A stretch of 52,013 nucleotides of DNA from Candidatus Rokuibacteriota bacterium (lineage in GTDB: Bacteria; Methylomirabilota; Methylomirabilia; Rokubacteriales; CSP1-6): NCBI GenBank assembly GCA_003220315.1, contig QHSA01000157.1, positions 1 to 52,013 of the forward strand. The letters run 5' to 3'. The translations under genes and the position numbers were made by a program. How positions within the stretch are numbered: position 1 is the first letter of the stretch; every line of letters begins with the position of its first letter. Of this stretch, positions 1 to 52,013 are shown piece after piece. The notes beneath the pieces were generated by a model. The model saw only the letters and a list, made by a program, of their open reading frames with translations, searched no databases and had not been told where the DNA came from.

Positions 1-260
1 GTCATCTTCGCATTCACATCAACAATCAGGACGTCAGCGGGATCGGCGTGGACACGGGAAGCCGGTATCAGATACCGACCACGAGCGACAGCAGCGCGTA
101 CTTTGGTTCGGCGACGACGATGACCCTGACAGTGAACACCCGCGTCGTCGCGCAGGGATCGACGCCGAACTTCAATATGCGCGAGCTGATCCACGTCACC
201 GTGAACGCGAACGGCGTCACGACAGCGTCCGTCGACAACCCCTCGATGGACTGCAATTGA
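1..260 (+). CDS. 3' end of an unrecognised, probably exported protein
   Basis: The reading frame is open from the window edge (first full codon at 3) to a TGA at 258-260, giving about 85 C-terminal residues. The gene begins upstream, so the internal GTG at 48 is probably not the real start. The sequence is rich in Thr, Ser, Val and Asn with alternating hydrophobic residues, suggesting a beta-rich extracytoplasmic protein, and it ends in Asp-Cys-Asn. I do not recognise the family. It is followed after 33 bp by the MetE-like gene on the same strand. Confidence 0.6.
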   Translation, partial: HLRIHINNQDVSGIGVDTGSRYQIPTTSDSSAYFGSATTMTLTVNTRVVAQGSTPNFNMRELIHVTVNANGVTTASVDNPSMDCN

Positions 261-293
261 CCCTGGTATCATGGGCGTCGGACGCGCGGGAGG

Positions 294-1385
294 ATGCCGA
301 CCTATCGTAGCGACGTCGTAGGAAGCCTCCTGCGCCCGGCGTACCTCGTCGCGGCGCGGCGGGACGTCGAGGGCGGACGCCTCACGCCAGCCGAGTTCAA
401 GGGGCTCGAGGACCGGGCCGTCGACGAGGCCATCGAGCTCCAGGAAACCGCCGGGCTCGCGGTCGTCACCGACGGTGAGATGCGGCGCTACGCCTTCTTC
501 GGCCATCTGATCGAGGCGCTCGACGGCTTCGACAAGCTCGGGGGCTGGGCGATTCCCTTCCGCAACGAGCAGGGGGCCGAGCTCGTCTTCAAGCGCCCCG
601 TGGTGGTCGAGCGACTCCGCTGGCGCCGGAGTATGTGCGCCGAGGAATGGGTCTATCTGCGCGGGCACGCCCGGCGCCCGGGCAAGACCACGCTCATCAG
701 CGCCCAGCAGGCGGCCGCGTATTACGACCCGGACAAGTCGCGCGCGGCCTACCCGACCCGTGACGCCTACCTGGCCGACGTGGTCGACTTCACCCGGCGC
801 GAAGTGGCGGAGCTCGTGCGTCTGGGCTGCACCTATCTGCAGATCGACGCGCCTCAGTACGCGGCGCTGCTCGACCCGTCGATCCGGGAGGGCTACCGCC
901 GGCGCGGCAGCGATCCCGAGCGGCTCATCGACACGTGCATCGAGATGGACAATGCCGTGATCGGCGACCATCCCGGCATAACATTCGGTCTGCACATCTG
1001 CCGCGGTAACAATCAGTCGATGTTCTACGCGAGCGGGGGCTACGAGCCCATCGCCGAGCGGGTGTTCCGGCGTACGCGCTTCCAGCGCTTTCTCCTCGAG
1101 TACGACGACGAGCGCTCCGGGAGCTTCGAGCCGCTCCGTGCCGTGCCCGACGACCGGATCGTGGTGCTCGGCCTGGTGACGACCAAGAAGGCCCGTCTCG
1201 AGACGGTGGAGGAGCTCGGGGAGCGGATCGAGGCCGCCGCCAAGATCGTCCCGCGGGAGCGCCTGGCGCTCTCACCGCAGTGCGGTTTCGCCTCGACACT
1301 GGAGGGCAACCGCATCACGCCCGAGGCCCAGCAGAAGAAGCTCCAGGTCGTCGCCGCCACCGCGCGCGCCGTGTGGGGCGGCTAG
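294..1385 (+). CDS. Cobalamin-independent methionine synthase (MetE C-terminal domain)-like methyltransferase
   Basis: A 363-aa single-domain member of the UROD/MetE-like TIM-barrel superfamily. An N-terminal VGSLLRP element matches the usual start of MetE-like barrels. The zinc ligand set of MetE can be placed: His234-x-Cys236 (LHICRGN), a Glu near 269, and Cys330 (SPQCGF). It lacks the N-terminal duplicated barrel of full MetE (about 750 aa), as do archaeal-type and xenobiotic-linked homologues that use other methyl donors. The substrate cannot be read from sequence; a cytoplasmic zinc methyltransferase or C-S/C-O cleaving enzyme is likely. The GGGAGG before the ATG directly abuts it, so initiation may be SD-independent. 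It converges on the luciferase-like gene 15 bp downstream. Confidence 0.85.
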   Translation: MPTYRSDVVGSLLRPAYLVAARRDVEGGRLTPAEFKGLEDRAVDEAIELQETAGLAVVTDGEMRRYAFFGHLIEALDGFDKLGGWAIPFRNEQGAELVFKRPVVVERLRWRRSMCAEEWVYLRGHARRPGKTTLISAQQAAAYYDPDKSRAAYPTRDAYLADVVDFTRREVAELVRLGCTYLQIDAPQYAALLDPSIREGYRRRGSDPERLIDTCIEMDNAVIGDHPGITFGLHICRGNNQSMFYASGGYEPIAERVFRRTRFQRFLLEYDDERSGSFEPLRAVPDDRIVVLGLVTTKKARLETVEELGERIEAAAKIVPRERLALSPQCGFASTLEGNRITPEAQQKKLQVVAATARAVWGG

Positions 1386-1400
1386 GAGCTCCGAGGCCCG

Positions 1401-2447
1401 TCACCGGAGGGCCGGAATCACCTCGTGGGTGAGGATGCGCAGGGTCCGCTGCATCCGTTCCATCGGGAGGAGCCCGCCGGGGTTCAACTCGGCGACGATC
1501 CCGGTCAAGCCGAGCTCGTCCCGCAACCGCGCGAGGCGATCGATCAGACCGGCGGCGGTGCCGAACGCGACGCGCGTCTCTAAAATCTCCTCGTACGCCA
1601 GGTGCTCGAGCTTTTCGACCCGGGCGCGCCGCCGCTCGCCGGGCCCGGTGTCGGCGCGCCCGAGCCCCGAGCGCGCCAGCTCGGCGTGACGGCGGAAGAA
1701 GTAGGTGATGTTTTCGCAGGGCTCGTCGATGGCCTCCCGTTCTGTGGCGCCGGCGTAGACGGGGATGCGGAGGCAGACGTCGCCGTGCCCGGCGTGACCC
1801 GCGTCACGCCAGGCCGCGCGGTACGCCTGCAGATGGACCCCGAGCTCCGGGATATCCAGGTCGCGGAGCCCGACGAACAGCGGGAGTCCCTGCTGGCCGA
1901 CGAAGGGGAACGTCTCCAGCGAGTTGGCGGCCATCCGGATGGGCGGATGGGGAAGCTGGTACGGGCGTGGTGACACCGTCGCGTTCTCGAATCGATAGAA
2001 CTTGCCCTGGTAGCTGAACGGCGCACCCTTCCACGATTCGAGGATCACCTCCAGCGCTTCCTGGAAGCGCGCCTGGCTCTCGGCATAGGGAATACCGAGG
2101 GCGTCGTAGGCGCGCGGGGAGCCGCTGCGACCGACGCCGAAGTCGAAGCGACCCTCGCTGAGGTGATCCACCGTCGCGACCTCTTCGGCGATCCGCAATG
2201 GATTGCCCAGCGGAAGGACCTGCACGGCCGTCCCCACTCGGACGCGCCGCGTGCGAGCGGCGATGAAGCTCGCCAGCGCGAGCGGCGCCGACTGCACGGA
2301 GCGAGCCGGATTGAAGTGGATCTCGCCGAGCCACACGCCGTCGAGTCCCCAGGCCTCTGCCGCGTCCGCCAGCTCGAGCGTCTCGCGGAACGCTTGAGCC
2401 TCGCCCGCCCCACGGCGTCTCTCCTCGAGGAAGATCCCGAAGTGCAT
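1401..2447 (-). CDS. LLM-class flavin-dependent oxidoreductase (luciferase-like monooxygenase)
   Basis: A 348-aa bacterial luciferase-like (F420/FMN) TIM barrel. The start at MHFGIF (ATG at 2447, preceded by a GGGGGA element) is preferred over an upstream in-frame codon at 2462, because the family begins at this first beta strand. Family features are DGVWLGEIHF after the first helix, the VGTAVQVLPLGNP strand-loop, and HLSEGRFDFGVGRSG, the usual phosphate/flavin-binding segment. Such enzymes use reduced FMN and oxygen to oxidise aldehydes, sulfonates, amines or other organics. The substrate is unknown. It is divergently arranged from the di-heme oxidoreductase across a 270-bp spacer of somewhat lower GC. 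Confidence 0.85.
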   Translation of the reverse strand: MHFGIFLEERRRGAGEAQAFRETLELADAAEAWGLDGVWLGEIHFNPARSVQSAPLALASFIAARTRRVRVGTAVQVLPLGNPLRIAEEVATVDHLSEGRFDFGVGRSGSPRAYDALGIPYAESQARFQEALEVILESWKGAPFSYQGKFYRFENATVSPRPYQLPHPPIRMAANSLETFPFVGQQGLPLFVGLRDLDIPELGVHLQAYRAAWRDAGHAGHGDVCLRIPVYAGATEREAIDEPCENITYFFRRHAELARSGLGRADTGPGERRRARVEKLEHLAYEEILETRVAFGTAAGLIDRLARLRDELGLTGIVAELNPGGLLPMERMQRTLRILTHEVIPALR

Positions 2448-2630
2448 GGTTCCCCCGGACAATGCCCTAGTCGGGCGTCACTGTCAAAGTGCGTGATAAT
2501 TTTCGGCCAATGGTAAGTTTCCGTAAATGTCAGCTAGCCGAAAGAACGTCAGTCGCTTCGCTGACATCTCGTCCCGTCACATCGAAATCAAGCGCGCGAA
2601 TTCTTTTGCTTTGCCAGGGTGCCTCTCCTG

Positions 2631-2646
2631 TGGCACACGCGTTGCT
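2631..2646 (+). promoter_or_regulatory. Sigma-54 (-24/-12) promoter for the di-heme oxidoreductase
   Basis: TGGCACACGCGTTGCT fits the TGGCAC-N5-TTGC consensus at every conserved base, with the GG and GC dinucleotides ten bases apart as sigma-54 requires. The predicted start is near 2657, about 60 nt before the ATG at 2718. No enhancer-binding activator is encoded nearby. Upstream (2448-2630) is AT-richer and contains a loose inverted repeat around TGTCAG/CTGACA. Confidence 0.6.
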
Positions 2647-2717
2647 CCACTCGTCCCCAGAGGGCGGTCACTGGCTTCGCTCATCTGGGAGCGGACTCAC
2701 CGTCGTGGAGCACTCCT

Positions 2718-4064
2718 ATGAAAAAACTCAAGATGCTCATGACCATTGCCGCCGTCGTGCTGGTTGCGGCGGCCGGGGCCCGGGCCCAGTTCTTCGCAAG
2801 AGACCCAGGGGTGCGCGTTGGGCCCGCGGGCGCCGGTGGGATGCTGGACGGCCTGACAGGGCTCCAACCGGACTTCTTCACCACCGGGCTCGGCGAATTC
2901 GAAGAAGCCGACGGGCTCGCGGAAGGGCTCGGCCCACGCTTCAACCTCGACAGCTGCGTCGGCTGCCACTCCCAACCGGCCACCGGCGGGACGAGCCCCG
3001 AAGTGAATCCTCAGGTCGCGGTCGCCACGGCCTTCGGCGCGCTCAACACGGTGCCCTCGTTCATCACCCTCAACGGGCCGGTGCGGGAAGCCCGCTTCAA
3101 GTACACGCCAAACGGCACCCGTGACGGTGGCGTCCACGGGCTGTTCGTCATCAGCGGCCGGAACGACGGGACGGCCGACGCCAGTGGCTGCAACATTCAG
3201 CAAGACAACTTCGCGGCCCAGCTCGCGGCTGGCAACGTGAGCTTCCGGATCCCGACGCCGACGTTCGGCAGCGGGCTGATCGAGCAGATTCCGGACTGGG
3301 CCATTCTCGCCAACCGCAACGCGAACGCGCTCGTCAAGGCGTCGCTCGGTATCTCCGGCCACCCGAACCAAAACGGTAACGACGGAACGATCGCGCGGTT
3401 CGGCTGGAAGGCGCAGAACAAGTCGCTCCTGCTGTTCTCGGGTGAGGCCTACAACGTCGAGATGGGGATCACCAACGAGCTGTTCCAGACCGAGCGCGAC
3501 GAGGCGCCGACCTGTCAGCTCGTGACCACGCCCAACAACGTGACGGCGACGGACGGGACGACCCTGCCCGAGGGGCTGAGCGCCATCGAGAAGTTTGCGT
3601 TCTTCATGCGGTTCCTGGCTCCGCCGACCCCCTCGCCCGACACCCCGGGCGGGGCTGACTCGATCGGCCGGGGCCGCTACTTCTTCGCGGCGGTCGGATG
3701 CGCGCTGTGCCATACGCCAGCGCTCCGAACCGGCCATTCGACAGTCGCGGCGCTCGACTCCAAGCCGGTGAACCTCTTCTCCGACCTGCTGGTCCACAAT
3801 ATGGGGCCGGGCCTGGCCGACGACATCCTCCAGGGCCAAGCCGGAGGCGACGAGTTCAGAACCGCGCCGCTCTGGGGCCTCGGCCAGCGCATCTTCTTCC
3901 TGCACGACGGGCGCGCGACGGATCTGCGGCAGGCTCTCCAGGCGCACAGGAGCTTCGGGAATCTCAAGTACCAGTCGTCGGAAGCCAACACCGTGATCGG
4001 TTTGTACAACTCGCTGAGCGAGTCGCAGAAGCAGGACGTCCTGAACTTCCTCCGGTCCCTCTAG
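2718..4064 (+). CDS. Di-heme oxidoreductase (thiol oxidoreductase/cytochrome c peroxidase-like), periplasmic
   Basis: 448 aa from the ATG at 2718, chosen because it starts a classic Sec signal peptide (MKKLKMLMTIAAVV..., cleavage after ARA) and has GGAG upstream; the frame is open further 5' but codes nothing family-like. Two CxxCH heme c sites are present, C80-VGC-H84 and C328-ALC-H332, as in the di-heme oxidoreductase family (COG3488). The segment FFLHDGRATDLRQAL near the C terminus is also family-typical. Its role is periplasmic electron transfer or a peroxidase-like redox reaction; the partner is unknown. It is transcribed alone from a sigma-54-like promoter and ends at a strong hairpin. 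Confidence 0.88.
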   Translation: MKKLKMLMTIAAVVLVAAAGARAQFFARDPGVRVGPAGAGGMLDGLTGLQPDFFTTGLGEFEEADGLAEGLGPRFNLDSCVGCHSQPATGGTSPEVNPQVAVATAFGALNTVPSFITLNGPVREARFKYTPNGTRDGGVHGLFVISGRNDGTADASGCNIQQDNFAAQLAAGNVSFRIPTPTFGSGLIEQIPDWAILANRNANALVKASLGISGHPNQNGNDGTIARFGWKAQNKSLLLFSGEAYNVEMGITNELFQTERDEAPTCQLVTTPNNVTATDGTTLPEGLSAIEKFAFFMRFLAPPTPSPDTPGGADSIGRGRYFFAAVGCALCHTPALRTGHSTVAALDSKPVNLFSDLLVHNMGPGLADDILQGQAGGDEFRTAPLWGLGQRIFFLHDGRATDLRQALQAHRSFGNLKYQSSEANTVIGLYNSLSESQKQDVLNFLRSL

Positions 4065-4083
4065 GTCCAGACCGTTTGGCTCG

Positions 4084-4113
4084 GGGGCGGCGGCGCAGGA
4101 GAGCCGCCGCCCC
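4084..4113. terminator. Hairpin between convergent genes
   Basis: A perfect 11-bp GC stem (GGGGCGGCGGC / GCCGCCGCCCC) around an 8-nt loop lies between the convergent di-heme oxidoreductase and SDR genes. There is no U-tract on either side, so it is a probable bidirectional 3'-end structure rather than a textbook intrinsic terminator. Confidence 0.5.
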
Positions 4114-4124
4114 GCGCCCCTCCC

Positions 4125-4928
4125 CTACCCCCGCTGGATCTCGAGCGGGAAGACGGTGTCCATCAGCGACGCACCGCCGTCCACCGCGATGACCTGGCCC
4201 GTAATCCAGCCCGCTTCCTCGGCGGCGAGGAGCGTCACAGCATTGCCGATGTCCGCAGGCGTCGTCAGCCGTCCCGCGGGCGTCCATCCGCCCTCGTGCC
4301 AGGCGCGGCTCATCTCCTGCACCGGGGTGGGCAGGCTGTTCAGGACGCTGTCTTCGGTGAGCCCCGGGCTGAGAGCGTTCACCGTAATCCCCCGCTTGGC
4401 CAGCGCCACCGCGAAGTAGCGGACCAACGACTCCATCGCGGCCTTGGCCGACCCCATCGCGACCCAGGGCTGCCAGCTGCCCGTGCGCGCGCTCGGCGCG
4501 TAGGTAACGGCCAGGATCCTGCCTCCCTTGCCCATGAGGCGCGTTGACTCGTGGACGCCGACCAGGAACGCTTTGGCCTGGGAGTCGAGGGCCATGTCCC
4601 ACTTGTCGAGGGTGATGTCCATCGGCGCCTGATAGAACGCCGACAGCTCGGGCCGCGCGTTGCTCACGAAGATATCCAACGCGCCGAACTCGCTCTTGAC
4701 GCGACCGAACATGCGGCGAACGTCGTCGGCGCGCGAGACGTCCGCCTGGACGACGAACCCGTCCGACCCGTGCTTCCGGATGCGTTCGAGCGTGTCCTTC
4801 GCCGCGGCGTCATTCTGGTAGTAGTGGACGGCGACGTTGACGCCCTGCTCCGCGAGCTTCACGGCGATTCCCCTGCCGATGCCACGCGAGCTTCCGGTGA
4901 TCAGCGCGTATTTCCCCTTGGGCGACAT
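4125..4928 (-). CDS. SDR-family oxidoreductase of the FabL/FabI enoyl-reductase type with altered active site
   Basis: 267 aa from the ATG at 4928, which has a GAGGAGG ribosome site and starts one residue group before the Rossmann motif GSSRGIG (12-18). The region from Val141 to Ala171 aligns with the enoyl-ACP reductases FabI/FabL, whose catalytic pair is Tyr-x6-Lys. Here the second tyrosine position is Trp155 while Lys162 and the earlier Tyr143 are kept; position 158 of a classical YxxxK pair is Met. The fold and cofactor site therefore look intact, but the usual proton-donating Tyr is replaced. The C terminus (GQVIAVDGGASL) is normal. Enoyl reduction is the family default; the actual reaction is uncertain. 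Confidence 0.82.
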   Translation of the reverse strand: MSPKGKYALITGSSRGIGRGIAVKLAEQGVNVAVHYYQNDAAAKDTLERIRKHGSDGFVVQADVSRADDVRRMFGRVKSEFGALDIFVSNARPELSAFYQAPMDITLDKWDMALDSQAKAFLVGVHESTRLMGKGGRILAVTYAPSARTGSWQPWVAMGSAKAAMESLVRYFAVALAKRGITVNALSPGLTEDSVLNSLPTPVQEMSRAWHEGGWTPAGRLTTPADIGNAVTLLAAEEAGWITGQVIAVDGGASLMDTVFPLEIQRG

Positions 4929-5011
4929 ACGGACCTCCTCTGGGCGGGCGGGCGAGCGGTTCACTGCAGCGAAGGGTGCGCCGAGCCTAGCCGCCGGCTC
5001 CTGGCTGGTCA

Positions 5012-5041
5012 AGAACCAAAGGCGTCAGAACCAAAGGCGTC
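5012..5041. repeat. 15-bp perfect tandem duplication
   Basis: Two adjacent copies of AGAACCAAAGGCGTC. The right copy runs into the stop codon (TGA, complement of 5040-5042) of the PEP-utilizing gene, so the duplication lies at its 3' end. Confidence 0.85.
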
Positions 5042-6323
5042 AGTGGACCCAGCGAACGACGCCCGTGATGCCGTCGACGGCGACCGTGGCTCCCTCGGGG
5101 ATCCGCCGCGTCGCGCCCCGTGCGCCGAGCACCGCTGGAATGCCGCGCTCCCGCGCCAGCGCGGCAAGGTGCGAGGTGCTGCCGCCGAGCTCGGCCACGA
5201 CTCCGGCCGCGCGCCCCAGCACGACGGCGAGCGCCGGGCCCCCCACCTGCGTGACGACGATGCTGCCGGTCGCGACGCGGTCGAGGTCCCGCTCGTCCAG
5301 GATCAGGCACGCCGGCCCCGTCCCCCACCCGCTCCCCGCCGGTTGACCGGTCAGCGCCGGGTGGCGACTCCAGACCTCGTCCGTCGCGCCGCGCGGCTCG
5401 ACGCGCAGCGGTCGGGATTGGAGGATCCAGAACCCCTGCCGGTCCTTCGCCCACTCGAGCTCGACGGCAGAACCGAGCTCGGACTCCGCCTCGAGCACGA
5501 GGCGCGCGAGCGTGGAGGCCTCAGCGTTGGTCAAACACGGCACCTCGACCCGCTCGGGTTCCACGGCGCGCCAGCGCGGGCCATCACCCGTCGAGACGAT
5601 CAGATGCTCCTTGCGTCCCGGCTCCACCGCCTCGACCGAGGCGTCGCGCCGCACGAGGTAGCGATCGGGCACGACCTCGCCCTGGGCGACCGCCGAGCCG
5701 AGCCCCCACGCACCCGTCAGCACGATGTGCTCGTCCGGAGTCAGACTGAACGCGCCGCCGGCGGCCTCGGCCTCCACCATCCCCTGGATCAGCACCGGCA
5801 TCGCCGACGCCGCCGGATCGACCTGGGAGGCGCGCATATACCGGAGCGCGCGCGGCGACCAGAGCGACGCCCAGCAGGCGCGCACCGCCGTGCCCAGATC
5901 CGCTCGGTCGGCGATGCCGAGAAACGTCTCGAACTGACCGGCGAAGGATGCCAGCGCCGTATCCTCGCAGAGCGCGGACGAGCGAACGGCGAGCTGGCCG
6001 CCGGCTCCGCTCGTCACCCCTCTCCAGGCCGCGTCGAGCGCGGCGCCGACCGCGGGGTCGAGCGGGGCGCGAGCAAGGGCGAGCCGGATCGATAGCGCCA
6101 GACGCCTCGCCTCGGGGCCCCCGGCGCCGGCGACCTCTCGTGCCGTCCGGGCGACACTCGCGAGCGCGACCTGGCGCCGATAGGCGTCAGCGGTGAGGCA
6201 GACGCCGTCGGGCACCGGTAACCCCGCGCGCTGGAGTCGACCGAGCGTCGCCGCTTTGGGCCCGACCCGCGCGGCCGTGGCCGCGTCGGCATCGAGGAGT
6301 CGGACGGCGAGGTCAGGGAACAA
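5040..6323 (-). CDS. PEP/pyruvate-dikinase-like phosphotransferase lacking the PEP-binding barrel
   Basis: 427 aa from a TTG at 6323, which overlaps the end of the alcohol dehydrogenase gene by 11 bp. Residues 1-310 are the ATP-grasp/PEP-pyruvate-binding domain of PEP synthase-type enzymes (VGPKAATLGRL near 20-30, LAVRSSALCEDT near 111-122, closing with LQSRP 301-305). Residues 345-427 form the swivelling phosphohistidine domain with the catalytic His385 in GGSTSHLAALA. The C-terminal PEP-binding TIM barrel of PpsA (about 800 aa total) is absent. Similar two-domain architectures phosphorylate small molecules or act with a separate partner; rifampin phosphotransferase is a three-part relative. 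The substrate is unknown. Likely translationally coupled to the upstream dehydrogenase. Confidence 0.82.
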   Translation of the reverse strand: MFPDLAVRLLDADAATAARVGPKAATLGRLQRAGLPVPDGVCLTADAYRRQVALASVARTAREVAGAGGPEARRLALSIRLALARAPLDPAVGAALDAAWRGVTSGAGGQLAVRSSALCEDTALASFAGQFETFLGIADRADLGTAVRACWASLWSPRALRYMRASQVDPAASAMPVLIQGMVEAEAAGGAFSLTPDEHIVLTGAWGLGSAVAQGEVVPDRYLVRRDASVEAVEPGRKEHLIVSTGDGPRWRAVEPERVEVPCLTNAEASTLARLVLEAESELGSAVELEWAKDRQGFWILQSRPLRVEPRGATDEVWSRHPALTGQPAGSGWGTGPACLILDERDLDRVATGSIVVTQVGGPALAVVLGRAAGVVAELGGSTSHLAALARERGIPAVLGARGATRRIPEGATVAVDGITGVVRWVH

Positions 6324-7335
6324 TGAGGATCCGCAGCACGCGATCGGGATCGCGCTCGTAGTCGCCGAACGCCGCCGCCGCCCGGTGAAGTGGATAGGAG
6401 CCGGTGATGAGGCCGTCCAACTCCACGGCGCCGGTAGCCACGAGCCGGACGGCGGGCTCGAAATCCGCCGGGACGAGCGCGCGCGAGCCCACGAGCGTCA
6501 GCTCCTTCACGTACATCGGGAACGTCGTGAAGTCCTGCACCGGCTCGTGGCTGATCGCGTAGAGCAAGAGCACGCCGCCGGGGCGGAGCATCTCCATGGC
6601 CGAACCCACGAGGCGCGGATCGCCGGTGGTGTCGATCACGAGATCAGCGCCGTGCCCAGCCGTCAACGCCAGCACCTCGGCGACGACGTCGCGCCCCGAC
6701 GGATCGACGGTTGCGTCGGCTCGCATGCGCCGCGCCAGATCGCGCTTCCAGGCGCTCCGCGAGACGGCGACGATCGGGCTCGCACCCGCGAGCTTCGCGA
6801 CCCGCGTGTGGAGGAGTCCCGTGGCGCCCTGGCCGAGCACCACCACGGAGTCGCCGGGATCGATGCGCACCCGCCGCTGCGCGTGGTGCACGGTGGCCAG
6901 GGTCTCGATGAGCGTGGCGGCCTCGAGGCCGATCTCGGGGGGGAGGGGGTGGAGATACCGCTCGGCGAGAACCACCTGCTCGGCCAGCGAGCCGTCGAGC
7001 TCGCGGCCGAGCAGCCCCGCCCGGCGACAGAGGTTCTCGTCGCCCCGCAGGCAGCAGTCGCACGCGCCGCACGCGATGATCGGGTTGATCACGACCCGCG
7101 CGCCCACCGGGATGCGCACATCGGGACCAACCGCCTCCACGACGCCCGTGGCCTCGTGGCCGAGCACCACCGGGTAGCGCACGCCGGGATGCTGCCCGGT
7201 GTAGATGGAAAGGTCCGTGTGGCAGACGGCAGTGGCGGCGACGCGAACGAGCGCCGCGCCCCGACCGGGCCGCGGCGTGGGCCGTTCGGCCACCTCGAAG
7301 CGGCGAGGCGCCTGGAGAACGGCGGTTCGCATCAT
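6313..7335 (-). CDS. Zinc-dependent medium-chain alcohol dehydrogenase
   Basis: 340 aa with the full zinc MDR signature. Catalytic zinc ligands are Cys38 (VCHTD) and His60-Glu61 (GHEATG). The structural zinc loop has Cys89, Cys92, Cys95 and Cys103. A Rossmann region begins at VVVLGQGATG. It oxidises primary or secondary alcohols with NAD(P), cytoplasmic. Two consecutive ATGs open the gene; the ribosome site is weak. It lies between the M24 gene (upstream, 31 bp) and the phosphotransferase gene (overlapping downstream), so the three are probably one minus-strand transcript. Confidence 0.9.
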   Translation of the reverse strand: MMRTAVLQAPRRFEVAERPTPRPGRGAALVRVAATAVCHTDLSIYTGQHPGVRYPVVLGHEATGVVEAVGPDVRIPVGARVVINPIIACGACDCCLRGDENLCRRAGLLGRELDGSLAEQVVLAERYLHPLPPEIGLEAATLIETLATVHHAQRRVRIDPGDSVVVLGQGATGLLHTRVAKLAGASPIVAVSRSAWKRDLARRMRADATVDPSGRDVVAEVLALTAGHGADLVIDTTGDPRLVGSAMEMLRPGGVLLLYAISHEPVQDFTTFPMYVKELTLVGSRALVPADFEPAVRLVATGAVELDGLITGSYPLHRAAAAFGDYERDPDRVLRILIVP

Positions 7336-7366
7336 GTCGCTCGGGGAGAGCTCCCCCGACGGGCCG

Positions 7367-8602
7367 TCAGGCGACGACCGTGATTTCTTCCACCGGGAAG
7401 GTACTGATGATCTCCGTCCGATCCGGGTGGACGATCAGCATCTCCTCGATCCGCACCCCCCACTCGTATCGTTTGCCGTGCTGGGTCTCCAGCGCGAAGA
7501 CCATGCCCGGCCTGATCTCGAGCGGGTGGTCGAGCGACCAGATGCGCGAGATCACCGGCTGGTCGTACTGGGCGAGGCCGAGGCCGTGACCCCAGAGGTT
7601 CGCGGCGGCCTGGTCCTCCTCGGCGTAGCCCCACGCTTCCCGCGCCGAGGGCCACTTGAGCGCGATGTCGCGGGTCGTCGCGCCGGGACGCACCGCGTGG
7701 ATGGAATCGTAGAGCCACTTGAGCGCGGTGGCGTAGTAGTCCTTCATCTCCTGCGTCGGCTTCTTACCCACGCAGTAGGTCCGGTAGTAGCACGACTTGT
7801 AGCCGTTCCACGTGAGCGCCGCGAGGTCCATGAACACGATCTCGCCCGGCCTGATGATGCGGTCGGAGAAGTTCCGCCAGTTGGGCCAGGTGTTGGGGCC
7901 CGAGGAGACGATGACGTCCTCCACGTCTTCCATGCCGGGGATCGCGTAGAGGAACTCCATGATGTGGGCGGTCACCTGGTTCTCCGTGAGGCCGGGCTTC
8001 AAGAAGCGCATCGTCTCCCAGTGGGCCGCGTCCCCGATCGCCCCCACGACGCGCAGGCATTCCTGCTCGTCCACGTTCTTGATGGCCCGCGCCTCCATCA
8101 TGGGCGTCATCCCGTCGGCCCACTTGAGCTTCGCCTCGCCGAACTGGTTCAGCATGTTGATGTCGATGAAGTCCACCCCGAGCGTCTGGTCGGCGACGTC
8201 GTAGCGTCGCATCTCCTTCACGACCGCGTCGGTGAACTTCTTCACCTGCTGCTTGGACGCGGGGCCGGCCGCGCCCTTGATCCAGGCGTACGACCAGCGG
8301 ATGTTCTCCTCGGGAATCCAGGGGGCGTGGCGCTGGATCTGGAACCCGATGTCCCCTTGCTCGAAGAGCACCGGCGGGCCGTCGCCGCAGAGGAGCGCGT
8401 AACGGAGCCCGGGCTTCAGCCGGTTCCAGCCCGGCGTCAGGGTGCTCGTCACGTAGCGAACGTTCTCGTCGTACATCAGGAGGAGGGCGCCGAGGTTGTG
8501 CGCCTTCATGCGCTCGCGCGCCCGCTCGAGCCGGTACTTCCGGAGGCGGTCCCAGTTGACCCGCTGCTGCCAGTCCACTCCCACGGTGCCGAAGTTCGCC
8601 AT
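7367..8602 (-). CDS. M24-family (Xaa-Pro peptidase/creatinase fold) protein with one metal ligand changed
   Basis: 411 aa: an N-terminal creatinase-type domain (about 1-165) and a C-terminal pita-bread domain. Of the five M24 metal ligands, Asp259, His339 (GHGLGL), Glu372 (ALETQHG) and Glu386 (RIEEML) are present. The position of the second Asp in the usual GYxSD motif is Cys271 (GYKSCYYRTY). Canonical dinuclear prolidase/aminopeptidase P chemistry may therefore be altered. Creatinase and DMSP lyase DddP show that the fold is used for non-peptidase reactions. It starts at an ATG behind a GGGGGA ribosome site and heads the minus-strand cluster with the zinc dehydrogenase. Confidence 0.85.
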   Translation of the reverse strand: MANFGTVGVDWQQRVNWDRLRKYRLERARERMKAHNLGALLLMYDENVRYVTSTLTPGWNRLKPGLRYALLCGDGPPVLFEQGDIGFQIQRHAPWIPEENIRWSYAWIKGAAGPASKQQVKKFTDAVVKEMRRYDVADQTLGVDFIDINMLNQFGEAKLKWADGMTPMMEARAIKNVDEQECLRVVGAIGDAAHWETMRFLKPGLTENQVTAHIMEFLYAIPGMEDVEDVIVSSGPNTWPNWRNFSDRIIRPGEIVFMDLAALTWNGYKSCYYRTYCVGKKPTQEMKDYYATALKWLYDSIHAVRPGATTRDIALKWPSAREAWGYAEEDQAAANLWGHGLGLAQYDQPVISRIWSLDHPLEIRPGMVFALETQHGKRYEWGVRIEEMLIVHPDRTEIISTFPVEEITVVA

Positions 8603-8677
8603 GCTGTCCCCCAGAGACCGGGTCCGGATCAGGCTCCTGGTCGCGAACAGGGATATTCCGTCAGGAAGTCGGCGAGG

Positions 8678-9037
8678 TCAAGCCAACGGTACCAGCTTCG
8701 ACCTTCGTATGCGATGATCCCGCGTCACGAGCGGCACGCGATGGACCACGCTGGTCGCGGCGATGATCTCGTCCGCCGGGTCGCCCCGCACGTCCAGGTC
8801 GCGGATGGCTCGGCAGACATCGAGGCTCAATGGCCAGGTGTGCAGCCGCGTCAGCGCACGGACAAGCTCGGGGTCGTCCAGGTTCACGGCAATCCTGCCG
8901 AGCTGCGCGAGCTTGCCGATCTCCCACAGGACGATCGCCGAGATACTCCATGTCTCACGCGACAGGAGCGCTGATTCGCGGCGGGTCAGGTCGCCCATCA
9001 GGGCGTGGAGGAGGATGTGGGTGTCAAGATTCAGCAT
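8678..9037 (-). CDS. PIN-domain toxin (VapC-like ribonuclease)
   Basis: 119 aa from the ATG at 9037, where the PIN fold begins (MLNLDTHILL). The acidic metal-binding set is visible: Asp5, Glu39, Asp89 (PADEIIAAT) and Asp107 (VTRDHRI). The family cleaves RNA, often initiator tRNA or rRNA loops, and is neutralised by its cognate antitoxin. The start overlaps the antitoxin gene by 14 bp, the usual arrangement of such modules. The reading frame is open upstream of 9037, but that part is the antitoxin gene in another frame. Confidence 0.85.
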   Translation of the reverse strand: MLNLDTHILLHALMGDLTRRESALLSRETWSISAIVLWEIGKLAQLGRIAVNLDDPELVRALTRLHTWPLSLDVCRAIRDLDVRGDPADEIIAATSVVHRVPLVTRDHRIRRSKLVPLA

Positions 9038-9242
9038 CCCAGCGCAGCCCCGTCGACAGGATCTTCCCCCTGATCCGGATCCTGCCCTTGAACTTGCCGA
9101 TGAGGCTCGCCGACTCGGTCTCGACCGGCACGAGCCGCGCCACGGGCTTTCCATGTTTCGTGATGACGATGCCCTCCGGATCGACCTTATCGAGGAGCGC
9201 CAGGCACTGGGCCTTGAAGCGAGCGGCCGCGATGGTCTTCAT
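9024..9242 (-). CDS. Phd/YefM-type antitoxin
   Basis: 72 aa. The N-terminal MKTIAAARFKAQCLALLDKV followed by ITKHGKPVARLVP is the Phd/YefM DNA-binding fold; the C-terminal tail is basic and would wrap the toxin. It precedes and overlaps the PIN toxin gene, and such antitoxins usually repress their own promoter together with the toxin. Confidence 0.82.
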   Translation of the reverse strand: MKTIAAARFKAQCLALLDKVDPEGIVITKHGKPVARLVPVETESASLIGKFKGRIRIRGKILSTGLRWDAES

Positions 9243-9324
9243 GGCCAGATTTTACGTCTAGTCACAAAGTCTGTCCACTTCGTGCGAAGACGGATCGCTT
9301 CCGCATATCCCTTTCCTGCCCCCG

Positions 9325-9792
9325 CTACGTCTTGTTCGGCTCGAACCCGGGGGCGTGGAGCGGGGCGGAGATCGACCGGTCGACGGGAGTCCCGGCGATG
9401 CCGTGGGACATGTCCTTCGCCGTCAGGAAGACGACATCCTCATCCGGGGTGGCCAGCGCCGAATGCACGACATTGGACGGGATATAGATCAGCGAGCCCG
9501 CCGGCACGCGCGACTTCACGCCGTCCACCTCGCTCTCGAGGGTGCCCCGCAGGACGTAGATCCACTGCTCGTTCGGGTGGCTGTGGGGTCGACCGCCGGT
9601 TCCCCTCGGCACGCGCATCAGCCCGATCTGGATGCGCTCGCCCTCGATGACGGACCCGTGGGCCGTCGAGTAGCCGGGACCCGCGTCGATCGTGTGGAGC
9701 GCAGCGAGGTCGAAGGTGTATCGCCCGGCGCCGGCCTTGATCGCGCCCGGGGTCAGTGTCGTCGACGGCTGGGGCGTGCGCACGTTCCGCAT
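9325..9792 (-). CDS. Cupin-domain protein
   Basis: 155 aa from the ATG at 9792, which has a strong GGGAGGG ribosome site; the frame is open upstream but carries no family sequence. A single conserved beta-barrel is evident, with metal ligands His70 and His72 (PHSHPNEQW), Glu75 nearby, and His110 (PSNVVHSALA). The RGTLESEVDG and PAGSLIYIP turns are typical. Small cupins of this type are metal dioxygenases, isomerases or sensors; the function is not assignable. Confidence 0.8.
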   Translation of the reverse strand: MRNVRTPQPSTTLTPGAIKAGAGRYTFDLAALHTIDAGPGYSTAHGSVIEGERIQIGLMRVPRGTGGRPHSHPNEQWIYVLRGTLESEVDGVKSRVPAGSLIYIPSNVVHSALATPDEDVVFLTAKDMSHGIAGTPVDRSISAPLHAPGFEPNKT

Positions 9793-9869
9793 CTCACATC
9801 CCTCCCCGAGGTGTTCGGACGATCGCGCGGCGATCATAGTGGGCCGAGTGGGCAAACGCAACCCGGCCG

Positions 9870-9875
9870 TATAAT
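9870..9875 (+). promoter_or_regulatory. -10 box of an orphaned promoter
   Basis: A perfect TATAAT lies 27 bp before the GTG of the truncated Gfo/Idh gene, with a GGAGG ribosome site between. No good -35 hexamer is visible. It appears to be the leftover expression signal of the broken gene. Confidence 0.4.
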
Positions 9876-9901
9876 ACACGGCACCCCGTGGAGGCACGCA
9901 C

Positions 9902-9949
9902 GTGAGTCGGAGGATCGGTGTCGGCATCATCGGGACCGGGTGGATCGGC
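9902..9949 (+). pseudogene. 5' stub of a Gfo/Idh/MocA-type oxidoreductase
   Basis: From a GTG at 9902 with a GGAGG ribosome site, the frame reads Val-Ser-Arg-Arg-Ile-Gly-Val-Gly-Ile-Ile-Gly-Thr-Gly-Trp-Ile-Gly. This is the first beta strand and glycine loop of Gfo/Idh/MocA dehydrogenases. The homology stops abruptly at about 9949 and the frame runs into a hairpin and the 3' end of the amidohydrolase gene. About 95% of the gene is missing. Confidence 0.55.
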
Positions 9950-9965
9950 CGTCCCGAACGAGAAC

Positions 9966-9997
9966 GATGGCCGGAGACTCGGGAGTCCCCGGCCATC
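9966..9997 (-). terminator. Hairpin downstream of the Tat amidohydrolase gene
   Basis: A 9-bp arm GATGGCCGG pairs with CCGGCCATC; an inner GACT/AGTC pair extends the stem around a CGGG loop. It lies 31 bp past the amidohydrolase stop codon (minus strand). There is no strong U-run. Confidence 0.5.
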
Positions 9998-10028
9998 GGC
10001 GTGCTAGGTGGGCGGGCTCTCGGCCGAG

Positions 10029-11543
10029 CTAGGCCGAGCGCTTGGCGATGAAGCCGTGCGCGTGATTGTCGCGTAGCTCGTCGAGCTTACCGGCGATGCG
10101 GTACTCCTCCTTGATCTGGGCGTACTTGTCCAGGGGCAGCCGCGGATACTCGGCTCTCAAGTTGAGGTTGTAGAGCCGAGCCGAGTTCAGGCCGAAGATC
10201 TGGCTCTTCACACCGCCCGTCGCAGGACCAAGCGGGGCGAACTTGTGCTTCTTCTGCATGTCCTCGGGGATTTCGAGCCGGCGCAGCGCTTCGATCTGCC
10301 ACTGCGGCGACCCGTACAGCACCGAGTCGGTGCCCCACACGACGTGATCGACGCCCATGCCCTTGATCCAGGTGCCCAGGAGAGCCGCCGCGAAGCGCGG
10401 GTTGGCTGTGCACGAGTTGGCGAAGCTCGTCCCCATCTCCGCATAGACGTTCGTGACACCGTGCTCGGCCGGGATGCGGGCGAGGTCGCTCGCCCATTTG
10501 ATCTCGCCGGTCTGATCGAACTCGGCGAGGGCCCGGTCGGGCAGCTCCTGGAAGGCGCGCAGGCCGCCGTGGTAAATGACGAAGTTCAACTGCGGCCAGT
10601 CCTTGGCGGCCTTGGCAATGTCCCAGGGCGTGTTGTACTGCCACACGCCCGCCCAGCTCTGCTCGTAGTCGACCGGCATCAGCCCCTTGTGGATACACAG
10701 GGTCTTGATGCCCACCTTGACGGCCTTCTCGTAGAACGGGTACACGAGCTTCTGGTCGTCGAGCCGCCAGGGGTACTTGGTCTTTGCCGACAGCGGGTCA
10801 CCGATCGTGTAGAGCTTCCAGCTGTCGGGATTCAGCTTGTCGATGGCGAGGTCGACCCCGTCCATCCAGCCTGGCTGCCCCGGAGTGATGACGGCATGGC
10901 CCAGCATCCGCCGGGTGCCACCCCCCACCCGGTTGACCATGTCCACCGCCTCGCGGATCTGCGTATTGGGGAGGAACTCCCACGACCTGTCGTCGAAGGG
11001 CGCGCCGCTCAGAAGCGCCACTGAGGTGTCACTGTTGAGGAAGATCTGCCGCACGTAGTTCTCGAACTTGTAGTAGTAGAGATCCGTCTGCTCCGCCTTG
11101 GTGAGCGTGGGGTTCCAGTGCTGGGAGGCGAAGGCGGCGAGTCCCAGAATGCCCGGTTGCGAGTATTTGTCGTGGACGAAGTGCGTCTGGACGTCGAAGA
11201 TGAACTGCCCCTTCATGGCGTCGGCGCGGTCGGCGGCGCGGGCAGGATCGGCGGCCTCAGCCTCCGAGACGTCGAACAGGTCGCCGAACACCTGGTTCAT
11301 CGCCAGGAAGGCCGCGGCCATGCCGCAGCTCGTGCGAAGAAACCGGCGCCGATCCAAACCCTGCCTGGCGCCGTGTCGGTCCGCCAACTCCTTGATGCGC
11401 GCTTCGACTTGCTTCTGCTGCGCGGTTTGCGGCAGCGGGTTGAACTCTCCGTTCGAGACGATCTGGGTCGGAACAGGCGACGGAAACGCGTGTTCCGCTG
11501 GCTCGACTTCAGCGAGCTCACGTTCGCTCAGAAAAATGCCCAT
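10029..11543 (-). CDS. Tat-exported amidohydrolase-2 family metallohydrolase
   Basis: 504 aa from the ATG at 11543 with an AAGGAG ribosome site. A twin-arginine motif (DRRRFLRTSC, 64-73) and a hydrophobic stretch (GMAAAFLAM) lie about 60 residues into the protein, so the Tat signal has an unusually long N region. The barrel begins at FIFDVQTHFVHD (the His-containing first metal strand), continues with NFVIYHGGL and reaches the late WGTDSVLYG Asp element, the amidohydrolase-2 pattern. Such enzymes are hydrolases or decarboxylases of cyclic and aromatic substrates. It is preceded on the same strand by the cyclase-family gene. Confidence 0.85.
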   Translation of the reverse strand: MGIFLSERELAEVEPAEHAFPSPVPTQIVSNGEFNPLPQTAQQKQVEARIKELADRHGARQGLDRRRFLRTSCGMAAAFLAMNQVFGDLFDVSEAEAADPARAADRADAMKGQFIFDVQTHFVHDKYSQPGILGLAAFASQHWNPTLTKAEQTDLYYYKFENYVRQIFLNSDTSVALLSGAPFDDRSWEFLPNTQIREAVDMVNRVGGGTRRMLGHAVITPGQPGWMDGVDLAIDKLNPDSWKLYTIGDPLSAKTKYPWRLDDQKLVYPFYEKAVKVGIKTLCIHKGLMPVDYEQSWAGVWQYNTPWDIAKAAKDWPQLNFVIYHGGLRAFQELPDRALAEFDQTGEIKWASDLARIPAEHGVTNVYAEMGTSFANSCTANPRFAAALLGTWIKGMGVDHVVWGTDSVLYGSPQWQIEALRRLEIPEDMQKKHKFAPLGPATGGVKSQIFGLNSARLYNLNLRAEYPRLPLDKYAQIKEEYRIAGKLDELRDNHAHGFIAKRSA

Positions 11544-11681
11544 GCGTGTCTCCTTGCGTGGCCCCTCGGGGCGCGTACCGTGAAGCGAACTCACCGGTCT
11601 CTCAGGAGTGCCGTCGTCTCGGGTCTCCCCTCCCTTCTGGGCCGCGCCGCTCAGACACGGATCCGTCCGCGGCCCGCACCG

Positions 11682-12659
11682 TCACTTGATCGCCTGGGGG
11701 TTGATGGGCGAGCCCACCGCGCGCGTGATCGGCAGCGGCGGCGCGACGAACATGAACTCATGGACCCCGTCCTTCGCGCAGTCGTCCCCCAGCGCCTCGA
11801 GGTCGAAGATCTCGCCGACGAGAAGCCCCATGTTGACGACCATGACGAGGTGGAGCGGCTGGAACGACCCTGGAAGCTCGTTGGGCCGGACCTCCGCCCC
11901 CCAGGTATCGGTGGCGAGCCCGGCGATCCGCTTCTCGTAGAGCCACGGAGCGGTGAGGAAGGAGAGCCCCGGCGCGTCTCCGGCCGAGAAGGTCCCCCAG
12001 CTTCGCTCCCGGAGCCGTCGTCCCACGTCCCCCGTCCGCACGAGGACGATGTCCCCGGGCTCGACGCTCACGCGCTCTCTGGCGGCGCAGCCGTCGAGGT
12101 CCTCGATGGAGATCGCCTCACCGGGGCGGAGCGCGTCGACGCCCTTGTGGCGCGCCAGGTCGAGGAGGACGCCTCGGCTGACGATCTTGTCCTTGTAATG
12201 CTCGATGCCGTTCCGGGCGGCCCCCGTGGACGAGACCAGGCTCGCGTCGCGGCCGCCGTACATCTTGCCGTTGTGGAAGATGTGGCCGAGCCCGTCCCAC
12301 TGCGTCCCGCACTGGAGGAACATGGTGACCTGGTCGTCGGCGAAGCCCCAGCCGTACGGAAGCTTCTCGAAGCCCGCCAGCGTCTGTCGGCCCGTCGCGT
12401 GGTCCGTGCCGGTGGCCACCATGCTGTGGATGGGGTTCACACGTCCGAAGGCGCCGGTCTGGGGGCCGCTCGTGTCGAAGTTGAGCGCGCACGAGATGAC
12501 CTTGCCCTGTCGCACGAGGCGGGCGGCGCGCGTGATGACGTCGGGGGTGATGAAGTTGAGGGTCCCGATCTCGTCGTCGGGGCCCCAGCGTCCCCAGTTC
12601 CGGAACCTGGCGCAATACTCCTCGAGCAGCGCGGGCGTGACCGCGGCGCGCGTCGTCAT
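11682..12659 (-). CDS. Cyclase-family (kynurenine formamidase-like) hydrolase
   Basis: 325 aa resembling PF04199 proteins. The usual metal motif HxGTHxDxPxH is present in modified form as QCGTQWDGLGH, with Gln replacing the first and second His; this variation is common in the long branch of the family. An N-terminal PDDEIGTLNFITP element is characteristic of that branch. Members hydrolyse amide or lactone bonds. It shares strand and direction with the Tat amidohydrolase, about 140 bp upstream of it, so both may act on the same imported compound. Confidence 0.8.
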   Translation of the reverse strand: MTTRAAVTPALLEEYCARFRNWGRWGPDDEIGTLNFITPDVITRAARLVRQGKVISCALNFDTSGPQTGAFGRVNPIHSMVATGTDHATGRQTLAGFEKLPYGWGFADDQVTMFLQCGTQWDGLGHIFHNGKMYGGRDASLVSSTGAARNGIEHYKDKIVSRGVLLDLARHKGVDALRPGEAISIEDLDGCAARERVSVEPGDIVLVRTGDVGRRLRERSWGTFSAGDAPGLSFLTAPWLYEKRIAGLATDTWGAEVRPNELPGSFQPLHLVMVVNMGLLVGEIFDLEALGDDCAKDGVHEFMFVAPPLPITRAVGSPINPQAIK

Positions 12660-12742
12660 CGGTCCCTCCCTCGGTCCGAGGCGCCACGGCAGTGTCCCGC
12701 CCTCGACGTCATGTGACGCGCCCGCCAGCGCACGGCGTCGGG

Positions 12743-12801
12743 GCCGACGGGCACGCGCGTGCCGCGTGGTCCCGCGAGCCCTGCCGCGCGCGCCCGTCGG
12801 C
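12743..12801. repeat. Large imperfect inverted repeat, probable terminator
   Basis: Arms at 12743-12759 and 12785-12801 pair at 16 of 17 positions around a 25-nt loop. It lies in the 195-bp gap after the PQQ dehydrogenase/XoxJ-cytochrome operon and before the cyclase gene start, so it most likely ends the upstream minus-strand transcript. Confidence 0.55.
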
Positions 12802-12854
12802 CCGCTGCGCGGCGCGATCGCGGCAGTCGTTCACATGACCTTTCAGACGGGACA

Positions 12855-13940
12855 CTAGTTGGCGTCGCTCCGCTGGACGGATTCGAGGAACGTCTTGATC
12901 TTCCAGATCGTGTCCTCATCCAGCGCCGGGCCCCACGGCGGCATGCCCTTGGTGGGCCGACCCTGGGTGACGGTGATGTAAAACACCTGGTCCTCGTGCG
13001 CGCCGTAGCGGGTGCTGAGCCGCCGGAGGTCGGTGCGCGGCTCCGGATTCGCCGCGTTCGGCGAATGGCAGTGCGAGCAGTGCGTGTTGAAGAGCGTCCG
13101 CCCCGCCGCCACCGCCGAGGCGTCGCCCCTAAACGGGTTGCGCTTGCCGGCAGGTGCGAGATCGACCGGCGCGTCGAGTGGGAAGTGATACTTGGCAGCC
13201 AGCTGAGGGATGGCGGGCTCCAGCTCGGCCAGAACGCGATCCAGGTGGTCGCGCAGGGATCGATCGGCCGCTCTCACCCCGATGGCCGCACGCCACCGCA
13301 GATTGAGCCCGGTCACCGAGGTGATCCGGAACTTTCCGAGGAGGCCGCGGCGCGCGGCTCGGTACCCCGCGTCGGGGCCCCACAGGAATGCGGCGTCGAT
13401 CTGCCGCTCGGCGAGCGCGTCGAGTGCCGCCTCGGTCGATCTGAACGTCGTGAGCCGGACGCGGTCACGGACCGACAGGAGCGTCTGAGGCGTGGACGCG
13501 AAGAGAACGCCGACCGACATCCCGTCGAGATCGTCGAGGCTGCGAAGGATGAACGTCGGCGGCGCGACGACCGCATAGCCGACTTCGAGGAAGGGACGGG
13601 TGAGGGCGATGGTCGCCCCCGGGCCCCGGTCGGTCGCGTGGGGGAGCCCGATGAACATGTCGCAGCGGCCGGCCACGAGGGTGGGCCGCAGGGCGCGCCG
13701 GCCGACGTCCGTCCGGAAGAAGAAGGGCTCGACCCGCGTCCCCATCCGATCGGCGATGAGCTCGGCCAGCTCGAGGTACATCCCCTGCTCGCGGGAGTCT
13801 GCGCTGGTGAAGGGAGCGTTGTCGGGATCGGCGCACACGCGCAGGGGCGCGGCCTCCCCGTCGCCCGCGACGAGGCCGATGATGGCGAAGCCGAGCGCGG
13901 CGGAGACGAGCCGCAGGGCTCGTCTCCGCCGCCGGGTCAC
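12855..13940 (-). CDS. XoxJ-like periplasmic binding protein fused to a cytochrome c (XoxJ-XoxG fusion)
   Basis: 361 aa from a GTG at 13940. An N-terminal arginine-rich signal/membrane segment precedes a type-3 solute-binding domain (about 33-255; LRVCADPDNAPFT, GMYLELAELIADRMG), the MxaJ/XoxJ type. A C-terminal class I cytochrome c (about 265-361) follows, with heme site Cys288-SHC-His292 and the distal Met in GMPPWG. In methanol dehydrogenase systems XoxJ helps mature the dehydrogenase and XoxG accepts its electrons; here one polypeptide would do both. It starts 2 bp after the stop of the PQQ dehydrogenase gene, so they are cotranscribed. Fused XoxGJ proteins are known in NC10 bacteria. Confidence 0.83.
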   Translation of the reverse strand: MTRRRRRALRLVSAALGFAIIGLVAGDGEAAPLRVCADPDNAPFTSADSREQGMYLELAELIADRMGTRVEPFFFRTDVGRRALRPTLVAGRCDMFIGLPHATDRGPGATIALTRPFLEVGYAVVAPPTFILRSLDDLDGMSVGVLFASTPQTLLSVRDRVRLTTFRSTEAALDALAERQIDAAFLWGPDAGYRAARRGLLGKFRITSVTGLNLRWRAAIGVRAADRSLRDHLDRVLAELEPAIPQLAAKYHFPLDAPVDLAPAGKRNPFRGDASAVAAGRTLFNTHCSHCHSPNAANPEPRTDLRRLSTRYGAHEDQVFYITVTQGRPTKGMPPWGPALDEDTIWKIKTFLESVQRSDAN

Positions 13941-13942
13941 CG

Positions 13943-15637
13943 TTAGTCTGACAGCGAGAACACGAACAGCGCACCGCCTTCCGCGCTTGCCTCGATCATC
14001 TTGCGGCCGGTCTCACCGAAGAACGGCGGGATGGAGTGGGTCCGCCCGGAGACCACCGCGATGTACTGCTTGCCGTCGATCGTGTAGGTCATCGGACCGG
14101 CGTGGATGCCGGACCCCGTGTAGAACTTCCACAGAAGGCGGCCCGTCTTCTGGTCGAGCGCCTTGAACCAGCCCTCCGTGTTGCCGTGGAACACGAGCCC
14201 ACCGTCGGTCGCCAGCATCCCACCGACGTAGGGGAGCGCCTCCTTGTTGCGCCAGAGCGCCTGCTGCTTGACGGGGTCCCAGGCGATCGCCTCGCCCATG
14301 AACCCGCCCGGCCCGGGCTTGCCGATCTCGAAATCGGCGCCGAGGTAGAACGCGCCGCGCTTGTACTCCTGGGCGACGAACTCCATGTCCATGCAGAGGT
14401 TGAAGGTCGGCAGAAAGACGATGCCCGTCTTCGGATTGAGGGCCATCGGCATCCAGTTCTTCGCGCCGATCGCCGCGGGGCAGACCCCCTTCGCGCGGTA
14501 GCCCTGCCGGGGTCGCATCGACTCGTTCTCGATCGGGCGCCCCGTGGTCATGTCGACCCCGCTGGCCCAGGTGATGTACTGGAACGCCTTCGCCGAGATG
14601 AGCTTGCCGGTCTGCCGGTTGATGACGTAGAAGAAGCCGTTCCGATCGCCCTTGAGGACGACGGGAGTCTTCTGGCCTTGGAGCGTCAGGTCGGCGACGA
14701 GGAGCTCGTTGACCCCGTCGTAGTCCCACGCATCGTGCGGCGTCGACTGGTAGTGCCACACGATCTTGCCCGTGTCGGCGTCGAGGGCGACGGACGACGA
14801 CGTGTACAGGTTCGTGAAGTCCCCGTAGTCGCTCTTGTCGGGCCCGCGCACGGCGGCATTCCAGGGGCCCGGATTGCTCGTGCCGTAAAAGACGAGGTTC
14901 TGCTGCGGATCGTACGATCCAAGCGCCCAGGCGGCCCCGCCGCCCGTCTTCCACGAGTCACCCTTCCAGGTGTCGTTGCCGGGCTCCCCGGGTCCCGGGA
15001 CGAGGTAGGTCCGCCATACCAGCGCCCCGCTGTCCGCGTCATACGCCTGCAGGGCGCCGCGAACCCCGTACTCGCCCCCGCCGAAGCCGATGATGACGTT
15101 CTTCTTCGCGACCACGGGGGGCGACGTGATGACCGCGCCTTCCTTGTAGTCCACGACCGTCGTGGTCCACAGCTCCTTGCCGGTCCTCGCGTCGAGCGCC
15201 GTCAGGCGGCCGTCGAGCAGGCCGACGAACAGCTTGCCGTTCGCGTACGCGGCGCCGCGGTTGTTGACGTCGCAGCAGCCGTAGGGATCCACGTCGGCCG
15301 CGATCTCGCGGTCGTGCCGCCAGCGCAGCTCCCCCGTCCGCGCGTCGACCGCGAAGACGTGCTTGGGGCCGAACGACGAGGTGACATACAGAGTGTCCCC
15401 CACCACGAGCGGCGTCGATTCTTGGGACCTGAGTGTGCCGAGCTGGAGCACCCAGGCGGCCTTGAGCTTGTGGACATTCGAGGTGCTGATCTGACTGAGC
15501 GCGCTCCAGTGCGTGTTGCCCGGGTCACCTCCGTAGAACGGCCAGCCCGTGTTCTGGGCGCTGGTGGCCGGAGGAACGAGCAGCGCGCCAGCCAGCGCCG
15601 CCGTCAGGACGAGGACCGCGAGGTACGACTTTCTCAT
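13943..15637 (-). CDS. PQQ-dependent alcohol dehydrogenase, lanthanide type
   Basis: 564 aa from the ATG at 15637 (GGAGG upstream), starting a Sec signal peptide ending in ATSAQ. It is an eight-bladed quinoprotein of the methanol/ethanol family. The vicinal Cys121-Cys122 pair is present (YGCCDVNNRG). The catalytic Asp305 and the second Asp307 in WDYDG form the D-x-D signature of lanthanide-dependent XoxF/PedH enzymes; calcium MxaF has Ala at that place. The N terminus resembles PedH/ExaA-type alcohol dehydrogenases more than canonical XoxF5, so the natural substrate may be a longer alcohol. Electrons would pass to the fused cytochrome encoded directly downstream. Acts in the periplasm. Confidence 0.88.
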   Translation of the reverse strand: MRKSYLAVLVLTAALAGALLVPPATSAQNTGWPFYGGDPGNTHWSALSQISTSNVHKLKAAWVLQLGTLRSQESTPLVVGDTLYVTSSFGPKHVFAVDARTGELRWRHDREIAADVDPYGCCDVNNRGAAYANGKLFVGLLDGRLTALDARTGKELWTTTVVDYKEGAVITSPPVVAKKNVIIGFGGGEYGVRGALQAYDADSGALVWRTYLVPGPGEPGNDTWKGDSWKTGGGAAWALGSYDPQQNLVFYGTSNPGPWNAAVRGPDKSDYGDFTNLYTSSSVALDADTGKIVWHYQSTPHDAWDYDGVNELLVADLTLQGQKTPVVLKGDRNGFFYVINRQTGKLISAKAFQYITWASGVDMTTGRPIENESMRPRQGYRAKGVCPAAIGAKNWMPMALNPKTGIVFLPTFNLCMDMEFVAQEYKRGAFYLGADFEIGKPGPGGFMGEAIAWDPVKQQALWRNKEALPYVGGMLATDGGLVFHGNTEGWFKALDQKTGRLLWKFYTGSGIHAGPMTYTIDGKQYIAVVSGRTHSIPPFFGETGRKMIEASAEGGALFVFSLSD

Positions 15638-15748
15638 GTGCGCCTCCATCTCGATGCGGAACGGGTTTCGGGGCGCGACGCAAATCGGTGTCCCACCTCC
15701 CCCCAAAAGTTCGGCGCGAATCTTATGCCCCCCGACAGAGGGGCGCAA

Positions 15749-15764
15749 GCCGCGGCTTCGCGGC
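15749..15764. repeat. Small hairpin in the divergent promoter region
   Basis: GCCGCG-GCTT-CGCGGC, a perfect 6-bp stem, lies in the 200-bp spacer between the PQQ dehydrogenase (minus) and the cyclodeaminase-like gene (plus). It could be an operator or transcript structure. Confidence 0.3.
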
Positions 15765-15840
15765 GCCTAACCTAGCACGTCGCCCCGGAGAGCGCGACAC
15801 CTTGCAGACACGCGTGACCGCCGACTATGATGCCGGCATC

Positions 15841-16737
15841 GTGGGCCTCTTGATCCTCTCCGAGGAGGCCGTCCGTGGCCTGCTGCGTATGGAAGATCTC
15901 ATCCCGGCGATGGAAGGTGCGCTGGCCGCTCTGTCGCGCGGACACGTGGTGCAGCCGGTTCGCGTGATGCTGCCGGTCGCGGAGCACGGGGGCTTCTTCG
16001 GCCTCATGCCGGCCTACGCCGGGGCGCTCGGCGCGAAGCTCGTGACGCTCTACCCGAACAACCAGGGCGTCCCCACCCACCACGCCATGATCCTGCTCTT
16101 CAAGCCCGAGACCGGCGAGCCGCTCGTCATCATGGATGGCCGATTGATCACCGAGATGCGGACCGGCGCCGTGTCGGCCGTCGCGACGCGGCTCCTCGCC
16201 CGCCCGGACGCGTCGGTGCTGGCGATCCTCGGCGCCGGAGTCCAGGCCCGAAGCCACCTGGAAGCGCTGCGACACGTCCGCCCGTTCCGCGAGGTCAGGG
16301 TCTGGAGCCCGCGAAACGCCAAGACGTTCGCGGAGCGCTTCGGTCTCACGGCCGCACCATCCGCCGAGCAGGCGGTGCGCGGGGCGGACGTCGTCGTGGT
16401 CGCGACGACCTCCGAGACTCCCGTCTTGCTCGGCGAGTGGCTGGAGCCGGGGACCCACGTCAACGCGGTCGGCGCGCCGCGGCCGACGTGGCGCGAGCTG
16501 GACGACGAGACGCTTCGCCGGGCGCGGATCTACGTCGAGTCGAGGGAGGCGGCGATGCGCGAGTCGGGGGATATCATCGCGGCGGGCCGAGCGCCGCTCG
16601 AGATCGGTGAGGTGGTGGCCGGCACCGCGCCCGGTCGGCAGTCCCCGGACGAGGTCACGCTCTTCAAGTCGGTCGGTGTCGCGGTGGAAGACGTCGTCAC
16701 CGCCGACCTCGTGTACCGCAAGGCGGCCCGACGCTGA
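15841..16737 (+). CDS. Ornithine cyclodeaminase/mu-crystallin family protein
   Basis: 298 aa from a GTG at 15841 (GLLILSEEAV follows, the usual family start); a GTG at 15814 is an alternative, and neither has a clear ribosome site. Family marks are AKLVTLYPNN, the GRLITEMRTGAVSAVAT substrate-side helix and the Rossmann motif LGAGVQARSHL followed by VWSPR. Members include ornithine cyclodeaminase, alanine dehydrogenase and ketimine reductase, and the exact reaction cannot be assigned. It reads toward the ABC transporter operon but is separated from it by a sigma-70 promoter. Confidence 0.85.
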   Translation: MGLLILSEEAVRGLLRMEDLIPAMEGALAALSRGHVVQPVRVMLPVAEHGGFFGLMPAYAGALGAKLVTLYPNNQGVPTHHAMILLFKPETGEPLVIMDGRLITEMRTGAVSAVATRLLARPDASVLAILGAGVQARSHLEALRHVRPFREVRVWSPRNAKTFAERFGLTAAPSAEQAVRGADVVVVATTSETPVLLGEWLEPGTHVNAVGAPRPTWRELDDETLRRARIYVESREAAMRESGDIIAAGRAPLEIGEVVAGTAPGRQSPDEVTLFKSVGVAVEDVVTADLVYRKAARR

Positions 16738-16775
16738 CGCGGACGGCGCCCCGGCGCCAGGCTCGCGTCCGACGT

Positions 16776-16804
16776 TTGACACCCTGGGCCGCGCTGGCAA
16801 TAAT
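16776..16804 (+). promoter_or_regulatory. Sigma-70 promoter for the hydrolase-ABC transporter-dioxygenase operon
   Basis: TTGACA (16776-16781), a 17-bp spacer and AATAAT (16799-16804) match the consensus at 11 of 12 positions. The start would be near 16811, with a GAGGAGG ribosome site and the ATG of the hydrolase at 16835. Confidence 0.65.
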
Positions 16805-16834
16805 CGGGCGGAATCGCGCTCTGAGGAGGCCGCC

Positions 16835-17476
16835 ATGACCGTCGACGTCTTCTCCGCGAAGCGACTGGAGCGTCAGGTTCACGTCGACCCCAAGTCCACC
16901 GGCATCGTCGTGATCGACATGCTCAACGAGTTCTGCAAGCCCGGCGGGGCCATGGTGCTGCCCGGGTACGAGCGCCTGGTTCCGCCGCAGAAGAACGTCA
17001 TCGACGCCGGCCGGCAGGCCGGCTGCCCCGTCCTGTTCGTCGCCGACACTCACCGCCCGAACGTGCGCCAGGACCGCGAATTCCTCAAGCGCACCTCGCA
17101 CTGCCTCGAAGGGAGCTGGGGCGCCCAGGTCATCGCGGATCTGGACCCGCGACCCGACGACATCTACATCGTCAAACGGCGCTACTCGGCCTTCTTCAAC
17201 ACCGATCTGGATCTCACGCTGCGCGACCTCCAGGTGAACACCCTGGTGATCTTCGGCGTGGTCACCAACATCTGTGTGCGCTCGACGGTGCACGACGCCT
17301 TCTTCCTCGGCTACCAGGTGATCGTCCCCGAGGACTGCGTGGCCGCGACCGGGCCGCGCGAGCAGGAGTCTTCGCTCTACGACATCGGCACGCACTTCGG
17401 CATCGTTGCAGACAGCGAGCACGTCACGGCGGCGCTGCTGCTCCGCACGCCGCTCGAGAATCGCGTCGCAGCCTGA
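16835..17476 (+). CDS. Isochorismatase-family cysteine hydrolase
   Basis: 213 aa with the catalytic triad of the family: Asp28 (VVIDMLNEF), Lys114 (IVKRRYSAF) and Cys147 (GVVTNICVRST, with the usual cis-peptide before it). Relatives hydrolyse amides such as biuret, carbamoylsarcosine or nicotinamide. It is first in a plus-strand operon ahead of a urea/amide-type ABC importer, 13 bp apart, which fits an amidase acting on the imported compound. A GAGGAGG ribosome site fixes the ATG. Confidence 0.86.
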   Translation: MTVDVFSAKRLERQVHVDPKSTGIVVIDMLNEFCKPGGAMVLPGYERLVPPQKNVIDAGRQAGCPVLFVADTHRPNVRQDREFLKRTSHCLEGSWGAQVIADLDPRPDDIYIVKRRYSAFFNTDLDLTLRDLQVNTLVIFGVVTNICVRSTVHDAFFLGYQVIVPEDCVAATGPREQESSLYDIGTHFGIVADSEHVTAALLLRTPLENRVAA

Positions 17477-17489
17477 AAGGGGACCGTTT

Positions 17490-18686
17490 ATGCGAAGCGC
17501 CCGTGCCACGGACAGCCCGTGTTCCACGTCCCGCCGCCGCCTGTTGCAGGGCGCGGCCTCCACGGCGGCGCTGGGACTCGTCGTGCCCTCCCCCGCGCGC
17601 GCGGCCGACGCGATCAAGGTCGGCGTGCTGCAGCCGCTCTCGGGCGGCCTCGAGAACCTCGGCCAGCAGGGCGTGCAGGGCACGCGGCTCGCGATCGAGG
17701 AAGCCAACGAGGCCGGCGGCGTGCGCGGACGACGGTTCGAGCTGGTCATCGCCGACGACAAGACCGATCCCAAGACCGCGGTCGAGCGCACCCGCGAGCT
17801 GGTCCAGCGCGACAAGGTCGTGGCGATCTTCGGCCCCGTCACGAGCGCCAACCGCGACGCCATCCGACCCACCATCGAGCGCTTCAAGACGCCGCTGTTC
17901 TACGCGACCGACTACGAGGGCGGCGTGTGCAGCCGCTACATCGTCTGCTACAGCGGGCTCCCGGAGCAGTGGGTGAGCCCGTTTGTTCCGTTCCTCAAGC
18001 AGACCTACGGCGACACCTTCTATATGTTCGGCAGCGACTACGTGTGGCCCCGCAAGATGAACGAGGCGGTGCGCAGGGCGGCGGAGCGGGCCGGCGGCCG
18101 GATCGTGGGCGAGGAGTACACGCCGTTCGGCGTGAAGGACTTCACCAGCACCGTACGCAAGATCGAGCAGTCGGGTGCCAAGGTGCTGGTGCTCGACGTC
18201 GTGGGGGCGGACGCGATCACCTTCGTCAAGCAGTTCGTGGCGGCCGGCGGCCAGGCCAAGACCAAGCTCGCGTGGCTCGGCTACAGCGAAAACTACATCC
18301 CCGGCCTGACGCGGGACGAGTCCGAGGGCATCGTCACGGTGGCCAACTTCATCAGCACGCTGGACAAACCCGAGGCCAAGGCGTTCGTGGCCAAGGTCAA
18401 GAAGCGCTTTGGCGAGACGGCCATCGTGAGCAACACGGTGGACGCCCACTACATGCTGACCCGCTTCTTCATCGAGGGCGTGAAGCGGGCCGGCGCGGTG
18501 GACAAGGAGAAGATCATCGACGCCGTGACCGGCTTCCAGCTCGAGTCTGGCAACGGAATGGTGCGGTTGCGCCCGGAAGACCGCCACGCCGACCTCAACG
18601 TCGTCATCGCCGAGACGAAGAACCAGCGACAGGTGCTCCTCAAGGATCTGGGCCTGGTCAAGGCGCAGAGCCAGTGCAAGGGGTGA
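17490..18686 (+). CDS. ABC transporter substrate-binding protein, urea/amide (UrtA) type
   Basis: 398 aa from the ATG at 17490. An N-terminal twin-arginine-like signal (SRRRLLQGAAST) ends near ARA at about residue 38. The remainder is a type-1 periplasmic fold starting IKVGVLQPLSGG. The segments TFYMFGSDYVWPRKMNEA and GRIVGEEYTPFG resemble UrtA/FmdD urea and short-amide binding proteins rather than LivK amino-acid binders. It delivers the ligand to the permease pair encoded downstream. Confidence 0.86.
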   Translation: MRSARATDSPCSTSRRRLLQGAASTAALGLVVPSPARAADAIKVGVLQPLSGGLENLGQQGVQGTRLAIEEANEAGGVRGRRFELVIADDKTDPKTAVERTRELVQRDKVVAIFGPVTSANRDAIRPTIERFKTPLFYATDYEGGVCSRYIVCYSGLPEQWVSPFVPFLKQTYGDTFYMFGSDYVWPRKMNEAVRRAAERAGGRIVGEEYTPFGVKDFTSTVRKIEQSGAKVLVLDVVGADAITFVKQFVAAGGQAKTKLAWLGYSENYIPGLTRDESEGIVTVANFISTLDKPEAKAFVAKVKKRFGETAIVSNTVDAHYMLTRFFIEGVKRAGAVDKEKIIDAVTGFQLESGNGMVRLRPEDRHADLNVVIAETKNQRQVLLKDLGLVKAQSQCKG

Positions 18687-18705
18687 TGGTGGCCGGCCTC
18701 GTTCC

Positions 18706-19464
18706 GTGACCCCACCGCTCCTCGAGGTCTGCGGGATCACCAAGCGGTTCGGCGGGCTCCACGTCTTGCGGGGGGTCAACCTGTCCATCGGCGCCGGGGA
18801 GCTGCGCTGCATCATCGGCCCCAACGGTTGCGGCAAGACCACGCTGTTCAACATCATCACCGGCGCCTTTCCCGCCAACGCCGGAACGGTCCGCTTCCGC
18901 GGCGAAAACATCACCGGTCGTTCGCCCCACGTGATCAGTCGGCTCGGGATCGCCCGAAAGTTTCAGGTCCCCGGCATCTATCCCACCCTGGCGGTGGCGG
19001 AGAACGTGGAGATCCCGCTCCTGAGCCGACACGGCACCGCCCGGCCCTGGTCCATGCTGCGCGCCGAGGCGCGCACCGCCGAGCGGCTCCACGGGCTCCT
19101 GGCGCGCTTCAAACTGCGCGCCCGGGCGGTGGGGGCGGCCGGTGCCCTGGCACACGGCCAGAAGCAGTGGCTCGAGATCGCCATGCTGATCGCGAGCGAC
19201 GCGCAGATCCTGCTGCTCGACGAGCCGACCGCCGGCATGTCCGCGACCGAGACGTCGGCGACCGTGGAGCTCATCCGGCAGCTGCAGCAGGAGCATGGCA
19301 TCGCGGCGCTGGTGATCGAGCACGATATGAACTTCGTGCGACGACTCGCCTGCCCCGTGGTCGTGATGCTGCGCGGGGCGGTGTTGTTCGAGGGCGGCTA
19401 CGCCGAGGTCCAGGCGCACCCCGAGGTGCGCGAGGCGTATCTGGGGCGCGCGGCGCGCGGATGA
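18706..19464 (+). CDS. ABC transporter ATPase, UrtD/LivG type
   Basis: 252 aa from a GTG. Walker A is GPNGCGKTT, Walker B ILLLDEPTAG, and the signature reads AHGQKQWLEIAM. That HGQKQWLE form instead of SGGxQR is the hallmark of UrtD-like ATPases. It drives import with the second ATPase, 21 bp downstream. Confidence 0.88.
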   Translation: MTPPLLEVCGITKRFGGLHVLRGVNLSIGAGELRCIIGPNGCGKTTLFNIITGAFPANAGTVRFRGENITGRSPHVISRLGIARKFQVPGIYPTLAVAENVEIPLLSRHGTARPWSMLRAEARTAERLHGLLARFKLRARAVGAAGALAHGQKQWLEIAMLIASDAQILLLDEPTAGMSATETSATVELIRQLQQEHGIAALVIEHDMNFVRRLACPVVVMLRGAVLFEGGYAEVQAHPEVREAYLGRAARG

Positions 19465-19485
19465 CGCTCGGACACTGACGGCGGA

Positions 19486-20190
19486 ATGCTGCGTATCCGA
19501 GGCCTCGTCGCCGGCTACGAGGACGCCGGCAGCGTCCTGGAGGGTATCGACCTCGAGGTCGCCGCGGGCGAGTCGGTCGCGTTGATGGGGCGCAACGGCA
19601 TGGGCAAGACGACGCTGTTACGCGCCATCATGGGCCTCCTGCGACCGACCGCGGGAGAGGTCGTCCTCGACGGGGTGGCGCTCACCGGGCGGCCGCCCTT
19701 CGAGATCAGCAACGCCGGCATCGCCTACGTGCCCCAGGGCCGCGAGATCTTCAGGGATTTCACCGTGGAGGAAAACCTCCGTCTCGGGCTGCTGGGCAAG
19801 CACGGCATGGCGACGCGCGTGCCCGACGCGATCTACGCCCGCTTCCCGATCCTGGCCGAACGCCGATGGCAGCGCGCCGAAACGATGTCCGGCGGCGAGC
19901 AGCAGCAGCTCGCCATCGCGCGCGCCGTCGTCGGCCGTCCGCGCCTCCTCCTGCTGGACGAGCCCAGCGAGGGCATCCAGCCGTCGCTCGTGGAATCCAT
20001 CGCCACCACCGTGTCCGCCATTTCCAGGGAGGACGGGACGAGCGTGCTGCTGGTCGAGCAGAACCTCGACCTGGTGCTGGCGTTGACCACGCGCTGTCTG
20101 TTCATCGACAACGGCAGGATCGTCGACGCGACCGAGAGCGCTCGGCTGCGCGACGAGCGCGGGCTGCTCGATCGCTACCTGACCGTGTAG
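19486..20190 (+). CDS. ABC transporter ATPase, UrtE/LivF type
   Basis: 234 aa. Walker A GRNGMGKTT, signature SGGEQQQLAIARA and Walker B LLLLDEPSEGIQP are all present. The IQP(S)-containing D-loop region is usual for LivF/UrtE. It pairs with the UrtD-like ATPase. Confidence 0.88.
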   Translation: MLRIRGLVAGYEDAGSVLEGIDLEVAAGESVALMGRNGMGKTTLLRAIMGLLRPTAGEVVLDGVALTGRPPFEISNAGIAYVPQGREIFRDFTVEENLRLGLLGKHGMATRVPDAIYARFPILAERRWQRAETMSGGEQQQLAIARAVVGRPRLLLLDEPSEGIQPSLVESIATTVSAISREDGTSVLLVEQNLDLVLALTTRCLFIDNGRIVDATESARLRDERGLLDRYLTV

Positions 20191-20201
20191 GGCCCCTGCC
20201 G

Positions 20202-21056
20202 ATGGCCGCGGTGCTGATCGTCGCCCTCGACGCCGCCAACTTCATGCTGGCGTTGCTGCTGGTGACGCTGGGCCTCGTCATCCTCTTCGGGCTGATGAAC
20301 GTGATCAACATGGCCCATGGCGAGATGTTCCTGCTGGGCGCCTACGCGGTCGTGCTCGTCGAGCGGCAGGGCGGCGGGTTCTGGCTGGCGCTCGTGCTCG
20401 CGCCGCTCGCGCTGGCGGTGATCGGCCTGCTGATCGAGGAGGTGGTGATCCGGCACGTGTATCACCGCTTCATCGACACGATCCTCGCCACCTGGGGCCT
20501 CTCCATCAGCCTCAAGCAGGCGGTGATCATCGCCTTCGGCCCCACCGCCCAGCAGGTGGAGAACCCGCTGCCGCAGACGGTCGTCATCCTGGGGACGCTG
20601 TATCCCGTCTACCGTCTGTTCATCATGGCGGTGGCGGTGCTCGCCGCGGCGGGGACGTTCCTGCTTTTCTATCGAACCAGTCTGGGTCTGGTGGCGCGGG
20701 CCGTGATCGCCAACCGGCCGATGGCCAGCAGCCTGGGCCTCAATACGCGCCGCATGGACCGGATGACCTTTGCCTTCGGGGCGGCGCTCGCCGGTCTCGC
20801 CGGCGCGGTCATGGCCCCGCTCATGAGCGTGGATCCGCAAATGGGCGTCGGGTTCTTGATCCCGGCCTTCCTCTCCATCCTGGTCGGCGGGACCGGTACC
20901 CTGCTCGGAACGCTCCTCGGCACCACGCTCATCGCGGGCGCCGGCACGGTCGTGGCCAGCGTCTGGACCCAGATCACCGCACAGATCGTGGTCTTCGCGC
21001 TCGCCATCGTGGTGATCCGTCTCTTCCCACAGGGCATCATCGGGGCCCGCAGGTAG
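20202..21056 (+). CDS. Branched-chain/urea-type ABC permease, UrtB/LivH type
   Basis: 284 aa from the ATG at 20202. It is hydrophobic throughout with about eight membrane segments. The N-terminal LGLVILFGLMNVINMAHGE motif is diagnostic of LivH/UrtB permeases, and the conserved VGGTGTLLGTLLG loop lies near the C terminus. It lacks the large N-terminal periplasmic domain present in some cyanobacterial UrtB proteins. The stop is one base from the next ATG, so translation is coupled. Confidence 0.88.
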   Translation: MAAVLIVALDAANFMLALLLVTLGLVILFGLMNVINMAHGEMFLLGAYAVVLVERQGGGFWLALVLAPLALAVIGLLIEEVVIRHVYHRFIDTILATWGLSISLKQAVIIAFGPTAQQVENPLPQTVVILGTLYPVYRLFIMAVAVLAAAGTFLLFYRTSLGLVARAVIANRPMASSLGLNTRRMDRMTFAFGAALAGLAGAVMAPLMSVDPQMGVGFLIPAFLSILVGGTGTLLGTLLGTTLIAGAGTVVASVWTQITAQIVVFALAIVVIRLFPQGIIGARR

Positions 21057-21057
21057 G

Positions 21058-22056
21058 ATGAGCCCACCACGCGTCGGGATCCACCTGACCGTCGTCGTGT
21101 GGCTTCTGCTCGCCGCCTGCCCCCTCCTGGTCAGCGAGTGGCGGCTCTCCCAGCTCGCGCAAATCACGAGCTATGGGATCTTTGCGATGAGCCTCGCGTT
21201 CCTCTGGGGGCAAACCGGGCTCTTGTGCTTCGGGCAAGCGATCTTCTTTGGCGTCGGCGCCTATGTGATGGCGCTGATCACCAAGGGGATGGTGAGCGGA
21301 GTCGGTGACTCCACCGTGATCGGGCTTCTGGCGGCCACCCTGCTGGCCGCCCTGGTCGCCCTGGCGGCGGGGCTGCTCGTGTTTCGCGGCCGCGGCCTGT
21401 CGGGCGCGTACTTCGCCATCGTCACCCTGGCGGCGGCGGTGATCGCCGAGCGGGCGGCCAGCCATTCCCGCTTCATCGGCGGGTTCAACGGTCTGCTCGA
21501 CGTGCCCCCGTTGCGCTACGGCGGGGCCGCGAGCCGTGTCGAGCTGCTCGCTCCGACGCCCGTGTACTACGTCATGCTCGGCGCGGCGGGTCTGGCGTAC
21601 GGGCTTCTGCTGTGGCTGGAGCGCTCCCCCCTGGGCACGACGCTCCGGGCGGTGCGGGACAACGAGCCGCGCACCGCGTACTTCGGGTTCGAGGTATCCG
21701 TGTACAAGACCTTCAGCTTCGCGCTGAGCGGCGCCATGGCGGGGTTCGCGGGCGGGCTCTTCGTGACCCAGTTCGGGTTCGTCTCGCCGGCGCTGATCGG
21801 TGTGCCGCTTTCCACCGAAGTGCTGATCTGGACCGCGCTGGGCGGCCGCGAGGTCCTGCTCGCCGCGTTCCTCGGCGCGCTCGTCGTGCGCTCGGTCGAA
21901 AGCCTCCTCTCCGAGGCGCTGGGGTACTATTGGCTCCTCGGGCTCGGCGTGCTATTCATCGCTTCGGTCGTGATCTTCCCGCGGGGGCTGCTGGGACGCC
22001 TGCTGTCGCTGCCCCCACCCCGTCGGATGGCTGGACCGGCCGAGCCTCCACGGTAA
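21058..22056 (+). CDS. Branched-chain/urea-type ABC permease, UrtC/LivM type
   Basis: 332 aa polytopic inner-membrane protein with LivM/UrtC features: FAMSLAFLWGQTGLLCFGQA near 40-60, RGLSGAYFAIVTLAAA in the middle, and AFFGFEVSVYK-type cytoplasmic loop (here AYFGFEVSVYKTFSF). The gene order (binding protein, UrtD, UrtE, UrtB, UrtC) differs from the usual urtABCDE. Confidence 0.87.
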   Translation: MSPPRVGIHLTVVVWLLLAACPLLVSEWRLSQLAQITSYGIFAMSLAFLWGQTGLLCFGQAIFFGVGAYVMALITKGMVSGVGDSTVIGLLAATLLAALVALAAGLLVFRGRGLSGAYFAIVTLAAAVIAERAASHSRFIGGFNGLLDVPPLRYGGAASRVELLAPTPVYYVMLGAAGLAYGLLLWLERSPLGTTLRAVRDNEPRTAYFGFEVSVYKTFSFALSGAMAGFAGGLFVTQFGFVSPALIGVPLSTEVLIWTALGGREVLLAAFLGALVVRSVESLLSEALGYYWLLGLGVLFIASVVIFPRGLLGRLLSLPPPRRMAGPAEPPR

Positions 22057-22091
22057 GCGGAGCGCACGGTGGAAGGCGGAAGGAGAGGCCG

Positions 22092-22937
22092 ATGGGCAAG
22101 ATCGTGTTCGCCGCCGCGATGTCGCACGTGCTCGATCCCGACTACTACCAGGCGGCGTGCGGCCTCACCGGTCGACGGAAGGTCGAGGCGTGCATGGCCG
22201 AGATCGAGAAGCTCGGCGAGACCCTCCTGGCGCGGCGTCCCGACGCGCTGATCGTCGTCGCCGACGACCACCTCAACGCGTTCTCCTTCAACGCGGTGCC
22301 GGCGATCTGCGTCCGGATCGGCCGCTACGTCAACCGGATGATTCAAGACGAAGCGGAGGCGTTCGACAAGGTCCTCGACGGGATGCCGGAGCGCTACACG
22401 CTGCACGAGGAGCTGGCGAACCGGATCCTCGAAGACGGGCTCGGCGCCGGCTTCGACCTGGCGCTCTCGTGGGAGGCGCCGATCGACCACGCCTTTCTCA
22501 GCCCGGTCATGACCATGCACGGCGCGCGGCCCGTGACTCCGCTCGTCCCGATCTGGATCAATTGCTTCGTCGCGCCCCAGCCCACGCCCGCGCGCTGTTT
22601 CGCCTTCGGCCGGCACATCGCCCGGGTGGTCGCGACGAGCCCCTGGAACGTCGGCCTCATCGCCACCGGAGGGCTCTCCCACTTCCCAGAGCTGCGGCTG
22701 CCGCGCGTCGGCGAATCCGACGTGGTCTTCGACCAGAAGCTGCTGGGCTGGCTGGCGGAGGGTGAGCACGAACCCCTGCGAGCGCTGACGCCCGCCGAGC
22801 TGGACAAGGCGGGCGAGCACGAGTTCCTGAACTGGATGACGCTGATCGGAGCCGTCACGCCCGCGCGGGCGGACGTCCGCTACTTCGGCGAGCTCGGGCG
22901 GATCAACCTCGCCGCGGTCGAGTGGAGGGTGGCATGA
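22092..22937 (+). CDS. Class III extradiol dioxygenase catalytic subunit (LigB-like)
   Basis: 281 aa with the iron site of protocatechuate 4,5-dioxygenase LigB: His12 (AMSHVLDPD), His60 (ADDHLNAF) and a Glu at 242 or 244 (GEHEFLNW), plus the catalytic His197 (GGLSHFPE). A GGAAGGAGAG ribosome site precedes the ATG. It would cleave a catechol-type ring between the hydroxylated carbon and its neighbour. The ATGA overlap with the small-subunit gene indicates a LigAB-type complex. Its presence in the importer operon suggests that the imported ligand, or its breakdown product, is aromatic. Confidence 0.87.
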   Translation: MGKIVFAAAMSHVLDPDYYQAACGLTGRRKVEACMAEIEKLGETLLARRPDALIVVADDHLNAFSFNAVPAICVRIGRYVNRMIQDEAEAFDKVLDGMPERYTLHEELANRILEDGLGAGFDLALSWEAPIDHAFLSPVMTMHGARPVTPLVPIWINCFVAPQPTPARCFAFGRHIARVVATSPWNVGLIATGGLSHFPELRLPRVGESDVVFDQKLLGWLAEGEHEPLRALTPAELDKAGEHEFLNWMTLIGAVTPARADVRYFGELGRINLAAVEWRVA

Positions 22938-23170
22938 GTCGATACGAGGTCAACAGTCTCCTGTACCGCCTGAAGAAGGACCGGGTGTTCCGGGCGCGCT
23001 TCAACGCCGACCCCGACGGTGCGCTCGCGGGACTCGACCTCACGGACGGCGAGCGTGCGGCGTTTCGCGCGCGGGACATGGAGCGGATCAACGCGCTCGG
23101 CGGCTACCTCCATCTCGTGATGTCGGTTCCCGGCATGGCGGCGCACGTCACGCACACCGAGCCCGAGTGA
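22934..23170 (+). CDS. Extradiol dioxygenase small subunit (LigA-like)
   Basis: 78 aa. The helical sequence LYRLKKDRVFRARFNADP...LDLTDGERAAFRARD is the LigA fold (PF07746), which caps the LigB active site. The order LigB then LigA is reversed relative to the sphingomonad ligAB operon. Start ATG at 22934 overlaps the LigB stop by four bases. Confidence 0.82.
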   Translation: MSRYEVNSLLYRLKKDRVFRARFNADPDGALAGLDLTDGERAAFRARDMERINALGGYLHLVMSVPGMAAHVTHTEPE

Positions 23171-23220
23171 CCGGAGCGCCGGGGCCGCCTCCTCGCGGTT
23201 TCGGCTCGGCCCGTCGCGCG

Positions 23221-24972
23221 CTACCGCTCGGGCGGGACGACGGGCAGCAGGACGTGTGCCGGCCGCCGGGGGCCGCAGTGAAGCGTGACGGTCTTCCCGA
23301 AGACCTCCGGCGGCCGGTCCCGAGGGTCGTCGTGCAGGAAGGGGCCGACGCCGGTGAAGACCGCGCCGAGCGTCCCGAGCCCCGCCCCGGGACCACCGGG
23401 ATACTCGTAATCGCGCCCGCGCACGGTGAGCCCGATCCGGTAGCCCGCCGGCACCACGATGGAGGTCGGCCAGACCTCGACGTCGAGCTCGTACACCTGC
23501 CCCGGCGTGAGCGGCTGCCTCTCGTCGTGGGTGTGATACGGGCGGTAGGGCAGCGTCAGCTTGGGGTCGAGCTTCCTGTGCGAGGCGCGGAGCCAGCCCT
23601 GCGCGATCGGCGTGTGGGGATCGAGAGCCCCCTGGAAGGTGACCTCCCTCAGATCCGGTGTGAACACGCGGATCACCAGGAAGAGGTCGGCGTCCGTGGT
23701 CTCGGAGGCGACCCAGAGCTTGGCCGCGAGGGGCCCGGTGATCTCCGTCTCGACGTCGAGCGGCGGCGTCAGCAACGTGACCCCGTCGCCGAAGCCCACG
23801 TAGCTCACGCTCGCGTCGCCGGCGAGCGGCTCCGTGACGAGGCTCGCCGCGGCCGGGCTCAGATAGAGCTTCGTCCAGCGCGTGCGGCCGAGCGGCCACT
23901 CGCGCTCGGGCCGCTCGACGAAGCGCTCTCCCGGATGGCGCACCTGGAGCACGACCGGCGGCTGCCGCGTCCATCCGGTGTCCTCGCCCTTGAGGAAGTG
24001 GCCGAAGAACCGCTTCTGCAGGCGGACCCCATAGTCCGTGTAGAAGTGCGTCCAGTGCTCGATGCCGTGCACCTCGAGCCACTTCTCGGGCGAGGCCGCG
24101 CGCACGAACCCTTCGAAGTTACCGCGGGGGTGGAGGCCCTGCCCTCCCCAGTTCGCTGACGACAACAGCGGGACCGTGACCTTCGACCAGTCGGGCAGGC
24201 GCGAGCGCCAGTACTCGGCGCTCGCGAGCGGGTGCGTCCAGCAGTCCTCGTAGAAGTCGCGGCGGTTGGCGCCGAGCTCCTCCTCGCTGAGCGTCACGGG
24301 TCCGGACACCCAGTCGCCGGTCATCCGGCTCCGGTAGCCCCGCGTCCCGCGGCCGTGCTGCACCCGGATGACCTGCGAGGGAAACCACGCCCTCCCGAAG
24401 GTACAGAGGATGCCGCCGTGGTGGCTGAGGTCGCGGTAGTAGTCGGCGGCGCCCTCCCAGACGCAGATCGCGGCGAGGTGCGGCGGCTCCTGGGCCGCCA
24501 CCTGCCACTGGTTCATCGCGTAGTAGGAGATGCCCGAGAGGCCGACCTTGCCGTTGCTCCAGGGCTGCCCGGCCGCCCACTCGATGCAGTCGTAGAGGTC
24601 TTTCGTCTCGCGGGCCGACCAGAGGTCGAGGACGCCGGGGGAGCGGCCGGCGCCACGGGAGTCCACGCGCACGCAGGCGTAGCCATCCGGCACCCACTTC
24701 TCGGGGTCGACCACCTCCCAGTTCGCGTACTTGTTGGTGGAGGCCGCCGCGACGTCGGGGTGCTGCGCGACCATCCGGCGCCACTGATCGGTGTACAAGT
24801 CCTCGAAGTGCAGCCACTTGCCGTACGGGCCGTAGGTCAGGATGACCGGACGCTTGCCGTCCGGGACCGGCCGGTAGACGTCGGCGCGCAGGACGAGGCC
24901 ATCGTCCACGGGGATGGGAACGTCCCAGTCGATACGCATCCCGTCGCGCACCTCGCTCGTCGGATCGCCCAT
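23221..24972 (-). CDS. CocE/NonD-family serine hydrolase (X-Pro dipeptidyl-peptidase S15 fold)
   Basis: 583 aa from the ATG at 24972 with an AAGGAG ribosome site. The alpha/beta-hydrolase core (about 15-330) has the nucleophile Ser149 in GISYYAMNQW and a likely catalytic His in IEHWTHFY. The C-terminal jelly-roll domain is marked by AKLWVASETTDADLF. Members hydrolyse esters or amides such as cocaine, cephalosporin esters or acyl-amino compounds. It converges on the LigA gene, so it is not in that operon, but it may act on related substrates. Confidence 0.87.
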   Translation of the reverse strand: MGDPTSEVRDGMRIDWDVPIPVDDGLVLRADVYRPVPDGKRPVILTYGPYGKWLHFEDLYTDQWRRMVAQHPDVAAASTNKYANWEVVDPEKWVPDGYACVRVDSRGAGRSPGVLDLWSARETKDLYDCIEWAAGQPWSNGKVGLSGISYYAMNQWQVAAQEPPHLAAICVWEGAADYYRDLSHHGGILCTFGRAWFPSQVIRVQHGRGTRGYRSRMTGDWVSGPVTLSEEELGANRRDFYEDCWTHPLASAEYWRSRLPDWSKVTVPLLSSANWGGQGLHPRGNFEGFVRAASPEKWLEVHGIEHWTHFYTDYGVRLQKRFFGHFLKGEDTGWTRQPPVVLQVRHPGERFVERPEREWPLGRTRWTKLYLSPAAASLVTEPLAGDASVSYVGFGDGVTLLTPPLDVETEITGPLAAKLWVASETTDADLFLVIRVFTPDLREVTFQGALDPHTPIAQGWLRASHRKLDPKLTLPYRPYHTHDERQPLTPGQVYELDVEVWPTSIVVPAGYRIGLTVRGRDYEYPGGPGAGLGTLGAVFTGVGPFLHDDPRDRPPEVFGKTVTLHCGPRRPAHVLLPVVPPER

Positions 24973-25216
24973 GTCCGCTCCTTCGCCGGGTCCGGCGCTC
25001 GGCCCTGCCGGCCCGAGCGCCTCGCCCCCCCGCGGTCCTGCCCCCCGGGCGGTCGGCCGGCGGGCGCGATTGTGCCACACGCGTCGAGCTTGGTGGAATC
25101 GGGGGTGTCGTCCGAGAATAGCTAGAGAACGCGTCGGACTAACCGCGGTTCGAGCGCCGGCTGTGCCGGCGCACCGGTTCGCGGGTCAGGCCGCCGCGGA
25201 TGACCGGTGGGGGGTG

Positions 25217-25245
25217 TCGGGGGGGAGCGGCGCCGCTCCCCCCGA
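25217..25245. promoter_or_regulatory. 29-bp near-perfect palindrome before the CHAT-like gene
   Basis: TCG-run of G, then AGCGGCGCCGCT, then run of C-GA; the inner 24 bp (25220-25243) are perfectly self-complementary. It sits 10 bp before the ATG at 25256, inside the 283-bp divergent spacer shared with the CocE-like gene. It could be an operator or an mRNA hairpin blocking the weak GAAGAG ribosome site. Confidence 0.55.
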
Positions 25246-25255
25246 CGTTGAAGAG

Positions 25256-25819
25256 ATGGGCCGGACGAAGAGCCACAAGAAGAACATCGCCTGCCTGGAA
25301 TCGCTCTGGGACGGCAACATCGAGAGCCGCCTGAGCGTCGTCCCCCTCCTCGAGCTCGCGTCGAGGGTCGACGAGATCCGGTTCAGCTACCTGACCTGCA
25401 ATACCGAAGACGAGCTCGAGCACAACCTCGACAAGCTCAAGAACAAGCGCGGCTACGGCATCCTCTACCTCGCATGCCACGGAAAACCCGGGGAGCTGGT
25501 CCTCGACGAATCATCGGTCGACATCGAGAAGCTCGCCGGCTTCATGGGCGACGGGTTCACGAACTGGGTGATCCACTTCGGGAGCTGCTCGACGATCAAG
25601 ATCGAGCACGCCAGGCTCTCACGATTCATCGCCGCGACCCAGGTGTCGATGATCCTCGGCTACCGGCAGGACGTCGCCTGGATCGACAGCGCCGCGATCG
25701 ACCTCCTGCTCTTCGATGGGCTCCAGGACTACAAGGACATGCGCCGGTTCTGGGGCCACTTCAAGCACCGCTACCCGGACCTGATCTCGATCACCGGTCT
25801 ACGGGCGGTGCTCCGCTAG
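25256..25819 (+). CDS. CHAT/caspase-like putative protease
   Basis: 187 aa from the ATG at 25256. The frame is open upstream, but that part is spacer and palindrome. The core reads GYGILYLACHGKPGEL (His75) and, one strand later, WVIHFGSCSTIK (Cys111). A His in xACHG and a Cys in GSC at this spacing are the catalytic dyad of CHAT and caspase-clan proteins. Lys/Asp/Glu content is higher than in its neighbours and the first ten residues are very basic. No effector gene adjoins, so the role (stress, defence or signalling protease) is open. It is transcribed alone, tail to tail with the Gfo/Idh gene. Confidence 0.65.
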   Translation: MGRTKSHKKNIACLESLWDGNIESRLSVVPLLELASRVDEIRFSYLTCNTEDELEHNLDKLKNKRGYGILYLACHGKPGELVLDESSVDIEKLAGFMGDGFTNWVIHFGSCSTIKIEHARLSRFIAATQVSMILGYRQDVAWIDSAAIDLLLFDGLQDYKDMRRFWGHFKHRYPDLISITGLRAVLR

Positions 25820-25851
25820 CCCGGCAGAGCCTCCGCGACCTGTCCGCGATC

Positions 25852-26844
25852 TCAGCTCCCCACGCGAGCCGCGCGACCGGTCTCGATCGACTCGACGATC
25901 GCCTCCAGCACGGCGACGTTGGCCGTCGCCACCTCGCCGCCCACCTCCGGCTGCCCCCTCTCCCGCACGCAGCGCGCGAATTCCGCGAGCTCTTCGACGA
26001 CCGCGTCCACGGGCGTGAGCGACACCTCCGTCCGCTCCGACGCGCCCCGGCGGGCGAGGAAGAGACGCGCGCCATCCGCCTCGCTCCACGCCTGCGCCTC
26101 GGTGCCGTAGAGCGCGATGACCGCGGTCCGGTTCGCGTGAACCCACGAGGTGCCGAGGTAGCCGAGGCCGCCCGACGCGAACTCGAAGAGGATCGAGGTC
26201 GCGTCGTCGATCTGGACGTCGGTGAGGGCCACGCGGCGCGAAAAGGCCATCACGCGGGCGATCGGGCCCAGAAGGTATTGGAACGTGTCCACATGGTGAA
26301 TCCCCAGGTTGGTCATGGCGCCACCAGGCGTCTCCGCGCGATCGGTGCGCCACATGCCCGGCTTGAGGTTGAAGCCGATGTCCGCCGAGAAGTTGCCCTC
26401 GATCTGGGCGACCCGACCCAGGGCCCCCTCGTCGACGAGCCGCTTGAGGGCCCGGCTCGCCGCCTGCCTGCGCCGCTGGTGACCGACGGCGAGGACGACC
26501 CCCGCCCGTCGGCACGCCTCCGTCGCGCGTCGCCCGTCCGCGGTCGTCAGGCTGAACGGCTTGTCCACGAACACGTCCTTACCGTGTCGGGCCGCGGCCA
26601 CGACCTGCTCGGCGTGCAGCGAGTGGGGCGTCGTGATCAGCACGCCCTCCACCGCGGGGTCGGCCAGGACCGCCTCGTAGCTCGCGAGGTCGCGGCAGCC
26701 GTAGGACTGCGCGAAGGTGGCGCGGTTCTCCGGAGAGCGGCCGGTGCAGGCGGCGATCCCGAGACCGGTCCCCCGCCCTGCCGCGTCGGCGAGCACGCGG
26801 CCCCACCACCCCACGCCCACCACGGCCACGCGCACCGGGGTCAT
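25852..26844 (-). CDS. Gfo/Idh/MocA-family NAD(P)-dependent oxidoreductase
   Basis: 330 aa from the ATG at 26844, directly before the Rossmann motif RVAVVGVGWWG. The second family mark, FVDKPFSLT (EKP-type motif with Asp for Glu), follows at about 95. The C-terminal substrate domain begins near GRVAQIEGNFS, with the His pair GIHHVDTFQYLLG. The family oxidises or reduces sugars and other carbonyl compounds; the substrate is unknown. Its start faces the plus-strand amidohydrolase. Confidence 0.87.
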   Translation of the reverse strand: MTPVRVAVVGVGWWGRVLADAAGRGTGLGIAACTGRSPENRATFAQSYGCRDLASYEAVLADPAVEGVLITTPHSLHAEQVVAAARHGKDVFVDKPFSLTTADGRRATEACRRAGVVLAVGHQRRRQAASRALKRLVDEGALGRVAQIEGNFSADIGFNLKPGMWRTDRAETPGGAMTNLGIHHVDTFQYLLGPIARVMAFSRRVALTDVQIDDATSILFEFASGGLGYLGTSWVHANRTAVIALYGTEAQAWSEADGARLFLARRGASERTEVSLTPVDAVVEELAEFARCVRERGQPEVGGEVATANVAVLEAIVESIETGRAARVGS

Positions 26845-26973
26845 ACGGCCTCGCAGCGCGACCTTACTCGAGCGTCGGAGCCGGCGCAAGTCGGTCGGGT
26901 CGGCCTTGACTCCGGCCCCGAGGCGAACTAGCGTTCAGGCGACGCGCACGTCGCGCTGACCAGGAGGTGCCCC

Positions 26974-28461
26974 GTGAGCGGCAACGGTCATTCGAGCCCG
27001 GCCGAGCTCCGCGCCCGTCTGAGCCATCCCATCATCGACGCCGACGGCCACTGGCTCGAGTACGGGCCCGTCGTCACCGAGCAGCTCCGGCGCATCGGCG
27101 GCGACCGCGCCGCCGAGGGCTTCCGGTCGATCGGCAAGCAGGTGCGCGCGGCGCTCTCGACCTCGGTCGCCGAGCGGAGACGGCGCCGACTCCAGCAGGA
27201 GGCGTTCTGGTCGTCGCCCGAGAAGAACACGCGCGACCGGGCGACGGGCCTGCTGCCGCGGCTCCTCTACGAGCGCCTGGACGAGCTCGGCCTGGACTTC
27301 GCGGTGCTCTATCCCACCGCCGGCCTCCGCGTCCCGCGTATCGCCGATGACGAGACGCGCCGGGCCACCTGTCGCGCGTTCAACGTCCTCACCGCCGACG
27401 CCTTCCGTGACTTCGCCGACCGGATCACGCCCGCCGCCTGCATCCCCGTGCACACGCCCGAGGAAGCCATCGAGGAGCTCGAGCACTGCACGCGTCAGCT
27501 CGGCTTCAAGGTCGCGATGTTCGGCAGCCTGGTCGCGCGCCCGGTGGACGCGATCGCCATCGCCGACGCCGAGGCCGCCCGCTTCGTCGCGTGGTACGAC
27601 ACGCTCGGCCTCGACAGCGAGTACGATTACGACCCGCTCTGGGCGAGGTGCGCGGAGCTCGGCGTCGCGCCGACCTTCCACACGGGCGCGCGCCGGCAGG
27701 GGCTCCGCCTGTCACCGACGAACTTCACCTACAACCACATCGGCCACTTCGCCGCCGCCGGCCACGCGGTCTGTAAGGCGCTGTTCCTCGGCGGGGTGAC
27801 GCGACGCTTCCCCGCCCTGCGGTTCGCCTTCCTCGAGGGCGGCGTGGGCTGGGGCTGCATGCTGTACGCCGATCTCATCGGCCACTGGGAGAAGCGCAAC
27901 CGCCGGGCGCTCGAGCACACCGATCCCCGCTCGCTCGATCGCGACGTGCTCATGGGGCTCGTGAGGACGTACGGGAACGAGGAGGTTGCGGCGGCGCTTC
28001 GCCAGCGGGACGGCTGGCCCGACCCCGAGGCCGTCCACGCGACCGGCGGCCTCGACGACCTCGACGACTATGCCGCGTGCCGGATCGAGCGCCGGGAGGA
28101 CCTGCGCGACCTCTTCGTGCCGCGCTTCTACTTCGGCTGCGAGGCTGACGACCCGATCAACGCCTGGGCGTTCGACCGCCGCGTCAATCCGTGCGGCGCA
28201 CGGCTCAACGCGCTCTTCGGCTCCGACATCGGCCACTTCGACGTGCCCGACATGACGGACGTCCTCCCCGAGGCCTACGAGCTCGTCGAGCACGGGCTCG
28301 TCACGCCCGAGGACTTCCGCGACTTCACCTTCGCCAACGCCGTGCGGCTGTGGGGCACGGGCAATCCCGGGTTCTTCCGTGGCACGGTCGTCGAGAAGGC
28401 GGCCGCGGCGGTGCTCGCTCAGGCGCCGGCCGTCTCCTGCGCGAGGCCGACGACCTCGTAG
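26974..28461 (+). CDS. Amidohydrolase-2 family protein
   Basis: 495 aa from a GTG at 26974 with an excellent AGGAGGTG ribosome site. The first metal strand is PIIDADGHWLEY (Asp22, Asp24, His26), and later elements include LGFKVAMFGS, FHTGARRQG, FAFLEGGVGW and the C-terminal SDIGHFDVPDM with its conserved Asp. This architecture belongs to the ACMSD/2-hydroxy-aromatic hydrolase-decarboxylase branch. No signal peptide is visible, so it is cytoplasmic. Its last 43 bp overlap the 3' end of the REC-cyclase gene on the opposite strand. Confidence 0.86.
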   Translation: MSGNGHSSPAELRARLSHPIIDADGHWLEYGPVVTEQLRRIGGDRAAEGFRSIGKQVRAALSTSVAERRRRRLQQEAFWSSPEKNTRDRATGLLPRLLYERLDELGLDFAVLYPTAGLRVPRIADDETRRATCRAFNVLTADAFRDFADRITPAACIPVHTPEEAIEELEHCTRQLGFKVAMFGSLVARPVDAIAIADAEAARFVAWYDTLGLDSEYDYDPLWARCAELGVAPTFHTGARRQGLRLSPTNFTYNHIGHFAAAGHAVCKALFLGGVTRRFPALRFAFLEGGVGWGCMLYADLIGHWEKRNRRALEHTDPRSLDRDVLMGLVRTYGNEEVAAALRQRDGWPDPEAVHATGGLDDLDDYAACRIERREDLRDLFVPRFYFGCEADDPINAWAFDRRVNPCGARLNALFGSDIGHFDVPDMTDVLPEAYELVEHGLVTPEDFRDFTFANAVRLWGTGNPGFFRGTVVEKAAAAVLAQAPAVSCARPTTS

Positions 28462-29549
28462 GCGACGACCGGGCGGTGGAACCCCTTGAGCTGAAGCGGA
28501 CCGACCTCTCTGGCCCGCACCAGGTCGGCCACTGCGGCGTAGACTCGCTGACTGACGAGGATCTGATTGGGGGACGCCTCGGTGCACAGGCGCGCGGCGA
28601 GGTTGGTCACGCTCCCGATGGCGGCGTAGTCCGACCGTCCCTCGAAGCCGATCGCGCCGATCGTCGCATATCCCTTCGCGATCCCGACGCTGAAGTCGAG
28701 TTCGTGGCCCTGCCGACGCCATTCGGCGCTGAGCGCCCGCACCCGGGCGCGCATCGCCTCCGCCATGCGCACCGAGCGCTCGTCCGGGTTCGAGACGGGC
28801 ACCGGGTCGTTGAAGAAGACCATCATGCCATCGCCGGCGAAGCGCTCGAGCGTGCCCTCGTGCTCCAGGACGAGGCGCCCCATCTCGGCATGGTAGGCGC
28901 GGAGCACGTCCGAGACCTCTTCGGGCTCGGCCGTCTCCGCAAAGGCGGTGAAGCCCCGCAGATCGAGGAAGACGACGCTAATCTCGCGTCGGTGCGGTCG
29001 AAGCGGATCCGCGGCGCCACCGGCGAGGATGGCGTCCGCCAGCTGTGGTGAGAAGAAGCGCTTCAGCCGGCTCACCCGCGCTAGCTCGGTCACCTGCTCG
29101 GCCACCCGCCGCTCGAGCGTCGCATTCCAGCGGGCGATCTCCTCGGCCTGAGCCGCGACCGTGTCGTGGAGGGCCTTGATCCGGAGCATCGAGCGGACCC
29201 GGGCGCAGAGGGCGGCGTGGTCCACCGGCTTGGTGAGGTACTCGTCGGCACCGGCCTCGAGCCCCGTGACGACGTCCTTCGCGTCGGTCATCACGGTCAC
29301 GAGGATGATCGGCGTGAAGGGAAGATCCCGCATCGCCTTCAACCGCCGGCACGCCTCGATGCCGTCGAGCTTCGGCATCATGACATCGAGGAGGATCAGG
29401 TCGGGCCCCGTCGCGCGCGCGACTGTGAGGGCCTCCTCACCGTCACCGGCGGTGACGACGTCGTAGCCCTCGCCCGCGAGGCGCGCGCGAACGACCCGGA
29501 CGTTGCTCGGGTTGTCGTCGACGACCAGGACGCGCGGCGGAGTCCTCAC
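28419..29549 (-). CDS. Response regulator with class III adenylate/guanylate cyclase output
   Basis: 376 aa from a GTG at 29549, 8 bp after the stop of the preceding gene. Residues 5-122 are a receiver with acidic pair Asp11-Asp12, phospho-acceptor Asp55 and Lys107. A helical linker (about 128-165) leads into FSPQLADAIL and a cyclase homology domain (about 188-370), with metal Asp196 (FLDLRGFTAF), Asp240 (FAGDGMMVFFND) and the AIGSVTNLAARL segment. Phosphorylation would switch synthesis of a cyclic nucleotide in the cytoplasm. It is the last gene of the cupredoxin-kinase-regulator operon. Confidence 0.88.
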   Translation of the reverse strand: MRTPPRVLVVDDNPSNVRVVRARLAGEGYDVVTAGDGEEALTVARATGPDLILLDVMMPKLDGIEACRRLKAMRDLPFTPIILVTVMTDAKDVVTGLEAGADEYLTKPVDHAALCARVRSMLRIKALHDTVAAQAEEIARWNATLERRVAEQVTELARVSRLKRFFSPQLADAILAGGAADPLRPHRREISVVFLDLRGFTAFAETAEPEEVSDVLRAYHAEMGRLVLEHEGTLERFAGDGMMVFFNDPVPVSNPDERSVRMAEAMRARVRALSAEWRRQGHELDFSVGIAKGYATIGAIGFEGRSDYAAIGSVTNLAARLCTEASPNQILVSQRVYAAVADLVRAREVGPLQLKGFHRPVVAYEVVGLAQETAGA

Positions 29550-29557
29550 CCAGATGC

Positions 29558-29995
29558 CTAGCGGGTGACGGTGATCTTTTTGGAGCTCTCCCAGGCGGCC
29601 GAGTGCGTGGGCTCGGCCAGCGCGCGCAGCGTGCCGCCCTCGTCGAGCGCGATGGTGAAGGTGGCCTTCGGGTAGGAGAACACCGGGTGCAGGTAGACGC
29701 GCGCGATCTCCGTGCCGTCCTTGTAGAGCGCGATGTATCGGACGAAGTGCTCTTGCAGCGAGGGGTGCACGGAGCCCGCGCCCACCGTCACCGTGACGTC
29801 GAACCACTGTCCCCGCTTCACAGAGTCCGGCGCCTCGATCTTGGGCGTGTGCTTCTCGTCGTACGATCTGCGCACCTCACGGTACTCCGGCGTGAACTGA
29901 TCGGCCTGCACCTGCGCGCCCACCCGGGTGGTGCCAGCCGTGAGGGTGAGGACGGCCAGGACGGCCACGACGCCCGATGTGCTCCCGTGTCTCAT
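29558..29995 (-). CDS. Periplasmic superoxide reductase-fold (desulfoferrodoxin class II-like) protein lacking the Cys ligand
   Basis: 145 aa with a Sec signal peptide (MRHGSTSGVVAVLAVL..., cleavage near VGAQ). The rest matches the SOR domain: DEKHTPKIEAP (His49), SVHPSLQEHFVRYIALYKDG (His77, His83), HPVFSYPKATFTI and LRALAEPTHSAAWES (His131). Superoxide reductases bind iron with four His plus one Cys in a CNxH motif. Here the four His remain but the Cys position reads Glu-Pro, so normal superoxide reductase chemistry is unlikely. SoxZ/SoxY-like carriers are a remoter alternative. It lies between the response regulator and the REC-cyclase gene, suggesting a sensing or metal-binding role in that signalling unit. 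Confidence 0.75.
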   Translation of the reverse strand: MRHGSTSGVVAVLAVLTLTAGTTRVGAQVQADQFTPEYREVRRSYDEKHTPKIEAPDSVKRGQWFDVTVTVGAGSVHPSLQEHFVRYIALYKDGTEIARVYLHPVFSYPKATFTIALDEGGTLRALAEPTHSAAWESSKKITVTR

Positions 29996-30012
29996 CGCGT
30001 ATCCCTCCGCCG

Positions 30013-30387
30013 TCAGTTCTCCGGAAGAAGCTTGCGGATCAGCGCCAGCAAGTCGCGCGGGCTGTACGGCTTGGCCAGGTAGGCCGAGGCGCCCGCGTCC
30101 AGAGCGCGCTGGCCGTCACCGCTCAGCGCAAACGACGTCACCACCACGAGCGGAATGTGCGCCGTGCGCGGATCGGCGCGTAGCCGGCGCGTCGCGTCGA
30201 GCCCCGACAGCTTCGGGAGCTGGACGTCCATGAGGATGAGATCGGGCAGCTCGCGCTGCGCCATGGTGACCCCCTCCTCGCCGTCCATCGCCTCCAGGAG
30301 CCGGTACGACGTCCGGCTCAGCAGCTGCCTCACGATCTTCCGGTTGTACTCGTTGTCCTCGACGTAGAGCACCCTCCGGTCGCTCAT
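30013..30387 (-). CDS. Single-domain response regulator
   Basis: 124 aa, receiver domain only. Glu10-Asp11, Asp54 ([10 protein letters not shown]), the switch Thr/Ser near VVTSF and a Lys in AKPYSPRDL are all in place. Its start overlaps the end of the kinase gene by 4 bp (ATGA), so it is the likely direct partner of that kinase. It has no output domain and may relay phosphate to the REC-cyclase protein encoded two genes downstream. Confidence 0.9.
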
Positions 30388-32000
30388 GCGCGCCCTCCGT
30401 CCGCGTGCAGGGGCACCGTGAAGAAGAAGGTCGACCCCTTGCCGAGCTCACTCTCGACCCAGATCCGCCCGCCGTGCATCTCGACGAGTCGCTTCGTGAT
30501 GCTGAGCCCGAGTCCGGTCCCGCCGTATTCGCGGGTGATCGCGGCGTCGACCTGGCGGAACTCGGCGAAGACGTTTTCCACCTCGTCCTTGGGGATCCCG
30601 ATCCCGGTATCGGCCACGCGGTACACCAGCCACTCGCCGTCGAGCCGCACGTCCATGTCCACCCGGCCGCGGCGGGTGAACTTGAGCGCGTTGCCGGCGA
30701 GGTTCATGAGGCACTGGGTGATTCGCGTGCCGTCGCCCTGGGCCAGCGGGATGTCGGGCGACACGGTCGCGGTAAACGCCAGCCCCTTCTCGCGGGCGAG
30801 CGAGCGCAGAGAGGCGTGGACGACGACGACGATCTCCTGGACCGAGTACTCGCCGCCGGCGAGCTCGAGTCGCCCCGCCTCGATCTTCGACAGGTCGAGC
30901 ACGTCGTTGATGAGACGCAGCAGGTGGCGGCCATTCGTCTGGATATCGGTGAGCGGCTCGCGAAGGGCGGCCGGCACCTCGCCGTACAGCTCGTCGAGTA
31001 TGAGCTCGGTGAACCCGAGGATCGCGTTGAGGGGCGTGCGCAGCTCGTGGCTCATGTTCGCGAGGAATTCCGACTTGGCTCGACTCGCCTGCGACAGGCG
31101 ATCGTTGAGGCCGCGGAGCGCCTCCGCCGCCACTCGCTGCTCGTCGTCGAGTCGGCGTAGCTCACGGCTCATCCAGTTCATATGCTCGGCGAGCGCGCCG
31201 AAGTCGTCGCGGTTCGGCACGACAATCGTCCCCCCGAACCGTCCCTCGGCCACCTCGCTCAGGAAGCCGTGCGCCGCCCGCACCGGCAAGATGAACGACC
31301 ATGAGATCACGAAGCCACCGAGCAGCGCCAACACGATCGAGACGGCGGCGAAGCCGGCCATCAGCCGCAGCGAGTGACGGTTGGCGGCCTCGATGCCGGC
31401 CCGGAGGCTGGCCATGCGCGTCTCCTCGGCGGCGACGAGCTGGCCCACGAGCCCGTCGATCCTCCGGTAGATCGGCTCCTCGCGTGTCCGGAGGGCCGTC
31501 AGCGCGTCCGCCATACGCCCGTCGCGGACGGCGTTGGCGATGTCGGCGACGACCGCCATCGCGTCGTCCTGCGCCACCCGGATGTCCTGGATGAGCGCGC
31601 GCTCCTCGGCGGGCGCCGCCGTCTCGAGGCGGGCGAGCGTGTCGTTGAAGCGGTTGTTCTCGCGCAGGATTCGACCCACGGTGTCGTCGTCTCGGGCGAG
31701 GAGGGCCATGGCCGTGAAGTGCATCTGCATCGCGAGCGCGTGCTCGATCTGCCGCGACCACCCCACGCGCTCGTGGGCCTGATCGAGGAGACGTGTCTGG
31801 CGCGCGGCGCTGGCGACGGTCTGGAGGCTCACGACGCCCATCGCGATGAAGAGGAGGGTGATGAGGAGGAAGGCCGCGAGGAGCTTGACGTGGACAGACG
31901 CGCGCACCCGCGCCACGGCCCGCACGAGCGCGCCGATCGGCGAGGCAAGCAGCGCCGTCACCAGCGGCGGTATTCGCTCGAGGGCCGACGCGCGGTCCAT
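30384..32000 (-). CDS. Membrane sensor histidine kinase
   Basis: 538 aa. Transmembrane helix 1 is at about 38-60 ([17 protein letters not shown]), followed by a periplasmic four-helix-bundle sensor (about 61-212, with a Met/His-containing stretch [14 protein letters not shown]). Helix 2 is at about 213-237, then HAMP (about 238-290), the dimerisation domain with His318 ([15 protein letters not shown]) and an HATPase domain ending [18 protein letters not shown]. It would sense an envelope signal and pass phosphate to the adjacent receiver. It lies 18 bp downstream of the cupredoxin-like gene. Confidence 0.9.
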
Positions 32001-32018
32001 GGCGACCCTCCCGCGAGG

Positions 32019-32723
32019 CTAGCGGGCGGTCATCTCCAGCGTGACGAGGGTCGGGTCCTGGTCGCCGACGGTGATCTCGCGCGACATCGTGCCGAGCCTC
32101 TCCTGCCAGACCCGCACCGTATAGCGCCCGGGCGGAAGCCCCTTCAGGGCGAACTGCCCGTCGGCGTCCGTGACCGCATAGAAGGGATGATCGGCCACCA
32201 CGACCCAGCCGCGCATCCAGGAATGGAGATCGCAGCTCACCCGCACGATCTCGGGATGCGGGAACGTGATCGCGATCGTCCGTCCCTTGGGCTGCGTGCG
32301 ATTGAAGGGCGGGTTCGCGCTCGGGGTGCTGTGGAGGTTGTGGAGAAGGCGGTCGCTGTTCAGGAAGTCGATCCGTCCCCCCGCCGCCACGACGACGACG
32401 CGCGGAGTGAACATACACTCCCGCTGGTCCACGGCGGTGGCGGGTGGTGGCGCCTCGGCCGTCGGCCCCGGCGGCGGGTTCTCGAGCCAGACGACGGCGT
32501 TACGGATCCCACGCTGCGGCGACAGGATGAGGTCCTCGGCATTCTTCTCCTTGCCGCACACGTACTGGTCGATCGTCACCGCGAGTTTTGCGGGCTCGGG
32601 CGCCGTCCCCTTCAGGACGACGGTGCCCTTGATGGTCACGCCCGACGCCGCGCGCGAGGTCGCGAGGCCGGTGGCGAGCATCACGACAGCCGCGCCGAGC
32701 AAGCCGGCTCGAAGGAATGTCAT
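32019..32723 (-). CDS. Periplasmic cupredoxin-like protein with C-terminal carboxypeptidase-regulatory-like fold
   Basis: 234 aa from the ATG at 32723 beginning a signal peptide (cleavage near SRA). A plausible type 1 copper site can be read: His128 (DRLLHNLHS), Cys164, His167 and Met170 (VSCDLHSWMRGW). Additional Cys56 and Cys103 could form a disulfide. Residues 176-234 (TDADGQFALKGLPPGRYTVRVW) form a carboxypeptidase regulatory-like beta sandwich. It is the first gene of the operon with the kinase, suggesting a copper/redox ligand for the sensor or an electron carrier. It is divergent from pilin, sharing a 429-bp spacer. Confidence 0.82.
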   Translation of the reverse strand: MTFLRAGLLGAAVVMLATGLATSRAASGVTIKGTVVLKGTAPEPAKLAVTIDQYVCGKEKNAEDLILSPQRGIRNAVVWLENPPPGPTAEAPPPATAVDQRECMFTPRVVVVAAGGRIDFLNSDRLLHNLHSTPSANPPFNRTQPKGRTIAITFPHPEIVRVSCDLHSWMRGWVVVADHPFYAVTDADGQFALKGLPPGRYTVRVWQERLGTMSREITVGDQDPTLVTLEMTAR

Positions 32724-32962
32724 AGGCGCCGACCTTACCCGCGGGCACCGCAGCACGCAAGCCGAAAAGAATTTCACTGCCCGACCCGATATCGAGACGA
32801 TGGCGCGGTGCGACGTAGAGCCCGGCTCGGCGAGCGGTTCCGGAATCTGCGGGCACGATCGAACCACTCGGCGGTCACGAACCGTCCAGCCCGCTCGATT
32901 CCGTCGCGCGAGACGAATGACAGGCGGCCGCGTTATCGACCACTTGCGGTGCCCCCTCGACC

Positions 32963-32978
32963 TGGCGCAGCGCTTGCT
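32963..32978 (+). promoter_or_regulatory. Sigma-54 (-24/-12) promoter for the pilin transcript
   Basis: TGGCGCAGCGCTTGCT matches TGGCAC-N5-TTGC with one change (A to G) and the exact GG-N10-GC spacing. The predicted start is at about 32989, a few bases before the riboswitch aptamer. Pilin genes are classical sigma-54 targets activated by PilR. The rest of the spacer (32724-32962) shows no further gene. Confidence 0.68.
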
Positions 32979-33002
32979 CGTCAGAGACCTGGAATAACCT
33001 CT

Positions 33003-33088
33003 TTCCGATAAGGGCAAACCAGTCGTGAGGCTGGGACGCAAAGCCACGGGTCAGGCCGGGGATGGCTGACAGCCGGGCTGCCGAAGAA
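33003..33088 (+). promoter_or_regulatory. GEMM-I cyclic dinucleotide riboswitch (c-di-GMP-I class) in the pilin leader
   Basis: The conserved core AGGGCAAACC is at 33011-33020. It is followed by a perfect stem CCAGTC/GGCTGG closed by a GTGA tetraloop (33019-33034), the GGACGCAAAGCC element (33034-33045), a second stem region, and the closing CAGCCGGGCTGCCGA (33070-33084). This order is the GEMM-I aptamer. The base that is changed to A in cyclic GMP-AMP-selective Geobacter variants reads G here, favouring c-di-GMP. The aptamer lies about 65 nt before the pilin ATG. Confidence 0.88.
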
Positions 33089-33152
33089 GGAGAGGCAGGG
33101 CGTAGTCCCTTCCTCCGGGGAGAGGTAACTCTCACGAAGGAAGAGGACTCTT
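33089..33152 (+). promoter_or_regulatory. Riboswitch expression platform with possible anti-Shine-Dalgarno pairing
   Basis: Between aptamer and pilin ATG lie a pyrimidine stretch CCCTTCCTCC (about 33107-33116), a perfect GAGAG-GTAA-CTCTC hairpin (33120-33133) and the ribosome site GAAGGAAGAGG. The pyrimidine stretch can pair either with the purines just upstream or with the ribosome site. Ligand-dependent control of translation is therefore plausible; no U-tract suggests a terminator mechanism. Confidence 0.45.
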
Positions 33153-33578
33153 ATGAACGCTCACCCCACATCTCTCCGAGAGCCCATCACCAGGCGCAGG
33201 AGCCAGCGAGGCTTCACGCTCATCGAGCTGATGATCGTCGTCGCGATCATCGGCATCCTGGCGGCCATCGCCATCCCGCTCTACGCCAACGTTCAGGCGC
33301 GGGCGCGCGTGGCCAAGGGTCAGGCCGACGGGCGCGCGCTCACGTCGGCCGTCTCGATCTACGCGGCACACATGGGCTTCGTCCCGACCGCGCTGGCTCA
33401 GTTGACCGGCGTCGTGACCAACGCCCAGGGCCAGACGGCCGGACCGTTCATGGCGTCGCTGCCGACGACCCCGTCGGGCTGGACCCCCAGCACCGGGTAC
33501 GTTTACGCGTACAGCACCGCGGCCGGCACCTTCCAGCTCTCGGCCACCGGTGACGGCGCGACGGTCTCTTTCCCGTAA
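33153..33578 (+). CDS. Type IV pilin (PilA-like major or minor pilin)
   Basis: 141 aa. A 20-residue positively charged leader ends in SQRG, and cleavage before Phe21 would expose [20 protein letters not shown] with Glu25 at +5, the type IV prepilin signature. The globular part is Thr/Gly/Ala-rich and lacks a C-terminal Cys pair, so it resembles short Geobacter-type or pseudopilin-like subunits with an extended end. Secreted to the inner membrane and assembled by the pilus machinery, none of which is encoded nearby. The gene is monocistronic, with a sigma-54 promoter, riboswitch leader and strong terminator. Confidence 0.92.
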
Positions 33579-33603
33579 CGTCGCCACGCAGCGGTTTCTC
33601 GAC

Positions 33604-33633
33604 ACGCGGGGGAGGGGCGTCCCTCCCCCGCGT
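33604..33633 (+). terminator. Intrinsic-type terminator of the pilin gene
   Basis: A perfect 13-bp stem (ACGCGGGGGAGGG with CCCTCCCCCGCGT) closes a GCGT loop 25 bp after the pilin stop, followed by a short CGTTT. It also lies 60 bp past the end of the convergent OYE gene and may serve both. Confidence 0.75.
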
Positions 33634-33696
33634 CGTTTGGTGGCTCTCTCCCGACGCGGTTTCACGCAAGCGTGCCTACCTTCGCGGGGATCGCCG

Positions 33697-35664
33697 TCAG
33701 ATCGCCCGCGCCGCCCGGGTGCCGTCGAGGATCGCTTGATGGATGCCCCGCGGCGCGACGCAGTCGCCCGCTGCGCAGAGCTCGGCGACGTGGCCCTTGA
33801 GCGCCCGGTAGAGGCCATCCGTCGAGCGGCTCCCCATCGCCAGCACGACCGTATCGACGGACTCGATGCGGCGCTCCGCACCCGAATAGACGTTCGCGAC
33901 GACCACCGTCGAGCCCTCGACGGCGCGGAGCTCCGTGCACGGGGTGAGGACAATGCCCTTGGTGTGTAGGCGCGTGTAGAGCGGGGCGATGGAGGTGACT
34001 CCGACGTCCTGGCCGACATAGAAGAGCGGTGAGATCACCTCGACGCGCTTGCCCTGGTCGAGCAGGAGCTCGGCGGTCGAGAGCGCTTCCTGCGTGTGCA
34101 CGTCGTCGACCACGACCACGTTCGCTCCCACGGTCGCCACGCCCCCGAGGACAGCGCGATCCGTCACGACGTGCTTGCCGTCGCTCCCCGGGACCGACGG
34201 AATGTAGGGATGCGATCCGGTCGCGACGATGACGGCCTCCGGGCGCTCCGCCAGCACCGCGGACGGCGTCGCCTCCACCCCGAGCCGGACCTCCACACCG
34301 AGCTTGCGGATCTGGGCGGCGAGAAAGCGGACGATGCCCGCGTACTCGGCGCGGGCGGGCGCGCGGGCGGCGAGCAGCACCTGCCCGCCCAGCTCCGCGG
34401 CCATCTCGAACAGCACGACGCGATGGCCTCGGAGCGCCGCCATCCGGGCCGCCTCCAGCCCCGCCACGCCGCCACCGACGACCACGACCTTCTTTGGGGT
34501 CGTCGCCGGTCGGACGTCACCGAGCTCGGCCTCGCGGCCGGCGGCGGGGTTCTGGACGCACGTGACCGGCTTGCCCTGGTAGATCCGGTCGATGCACCCT
34601 TCGTTCGCCCCCACGCACGTTCGGATGTCGTCGGGCCGGCCCGCGCGCGCCTTCCGCGGGAGGTCGGGGTCGGCGATCAACGCCCGCGTCATGCCGACCA
34701 CGTCGACGTGCCCGGCCGCGACGATCTGGTCGGCGTGGATCGGATCGACGATCCGGCTCGCGTGGAGAATCGGCATTCCGGGGGCGGCGCCTTTGATGGT
34801 GGCCGCCAGTGGCACGTAGACGCCAGTCGTGAAGCTCATGTTCGGCACCGCGGCAGCCTGGAGGGCGTAGGTGTGGGCGCCGCCGCCGATGATCGACAGG
34901 AAGTCGACCAGCCCGGACGCCGCGAGGCGCCGGGCAATCGCCGCCATGTCGTGCGCGGTGAGGCCCCCCTGGGTGAACTCGTCCCCGGAGATGCGGGCGC
35001 CCACGACGAAGTCGCGACCCACCCGGCGCCGGATCTCCGTCAGGACCTCGACGGCGAAGCGCATCCGGTTCTCGAGGCTCCCGCCGTACTCGTCGAGCCG
35101 CTCGTTGAAGAGGGGCGACCAGAACTGATCGATCAGGTGATTGTGCGCCATCGAGAGCTCGATCCCGTCGAGGCCGCCGTCCCGGCAGCGGCGCGCGGCC
35201 TCGCCGAAGGCGCGCACGAGCTCGGCGATCTGCTCCCCCTCCAGCTCGTGCGGAACCTCGCGATGAACCCGTTCCGGGATCTGCGACGGCGCGAGGAGGA
35301 CGTTCGCACCCTCCGGATCGGACTGGGCCCGGCGCCCGAGATGGGTGAGCTGGGTGAAGACGAGACAGCCGTGGCGATGCACGGCTTCGGCGATGGCCCG
35401 GTACCCAGGAATCACGGAGTCGTCGTGGTTCGCGATCTGCTTCCACGCGGCGGCCGGCGACGACGGGTGGACGCTCGAGGAACCGCCGAAGATCGTGAGC
35501 GCACAGCCGCCGCGCGCCTTCGCCTCGTGGTACTGCGCGAGCCGCTCGGTGGGCCGGCCGCCCTCTGCCATGGCCTCGGCGTGGCCCGAGGAGTAGATCC
35601 GATTCTTCAGCGTGAGGCGGCCGACCTGGATCGGCGTGAACAGTGAACGGAACTCGTAGGCCAT
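33697..35664 (-). CDS. Old-yellow-enzyme/2,4-dienoyl-CoA reductase-type flavoprotein with incomplete Fe-S motif
   Basis: 655 aa from the ATG at 35664 (GGAGGAG upstream). It has an N-terminal FMN TIM barrel (about 1-370; LFTPIQVGRLTLKNRI, AMAEGGRPTERLAQYH), an Fe-S linker and C-terminal FAD and NAD(P) domains (VVVVGGGVAGLEAARMAA). This is the FadH/trimethylamine dehydrogenase architecture. The linker reads CVGANEGC...TCVQNP: three of the four cluster cysteines are present, while the second (normally GCN) is Ala. The substrate could be an enoyl compound, a methylated amine or an N-methyl heterocycle. It stands alone. Confidence 0.87.
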   Translation of the reverse strand: MAYEFRSLFTPIQVGRLTLKNRIYSSGHAEAMAEGGRPTERLAQYHEAKARGGCALTIFGGSSSVHPSSPAAAWKQIANHDDSVIPGYRAIAEAVHRHGCLVFTQLTHLGRRAQSDPEGANVLLAPSQIPERVHREVPHELEGEQIAELVRAFGEAARRCRDGGLDGIELSMAHNHLIDQFWSPLFNERLDEYGGSLENRMRFAVEVLTEIRRRVGRDFVVGARISGDEFTQGGLTAHDMAAIARRLAASGLVDFLSIIGGGAHTYALQAAAVPNMSFTTGVYVPLAATIKGAAPGMPILHASRIVDPIHADQIVAAGHVDVVGMTRALIADPDLPRKARAGRPDDIRTCVGANEGCIDRIYQGKPVTCVQNPAAGREAELGDVRPATTPKKVVVVGGGVAGLEAARMAALRGHRVVLFEMAAELGGQVLLAARAPARAEYAGIVRFLAAQIRKLGVEVRLGVEATPSAVLAERPEAVIVATGSHPYIPSVPGSDGKHVVTDRAVLGGVATVGANVVVVDDVHTQEALSTAELLLDQGKRVEVISPLFYVGQDVGVTSIAPLYTRLHTKGIVLTPCTELRAVEGSTVVVANVYSGAERRIESVDTVVLAMGSRSTDGLYRALKGHVAELCAAGDCVAPRGIHQAILDGTRAARAI

Positions 35665-35910
35665 CGTGTCTCCTCCCGTGAGCACCGGGCCAGCCGGTAC
35701 TTCCGCGAGTTCGTGCGCGTGGTGATTTCCAGGCCGCCGCGGGGTGGGGTTCTCCTGCTGGCGCCGCGGGCGCTGCACCCGAGCGTCCTCCTCGCTGGCG
35801 GCCGAGTTGGGGGAAGCCTAACGCGGCGCGAGAAAGGCCGTCAAGAAGATCCGGGTGGCGGCTGGTGAGTTCCGAGAGATTCGACGCGACGAGGACACGC
35901 CGACGCTAGG

Positions 35911-36573
35911 CTACGAGCACCGCGGGAGGCGATCGAAGGCCTCGTCGCCGAACATCAAGCCGCGCGGGTTCGCGTTGACGACGTGCACGGCCTTTGCGCC
36001 AGCACGATCGAGCCGCTGCAGGATACCTTTCACGTACTGGCGCGTCTCCGGATATGGCGGGACCCCTCGATACTGGATCACCGCTCCCTCGCCGGCGTTA
36101 TACGCGGCCAGGGCGAGCGGCACGTTGTTCTTGAACCGGTCCATCATGGCGCGAAGATGTCGGACGCCGCCCTCGATGTTCTCTCGTGGATTGAAGGGCG
36201 CGCGCACGCCGAGGGTGGCCGCCGTCGGCGGCATGAGCTGCATCAGTCCTCGGGCCCCTCGGCAGGAGACGGCGCGCGGGTTGAACTCCGACTCGGCCTC
36301 GATGACCGCCGCAATCAGGTCCTCCGAAAGACCGTATCGGGCGGCCAGTTCCCTGATGTCGGACTCGACCCTGATGTGGAAGTCGGTCCTGATGTAAAAA
36401 GCGATTCGCGTGCTGCTCTGTGTGCTCTCGGATATGTCGGTCACGTTCTCTGATATATCGGTCACGCGCCCGGACACGCCGGTCACCCGCGACGCGATGT
36501 ACGCCGGGATCAGCGTCAGGAGAAGGATCCCGAGGCCCAGCAGAGGCTGACGAGCGTTTCCTGCCGACATCAT
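35911..36573 (-). CDS. Membrane-anchored lytic transglycosylase (SLT family 1)
   Basis: 220 aa. An N-terminal membrane anchor (about 10-28) is followed by a seven-residue repeat segment (VTGVSGR-VTDISEN-VTDISES, 30-50). The SLT domain (about 70-200) has catalytic Glu94 in AVIEAESEFNP, then GLMQLMPPTAATLG and AAYNAGEGAV. It cleaves peptidoglycan between MurNAc and GlcNAc, often to let envelope machines such as pili through the wall. Its ATG overlaps the stop of the small membrane protein gene (ATGA), so the two are coupled. Confidence 0.9.
   Translation of the reverse strand: MMSAGNARQPLLGLGILLLTLIPAYIASRVTGVSGRVTDISENVTDISESTQSSTRIAFYIRTDFHIRVESDIRELAARYGLSEDLIAAVIEAESEFNPRAVSCRGARGLMQLMPPTAATLGVRAPFNPRENIEGGVRHLRAMMDRFKNNVPLALAAYNAGEGAVIQYRGVPPYPETRQYVKGILQRLDRAGAKAVHVVNANPRGLMFGDEAFDRLPRCS
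36427..36489 (-). repeat. 21-bp tandem repeat coding heptads in the transglycosylase
   Basis: Three imperfect 21-bp units, each ending in CGGTCAC on the plus strand, encode the VTxxSxx heptads between the membrane anchor and catalytic domain. Copy number could vary between strains and would set spacer length. Confidence 0.6.
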
Positions 36574-36758
36574 CGTGCCGACCCTCGACGAGGCTCACGG
36601 ACATCCTGCGGCACAATCGCAACGCCCATCACGCGCAGTGACCCGACGCGCCGGACCTGGAGCAGTCGCGCCGCGTAGAGCAGAAGGGCGACCGCACCGA
36701 ATGGCACGACGAGCAGCGTAAGCGCCATCAGCACCACCTTGCCGTTCCTTCGAGACAT
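36570..36758 (-). CDS. Small single-pass membrane protein
   Basis: 62 aa: basic N terminus (MSRRNGK), one transmembrane helix (about 8-28, VLMALTLLVVPFGAVALLL) and a basic cytoplasmic tail with VGSLRVMGVAIVPQDVREPRR. GGAGGG precedes the ATG. Its TGA overlaps the transglycosylase start. I do not recognise the family; coupling suggests it accompanies or positions the transglycosylase. Confidence 0.6.
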   Translation of the reverse strand: MSRRNGKVVLMALTLLVVPFGAVALLLYAARLLQVRRVGSLRVMGVAIVPQDVREPRRGSAR

Positions 36759-37038
36759 CTTGTTCCCTCCATCGAGCCTCGTCCGCCGGCGACCGTATCG
36801 GGTCGACCTCGTCGGTGTGAGGCTTGACTAGGGAACAGGGCAACGATCGGGCCAAGATACCGGAAGAGGCAAGTGACTGATTTCACGGCGCTTGTCAGCC
36901 GGATGGCTGCGGGCGCAGCTGATCAAAAAGTTACCTGGGGGGTCGATTTCTCTCCGGCGCCCTGGTCGAGGAGGATTCTGCATGTTCCTCTATCCCCGCG
37001 CGCACGCCGCTCATGATGCCCTCACTCTGCGAACAGGC
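36759..37038. other. Intergenic spacer, 280 bp
   Basis: Holds the upstream region of the small membrane protein/transglycosylase operon (minus strand) and the 3' flank of the FecR-like gene. I see no gene, convincing promoter hexamers or riboswitch core in it. Confidence 0.5.
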
Positions 37039-38985
37039 CTAGCGCTGGCCACGCTCCCGGGATGACGCAGGGCCCGGTCCCGCGTGTTGACCTCCCGCCG
37101 ATCCCGGTTCCTGGCGAGGTCCCGCTTCAGCCCGACCAGGAAAGAGCCGGTTCGCGGGCTCACCCGGGAGCGGGCGCATCGAGGGTCGCGGCGCCTCCGA
37201 GCGCCCGGCCGCGGGCGCCGACGCATTGCCGTCGCTCCGCGGCTGGGCCACCGATGATGCGGGCCCACGCTGCTCCACGGGCGGCGTTGGTTGAGGCCGT
37301 TCTACACGCTCACGCTGGGCTGGCGGCTGGGCCTCGGGACGCCCCGCGCTCCCGCGCACGGCCGCGGTGGCCTCAGGACGTTGCGTCGTCTCGAGGCGAG
37401 GCGGCAGCGGCCGGCGTGGACGCTCCACCTGACTGCTACCAAATGGCGGCCGCGACAGGACGGGCGTCGTCCGGGCCGGGTTGGGCGCCGATACGATCCG
37501 TGGCGCCGGGGTGCTGACGACCGGCGCAGTTCGCTGGACCTCTCGACGCTGCTCGAGCGGCCGTCCGGCCAGTGGCCGCGTGGCCACGACGGGGCGGGCC
37601 GCCATGGCTTCGGGCGGGCGCGCCGCGTGGGCGCTCGCGGCGACGAAGCTCGAGGCGGAGGGCGCCACACGCAGCGGCCCGCGCACGGGCTCCAACCGGT
37701 GCACGTCCACCTGATTGATCCGCGCCTCCTGAATGGGACGCGCCCCGAAGTGTTCCTGCCGGACGGCGACCACCGCGTTCTGGACAGTCACGTTCCTGTA
37801 GACGGTGATGTTGTTCACGTTGACGACCGTCGTTCGGTTGATGACGACGTTGTTCACGACGCGCGGGCCGCCCCAGCCGCCCCACCACGGTCTCCCGATG
37901 AAACCGGCTCGTCCCCACCAGGGCACCACAGGCTCTCCCCAACCGAGCGCTACCCAGCTGACCACCGGGGCGCCGACGGTCGCTCGGATCCCGGGGGCGC
38001 CGAAGAACCCCACGAGAGCCGGCGCGTACGCAGGCCGAACCACCACAGGTCCCGGCGCCCACGCCCAAAAGCCGTCGACGAAAACCCAGCGGCCGTAGTG
38101 ATAGGGCGCCCAGCCCCAGGGCGCGAGGTCGACCCACGTCCAGCCGTAGTACGGATCCCAGATCCACCGGCCGGTGCTGTACGGCACCCATCCGACCGGG
38201 ATCGTTTCTGGTACCCAGACAGGCCCATAGGCTTGCACGACGCGCCAGCTGCCATGCTGATCGAGGTCGTCGACGCCGTACACGTCCGACGGCACGTAGC
38301 GGGCGCTCACGGCCTCGAGAAGGTGATCGGTCCGTGCATAGTTCCACTGATCCCACGTGTCGAGTTCGGGGGCCACGTAGCTCTGCACGGTCGGCGTCGG
38401 TGTGCCTTGGAGCACTACCTCTTCGGTCGGTGCGATGGCGACCGCTTGGCCGCCAGCGGACGTCATGGTGGCCTGCCCGGCCCGCCGGGTGATGAAGGAC
38501 GTCCGCTCCTGCGTCACGTCTGCGCGGTAGTACCCAGGGTGATCGATCGTGAAGGCGGCGTGGGGCGTGTCCAGTTCCACAGTGCGACCAGGATCCAGGC
38601 TACGCAGATCGAGAGAGACGTGCCCGTTCGTGACCCTGAATTGCAGGAAATCGGGCTCCTGGTTCGCGAGCCCAAGCTGCGTGTCGCCCCAGGCCCGCAC
38701 GAAGGCCCGCGTGCCCACCTGCATCTCGAGGTCGCCCTGGGTGCTCGTGTAGAGCTCGTCGCCGGGCGCCAGGGGGGTGTTGGCTTGGGCGGGTGACCAG
38801 TCCTGTGCGCCCGGTCGAAGGAATGACACCTCGCCGTTGATGTAGCTCAAGCGCGGCGGAGTGCGCCCGATTGCCTGGGCCTCACCTTCGCTCGGGGAAG
38901 TCGCGGCGCGCGCGCGCGGCGCGGTGCCGAGGAGGAGCACGAGGGCCAGCAGCGGTGCCATCAGCGGTCTCGCATAGGTCATCAT
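37039..38985 (-). CDS. FecR-domain, DUF6600-like exported protein with Trp/Tyr-rich region and Pro/Arg-rich tail
   Basis: 648 aa from the ATG at 38985 (a second ATG follows; GGAGG 10 nt upstream). The signal peptide ends near ARA (about 27). Residues 40-185 are a FecR-like beta domain (RLSYINGEVSFLRPG, DLEMQVGTRAFVRAWGDTQL). Residues 205-370 are very rich in Trp, Tyr and Gly with repeats like GWTWVDLAPWGWAPYHYGRW, as in DUF6600 proteins. The last 200 residues are low-complexity Pro/Arg/Ala/Glu. It is an envelope or surface protein of unknown function; no sigma/FecI partner is adjacent. Confidence 0.8.
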   Translation of the reverse strand: MMTYARPLMAPLLALVLLLGTAPRARAATSPSEGEAQAIGRTPPRLSYINGEVSFLRPGAQDWSPAQANTPLAPGDELYTSTQGDLEMQVGTRAFVRAWGDTQLGLANQEPDFLQFRVTNGHVSLDLRSLDPGRTVELDTPHAAFTIDHPGYYRADVTQERTSFITRRAGQATMTSAGGQAVAIAPTEEVVLQGTPTPTVQSYVAPELDTWDQWNYARTDHLLEAVSARYVPSDVYGVDDLDQHGSWRVVQAYGPVWVPETIPVGWVPYSTGRWIWDPYYGWTWVDLAPWGWAPYHYGRWVFVDGFWAWAPGPVVVRPAYAPALVGFFGAPGIRATVGAPVVSWVALGWGEPVVPWWGRAGFIGRPWWGGWGGPRVVNNVVINRTTVVNVNNITVYRNVTVQNAVVAVRQEHFGARPIQEARINQVDVHRLEPVRGPLRVAPSASSFVAASAHAARPPEAMAARPVVATRPLAGRPLEQRREVQRTAPVVSTPAPRIVSAPNPARTTPVLSRPPFGSSQVERPRRPLPPRLETTQRPEATAAVRGSAGRPEAQPPAQRERVERPQPTPPVEQRGPASSVAQPRSDGNASAPAAGRSEAPRPSMRPLPGEPANRLFPGRAEAGPRQEPGSAGGQHAGPGPASSRERGQR

Positions 38986-39204
38986 GTCGGTGATGCCTCC
39001 ATTCGCTGCCCGAGGACTCATCTCGTCAGACGAGCGCTGGCCCGGTGAAATTCTCCCTGGTGGTCGTAAACGGGCTCGGGGCGAGCAGCGTCTGAAACTC
39101 GGCACAGCCCTAGGGTGTTCCCATCATCGCGGCGTGCCCCACACGAGCGCGCGGTGACATCGAACACGGAGCCCACGCTTCGTCCGCCTGCCGGAGGGAC
39201 TTCT

Positions 39205-39225
39205 GGTATGATATTTCATCATACC
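39205..39225. promoter_or_regulatory. Inverted-repeat operator of the RHH-MazF module
   Basis: GGTATGAT-ATTTC-ATCATACC, a perfect 8-bp inverted repeat in an unusually AT-rich patch, 16 bp before the antitoxin start. TATGAT inside the left arm could be the -10 box, so RHH antitoxin binding would block transcription. The remaining spacer 38986-39204 shows no gene. Confidence 0.65.
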
Positions 39226-39241
39226 TGAGGGGGAACGTCAC

Positions 39242-39484
39242 GTGCCGAAAACGAAGGTCGCGATCACCCTCGATGCTCAGCTACTTGATCGCGTCGATGA
39301 ACTCGTTGCCCGGCGAGAGTTCCGTAACAGGAGTCAGGCCATTGAGACCGCACTCGCCGAGAAGCTGGCGCGGGCGCGGCGCACGCGCTTGGCGCGGGAG
39401 TGCGCAAAGCTCGACCCCGAGGACGAGAAGGCCCTGGCTGAGGAAGGCCTGGCGGGAAGCTCGGACTCTTGGCCCGAATACTGA
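39242..39484 (+). CDS. Ribbon-helix-helix antitoxin
   Basis: 80 aa from a GTG. The N-terminal KVAITLDAQLLDRVDELVAR and NRSQAIETAL make up the RHH (CopG/MazE-like) DNA-binding dimer; the acidic tail (KLDPEDEKALAEEG) would bind the toxin. It precedes and overlaps the MazF-like toxin gene and sits behind a matching inverted-repeat operator. Confidence 0.85.
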   Translation: MPKTKVAITLDAQLLDRVDELVARREFRNRSQAIETALAEKLARARRTRLARECAKLDPEDEKALAEEGLAGSSDSWPEY

Positions 39485-39804
39485 GGGGAGAGATCCGTTG
39501 GGCCGACCTCAATCCGGTCCGCGGCCGGGAACAGGCCGGGCTCCGGCCGGTCCTGGTCCTGAGCCACGATGTGTTCAATGAGCGCTCAGGCACGGTCATT
39601 GCCGTCGCCCTGACCAGTCAAGAACCCCGCGCTAGCTTCCCGCTCACGCTCGAGAGTAACGCCCCGCGCTTGCCGAAGCGATCCTGGGTCAGGATCAGCC
39701 AAGTCCGGACGCTCTCCGTGGAACGGATTGGGCGGCGGCTGGCGCGCGCCTCCGAAGAGGAGGTCGATCGTGTCGTTGAGGGCCTTAACGAGATAATTGG
39801 CTGA
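39469..39804 (+). CDS. MazF/PemK-type endoribonuclease toxin
   Basis: 111 aa from a TTG at 39469, overlapping the antitoxin by 16 bp. Family marks are LRGEIRWADLNPVRGREQAGLRPVLVLS (beta1-beta2 with the conserved Arg), VIAVALTSQEPR and SWVRISQVRTLSVERIG. It cleaves mRNA at short sequence motifs when free of antitoxin. The rare TTG start probably keeps toxin below antitoxin. Confidence 0.88.
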   Translation: MARILRGEIRWADLNPVRGREQAGLRPVLVLSHDVFNERSGTVIAVALTSQEPRASFPLTLESNAPRLPKRSWVRISQVRTLSVERIGRRLARASEEEVDRVVEGLNEIIG

Positions 39805-40082
39805 GAGTCATTCGAGGCAAGACCTTTGCCGACGGCATCTCCGAAGCCGTGCGAGCCTACAAACCGAATCGACTTGTGTTCCAGAAAGCACTGGAACGCC
39901 TGGGGCTTCAACCGCATGACGTTCTGCACGTTGGCGACAGCGACGTGGACGACGTCAAGGGCGCAAAGGCGGCAGGTCTGCGAGTCGCGTGGGTCAACCG
40001 CGATGGTCGGTCACGCCACTCCGATGTGCCAGAGCCTGATTTTGAAATTCCTGACCTTACGGGGTTGCTGACGCTTCGGTAG
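39805..40082 (+). pseudogene. C-terminal fragment of a HAD-superfamily hydrolase
   Basis: Immediately after the toxin stop, an open frame reads VRAYKPNRLVFQKALERLG, then HVGDSDVDDVKGAKAAG and LRVAWVNRDG. These are HAD motifs III and IV and the end of the domain. Motif I (DxD) and the cap domain are missing. A GTG at 39849 could start a 77-aa product, but it would lack the catalytic nucleophile. Confidence 0.7.
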
Positions 40083-40208
40083 CCCCAATCGACTCCCCTT
40101 CGACGTTTCGCCGGACCAGACCCATGGCACTGGAAACCGGCCTCAGTCCTGAGTCGCTGCGTAGCAGCCCTTCCAGGGTCAGGCTTGGCGCGGTAGGATG
40201 TTCGGGCC

Positions 40209-41057
40209 ATGGAGGCCGAATCGGCCGCGAGAATCCCGCAAGCCGATGTCGAGCGTTACCATGCCGCTGCGGTCGAGATGGCGGACGAGGCACGCCGGAT
40301 CGTCGAGCCCGCGATCGAGCGCGGCTTCGAGGTCGAGACGAAGCCCGACGCGTCGCTGGTCACGGACATCGACCACGCGGTCGAGCGTCGTTTCCGCGAG
40401 CTCATCGGACGCTGGTTCCCCGACCACGGCGTCATCGGCGAGGAGTACCCTCCGACACACCCCGAGAGCGCGTTCCAGTGGATCCTGGATCCGATCGACG
40501 GGACCGAGGAGTTCGTCCATGGTGTCCCGACGTTCGGGACCATGCTCGCCCTCCACTACCGAGGGGTGCCGCTGGTTGGCGTCATCGATCACCCGGCGCT
40601 TGCCATCAGGGTGCACGCGGGAGTGGGCCTGGGCACGTACCGGAACGGCCAGCGAATCCGTCTCACCGACGCGCCGGCGAGCGTGCGTCCCGAAGGCGTG
40701 CGACTCGTCCTGAGCGCGCGGCTCAACTTCACGCGCCACGTTGATGAGGGGCACCTCTTCGAGGCCCTGACCCGCGCATACCCAAACCACCGGATCTATA
40801 GAGCGGCCTACGCCCACACCGTCGTCGTGACCGGAGCCGCCGACGCCATGGTGGACATGCACAACCGGGTCTGGGATCTGGCGCCGAGCCAGGTCTTGAT
40901 TGAAGAGGCGCGCGGCCGCTACGCGGTCGTCCGAGACTTCCCGGGGCCCGACGGCGGTCGACTCCTCAGTGCCGTGTTCGGCAAACCAGCGATCGTGGAT
41001 CGCCTGCTCGCCCTGTTCCGGGATGGAGGGCACGGGAGCCGGGAGCGCGCGCGATGA
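40209..41057 (+). CDS. Inositol monophosphatase-family phosphatase (HisN/SuhB-like)
   Basis: 282 aa. Metal-binding motifs of the family are in order: Glu78-Glu79 (GVIGEEYPP), Asp94-x2-Asp97 (WILDPIDGTEEF) and a late Asp in NRVWDLAPSQ. The spacing and GTEEFVHGVPTFG favour the histidinol-phosphatase or general IMPase branch. Hydrolyses a small phosphomonoester with magnesium. A broken relative follows directly downstream, suggesting an ancestral tandem pair. Confidence 0.86.
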   Translation: MEAESAARIPQADVERYHAAAVEMADEARRIVEPAIERGFEVETKPDASLVTDIDHAVERRFRELIGRWFPDHGVIGEEYPPTHPESAFQWILDPIDGTEEFVHGVPTFGTMLALHYRGVPLVGVIDHPALAIRVHAGVGLGTYRNGQRIRLTDAPASVRPEGVRLVLSARLNFTRHVDEGHLFEALTRAYPNHRIYRAAYAHTVVVTGAADAMVDMHNRVWDLAPSQVLIEEARGRYAVVRDFPGPDGGRLLSAVFGKPAIVDRLLALFRDGGHGSRERAR

Positions 41058-41066
41058 CGCAGTCCA

Positions 41067-41252
41067 CTGAGCCAGTTCCGTCCCGAGACGCTGGTGGCCA
41101 CTGACGCGGTGAAGCGAGCGGTCACTATCGCTCGGCGTGGCGTCGGCGCGGAAGACATCACCGCCAAAGGCGGGCGCGATTTGGTGACGGTGACAGATGT
41201 CGCCGTTGAGGACGCGGTTCGAGGCATTGTGGCCGAAGCGCTGGGCACAGAA
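41067..41252 (+). pseudogene. N-terminal fragment of a second inositol monophosphatase-like gene
   Basis: An open frame starting after 41057 reads FRPETLVATDAVKRAVTIARR and AKGGRDLVTVTDVAVEDAV. This is the first helix and the substrate/metal strand of IMPase proteins. Homology ends around GIVAEALG (near 41250), where the sequence switches to the 3' end of the opposite thioesterase gene. No good start codon remains. Confidence 0.6.
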
Positions 41253-41266
41253 TGCGCTCCTTCCGA

Positions 41267-42058
41267 TCACCCGGGGCGGCGCTCCACCAGACACGTCTGG
41301 AGCGAAACGCCGAGGGGGCCGTGGCGGTCCCAGAGGCGCGCCCGGGTGAGGCCGATCCCGTGAGCCTCGGCCACCGTGGCGGCATCGAGACACAGCCACT
41401 CGCCTTCGAGGGGCCGATGGACGGCGACCGTGAGGTCGGCGTTGACGAAGGTGTAGCGGGTATGATCGAGCACCACGGCGAGGCCGCTCGCCGAGTCGGC
41501 GGCGACGAGCAGGCGCTGCAACGGCGACGGAACCTCGCCGGCCACGAGCGGGACGCGCGGGCGCATCCACGCCGCCACCGGCCCCTTGCCCCACGTGCCG
41601 CGCGCGATCCGCACCTCGACCGCCGAGTGGTAGCCGACGGGGTCCACGAAGAACGGGAACTCGAAGGGCGCTGAGGCCTCGGGCGGCGAGGGCGCCGGCT
41701 CGAGGTCGCCGAGGGCCTCCGGCAGGGCGGGCGTGGTGCGCAGGGCGACGGCAGACGCCTGCACGCACGGGGTGCCGTCGGGGGCCACGAGGGCAGCCTG
41801 GAGCCGCAGGACCTTCGCGCCCGCCCGCGTCACCTCCGCGCGCAGGGCCAGGGGCGCGATGGGTACGGGGCGCAGGAAGTCGAAGGTCAGCCGGGCCAGC
41901 GCTGTTCCCTCACCAGCCAGCCCCTCCATCGCGCGGGCCAGCAGCGCCGCCGGCGGTCCGCCGTGCTGATGATGACGGCTCCAGGGACCGCGGGTGGACT
42001 CGGTGGCGACGACCCTCTCGCCATCGAGGATGAAGAAGGGCGGCAGGGTGCTCACCAC
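41267..42058 (-). CDS. Acyl-CoA thioesterase (TesB-like double hotdog)
   Basis: 263 aa from a GTG at 42058. Two hotdog halves are visible: GPWSRHHQHGGPPAALLARAME with LARLTFDFLRPVP, then SGLAVVLDHTRYTFVNADLTVAVHRPLEGEWLCLDA with the closing GVSLQTCL. This is the TesB/acyl-CoA thioesterase II pattern used for CoA-ester hydrolysis. It is cytoplasmic. The gene directly follows phosphotransferase debris on the same strand. Confidence 0.83.
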   Translation of the reverse strand: MVSTLPPFFILDGERVVATESTRGPWSRHHQHGGPPAALLARAMEGLAGEGTALARLTFDFLRPVPIAPLALRAEVTRAGAKVLRLQAALVAPDGTPCVQASAVALRTTPALPEALGDLEPAPSPPEASAPFEFPFFVDPVGYHSAVEVRIARGTWGKGPVAAWMRPRVPLVAGEVPSPLQRLLVAADSASGLAVVLDHTRYTFVNADLTVAVHRPLEGEWLCLDAATVAEAHGIGLTRARLWDRHGPLGVSLQTCLVERRPG

Positions 42059-42294
42059 CGCATCATAGCGGTCTTCCCCGCTTCAATGCCCCGCATTGCT
42101 AAGGCGTGGTAGAGCGCGATTCGCCGACGGGAGAGCGTGCGCGCCGTGATCGCTTCGTACCGACGGATCGCCGCCTCGCGCCGCAGCCGAGTGCGCCGGC
42201 GTCCTCGATGGTGAGCGCCGCTTGCAGCTCTGCGAGGAAGGCGCCGACGTCCTCTGCGCAGCGCGACTGCCGCGTGGCAGGCCACATCCGCCAT
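42055..42294 (-). pseudogene. Frameshifted C-terminal remnant, possibly an APH-type phosphotransferase
   Basis: Two minus-strand frames each carry protein-like sequence: AEDVGAFLAELQAALTIEDA in one, and REAAIRRYEAITARTLSRRR plus ALYHALAMRGI in the next. Joined by a frameshift near 42180, they resemble the C-terminal helices of aminoglycoside phosphotransferase-fold proteins (FLAEL...Y...R...ALYHAL). No N-terminal kinase domain remains. Weak assignment. Confidence 0.4.
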
Positions 42295-42308
42295 GACTCG
42301 CGTCCATA

Positions 42309-44288
42309 TCAGACGCCGGGCTGCAGGTACTTTGCAAACCAGTCGAGAATGATCCGGAAGCGCTCCAGCCGCTGGCGCGGGCGACCCAGAGCGCCGAATC
42401 CATGGCCCGCGTCGGGCACGCGGACGAACACGACCTCGCGGCCAAGCCGCTTCAGCGCCACAAAGAGCTGCTCGCCCTCAACGATGTTGCAGCGCAAGTC
42501 GGACTCACCGTGCACGATGAGGAGGGGCGTGTGGATCGACGGCGCGTAGGCGACCGGCGAGCGATCGACGTATCGCCCGACATCCTCCCACGGTGGCACG
42601 CCACCCTGCTCGGTGACCGTCCAGTGCCATCCGATGTCGCTCGTCCCGAGGTGCGTCGCGACGTTGTTGATCGCCGCCTCGGAGCACGCGGCCTTGAAGC
42701 GCTCGGTGTGGCCGACGACCCAGCTCGTCATGAACCCGCCGTAGCTGACTCCGATCACTCCGAGTCGCCCACCGTCGATGAACGGAAAACGGTGGAGCGC
42801 CTCGTCGAGGCCGGTCATGAGATCCGCGAAGTCGCCGCCACCCCAGTCGCCGACCGACGCGCGACTGAACCCCTCGCCGTAGCCCTGGCTCCCGCGAGGG
42901 TTCATGTAGATCAACGCGTAGCCGGCGGCCGCTTCGACCTGGGCTTCGTGCCAGTAGATGTCCGCGAACTCGCGGTGCGGACCGCCGTGGATCCAGAGGA
43001 GCCCCGGGTAGCGCTTCGCGGGATCGAAGGGTACCGGCTTCATCACCCAGGCGTCGATGTCGAAGCCAGCGCGGTTGAAGGCGAAACGCTCCGGGACCGA
43101 CAGCTCGACCTCGGCGTTCCATTCGCGATTCAGATGCGTGAGCTGGCGCTCATCCGACCCGTCGGCCTTGCACACGAAGAGCTCTGTGGGCGTCGTGGGT
43201 TCGGTGGCGGTGAACGCGACCGCTCCCCTCCCCTGTGCGACCGAGAACCCGTTGACCGTCCGTCGTCCGCCGACGATGGCTACCGGGAGCTCGCCACCCT
43301 TCGCGCGCACACGATAGAGCGGATAGGTGCCATGATCGCGACCGACGAACAGCACCCACTCGCCGTCGGCCGACCACGCGGGCGGCACGGCATCCCACGC
43401 CGATCGGTCCAGGGCCTCGGTCAGGCAGATGCGCTCGCTGCCGTCCGCCGGCTGGAGAAACAGCAGGAAATTATGGCCGTCCTCGGCGACGCGCATACCG
43501 GCGTGCGCGATCGCTCGTCCATCGGGTGAGTACGTGGGCGCCCACATCGGCGCCAGCGTGGGGCTGATGCGCCGAGGCTCACCACCGTCCGCGGCGACTT
43601 CGTAGATTGCGTCGTTCACGTCTATGTCGCGCGTCTCGTGGCGCTCGGCGACGAACGCGATGCGCGCGCCGTCCGGCGACCACGTCGGCCACATATCGGG
43701 GAAGTCGCCGTCGGTGATCTGCTTCGGCGGGCCGCCGGCGACGGGCACGACGAAGATGTGCGGGCGGCGGTCATATGTGAAGCCCACGCCCTCGAAGCGA
43801 TACTTGAGAGTGGAAATCACGTGGGCCGGTCGCGACTTGCCGCGGTCCTCTTCGCGCTCCGGCTCCTGCCACCCGCCCACGCGCGTGACGAAGGCGAGGC
43901 GCGTCGAGTCCGGTGACCACGCGACACCCCCCTGACCAAAGACACCGTTCGGCAGGTCTGTCAGCTGAGTCGCCTCGCCGCCGGCGGCGGGCATCGCGTA
44001 GAGCTGCGACTTCTTCCTCGCACCACGGTCGGAGACGAACGCCAGCCAGCGCCCGTCGGGCGACCATCGCGGGAGAGTGTCTTTCGTGGGCCCGGTGGTC
44101 AATCGGCGCGGCTCACCACCCTTGACGTCCACGACCCAGACGTTCGAGAGGTACTCGTCGCGCTCCTCCGACGCCGTCGTCATGACGAAGGCGACGCGGC
44201 TGCCATCGGGCGAGATCTGCGGATCGCTCACGCCTCGAAGCCGCGTGAGGTCCTGGGCGGTGACAGGACGCCGGCCGGCATTCGTCAC
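42309..44288 (-). CDS. S9-family prolyl oligopeptidase/acylaminoacyl peptidase
   Basis: 659 aa from a GTG with an AAGGAG ribosome site. Residues 20-380 form a beta propeller with WD-like repeats (ISPDGSRVAFV, WSPDGRWLAFV, WSPDSTRLAFV, WSPDGARIAFV, YSPDGRAIAHA). Residues 400-659 are the alpha/beta hydrolase with Ser515 (GVSYGGFMTSW), Asp597 (HGESDLRC) and His629 (DAGHGFG). It removes N-terminal acylated or short peptides. No signal peptide. It stands between gene fragments on both sides but is itself intact. Confidence 0.9.
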   Translation of the reverse strand: MTNAGRRPVTAQDLTRLRGVSDPQISPDGSRVAFVMTTASEERDEYLSNVWVVDVKGGEPRRLTTGPTKDTLPRWSPDGRWLAFVSDRGARKKSQLYAMPAAGGEATQLTDLPNGVFGQGGVAWSPDSTRLAFVTRVGGWQEPEREEDRGKSRPAHVISTLKYRFEGVGFTYDRRPHIFVVPVAGGPPKQITDGDFPDMWPTWSPDGARIAFVAERHETRDIDVNDAIYEVAADGGEPRRISPTLAPMWAPTYSPDGRAIAHAGMRVAEDGHNFLLFLQPADGSERICLTEALDRSAWDAVPPAWSADGEWVLFVGRDHGTYPLYRVRAKGGELPVAIVGGRRTVNGFSVAQGRGAVAFTATEPTTPTELFVCKADGSDERQLTHLNREWNAEVELSVPERFAFNRAGFDIDAWVMKPVPFDPAKRYPGLLWIHGGPHREFADIYWHEAQVEAAAGYALIYMNPRGSQGYGEGFSRASVGDWGGGDFADLMTGLDEALHRFPFIDGGRLGVIGVSYGGFMTSWVVGHTERFKAACSEAAINNVATHLGTSDIGWHWTVTEQGGVPPWEDVGRYVDRSPVAYAPSIHTPLLIVHGESDLRCNIVEGEQLFVALKRLGREVVFVRVPDAGHGFGALGRPRQRLERFRIILDWFAKYLQPGV

Positions 44289-44328
44289 GGCTACTCCTTC
44301 TCGGTGGAAATTAGGGCCTGCCGGGCGA

Positions 44329-44475
44329 TCAGTAGGTCAGCACGTGCTCCCACGTCGTGTGCATCACGCGATCGATCCAGAGCTCGAGCGCGGTCTCCGA
44401 GGCGTCAGCCATATGCTTGGCGTCTCGAAATGCTCCGTCGCTCGGACGCTTCAGTATAATCCACCATTGCTGTGC
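44329..44475 (-). pseudogene. Unidentified C-terminal coding fragment
   Basis: A minus-strand frame ending in TGA (44329-44331) reads QQWWIILKRPSDGAFRDAKH, then MADASETALELW and IDRVMHTTWEHVLTY. The composition is protein-like and unlike the flanking noise, but I do not recognise the family. It could also be a short ORF from the ATG of MADAS (27 aa). It abuts the breakpoint of the truncated SDR. Confidence 0.35.
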
Positions 44476-44633
44476 AACAGTTGGCCGTTGCTCGCGTCGT
44501 AGGCGCGCCAGAACGTGGTCGCCACGTCCCAGCCGAGTCGAGCGAGGCTCAGCGCAACGGCCGCACCGATGCCCTTCCGCCGGCTCGCGCCGGTAACTAC
44601 TGCGAGGGGGCGTGATCCATCCTCTAAGATCAT
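44451..44633 (-). pseudogene. 5' fragment of an SDR-family dehydrogenase
   Basis: From the ATG at 44633 with a GGGGAGG ribosome site, 40 residues follow the SDR N terminus: PLAVVTGASRRKGIGAAVAL, then LARLGWDVATTFWRAYDA. Homology stops and a chance stop follows at 60 aa. The expression signals are intact, while the catalytic Tyr/Lys part is gone. Confidence 0.65.
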
Positions 44634-44649
44634 GGCCGCGCCTCCCCTC

Positions 44650-45489
44650 TCATCGGGACGTCACGTGCCTAGCCAGTCCCGACCCGGGCCTGTGTTCGCC
44701 CCGCGTCCCCAGCTTCAAGGCGCGCAGACCGAGGAAGAGCGGGATCTCGCCGCTGCCCTCCCTAGCAAACCGCGAGCGCTCTCCGTCCCACCGCGGAACG
44801 GCGATCTCCCTCATCCCGTCGAGCACGAGCCCCGCGGTGGCCACTCCGTTGACATAGTCTGAGAGCGGGCGATGAAAGCTCAGGGTCCGGGCGCTCCCAC
44901 CGCGCAGCTCGACCCGGTTGGGGACGTGGAGCGGAGAGAGGTAGCGGTCGATCCGCCGGTACTCCAGCTTGCGAGATCGATCCCAACCCCAGCCGCTCTG
45001 GCGCGGGATCCGGAAGCATGGGTGGCGCATCAACAGAACCAGCCTGCCGCCGAGGCGCAGCGCCCACCCCGCGGATGCAAGCACTGCCTCGAGGTCATCC
45101 ATGTCCTGAATGCTCAGCAGAAACACCGCCGCCTCGAAGGCCGCGGCTTCCAGGCCTGGCGTGCTCCGGAGACGCCTTGCGTCCCCGATCAGGAAACGCC
45201 CGCACCGGCCGTGCCTGCGGCGAGCCAGGCGGATGAGCCGCTCGCTGGCGTCCACCCCGGTGTAGTTCGCTCCCGCCGCTGCGGCGTGAGGGGCCAGCAC
45301 TCCCTGTCCAGCCCCGATATCCAGGAGCGACTCGCCCGGCCGCAACTCCAGCAGTTCCAAGACGGCGGGGACCGCGAACCGGCGGTGGTGCTCACCGCCG
45401 CGCTCTCCCATCCATCCGTCGTACCACTTTGCTACCGTGTCCCAACTCGTCCGGGCGCCGGGGCTTCGGTTCCGTACTCTCCGTCCCAC
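44650..45489 (-). CDS. Class I SAM-dependent methyltransferase
   Basis: 279 aa from a GTG at 45489, chosen so that the conserved SWDTVAKWYDGWMGERGGEHH opening of this methyltransferase group is included; a downstream ATG at the Met of WMGERGG is possible. Motif I is LLDIGAGQGVLAPHAA, followed by YTGVDAS, VFLLSIQDMDDLEAVL and LRLGGRLVLLMRHPCFRIP. The methyl acceptor is unknown. It is cytoplasmic and 16 bp upstream of the truncated SDR, with which it was probably cotranscribed. Confidence 0.78.
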   Translation of the reverse strand: MGRRVRNRSPGARTSWDTVAKWYDGWMGERGGEHHRRFAVPAVLELLELRPGESLLDIGAGQGVLAPHAAAAGANYTGVDASERLIRLARRRHGRCGRFLIGDARRLRSTPGLEAAAFEAAVFLLSIQDMDDLEAVLASAGWALRLGGRLVLLMRHPCFRIPRQSGWGWDRSRKLEYRRIDRYLSPLHVPNRVELRGGSARTLSFHRPLSDYVNGVATAGLVLDGMREIAVPRWDGERSRFAREGSGEIPLFLGLRALKLGTRGEHRPGSGLARHVTSR

Positions 45490-45948
45490 CTGTGCCTCGC
45501 CTTCCGCGGGCGCTACGCGGGAACGGGACGAGAGCCGGCAGCGCCCGCAGAAAGCAGCAACCGCCCCGTACGCCGGAGCGCAGGGACGGTCTTTTAAGCG
45601 CGGCGGTGTCGCAGGCGGGGGTTGTGATTGGATGATGGCCCGGCAAGCGAGACGCGAACGCGGCACGCTCCCCCCGAATCAGCTTCGGTGGGGCGGAACC
45701 CTGACGTTCCGGCAGTGCTACGCTGCGAGCCTCATCCACATCAGAGGATCTCCTCTAAGAGAAGCGAGCGAATTGTAGTCCACGCGTCCAGGCGCGTCAA
45801 CACGGCGTGAGACACACGGCGTGACACCCAGTCGCGTGCCTGGACCGCCGCAGCAGCGAGTAAAACTCGTGGCCGTTCCGCAGCGAGCGGGGCGAGGGAG
45901 ATTCCTAGCCTCCGCCGCACGCCTCTCAGCCTGGGGTGACCATGTCGC
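45490..45948. other. Gene-poor spacer, 459 bp
   Basis: Several short open frames exist on both strands, but none resembles a known protein or has consistent start signals. A small AGAGGA-TC-TCCTCT inverted repeat occurs near 45745. I see no tRNA or riboswitch. Confidence 0.5.
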
Positions 45949-46368
45949 TCAGCGTCCCGGCGCGTCCGCCTCCGCCCAGTCGTAGGCGAAGACACTCACG
46001 CGATAGTTCGGCGCCGCCTCCACCGGGACCTCGAAGTACGTGCTGTCGGACGCTGCAATATCGTCGCCCAGCCAGGTCACCTTCTCGGTGATGACCTTGC
46101 CTTTGGCGTCGAGGCCGTTGACGAGCAGCTGGACGCGCGTGGCGGCCTCGCCGTACTTGTTCTCGATCCTGCCGCTCAGGATCGGCGTGCCGTGCCGCTC
46201 GCTCTGCTGCCACGTGATGTCGAAGTATCGCTGCCATCCGAGGACGAGCGGTTGAAGCTCGTGGCCGGGTGTCGCGGGCATCGTTGTTCCCACTGACGAA
46301 CAGCCGGCGAGCCAGACGATCCCGACGGCCATGATGAGACGCGAAGCCCTGCTGTTGACCATCCTCAT
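45949..46368 (-). CDS. Lipoprotein, YcfL/FxLYD-like
   Basis: 139 aa with a lipoprotein signal peptide: basic start, hydrophobic stretch and lipobox WLAGC at about 19-23. The mature part contains a beta-sandwich pattern (GRIENKYGEAATRVQLLVNG, KVTWLGDDIAASDSTYFEVP, YRVSVFAYDW) reminiscent of FxLYD/YcfL domains. It is anchored in the outer or inner membrane facing the periplasm. The function is unknown. Confidence 0.7.
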   Translation of the reverse strand: MRMVNSRASRLIMAVGIVWLAGCSSVGTTMPATPGHELQPLVLGWQRYFDITWQQSERHGTPILSGRIENKYGEAATRVQLLVNGLDAKGKVITEKVTWLGDDIAASDSTYFEVPVEAAPNYRVSVFAYDWAEADAPGR

Positions 46369-46392
46369 TCTCCTTTTGATCTGCGCCTGTAA

Positions 46393-46869
46393 CTACCGCA
46401 TGACGTCGAAAGCATCAGGCGTGACCGCGACGGGGGGACTCCCCACGCTGGCGCCGGCCCCGCTGCGGTACGCGCTCGGCGTCATCCCGGTGATCCGCCG
46501 AAACGTCGTCGTGAAGTGACTCGGCGTCCGAAATCCCACCAACCGCGCGATCGCGCCGATCGGGACCGTTCGAGCCGCCAGTAAGGCTCGCGCCTCGTCG
46601 ATCCGGCGCCGAATCAGAAAGCGATGCGGCGGCACGCCCGTGCTTCGCTTGAAGAGTCGCGCGAAATGGTAGGGGCTCATGTGCACCAGGGCACTGAGCT
46701 CCGCGAGCCGAAGCTCCCGCTGCAGATTCTCCTGGACGTGCTGTGTCACACGACGGAGTCTGCAGGCCGGCAGTTCGCTGCGCCTCCCGTCGACCAGGCC
46801 GGCCGTCGCGCCGCACGCTTCCAGCGTGCCTTCCAGTGATTTCACGTCCGCCCCGGCCAGCTGATTCAT
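46393..46869 (-). CDS. AraC-family transcriptional regulator, DNA-binding domain only
   Basis: 158 aa from the ATG at 46869, whose ATGA overlaps the stop of the sigma factor gene; a GTG at 46878 is also possible. Two helix-turn-helices are visible: LRLAELSALVHMSPYHFARL and VPIGAIARLVGFRTPSHFTT, with the family signature FRRITGMTPSAYR. It lacks the usual N-terminal ligand domain, like SoxS/MarA-type regulators. It is coupled to the ECF sigma factor, so its level probably follows that factor. Confidence 0.85.
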   Translation of the reverse strand: MNQLAGADVKSLEGTLEACGATAGLVDGRRSELPACRLRRVTQHVQENLQRELRLAELSALVHMSPYHFARLFKRSTGVPPHRFLIRRRIDEARALLAARTVPIGAIARLVGFRTPSHFTTTFRRITGMTPSAYRSGAGASVGSPPVAVTPDAFDVMR

Positions 46870-47537
46870 GATTCGCACGGAGTGGCTGCCGTTGCGTCCA
46901 ACGTCGTCATGACCTCGCCGAGCTGTTTGCGGAGAAACAGCCGCGCGCGGTGCACGCGAGACTTCACGGCGGTGACGCTGAGGCCCAACGCTTCCGCGAT
47001 CGCGAGAGTCGACTGGCCCTCGACGTCGCGCAACACCAGCACGGTCCGAGAGGCGGGGGACAACTCGTTGATTGCCGAGGTCAGCGCCGCCCGCAATTCA
47101 GTCTGGACCGAGGGGTCGTCCACGCGGGCCGACCAGTCGGCCATTGGGCTGACGTGGCCGCCCCAGGCGTCGAACGACGGGAGCACCTCGTCCAACGACA
47201 GGTCTCGACCTCGACTCCGCTGGCCGCGGAGTTTCTGGTAGGCCGCGTTCGCCACGATCCGGTAGAGCCACGACCCGAAGGCCGACTCACCCCTGAACGT
47301 ATCGATCTTCCGGACCACGGCCCAGAACGCGTCCTGCACGACTTCCTCGGCATCCTGCTCGCTTCCCGTGATGCTCGTGGCCAGGCGAAACGCGCGGTCC
47401 CCGTACGTGGTGACGAGACGCTCCGCTGCCGCCGGATCGTGCAGCCGAAGCGCTTCCAGGAGGTCGAGATCCCGGTCTGCACGCTGCCGATGAGGGACTG
47501 GACTCGGCTCGCGTTCGAGAACCGTGTCAAGATTCAT
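46866..47537 (-). CDS. ECF-family RNA polymerase sigma factor
   Basis: 223 aa from the ATG at 47537, which has GGAGG-ACAGGAG upstream; an ATG at 47552 is the alternative. Region 2 reads YGDRAFRLATSITGSEQDAEEVVQDAFWAVVRK and SAFGSWLYRIVANAAYQKLR. Region 4 reads LSPASRTVLVLRDVEGQSTLAIAEALGLSVTAVKSRVHRARLFLR. No anti-sigma gene is adjacent. Its neighbours are a response regulator (33 bp upstream) and an AraC-type regulator (overlapping downstream). Confidence 0.9.
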   Translation of the reverse strand: MNLDTVLEREPSPVPHRQRADRDLDLLEALRLHDPAAAERLVTTYGDRAFRLATSITGSEQDAEEVVQDAFWAVVRKIDTFRGESAFGSWLYRIVANAAYQKLRGQRSRGRDLSLDEVLPSFDAWGGHVSPMADWSARVDDPSVQTELRAALTSAINELSPASRTVLVLRDVEGQSTLAIAEALGLSVTAVKSRVHRARLFLRKQLGEVMTTLDATAATPCES

Positions 47538-47570
47538 GCTCCTGTCCTCCATCTCGAGAGTCGGCCCGCA

Positions 47571-47942
47571 TCAATCGAGAGCAGCCCGTACCGCATCACA
47601 CAGGGCATCGCTATGGAAGGGCTTCTTGAGGAACGCGACCGCGCCGGCTTGGAGGGACCGATGGCGCGTCTCCTCGTCGCCGAGGGCCGTCAGGACGACC
47701 ACGGCGACGCGGGAGCGCTCGGCCGCGAGATGCCGGAGGAGGTCCAGGCCGCTCATCCCAGTCATCCGCAGATCGAGCACCAGACAACCGGTGTTCTCGC
47801 GCTCAGCGGATCTCAAGAACTCTTCCGCAGAGGCGAACGTCTCGACTCGGAAGCCGACCGAGCGCAGGAGATTCCTCACGGACCGACGCAGCGAAGCGTC
47901 ATCATCCACGACGGAAACCACCGCCCTGTCGCGTTCGCCCAT
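47571..47942 (-). CDS. Single-domain response regulator, FixJ-type receiver
   Basis: 123 aa. The receiver has VVDDDASLRRSVRNLLRSVGF, phospho-acceptor Asp57 (CLVLDLRMTGMSGLDLL), ALGDEETRHRSLQAGAVAFLKKPF and nothing beyond. FixJ proteins normally carry a LuxR-type HTH after this; a decayed FixJ gene with the HTH lies just upstream on the same strand. It is probably cotranscribed with the ECF sigma factor gene. Confidence 0.87.
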   Translation of the reverse strand: MGERDRAVVSVVDDDASLRRSVRNLLRSVGFRVETFASAEEFLRSAERENTGCLVLDLRMTGMSGLDLLRHLAAERSRVAVVVLTALGDEETRHRSLQAGAVAFLKKPFHSDALCDAVRAALD

Positions 47943-48024
47943 GCGTCTCTCGCAATCCCTCTGTGAACGTCGGAGTCGAGTCGATCTGTTACCAGACTAG
48001 GTTGTCGGGGCGGAAGCGTCTACC

Positions 48025-48218
48025 CTACCTTGGGTGGGTCGGGCCACTCCCTACTTTGGTCGGGTCGGGCACTCCCGGCGGAGGGATTCCGAGCCGCGAG
48101 GCAAAGCGGACCAGGTCGGCGACAGACCCGGCCTGCATCGTCCGCATCACGTGCCCGCGCTGTTCCTTGCCATGAACCCGACGGACGTGATGAGTCTCCG
48201 GAGGCTGTCGCTCAGCCC
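48025..48218 (-). pseudogene. Internally deleted FixJ-type response regulator
   Basis: One minus-strand frame reads [15 protein letters not shown], the first receiver helix of FixJ-like regulators. A second frame directly after it reads [18 protein letters not shown] and [12 protein letters not shown], the C-terminal LuxR-type HTH end. The roughly 130 intervening residues are absent and the frames do not match, so this looks like a deletion. Confidence 0.5.
48028..48076. repeat. Imperfect direct repeat of about 22 bp
   Basis: ACCTTGGGTGGGTCGGGCCACTCCC-like and ACTTTGGTCGGGTCGGGCACTCCC-like units lie side by side. They coincide with the 3' end of the decayed FixJ gene and the region upstream of the intact response regulator. 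Confidence 0.55.
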
Positions 48219-48372
48219 GGCTCTCGGTTCTTTCGAGGAGGTCGGCGGTCGAGGCGGAGAGCGGGCCACGAAGTATTCGCAGGAATACGCAACGTCGGGT
48301 CACGGCCGCCGCCCGGGCCTTCTCGCGTTCTTGCCAAAAAGGAAGGATCCGCGCAGCCTGCGCCGGGGCGTC

Positions 48373-48581
48373 GTCGTCGGAACCATCGAGAGCGAAGGAG
48401 CGTTCGAACGAATCCCGACAACGGGCATACGGGCACCGTCACACCGGTTCGCACGTACCAGGCGTCGAGTGGCGGCGACTGCCGCGAATACGAGACGACG
48501 GTCACGGTCGGCGGCAAGCTGGAGCGCGGCTACGGGACGGCGTGCCGGCAGTCGGACGGCAGCTGGCACGTCGCGAATTGA
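48373..48581 (+). pseudogene. C-terminal fragment of a 17-kDa surface antigen-type (RT0821/Lpp0805-like) protein
   Basis: The plus-strand frame ending in TGA at 48581 contains [19 protein letters not shown], then [12 protein letters not shown] and [16 protein letters not shown]. This is the standard C-terminal domain of RT0821/Lpp0805-like surface proteins. No start codon, signal peptide or glycine-zipper part remains upstream; the region 48219-48372 holds nothing recognisable. Confidence 0.65.
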
Positions 48582-48672
48582 TGATGGTGACGAGATACGA
48601 GGCAGACGGAGAAAACCAGAGATGAGCGATCGTCGGTCACATGGCCGATTGAACAACACTCTTCGGAGGAGC

Positions 48673-50463
48673 ATGAATCCAATGCGAATCGTCGACTCAT
48701 TGTCTCGACGCTCCCTACGCGCGACCCTCATCATCGGCTTGGTGCTGGCGACCGGCTCGTTGTCGGCAGCTCGCGAGGCACAGCCTACGACCACGAAACC
48801 AACCTGCGCGGCCGATAACGGCGGAATCACGCTGCCCGCCGGATTCTGCGCGACGGTGTTCGCGGACAACATCGGCCATGCCCGGCACCTCGTCGTGGCG
48901 CCGAACGGCGTGGTGTACGTCAACACCTGGAGCGGCCGGTACTATGGCAACGACACGCCTCCCGCCGGTGGATTCCTCGTGGGTCTATTGGATTCCACTG
49001 GTGACGGCCGGGCCGATGTCAAGCTTCGTTTCGGCGACAGCGTCCAGACCGGCAGTGGCGGGGGCACTGGCATCACGCTCTATCGTGGCGGGCTCTTCGC
49101 GGAGGTCGACGATCGCATCGTGCGATACGCCTTGCCCGCCACGGGGATCGTGCCGACCGAGGCGCCGACGGTGATCGTGTCGGGACTGCCTCTCACCGGT
49201 GACCATCCCATGCACCCGTTCGCCATCGATGCGCGGGGTGCGCTGTACGTCAACAGCGGCTCGGCCACCAACGCCTGCCAGGTGCAGAACCGCATGCCCA
49301 GGTCGCCCGGGCACCAGCCGTGCACAGAGACCGAGACGCGGGCCGGCATCTGGCGCTACGACGCCAACCGGACGGCGCAGCGATTCTCGCCCGCCGAGCG
49401 CTTCGTGACCGGCATCCGCAACGCGGGCGGCATTGCCGTCGATTCGATGGGCATCGGCATCTATGCGACCCAGCACGGCCGGGACCAGCTCGCGGAGAAC
49501 TGGCCGGCCCTCTACAAGCCCGAGCAGGGCGCCAACCTGCCGGCGGAGGAGCTGGTGCGGCTCGAGCGCGGCGCCGACTATGGGTGGCCCGAATGCTACT
49601 TCGACGACACGCAGCAGAAGCTGGTCCAGGCACCTGAGTATGGGGGCGATGGCGGGAAGGCCGTCGGGGTGTGCGCGCAGAGGCGAAGCCCTGTCGCGGT
49701 CTTCCCCGCTCACTGGGCGCCCAATGACCTCGTGCTCTACTACGGCGACCAGTTCCCCGTGCGCTACCGCGCAGGTGCATTCATCGCATTCCACGGCTCG
49801 TGGAACCGAGCGCCATTCCCGCAGGGCGGCTACAACGTGGTGTTCCAGCCGTTCGCGGACGGCAAGCCCACCGGGAAGTACGAGGTCTTCGCCGATGGCT
49901 TTGCCGGCGCCGTGAAGGAACCGGGCCGGGCCGCGCACCGGCCCGCAGGACTCGCCGTCGGACCCGACGGCGCGCTCTACGTCGCGGACGATGCGCACGG
50001 CCGGATCTGGCGCATCATCTATACGGGCACGGTTGCGGCGACACGCGGCGCGCCTGCATCCGCTCCATCCGAGCGCGCCGAAGCTTCAGCGCCCGCCGCC
50101 CCCGCTGAACGCGTCGGGCCGCCCGAGGGCATCCATCCCGACGCCGGCGCCGATGCCGCGGGCTTGCCGACGCCCAAGGGCGCAACGGCAGCGATGGTCG
50201 CGCTGGGCGACCGTCTCTATCACGGCAACACATGCGTCGGATGCCACGGATCCAACGCGGAGGGCACGCCGCTCGGATCCGACCTCACGAAAGGCAAATG
50301 GCTCTGGGGCGACGGCAGCCTCGCCGGGATCAGCCGGACGATCACCCAGGGCGTCGCGAACCCGAAGGAGCACACGGGCGTGATGCCGCCGATGGGCGGC
50401 GCGCAGCTCTCTCCATCCGACGTCTCGGCGCTCGCCGCCTATATCAAGGCGCTGAACCATTGA
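48673..50463 (+). CDS. PQQ-type sugar (sorbosone-like) dehydrogenase fused to cytochrome c
   Basis: 596 aa from the ATG at 48673 (GGAGGA upstream), starting a signal peptide (cleavage near SAAREA). The beta-propeller (about 45-460) has GFCATVFADNIGHARHLVVAPNG, HPFAIDARGALYVNSG, GIRNAGGIAVDSMG and the conserved RPAGLAVGPDGALYVADDA. A Pro/Ala linker leads to a cytochrome c domain (about 505-596) with Cys521-VGC-His525 and a Met in GVMPPMGG. It is a periplasmic dehydrogenase that passes electrons through its own heme. The frame is open upstream, but that part overlaps gene debris. Confidence 0.87.
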   Translation: MNPMRIVDSLSRRSLRATLIIGLVLATGSLSAAREAQPTTTKPTCAADNGGITLPAGFCATVFADNIGHARHLVVAPNGVVYVNTWSGRYYGNDTPPAGGFLVGLLDSTGDGRADVKLRFGDSVQTGSGGGTGITLYRGGLFAEVDDRIVRYALPATGIVPTEAPTVIVSGLPLTGDHPMHPFAIDARGALYVNSGSATNACQVQNRMPRSPGHQPCTETETRAGIWRYDANRTAQRFSPAERFVTGIRNAGGIAVDSMGIGIYATQHGRDQLAENWPALYKPEQGANLPAEELVRLERGADYGWPECYFDDTQQKLVQAPEYGGDGGKAVGVCAQRRSPVAVFPAHWAPNDLVLYYGDQFPVRYRAGAFIAFHGSWNRAPFPQGGYNVVFQPFADGKPTGKYEVFADGFAGAVKEPGRAAHRPAGLAVGPDGALYVADDAHGRIWRIIYTGTVAATRGAPASAPSERAEASAPAAPAERVGPPEGIHPDAGADAAGLPTPKGATAAMVALGDRLYHGNTCVGCHGSNAEGTPLGSDLTKGKWLWGDGSLAGISRTITQGVANPKEHTGVMPPMGGAQLSPSDVSALAAYIKALNH

Positions 50464-50482
50464 GCCGAGCGATGAAAGTAAC

Positions 50483-50505
50483 GGCGCCGCCACGAGCGCG
50501 GCGTC
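50483..50505 (+). terminator. Weak hairpin after the sugar dehydrogenase
   Basis: GGCGCCGC pairs with GCGGCGTC (one G-U) around a 7-nt loop, 20 bp past the stop. No U-tract. Confidence 0.35.
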
Positions 50506-50929
50506 GCCTGGAGCCACTCGTCGGGGCGGGCGGTCGCTCAGTACAACCGCCGAAAGCGTCTGTATTCAGCCGGCGACCGGTCGACAGCCGGCGCCGCGTC
50601 GCAATAATTTGAAACTCGCAAAACACTCGAGAAGGATGTTGCAAGGGCCGCGACTCTGGTAGTACGCTGGGTGCCTTCCGAGGACACCAATGAACCCAAA
50701 GATGGTCATGCCGCCGGAACGATCCGTTTCGGATTCGGCGCGTGATCGATCGGCACGTCCCTGCGGTCCTCGTCGCTGTTCTCTCGCGCCAGCTCGTCCC
50801 TGGGTGCGCCTCGTGGGCTCACCCGGGGCGATCTCAGGACAGTCATGACCAGTGAGACAGTGCCAGTTGAGCAACCCGGCACCGTGGTCGACGAATTGCG
50901 GATCAGAGATCGAACGGTGGAGACGGGCT
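50506..50929. other. Gene-poor spacer, 424 bp
   Basis: Slightly lower GC around 50590-50700. No open frame resembles a protein, and no RNA gene or repeat is evident. It contains the upstream region of the excisionase-like gene. Confidence 0.5.
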
Positions 50930-51157
50930 ATGTGGAACGAATGCGCTCCGGGCGAAAAACTTCTGACGAAAGGCGAAGTCGCGCAATTGTGCCGGGTCGA
51001 GATTCGCACCGTCGACCGATGGGTGGCCGCCGGCAAGATCAAGTGTTACCGGATCCCGAGCGGCCGCCTGCTGTTTCGAAAGAGAGACGTGCTAAAGAGA
51101 GATGTGCTGATGGCGGCTGATCGACGGGATGGGCGCGTCGTTCAGACCGGCCGTTGA
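50930..51157 (+). CDS. Excisionase/MerR-like helix-turn-helix protein
   Basis: 75 aa from the ATG at 50930 with GGAG upstream. The whole protein is a winged HTH of the excisionase family: LLTKGEVAQLCRVEIRTVDRWVAAGKIKCYRIPSGRLLFRKRDV. Such proteins bend DNA for phage or element excision or act as small regulators. No integrase or recombinase is in the window, so it may be a remnant of a mobile element or an orphan regulator. Confidence 0.75.
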   Translation: MWNECAPGEKLLTKGEVAQLCRVEIRTVDRWVAAGKIKCYRIPSGRLLFRKRDVLKRDVLMAADRRDGRVVQTGR

Positions 51158-51304
51158 TCCGGCGCGCCGTCCGAAAACTTTTTTTCGTCTGAGCACACGG
51201 GTCTCGCGCTCACACCGATGAGCGGACCCGACATTGGCGGACATCGTCGGACATTTCGCGCCAATCGCCGCCCTCCCGCTTGCGCGAGACCGGTGTCAGG
51301 GTTA

Positions 51305-51463
51305 CTAGTCCGCTTGCGATGCTGTCGACGTGGTGCGCACCCTGGCGCGATCGAGGCCGAAACCGAACGGATTGGGGGCGAAGCCGAAGAAATCCGGCGT
51401 GGTCTGATAGTAAAACGCGTTCCTCGGATTCAGCGGCAGCCCTTCGTTGGCAGGTGAACAGAG
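51305..51463 (-). pseudogene. Unidentified C-terminal coding fragment joined to the PsiE-like stub
   Basis: The minus-strand frame ending in TAG (51305-51307) reads NEGLPLNPRNAFYYQTTPD, then FFGFAPNPFGFGLDRARV and RTTSTASQAD. The Phe/Tyr/Pro-rich, low-Arg composition is unlike random high-GC frames, so it is probably a real C terminus. I do not recognise the family. It is out of frame with the PsiE-like piece just upstream. Confidence 0.4.
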
Positions 51464-51470
51464 GGTTCAT

Positions 51471-51617
51471 ATCACCGAGAAGCACCCGCTCGAAGGCGAC
51501 GGCCACTGCGACGAGCAGAACGAGCGCGATCGCTGCGAGGAGCGTTCCCAGACCCAGGTAGACCGCATCTTCGACCCGCATGAAGGCCTGCAGGATCGAT
51601 TCGCGCCAGGCCTGCAC
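51471..51617 (-). pseudogene. N-terminal stub of a PsiE-like membrane protein
   Basis: From a GTG at 51617 the frame reads MRVEDAVYLGLGTLLAAIAL and VLLVAVAVAFERVLLG: one amphipathic segment and the first transmembrane helix of PsiE-family proteins. It then breaks into unrelated sequence; the remaining helices are missing. A chance continuation would give a 135-aa product. Confidence 0.45.
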
Positions 51618-52013
51618 GGCCAGCCGTGGCCGTTTGTCGCATACCTCTCGCGTGTGCTCCCTTTCGAGCTGAGTCGTCGTTGTGACGGTCGTAGTGGGGC
51701 GCCCGTTGCCATTTGTCCGCTAGGACTTGCGCATTCTTGCGAAAACCGCGCGACTCGGTGCCTCTGGGCAACGGTCACGGCCCTTGTTCTCTCCGGCTCT
51801 TGTCTTTCTCTTGAGAGGGTCGATACCCTCCAAGGGTCCAACGGCTCCCCTGCGTGTGGGGGAACTGCAACGTTGACCCGTCGGCTCCCCTCCCAAGAGC
51901 AGATTCGGTCACAACCGGGAGGGCGGGCGATGGACGAATCGTACGAGCGACGCGGTTTCCGGTCGTGACTCTCTGCGCCTTCTGCCGTCAGCCGACGCAC
52001 GACTCCGGCGACC
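51618..52013. other. Gene-poor right end, 396 bp
   Basis: No supported gene. It contains one inverted repeat (listed separately) and several C-rich tracts. A gene may begin beyond the window edge. Confidence 0.45.
51810..51836. promoter_or_regulatory. Inverted repeat, possible operator or hairpin
   Basis: GAGGGT-CGAT-ACCCTC is perfect and is extended on both sides by near-complementary CTTGA / CAAGG. The layout recalls long-spacer MerR-type operators, but no matching -10 box is clear. Confidence 0.3.

Follow-up and report, generated by a model that had tools for sequence, protein, structure and literature searches.

The DNA analysed here, a stretch of 52,013 bases referred to below as the window, is contig C287 of the 4.26 Mb genome (G000) of a soil Rokubacterium. 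It contains two adjacent genes that encode a PQQ-dependent alcohol dehydrogenase (P0001) and a protein in which a XoxJ-like domain is joined to a cytochrome c (P0002); their features are collected in Table 1. The dehydrogenase stop codon and the GTG start of P0002 are separated by 2 bp, both reading frames are intact, and each protein begins with a signal-peptide-like segment. The earlier note had described the neighbour of the dehydrogenase as merging an XoxJ-type domain with a cytochrome c, and the coordinates, together with the matches to TIGR03871 and to cytochrome c models, bear this out.

Table 1. Features of the dehydrogenase-fusion locus, in window positions.
Feature	Position	Strand	Evidence
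PQQ-dependent alcohol dehydrogenase P0001, lanthanide-type active site, 564 aa, signal peptide	13943..15637	-	TIGR03075 633 bits; best PDB match XoxF 4mae 446 bits; own tree clade
D305-Y306-D307 codons, D-x-D lanthanide motif (XoxF2 D299, Y300, D301)	14717..14725	-	alignment to 4mae
C121-C122 codons, vicinal cysteines (XoxF2 C104-C105)	15272..15277	-	alignment; invariant in 8 orthologues
GGAGG, likely ribosome-binding site of dehydrogenase	15643..15647	-	sequence, 5 bases before ATG
XoxJ-like domain fused to cytochrome c, P0002, 361 aa, signal peptide	12855..13940	-	2 bp after dehydrogenase; profile matches, AlphaFold2 model
XoxJ/MxaJ-like periplasmic binding domain, residues 33-255	13176..13844	-	TIGR03871 112 bits; XoxJ 6onp E 5e-16; Foldseek TM 0.78 to 6onp
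Class I cytochrome c domain, residues 266-357	12870..13145	-	PF13442, PF00034; PedF model 46 bits
CSHCH haem-binding motif, residues 288-292	13065..13079	-	sequence; C288, H290, C291, H292 invariant in 27 fusions

Neighbouring genes in the window encode a cyclase, an amidohydrolase, an ornithine cyclodeaminase, an isochorismatase, a periplasmic binding protein with a transporter, and a LigB-like protein. They are not conserved with the pair outside close relatives and appear to be a poor guide to its substrate. The loci of the congeneric genomes G001 and G002 lack the ornithine cyclodeaminase-like gene (15730-16772) but are collinear in other respects, and the amidohydrolase gene (10029-11594) has no counterpart in the collinear G002 locus. 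The gene neighbourhood kept beyond close relatives consists of the dehydrogenase and fusion genes only. No conserved third gene was found near the pair: most neighbour clusters were antisense frames or confined to a genus, and Pfam gave no match for nine of ten cluster representatives.

P0001 scores above the 480-bit cut-off of TIGR03075, a curated model for PQQ-dependent dehydrogenases of the methanol/ethanol family, and its nearest solved relative is a lanthanide XoxF. Alignment with 4mae pairs P0001 residues C121, C122, E189, N255, D305, Y306, D307, and R332 with the identical residues C104, C105, E172, N256, D299, Y300, D301, and R326, in agreement with the Asp-Tyr-Asp lanthanide signature and vicinal cysteines claimed in the earlier note. 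The residues by which XoxF/MxaF enzymes are tested for lanthanide use (E172, N256, D299, D301, and the vicinal cysteines) are present in P0001, and the Asp that it keeps at 4mae position 301 is Ala in MxaF and Ser in ExaA. P0001 lacks the ∼20-residue insert that follows the W-R-x-Y strand in the methanol dehydrogenases (MDHs) XoxF and MxaF. At the site of XoxF KDQQPA it shares KNWMPM with PedH. Cys386 and Cys415 align with cysteines of XoxF and MxaF that are absent from PedH and ExaA. This mosaic probably explains why the N-terminus was initially thought to be PedH/ExaA-like, a claim that did not hold: the N-terminal region is 36–43% identical to PedH/ExaA and 39–43% identical to XoxF, and a grouping of P0001 with PedH/ExaA is rejected (see below).

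The dehydrogenase phylogeny was inferred with IQ-TREE from 77 rows and 506 columns. Solved structures supplied some of the reference rows (XoxF2, XoxF5 twice, MxaF twice, PedH, ExaA, and a quinohaemoprotein; aligned parts only), and annotated plasmid loci and public genome loci supplied the others; among the plasmid loci are XoxF3-like ones located beside cox genes (L168, with Trp at 300, and L176). P0001 lies within a clade of 29 rows (support 100/99) that is sister, with support of 100/98, to a 26-row XoxF+MxaF group (100/100) that does not include XoxF1 or XoxF4, and a larger quick tree recovers the same P0001 clade. PedH and ExaA form a separate clade (100/100), and the PedF-linked homologue from an M. 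extorquens plasmid (L172) groups with PedH. When the P0001 clade is constrained to join PedH/ExaA, the likelihood falls by 46.6 log units (AU p = 0.0005), and membership in the PedH/ExaF enzymes (PQQ-ADH type 2b) was rejected on this basis, in a tree without ExaF of AM1. Membership in the XoxF/MxaF methanol dehydrogenases was likewise rejected from the position of P0001 outside the XoxF+MxaF clade and from the absence of the MDH insert and KDQQPA. P0001 is neither a canonical XoxF nor a member of PedH/ExaA. The suggestion that the fusion is partnered by a quinoprotein of a clade other than canonical XoxF is thereby upheld, and placement inside canonical XoxF, which the earlier note named as a refuting outcome, was not found with the XoxF types sampled here.

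Keltjens et al. in 2014 reportedly divided the PQQ-ADHs into types 1–9, a broad scheme that should hold the P0001 clade somewhere. The non-MDH paralogues L200 and L204 of M. aquaticum pMaq22A_1p fall in another clade, and an assignment of P0001 to type 6a was not supported; L200 and L204 are probably Adh4 and Adh6 of M. aquaticum and of type 6a, judging from PMC7356819. P0001 groups neither with these two proteins nor with ExaA/PedH, in a comparison made without the other types, type 5 among them.

Residues 33–255 of P0002 constitute an SBP_bac_3/MoxJ-type sequence. The TIGR03871 (XoxJ/MoxJ) match spans positions 2–231 of 232 at a score below the 212-bit cut-off of the model, and the N-terminal half of the AlphaFold2 model of P0002 (mean pLDDT 89, pTM 0.76, confident outside the signal peptide) superimposes on XoxJ 6onp. 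The J domain and 6onp have in common a C-x-DP motif, a second Cys, and a WGP-x-AG motif; C36, C93, the WGP-x-AG stretch, and CxxCH are conserved across the fusions, and the first three of these have counterparts in 6onp. The J domain is thus a relative of the XoxJ/MoxJ family and not a curated member of it. The cytochrome c domain has a single CSHCH motif and a putative Met ligand, and it scores 46 bits against the PedF profile versus 20 bits against cytochrome cL/MoxG. Each of the 27 aligned clade fusions matches TIGR03871 and cytochrome c models, as P0002 does; every fusion in the clade contains one CxxCH, with C288, H290, C291, H292, and M333 invariant. Orthologues at 83, 82, and 63% identity are present in three congeneric genomes. 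These orthologues, the recurrence described next, and the confident AlphaFold2 model show that the fusion is the product of neither chance nor a frameshift.

Recurrence of the pair was evaluated over 52 distinct clade loci chosen by dehydrogenase sequence only, with the neighbour ignored; many are from Bradyrhizobium, and the counts do not represent independent events. A fusion gene is located directly downstream of the dehydrogenase at 42 of the 52 loci (41 detected by script plus L075, which was missed by the script's overlap limit and was added to the count). The remainder comprise seven loci with a cytochrome alone, two with neither domain next door, and one with a broken fusion. The J-cytochrome fusion is the usual partner of the P0001 clade, which is represented in Rokubacteria, Bradyrhizobium, Acetobacteraceae, Comamonadaceae, and Oxalobacteraceae. 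No recognisable fusion was present at the XoxF, MxaF, PedH, or ExaA loci of the set. The distribution of the pair is patchy. Fusions are rare in Burkholderiales, where 300 genomes gave four matches (two already known and one covering the cytochrome part only), and no plasmid match exceeded 60% identity, leaving plasmid carriage unsupported. Frameshift-like splits of the dehydrogenase (L124 and L131) or of the fusion (L132) occur in other Rokubacterial assemblies and reflect assembly error or decay. The dehydrogenase on a 3.8 kb contig labelled Acidobacteria (L088) matches that of the Rokubacterial genome G020 exactly, probably through a binning error.

The fused J domain is not strictly needed at every locus, because the neighbour of seven clade members is a J-less cytochrome and two members lack both domains next door. 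Genomes with a J-less clade member usually encode a fused paralogue as well (G000, the genome analysed here, G002, G003, G046, G049, G050, and B. tropiciagri); the genomes G047 and G048, with a cytochrome only, have no fused paralogue, and each encodes another J-like protein. J-less dehydrogenases beside fused paralogues are consistent with a J domain that acts in trans, and do not demonstrate it. Bradyrhizobium tropiciagri SZCCT0338 combines cytochrome-only and fused clade members (L122 and L138), as do the Rokubacterial genomes G000, G002, and G003.

A second J-cytochrome fusion is encoded in the same genome (G000:C190:4363-6944, L070) and is 32% identical to P0002. It follows a D-x-D quinoprotein that lacks the vicinal cysteines and has Lys at the R326 position, and similar pairs occur in G013, G018, G019, G020, and G023. 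A J-domain tree separates the fusions of the P0001 clade (one group, support 100) from the group of stand-alone XoxJ (99) and from that of this second Rokubacterial set (95), whose partner D-x-D quinoproteins, the one on C190 of G000 among them, lack the vicinal cysteines. The J-then-cytochrome order is thus found in two separate lineages. The fusion may have originated twice or split once at an early stage, and neither history is proven. In the cytochrome-domain tree, which has 87 columns, is weak at depth, and was not used alone for any conclusion, PedH-type cytochromes fall into a group of their own (99).

The genome of origin encodes eight PQQ dehydrogenase paralogues (on C287, C261, C174, C190 twice, C14, C275, and C117), all eight with Asp aligned at both D-x-D positions, and PqqE and PqqC were detected above cut-off on one contig as evidence of PQQ biosynthesis. 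The paralogue on C174 is a canonical XoxF (758 bits against XoxF 6oc5) with a stand-alone xoxJ adjacent.

P0001 might instead be a divergent XoxF methanol dehydrogenase whose partner is a Methylacidiphilum-type XoxGJ fusion. Its catalytic residues are those of XoxF, its clade is sister to XoxF+MxaF, it keeps C386 and C415, which align with MDH cysteines, and an XoxG:J fusion is present in Methylacidiphilum. The XoxF + XoxJ + XoxG system also resembles the pair, with a PQQ enzyme whose residues at the cofactor and metal are identical and, at the same locus, genes for a J-family binding protein and a cytochrome c. It differs in that P0001 belongs to a separate clade outside the fully supported XoxF+MxaF group, with no MDH insert and KNWMPM instead of KDQQPA, in that J and cytochrome here are one protein, and in that this cytochrome is nearer to PedF than to cytochrome cL by profile score. 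The genome, moreover, already encodes canonical XoxF alongside a stand-alone xoxJ. Cytochrome cGJ of Methylacidiphilum fumariolicum SolV resembles P0002 in that an XoxJ-type domain is attached to a cytochrome serving a lanthanide dehydrogenase as electron acceptor, a role that P0002 would share; these fusions were compared by description only. In the published fusion the J part is truncated; that protein is accompanied by a separate full xoxJ (PMC8498564, PMC6688271) and serves XoxF2, whereas the J domain of P0002 is full length and N-terminal and has no xoxJ beside it. The earlier note also held that XoxGJ fusions accompany XoxF in NC10 bacteria, and this was not borne out by seven genomes of the same class, probably Methylomirabilis (f5 g25), that keep xoxJ-like and cytochrome genes separate beside xoxF. 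On balance, we consider assignment to a divergent XoxF unlikely.

Another alternative is that P0001 is a calcium enzyme, or promiscuous for metal, despite its D-x-D motif. The motif predicts lanthanide use by P0001 and is no proof of it; the assignment is motif-based, and a D-x-D quinoprotein characterised as Ca-dependent was predicted to be perhaps facultative in its metal (PMC11996626). The Asp pair is, on the other side, conserved across all clade members inspected at the active site, and we judge calcium dependence or promiscuity to be rather improbable. That P0001 is a PedH/ExaF-type lanthanide ethanol dehydrogenase with fused PedF and PedG partners seems very improbable. In its favour, the PedH/ExaF + PedG + PedF system likewise combines a D-x-D quinoprotein bearing KNWMPM with a J-like protein and a c550 cytochrome, there encoded by three separate genes; pedF and pedG occur as separate genes at pedH and exaF loci (including L172 and L173), and the cytochrome domain of P0002 matches PedF. 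Against it, PedH-type cytochromes group apart, and union of P0001 with the PedH/ExaA clade is rejected by the AU test.

We think it likely that the two genes form a self-contained periplasmic alcohol-oxidation module, belonging to a clade sister to all MDHs for which a fused J-cytochrome protein is the usual partner. Dehydrogenase and fusion would both be exported to the periplasm by their signals, and the dehydrogenase would oxidize a small alcohol or aldehyde at an active site containing PQQ and, most likely, a light lanthanide. Electrons would then pass one at a time from the dehydrogenase to the haem of the fused cytochrome and on to the respiratory chain, a transfer that we assume from the adjacency of the genes and for a cytochrome whose PedF match outscores that to cytochrome cL/MoxG. 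A proposed role for XoxJ/MxaJ proteins is to bind MDH apo-enzyme and assist in the insertion of PQQ and metal (PMC12997753), and in SolV the electron acceptor of XoxF is a comparable fusion, cytochrome cGJ (PMC6688271, PMC7082304). Because of these two precedents, we read P0002 as assembly domain and acceptor on one chain, in which the J domain would most likely aid the apo-enzyme in taking up PQQ and metal, keep the cytochrome docked at the dehydrogenase, or do both.

Lanthanide enzymes proven so far are XoxF-type MDHs and PedH/ExaF (PMC11996626). A bolder reading, which we advance only tentatively, is that the P0001 clade might be a third lineage of lanthanide alcohol dehydrogenases, biochemically undescribed and sister to all MDHs, in which assembly factor and acceptor are permanently one protein, loading and discharge are physically coupled, and fusion occurred independently in a second quinoprotein lineage of the genome. 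No published description of the clade, its fusion, or the biochemistry of any member was found in a search that stopped short of Huang 2019 and of the full Keltjens scheme. XoxF from Rokubacteria is already on record, as a distinct branch in one study (PMC5103831), and the clade bears on which Rokubacterial 'XoxF' appeared in soil proteomes (PMC5103831). It may also account for one Bradyrhizobium PQQ dehydrogenase of unknown function (PMC12628762). More generally, a sister clade of the MDHs with a near-constant one-protein partner is available in the culturable genera Bradyrhizobium, Comamonas, Rhodopila, Polaromonas, and Ramlibacter, and such a partner offers a tractable route to XoxJ function, in which holoenzyme and electron flow would be compared with the J half kept or deleted.
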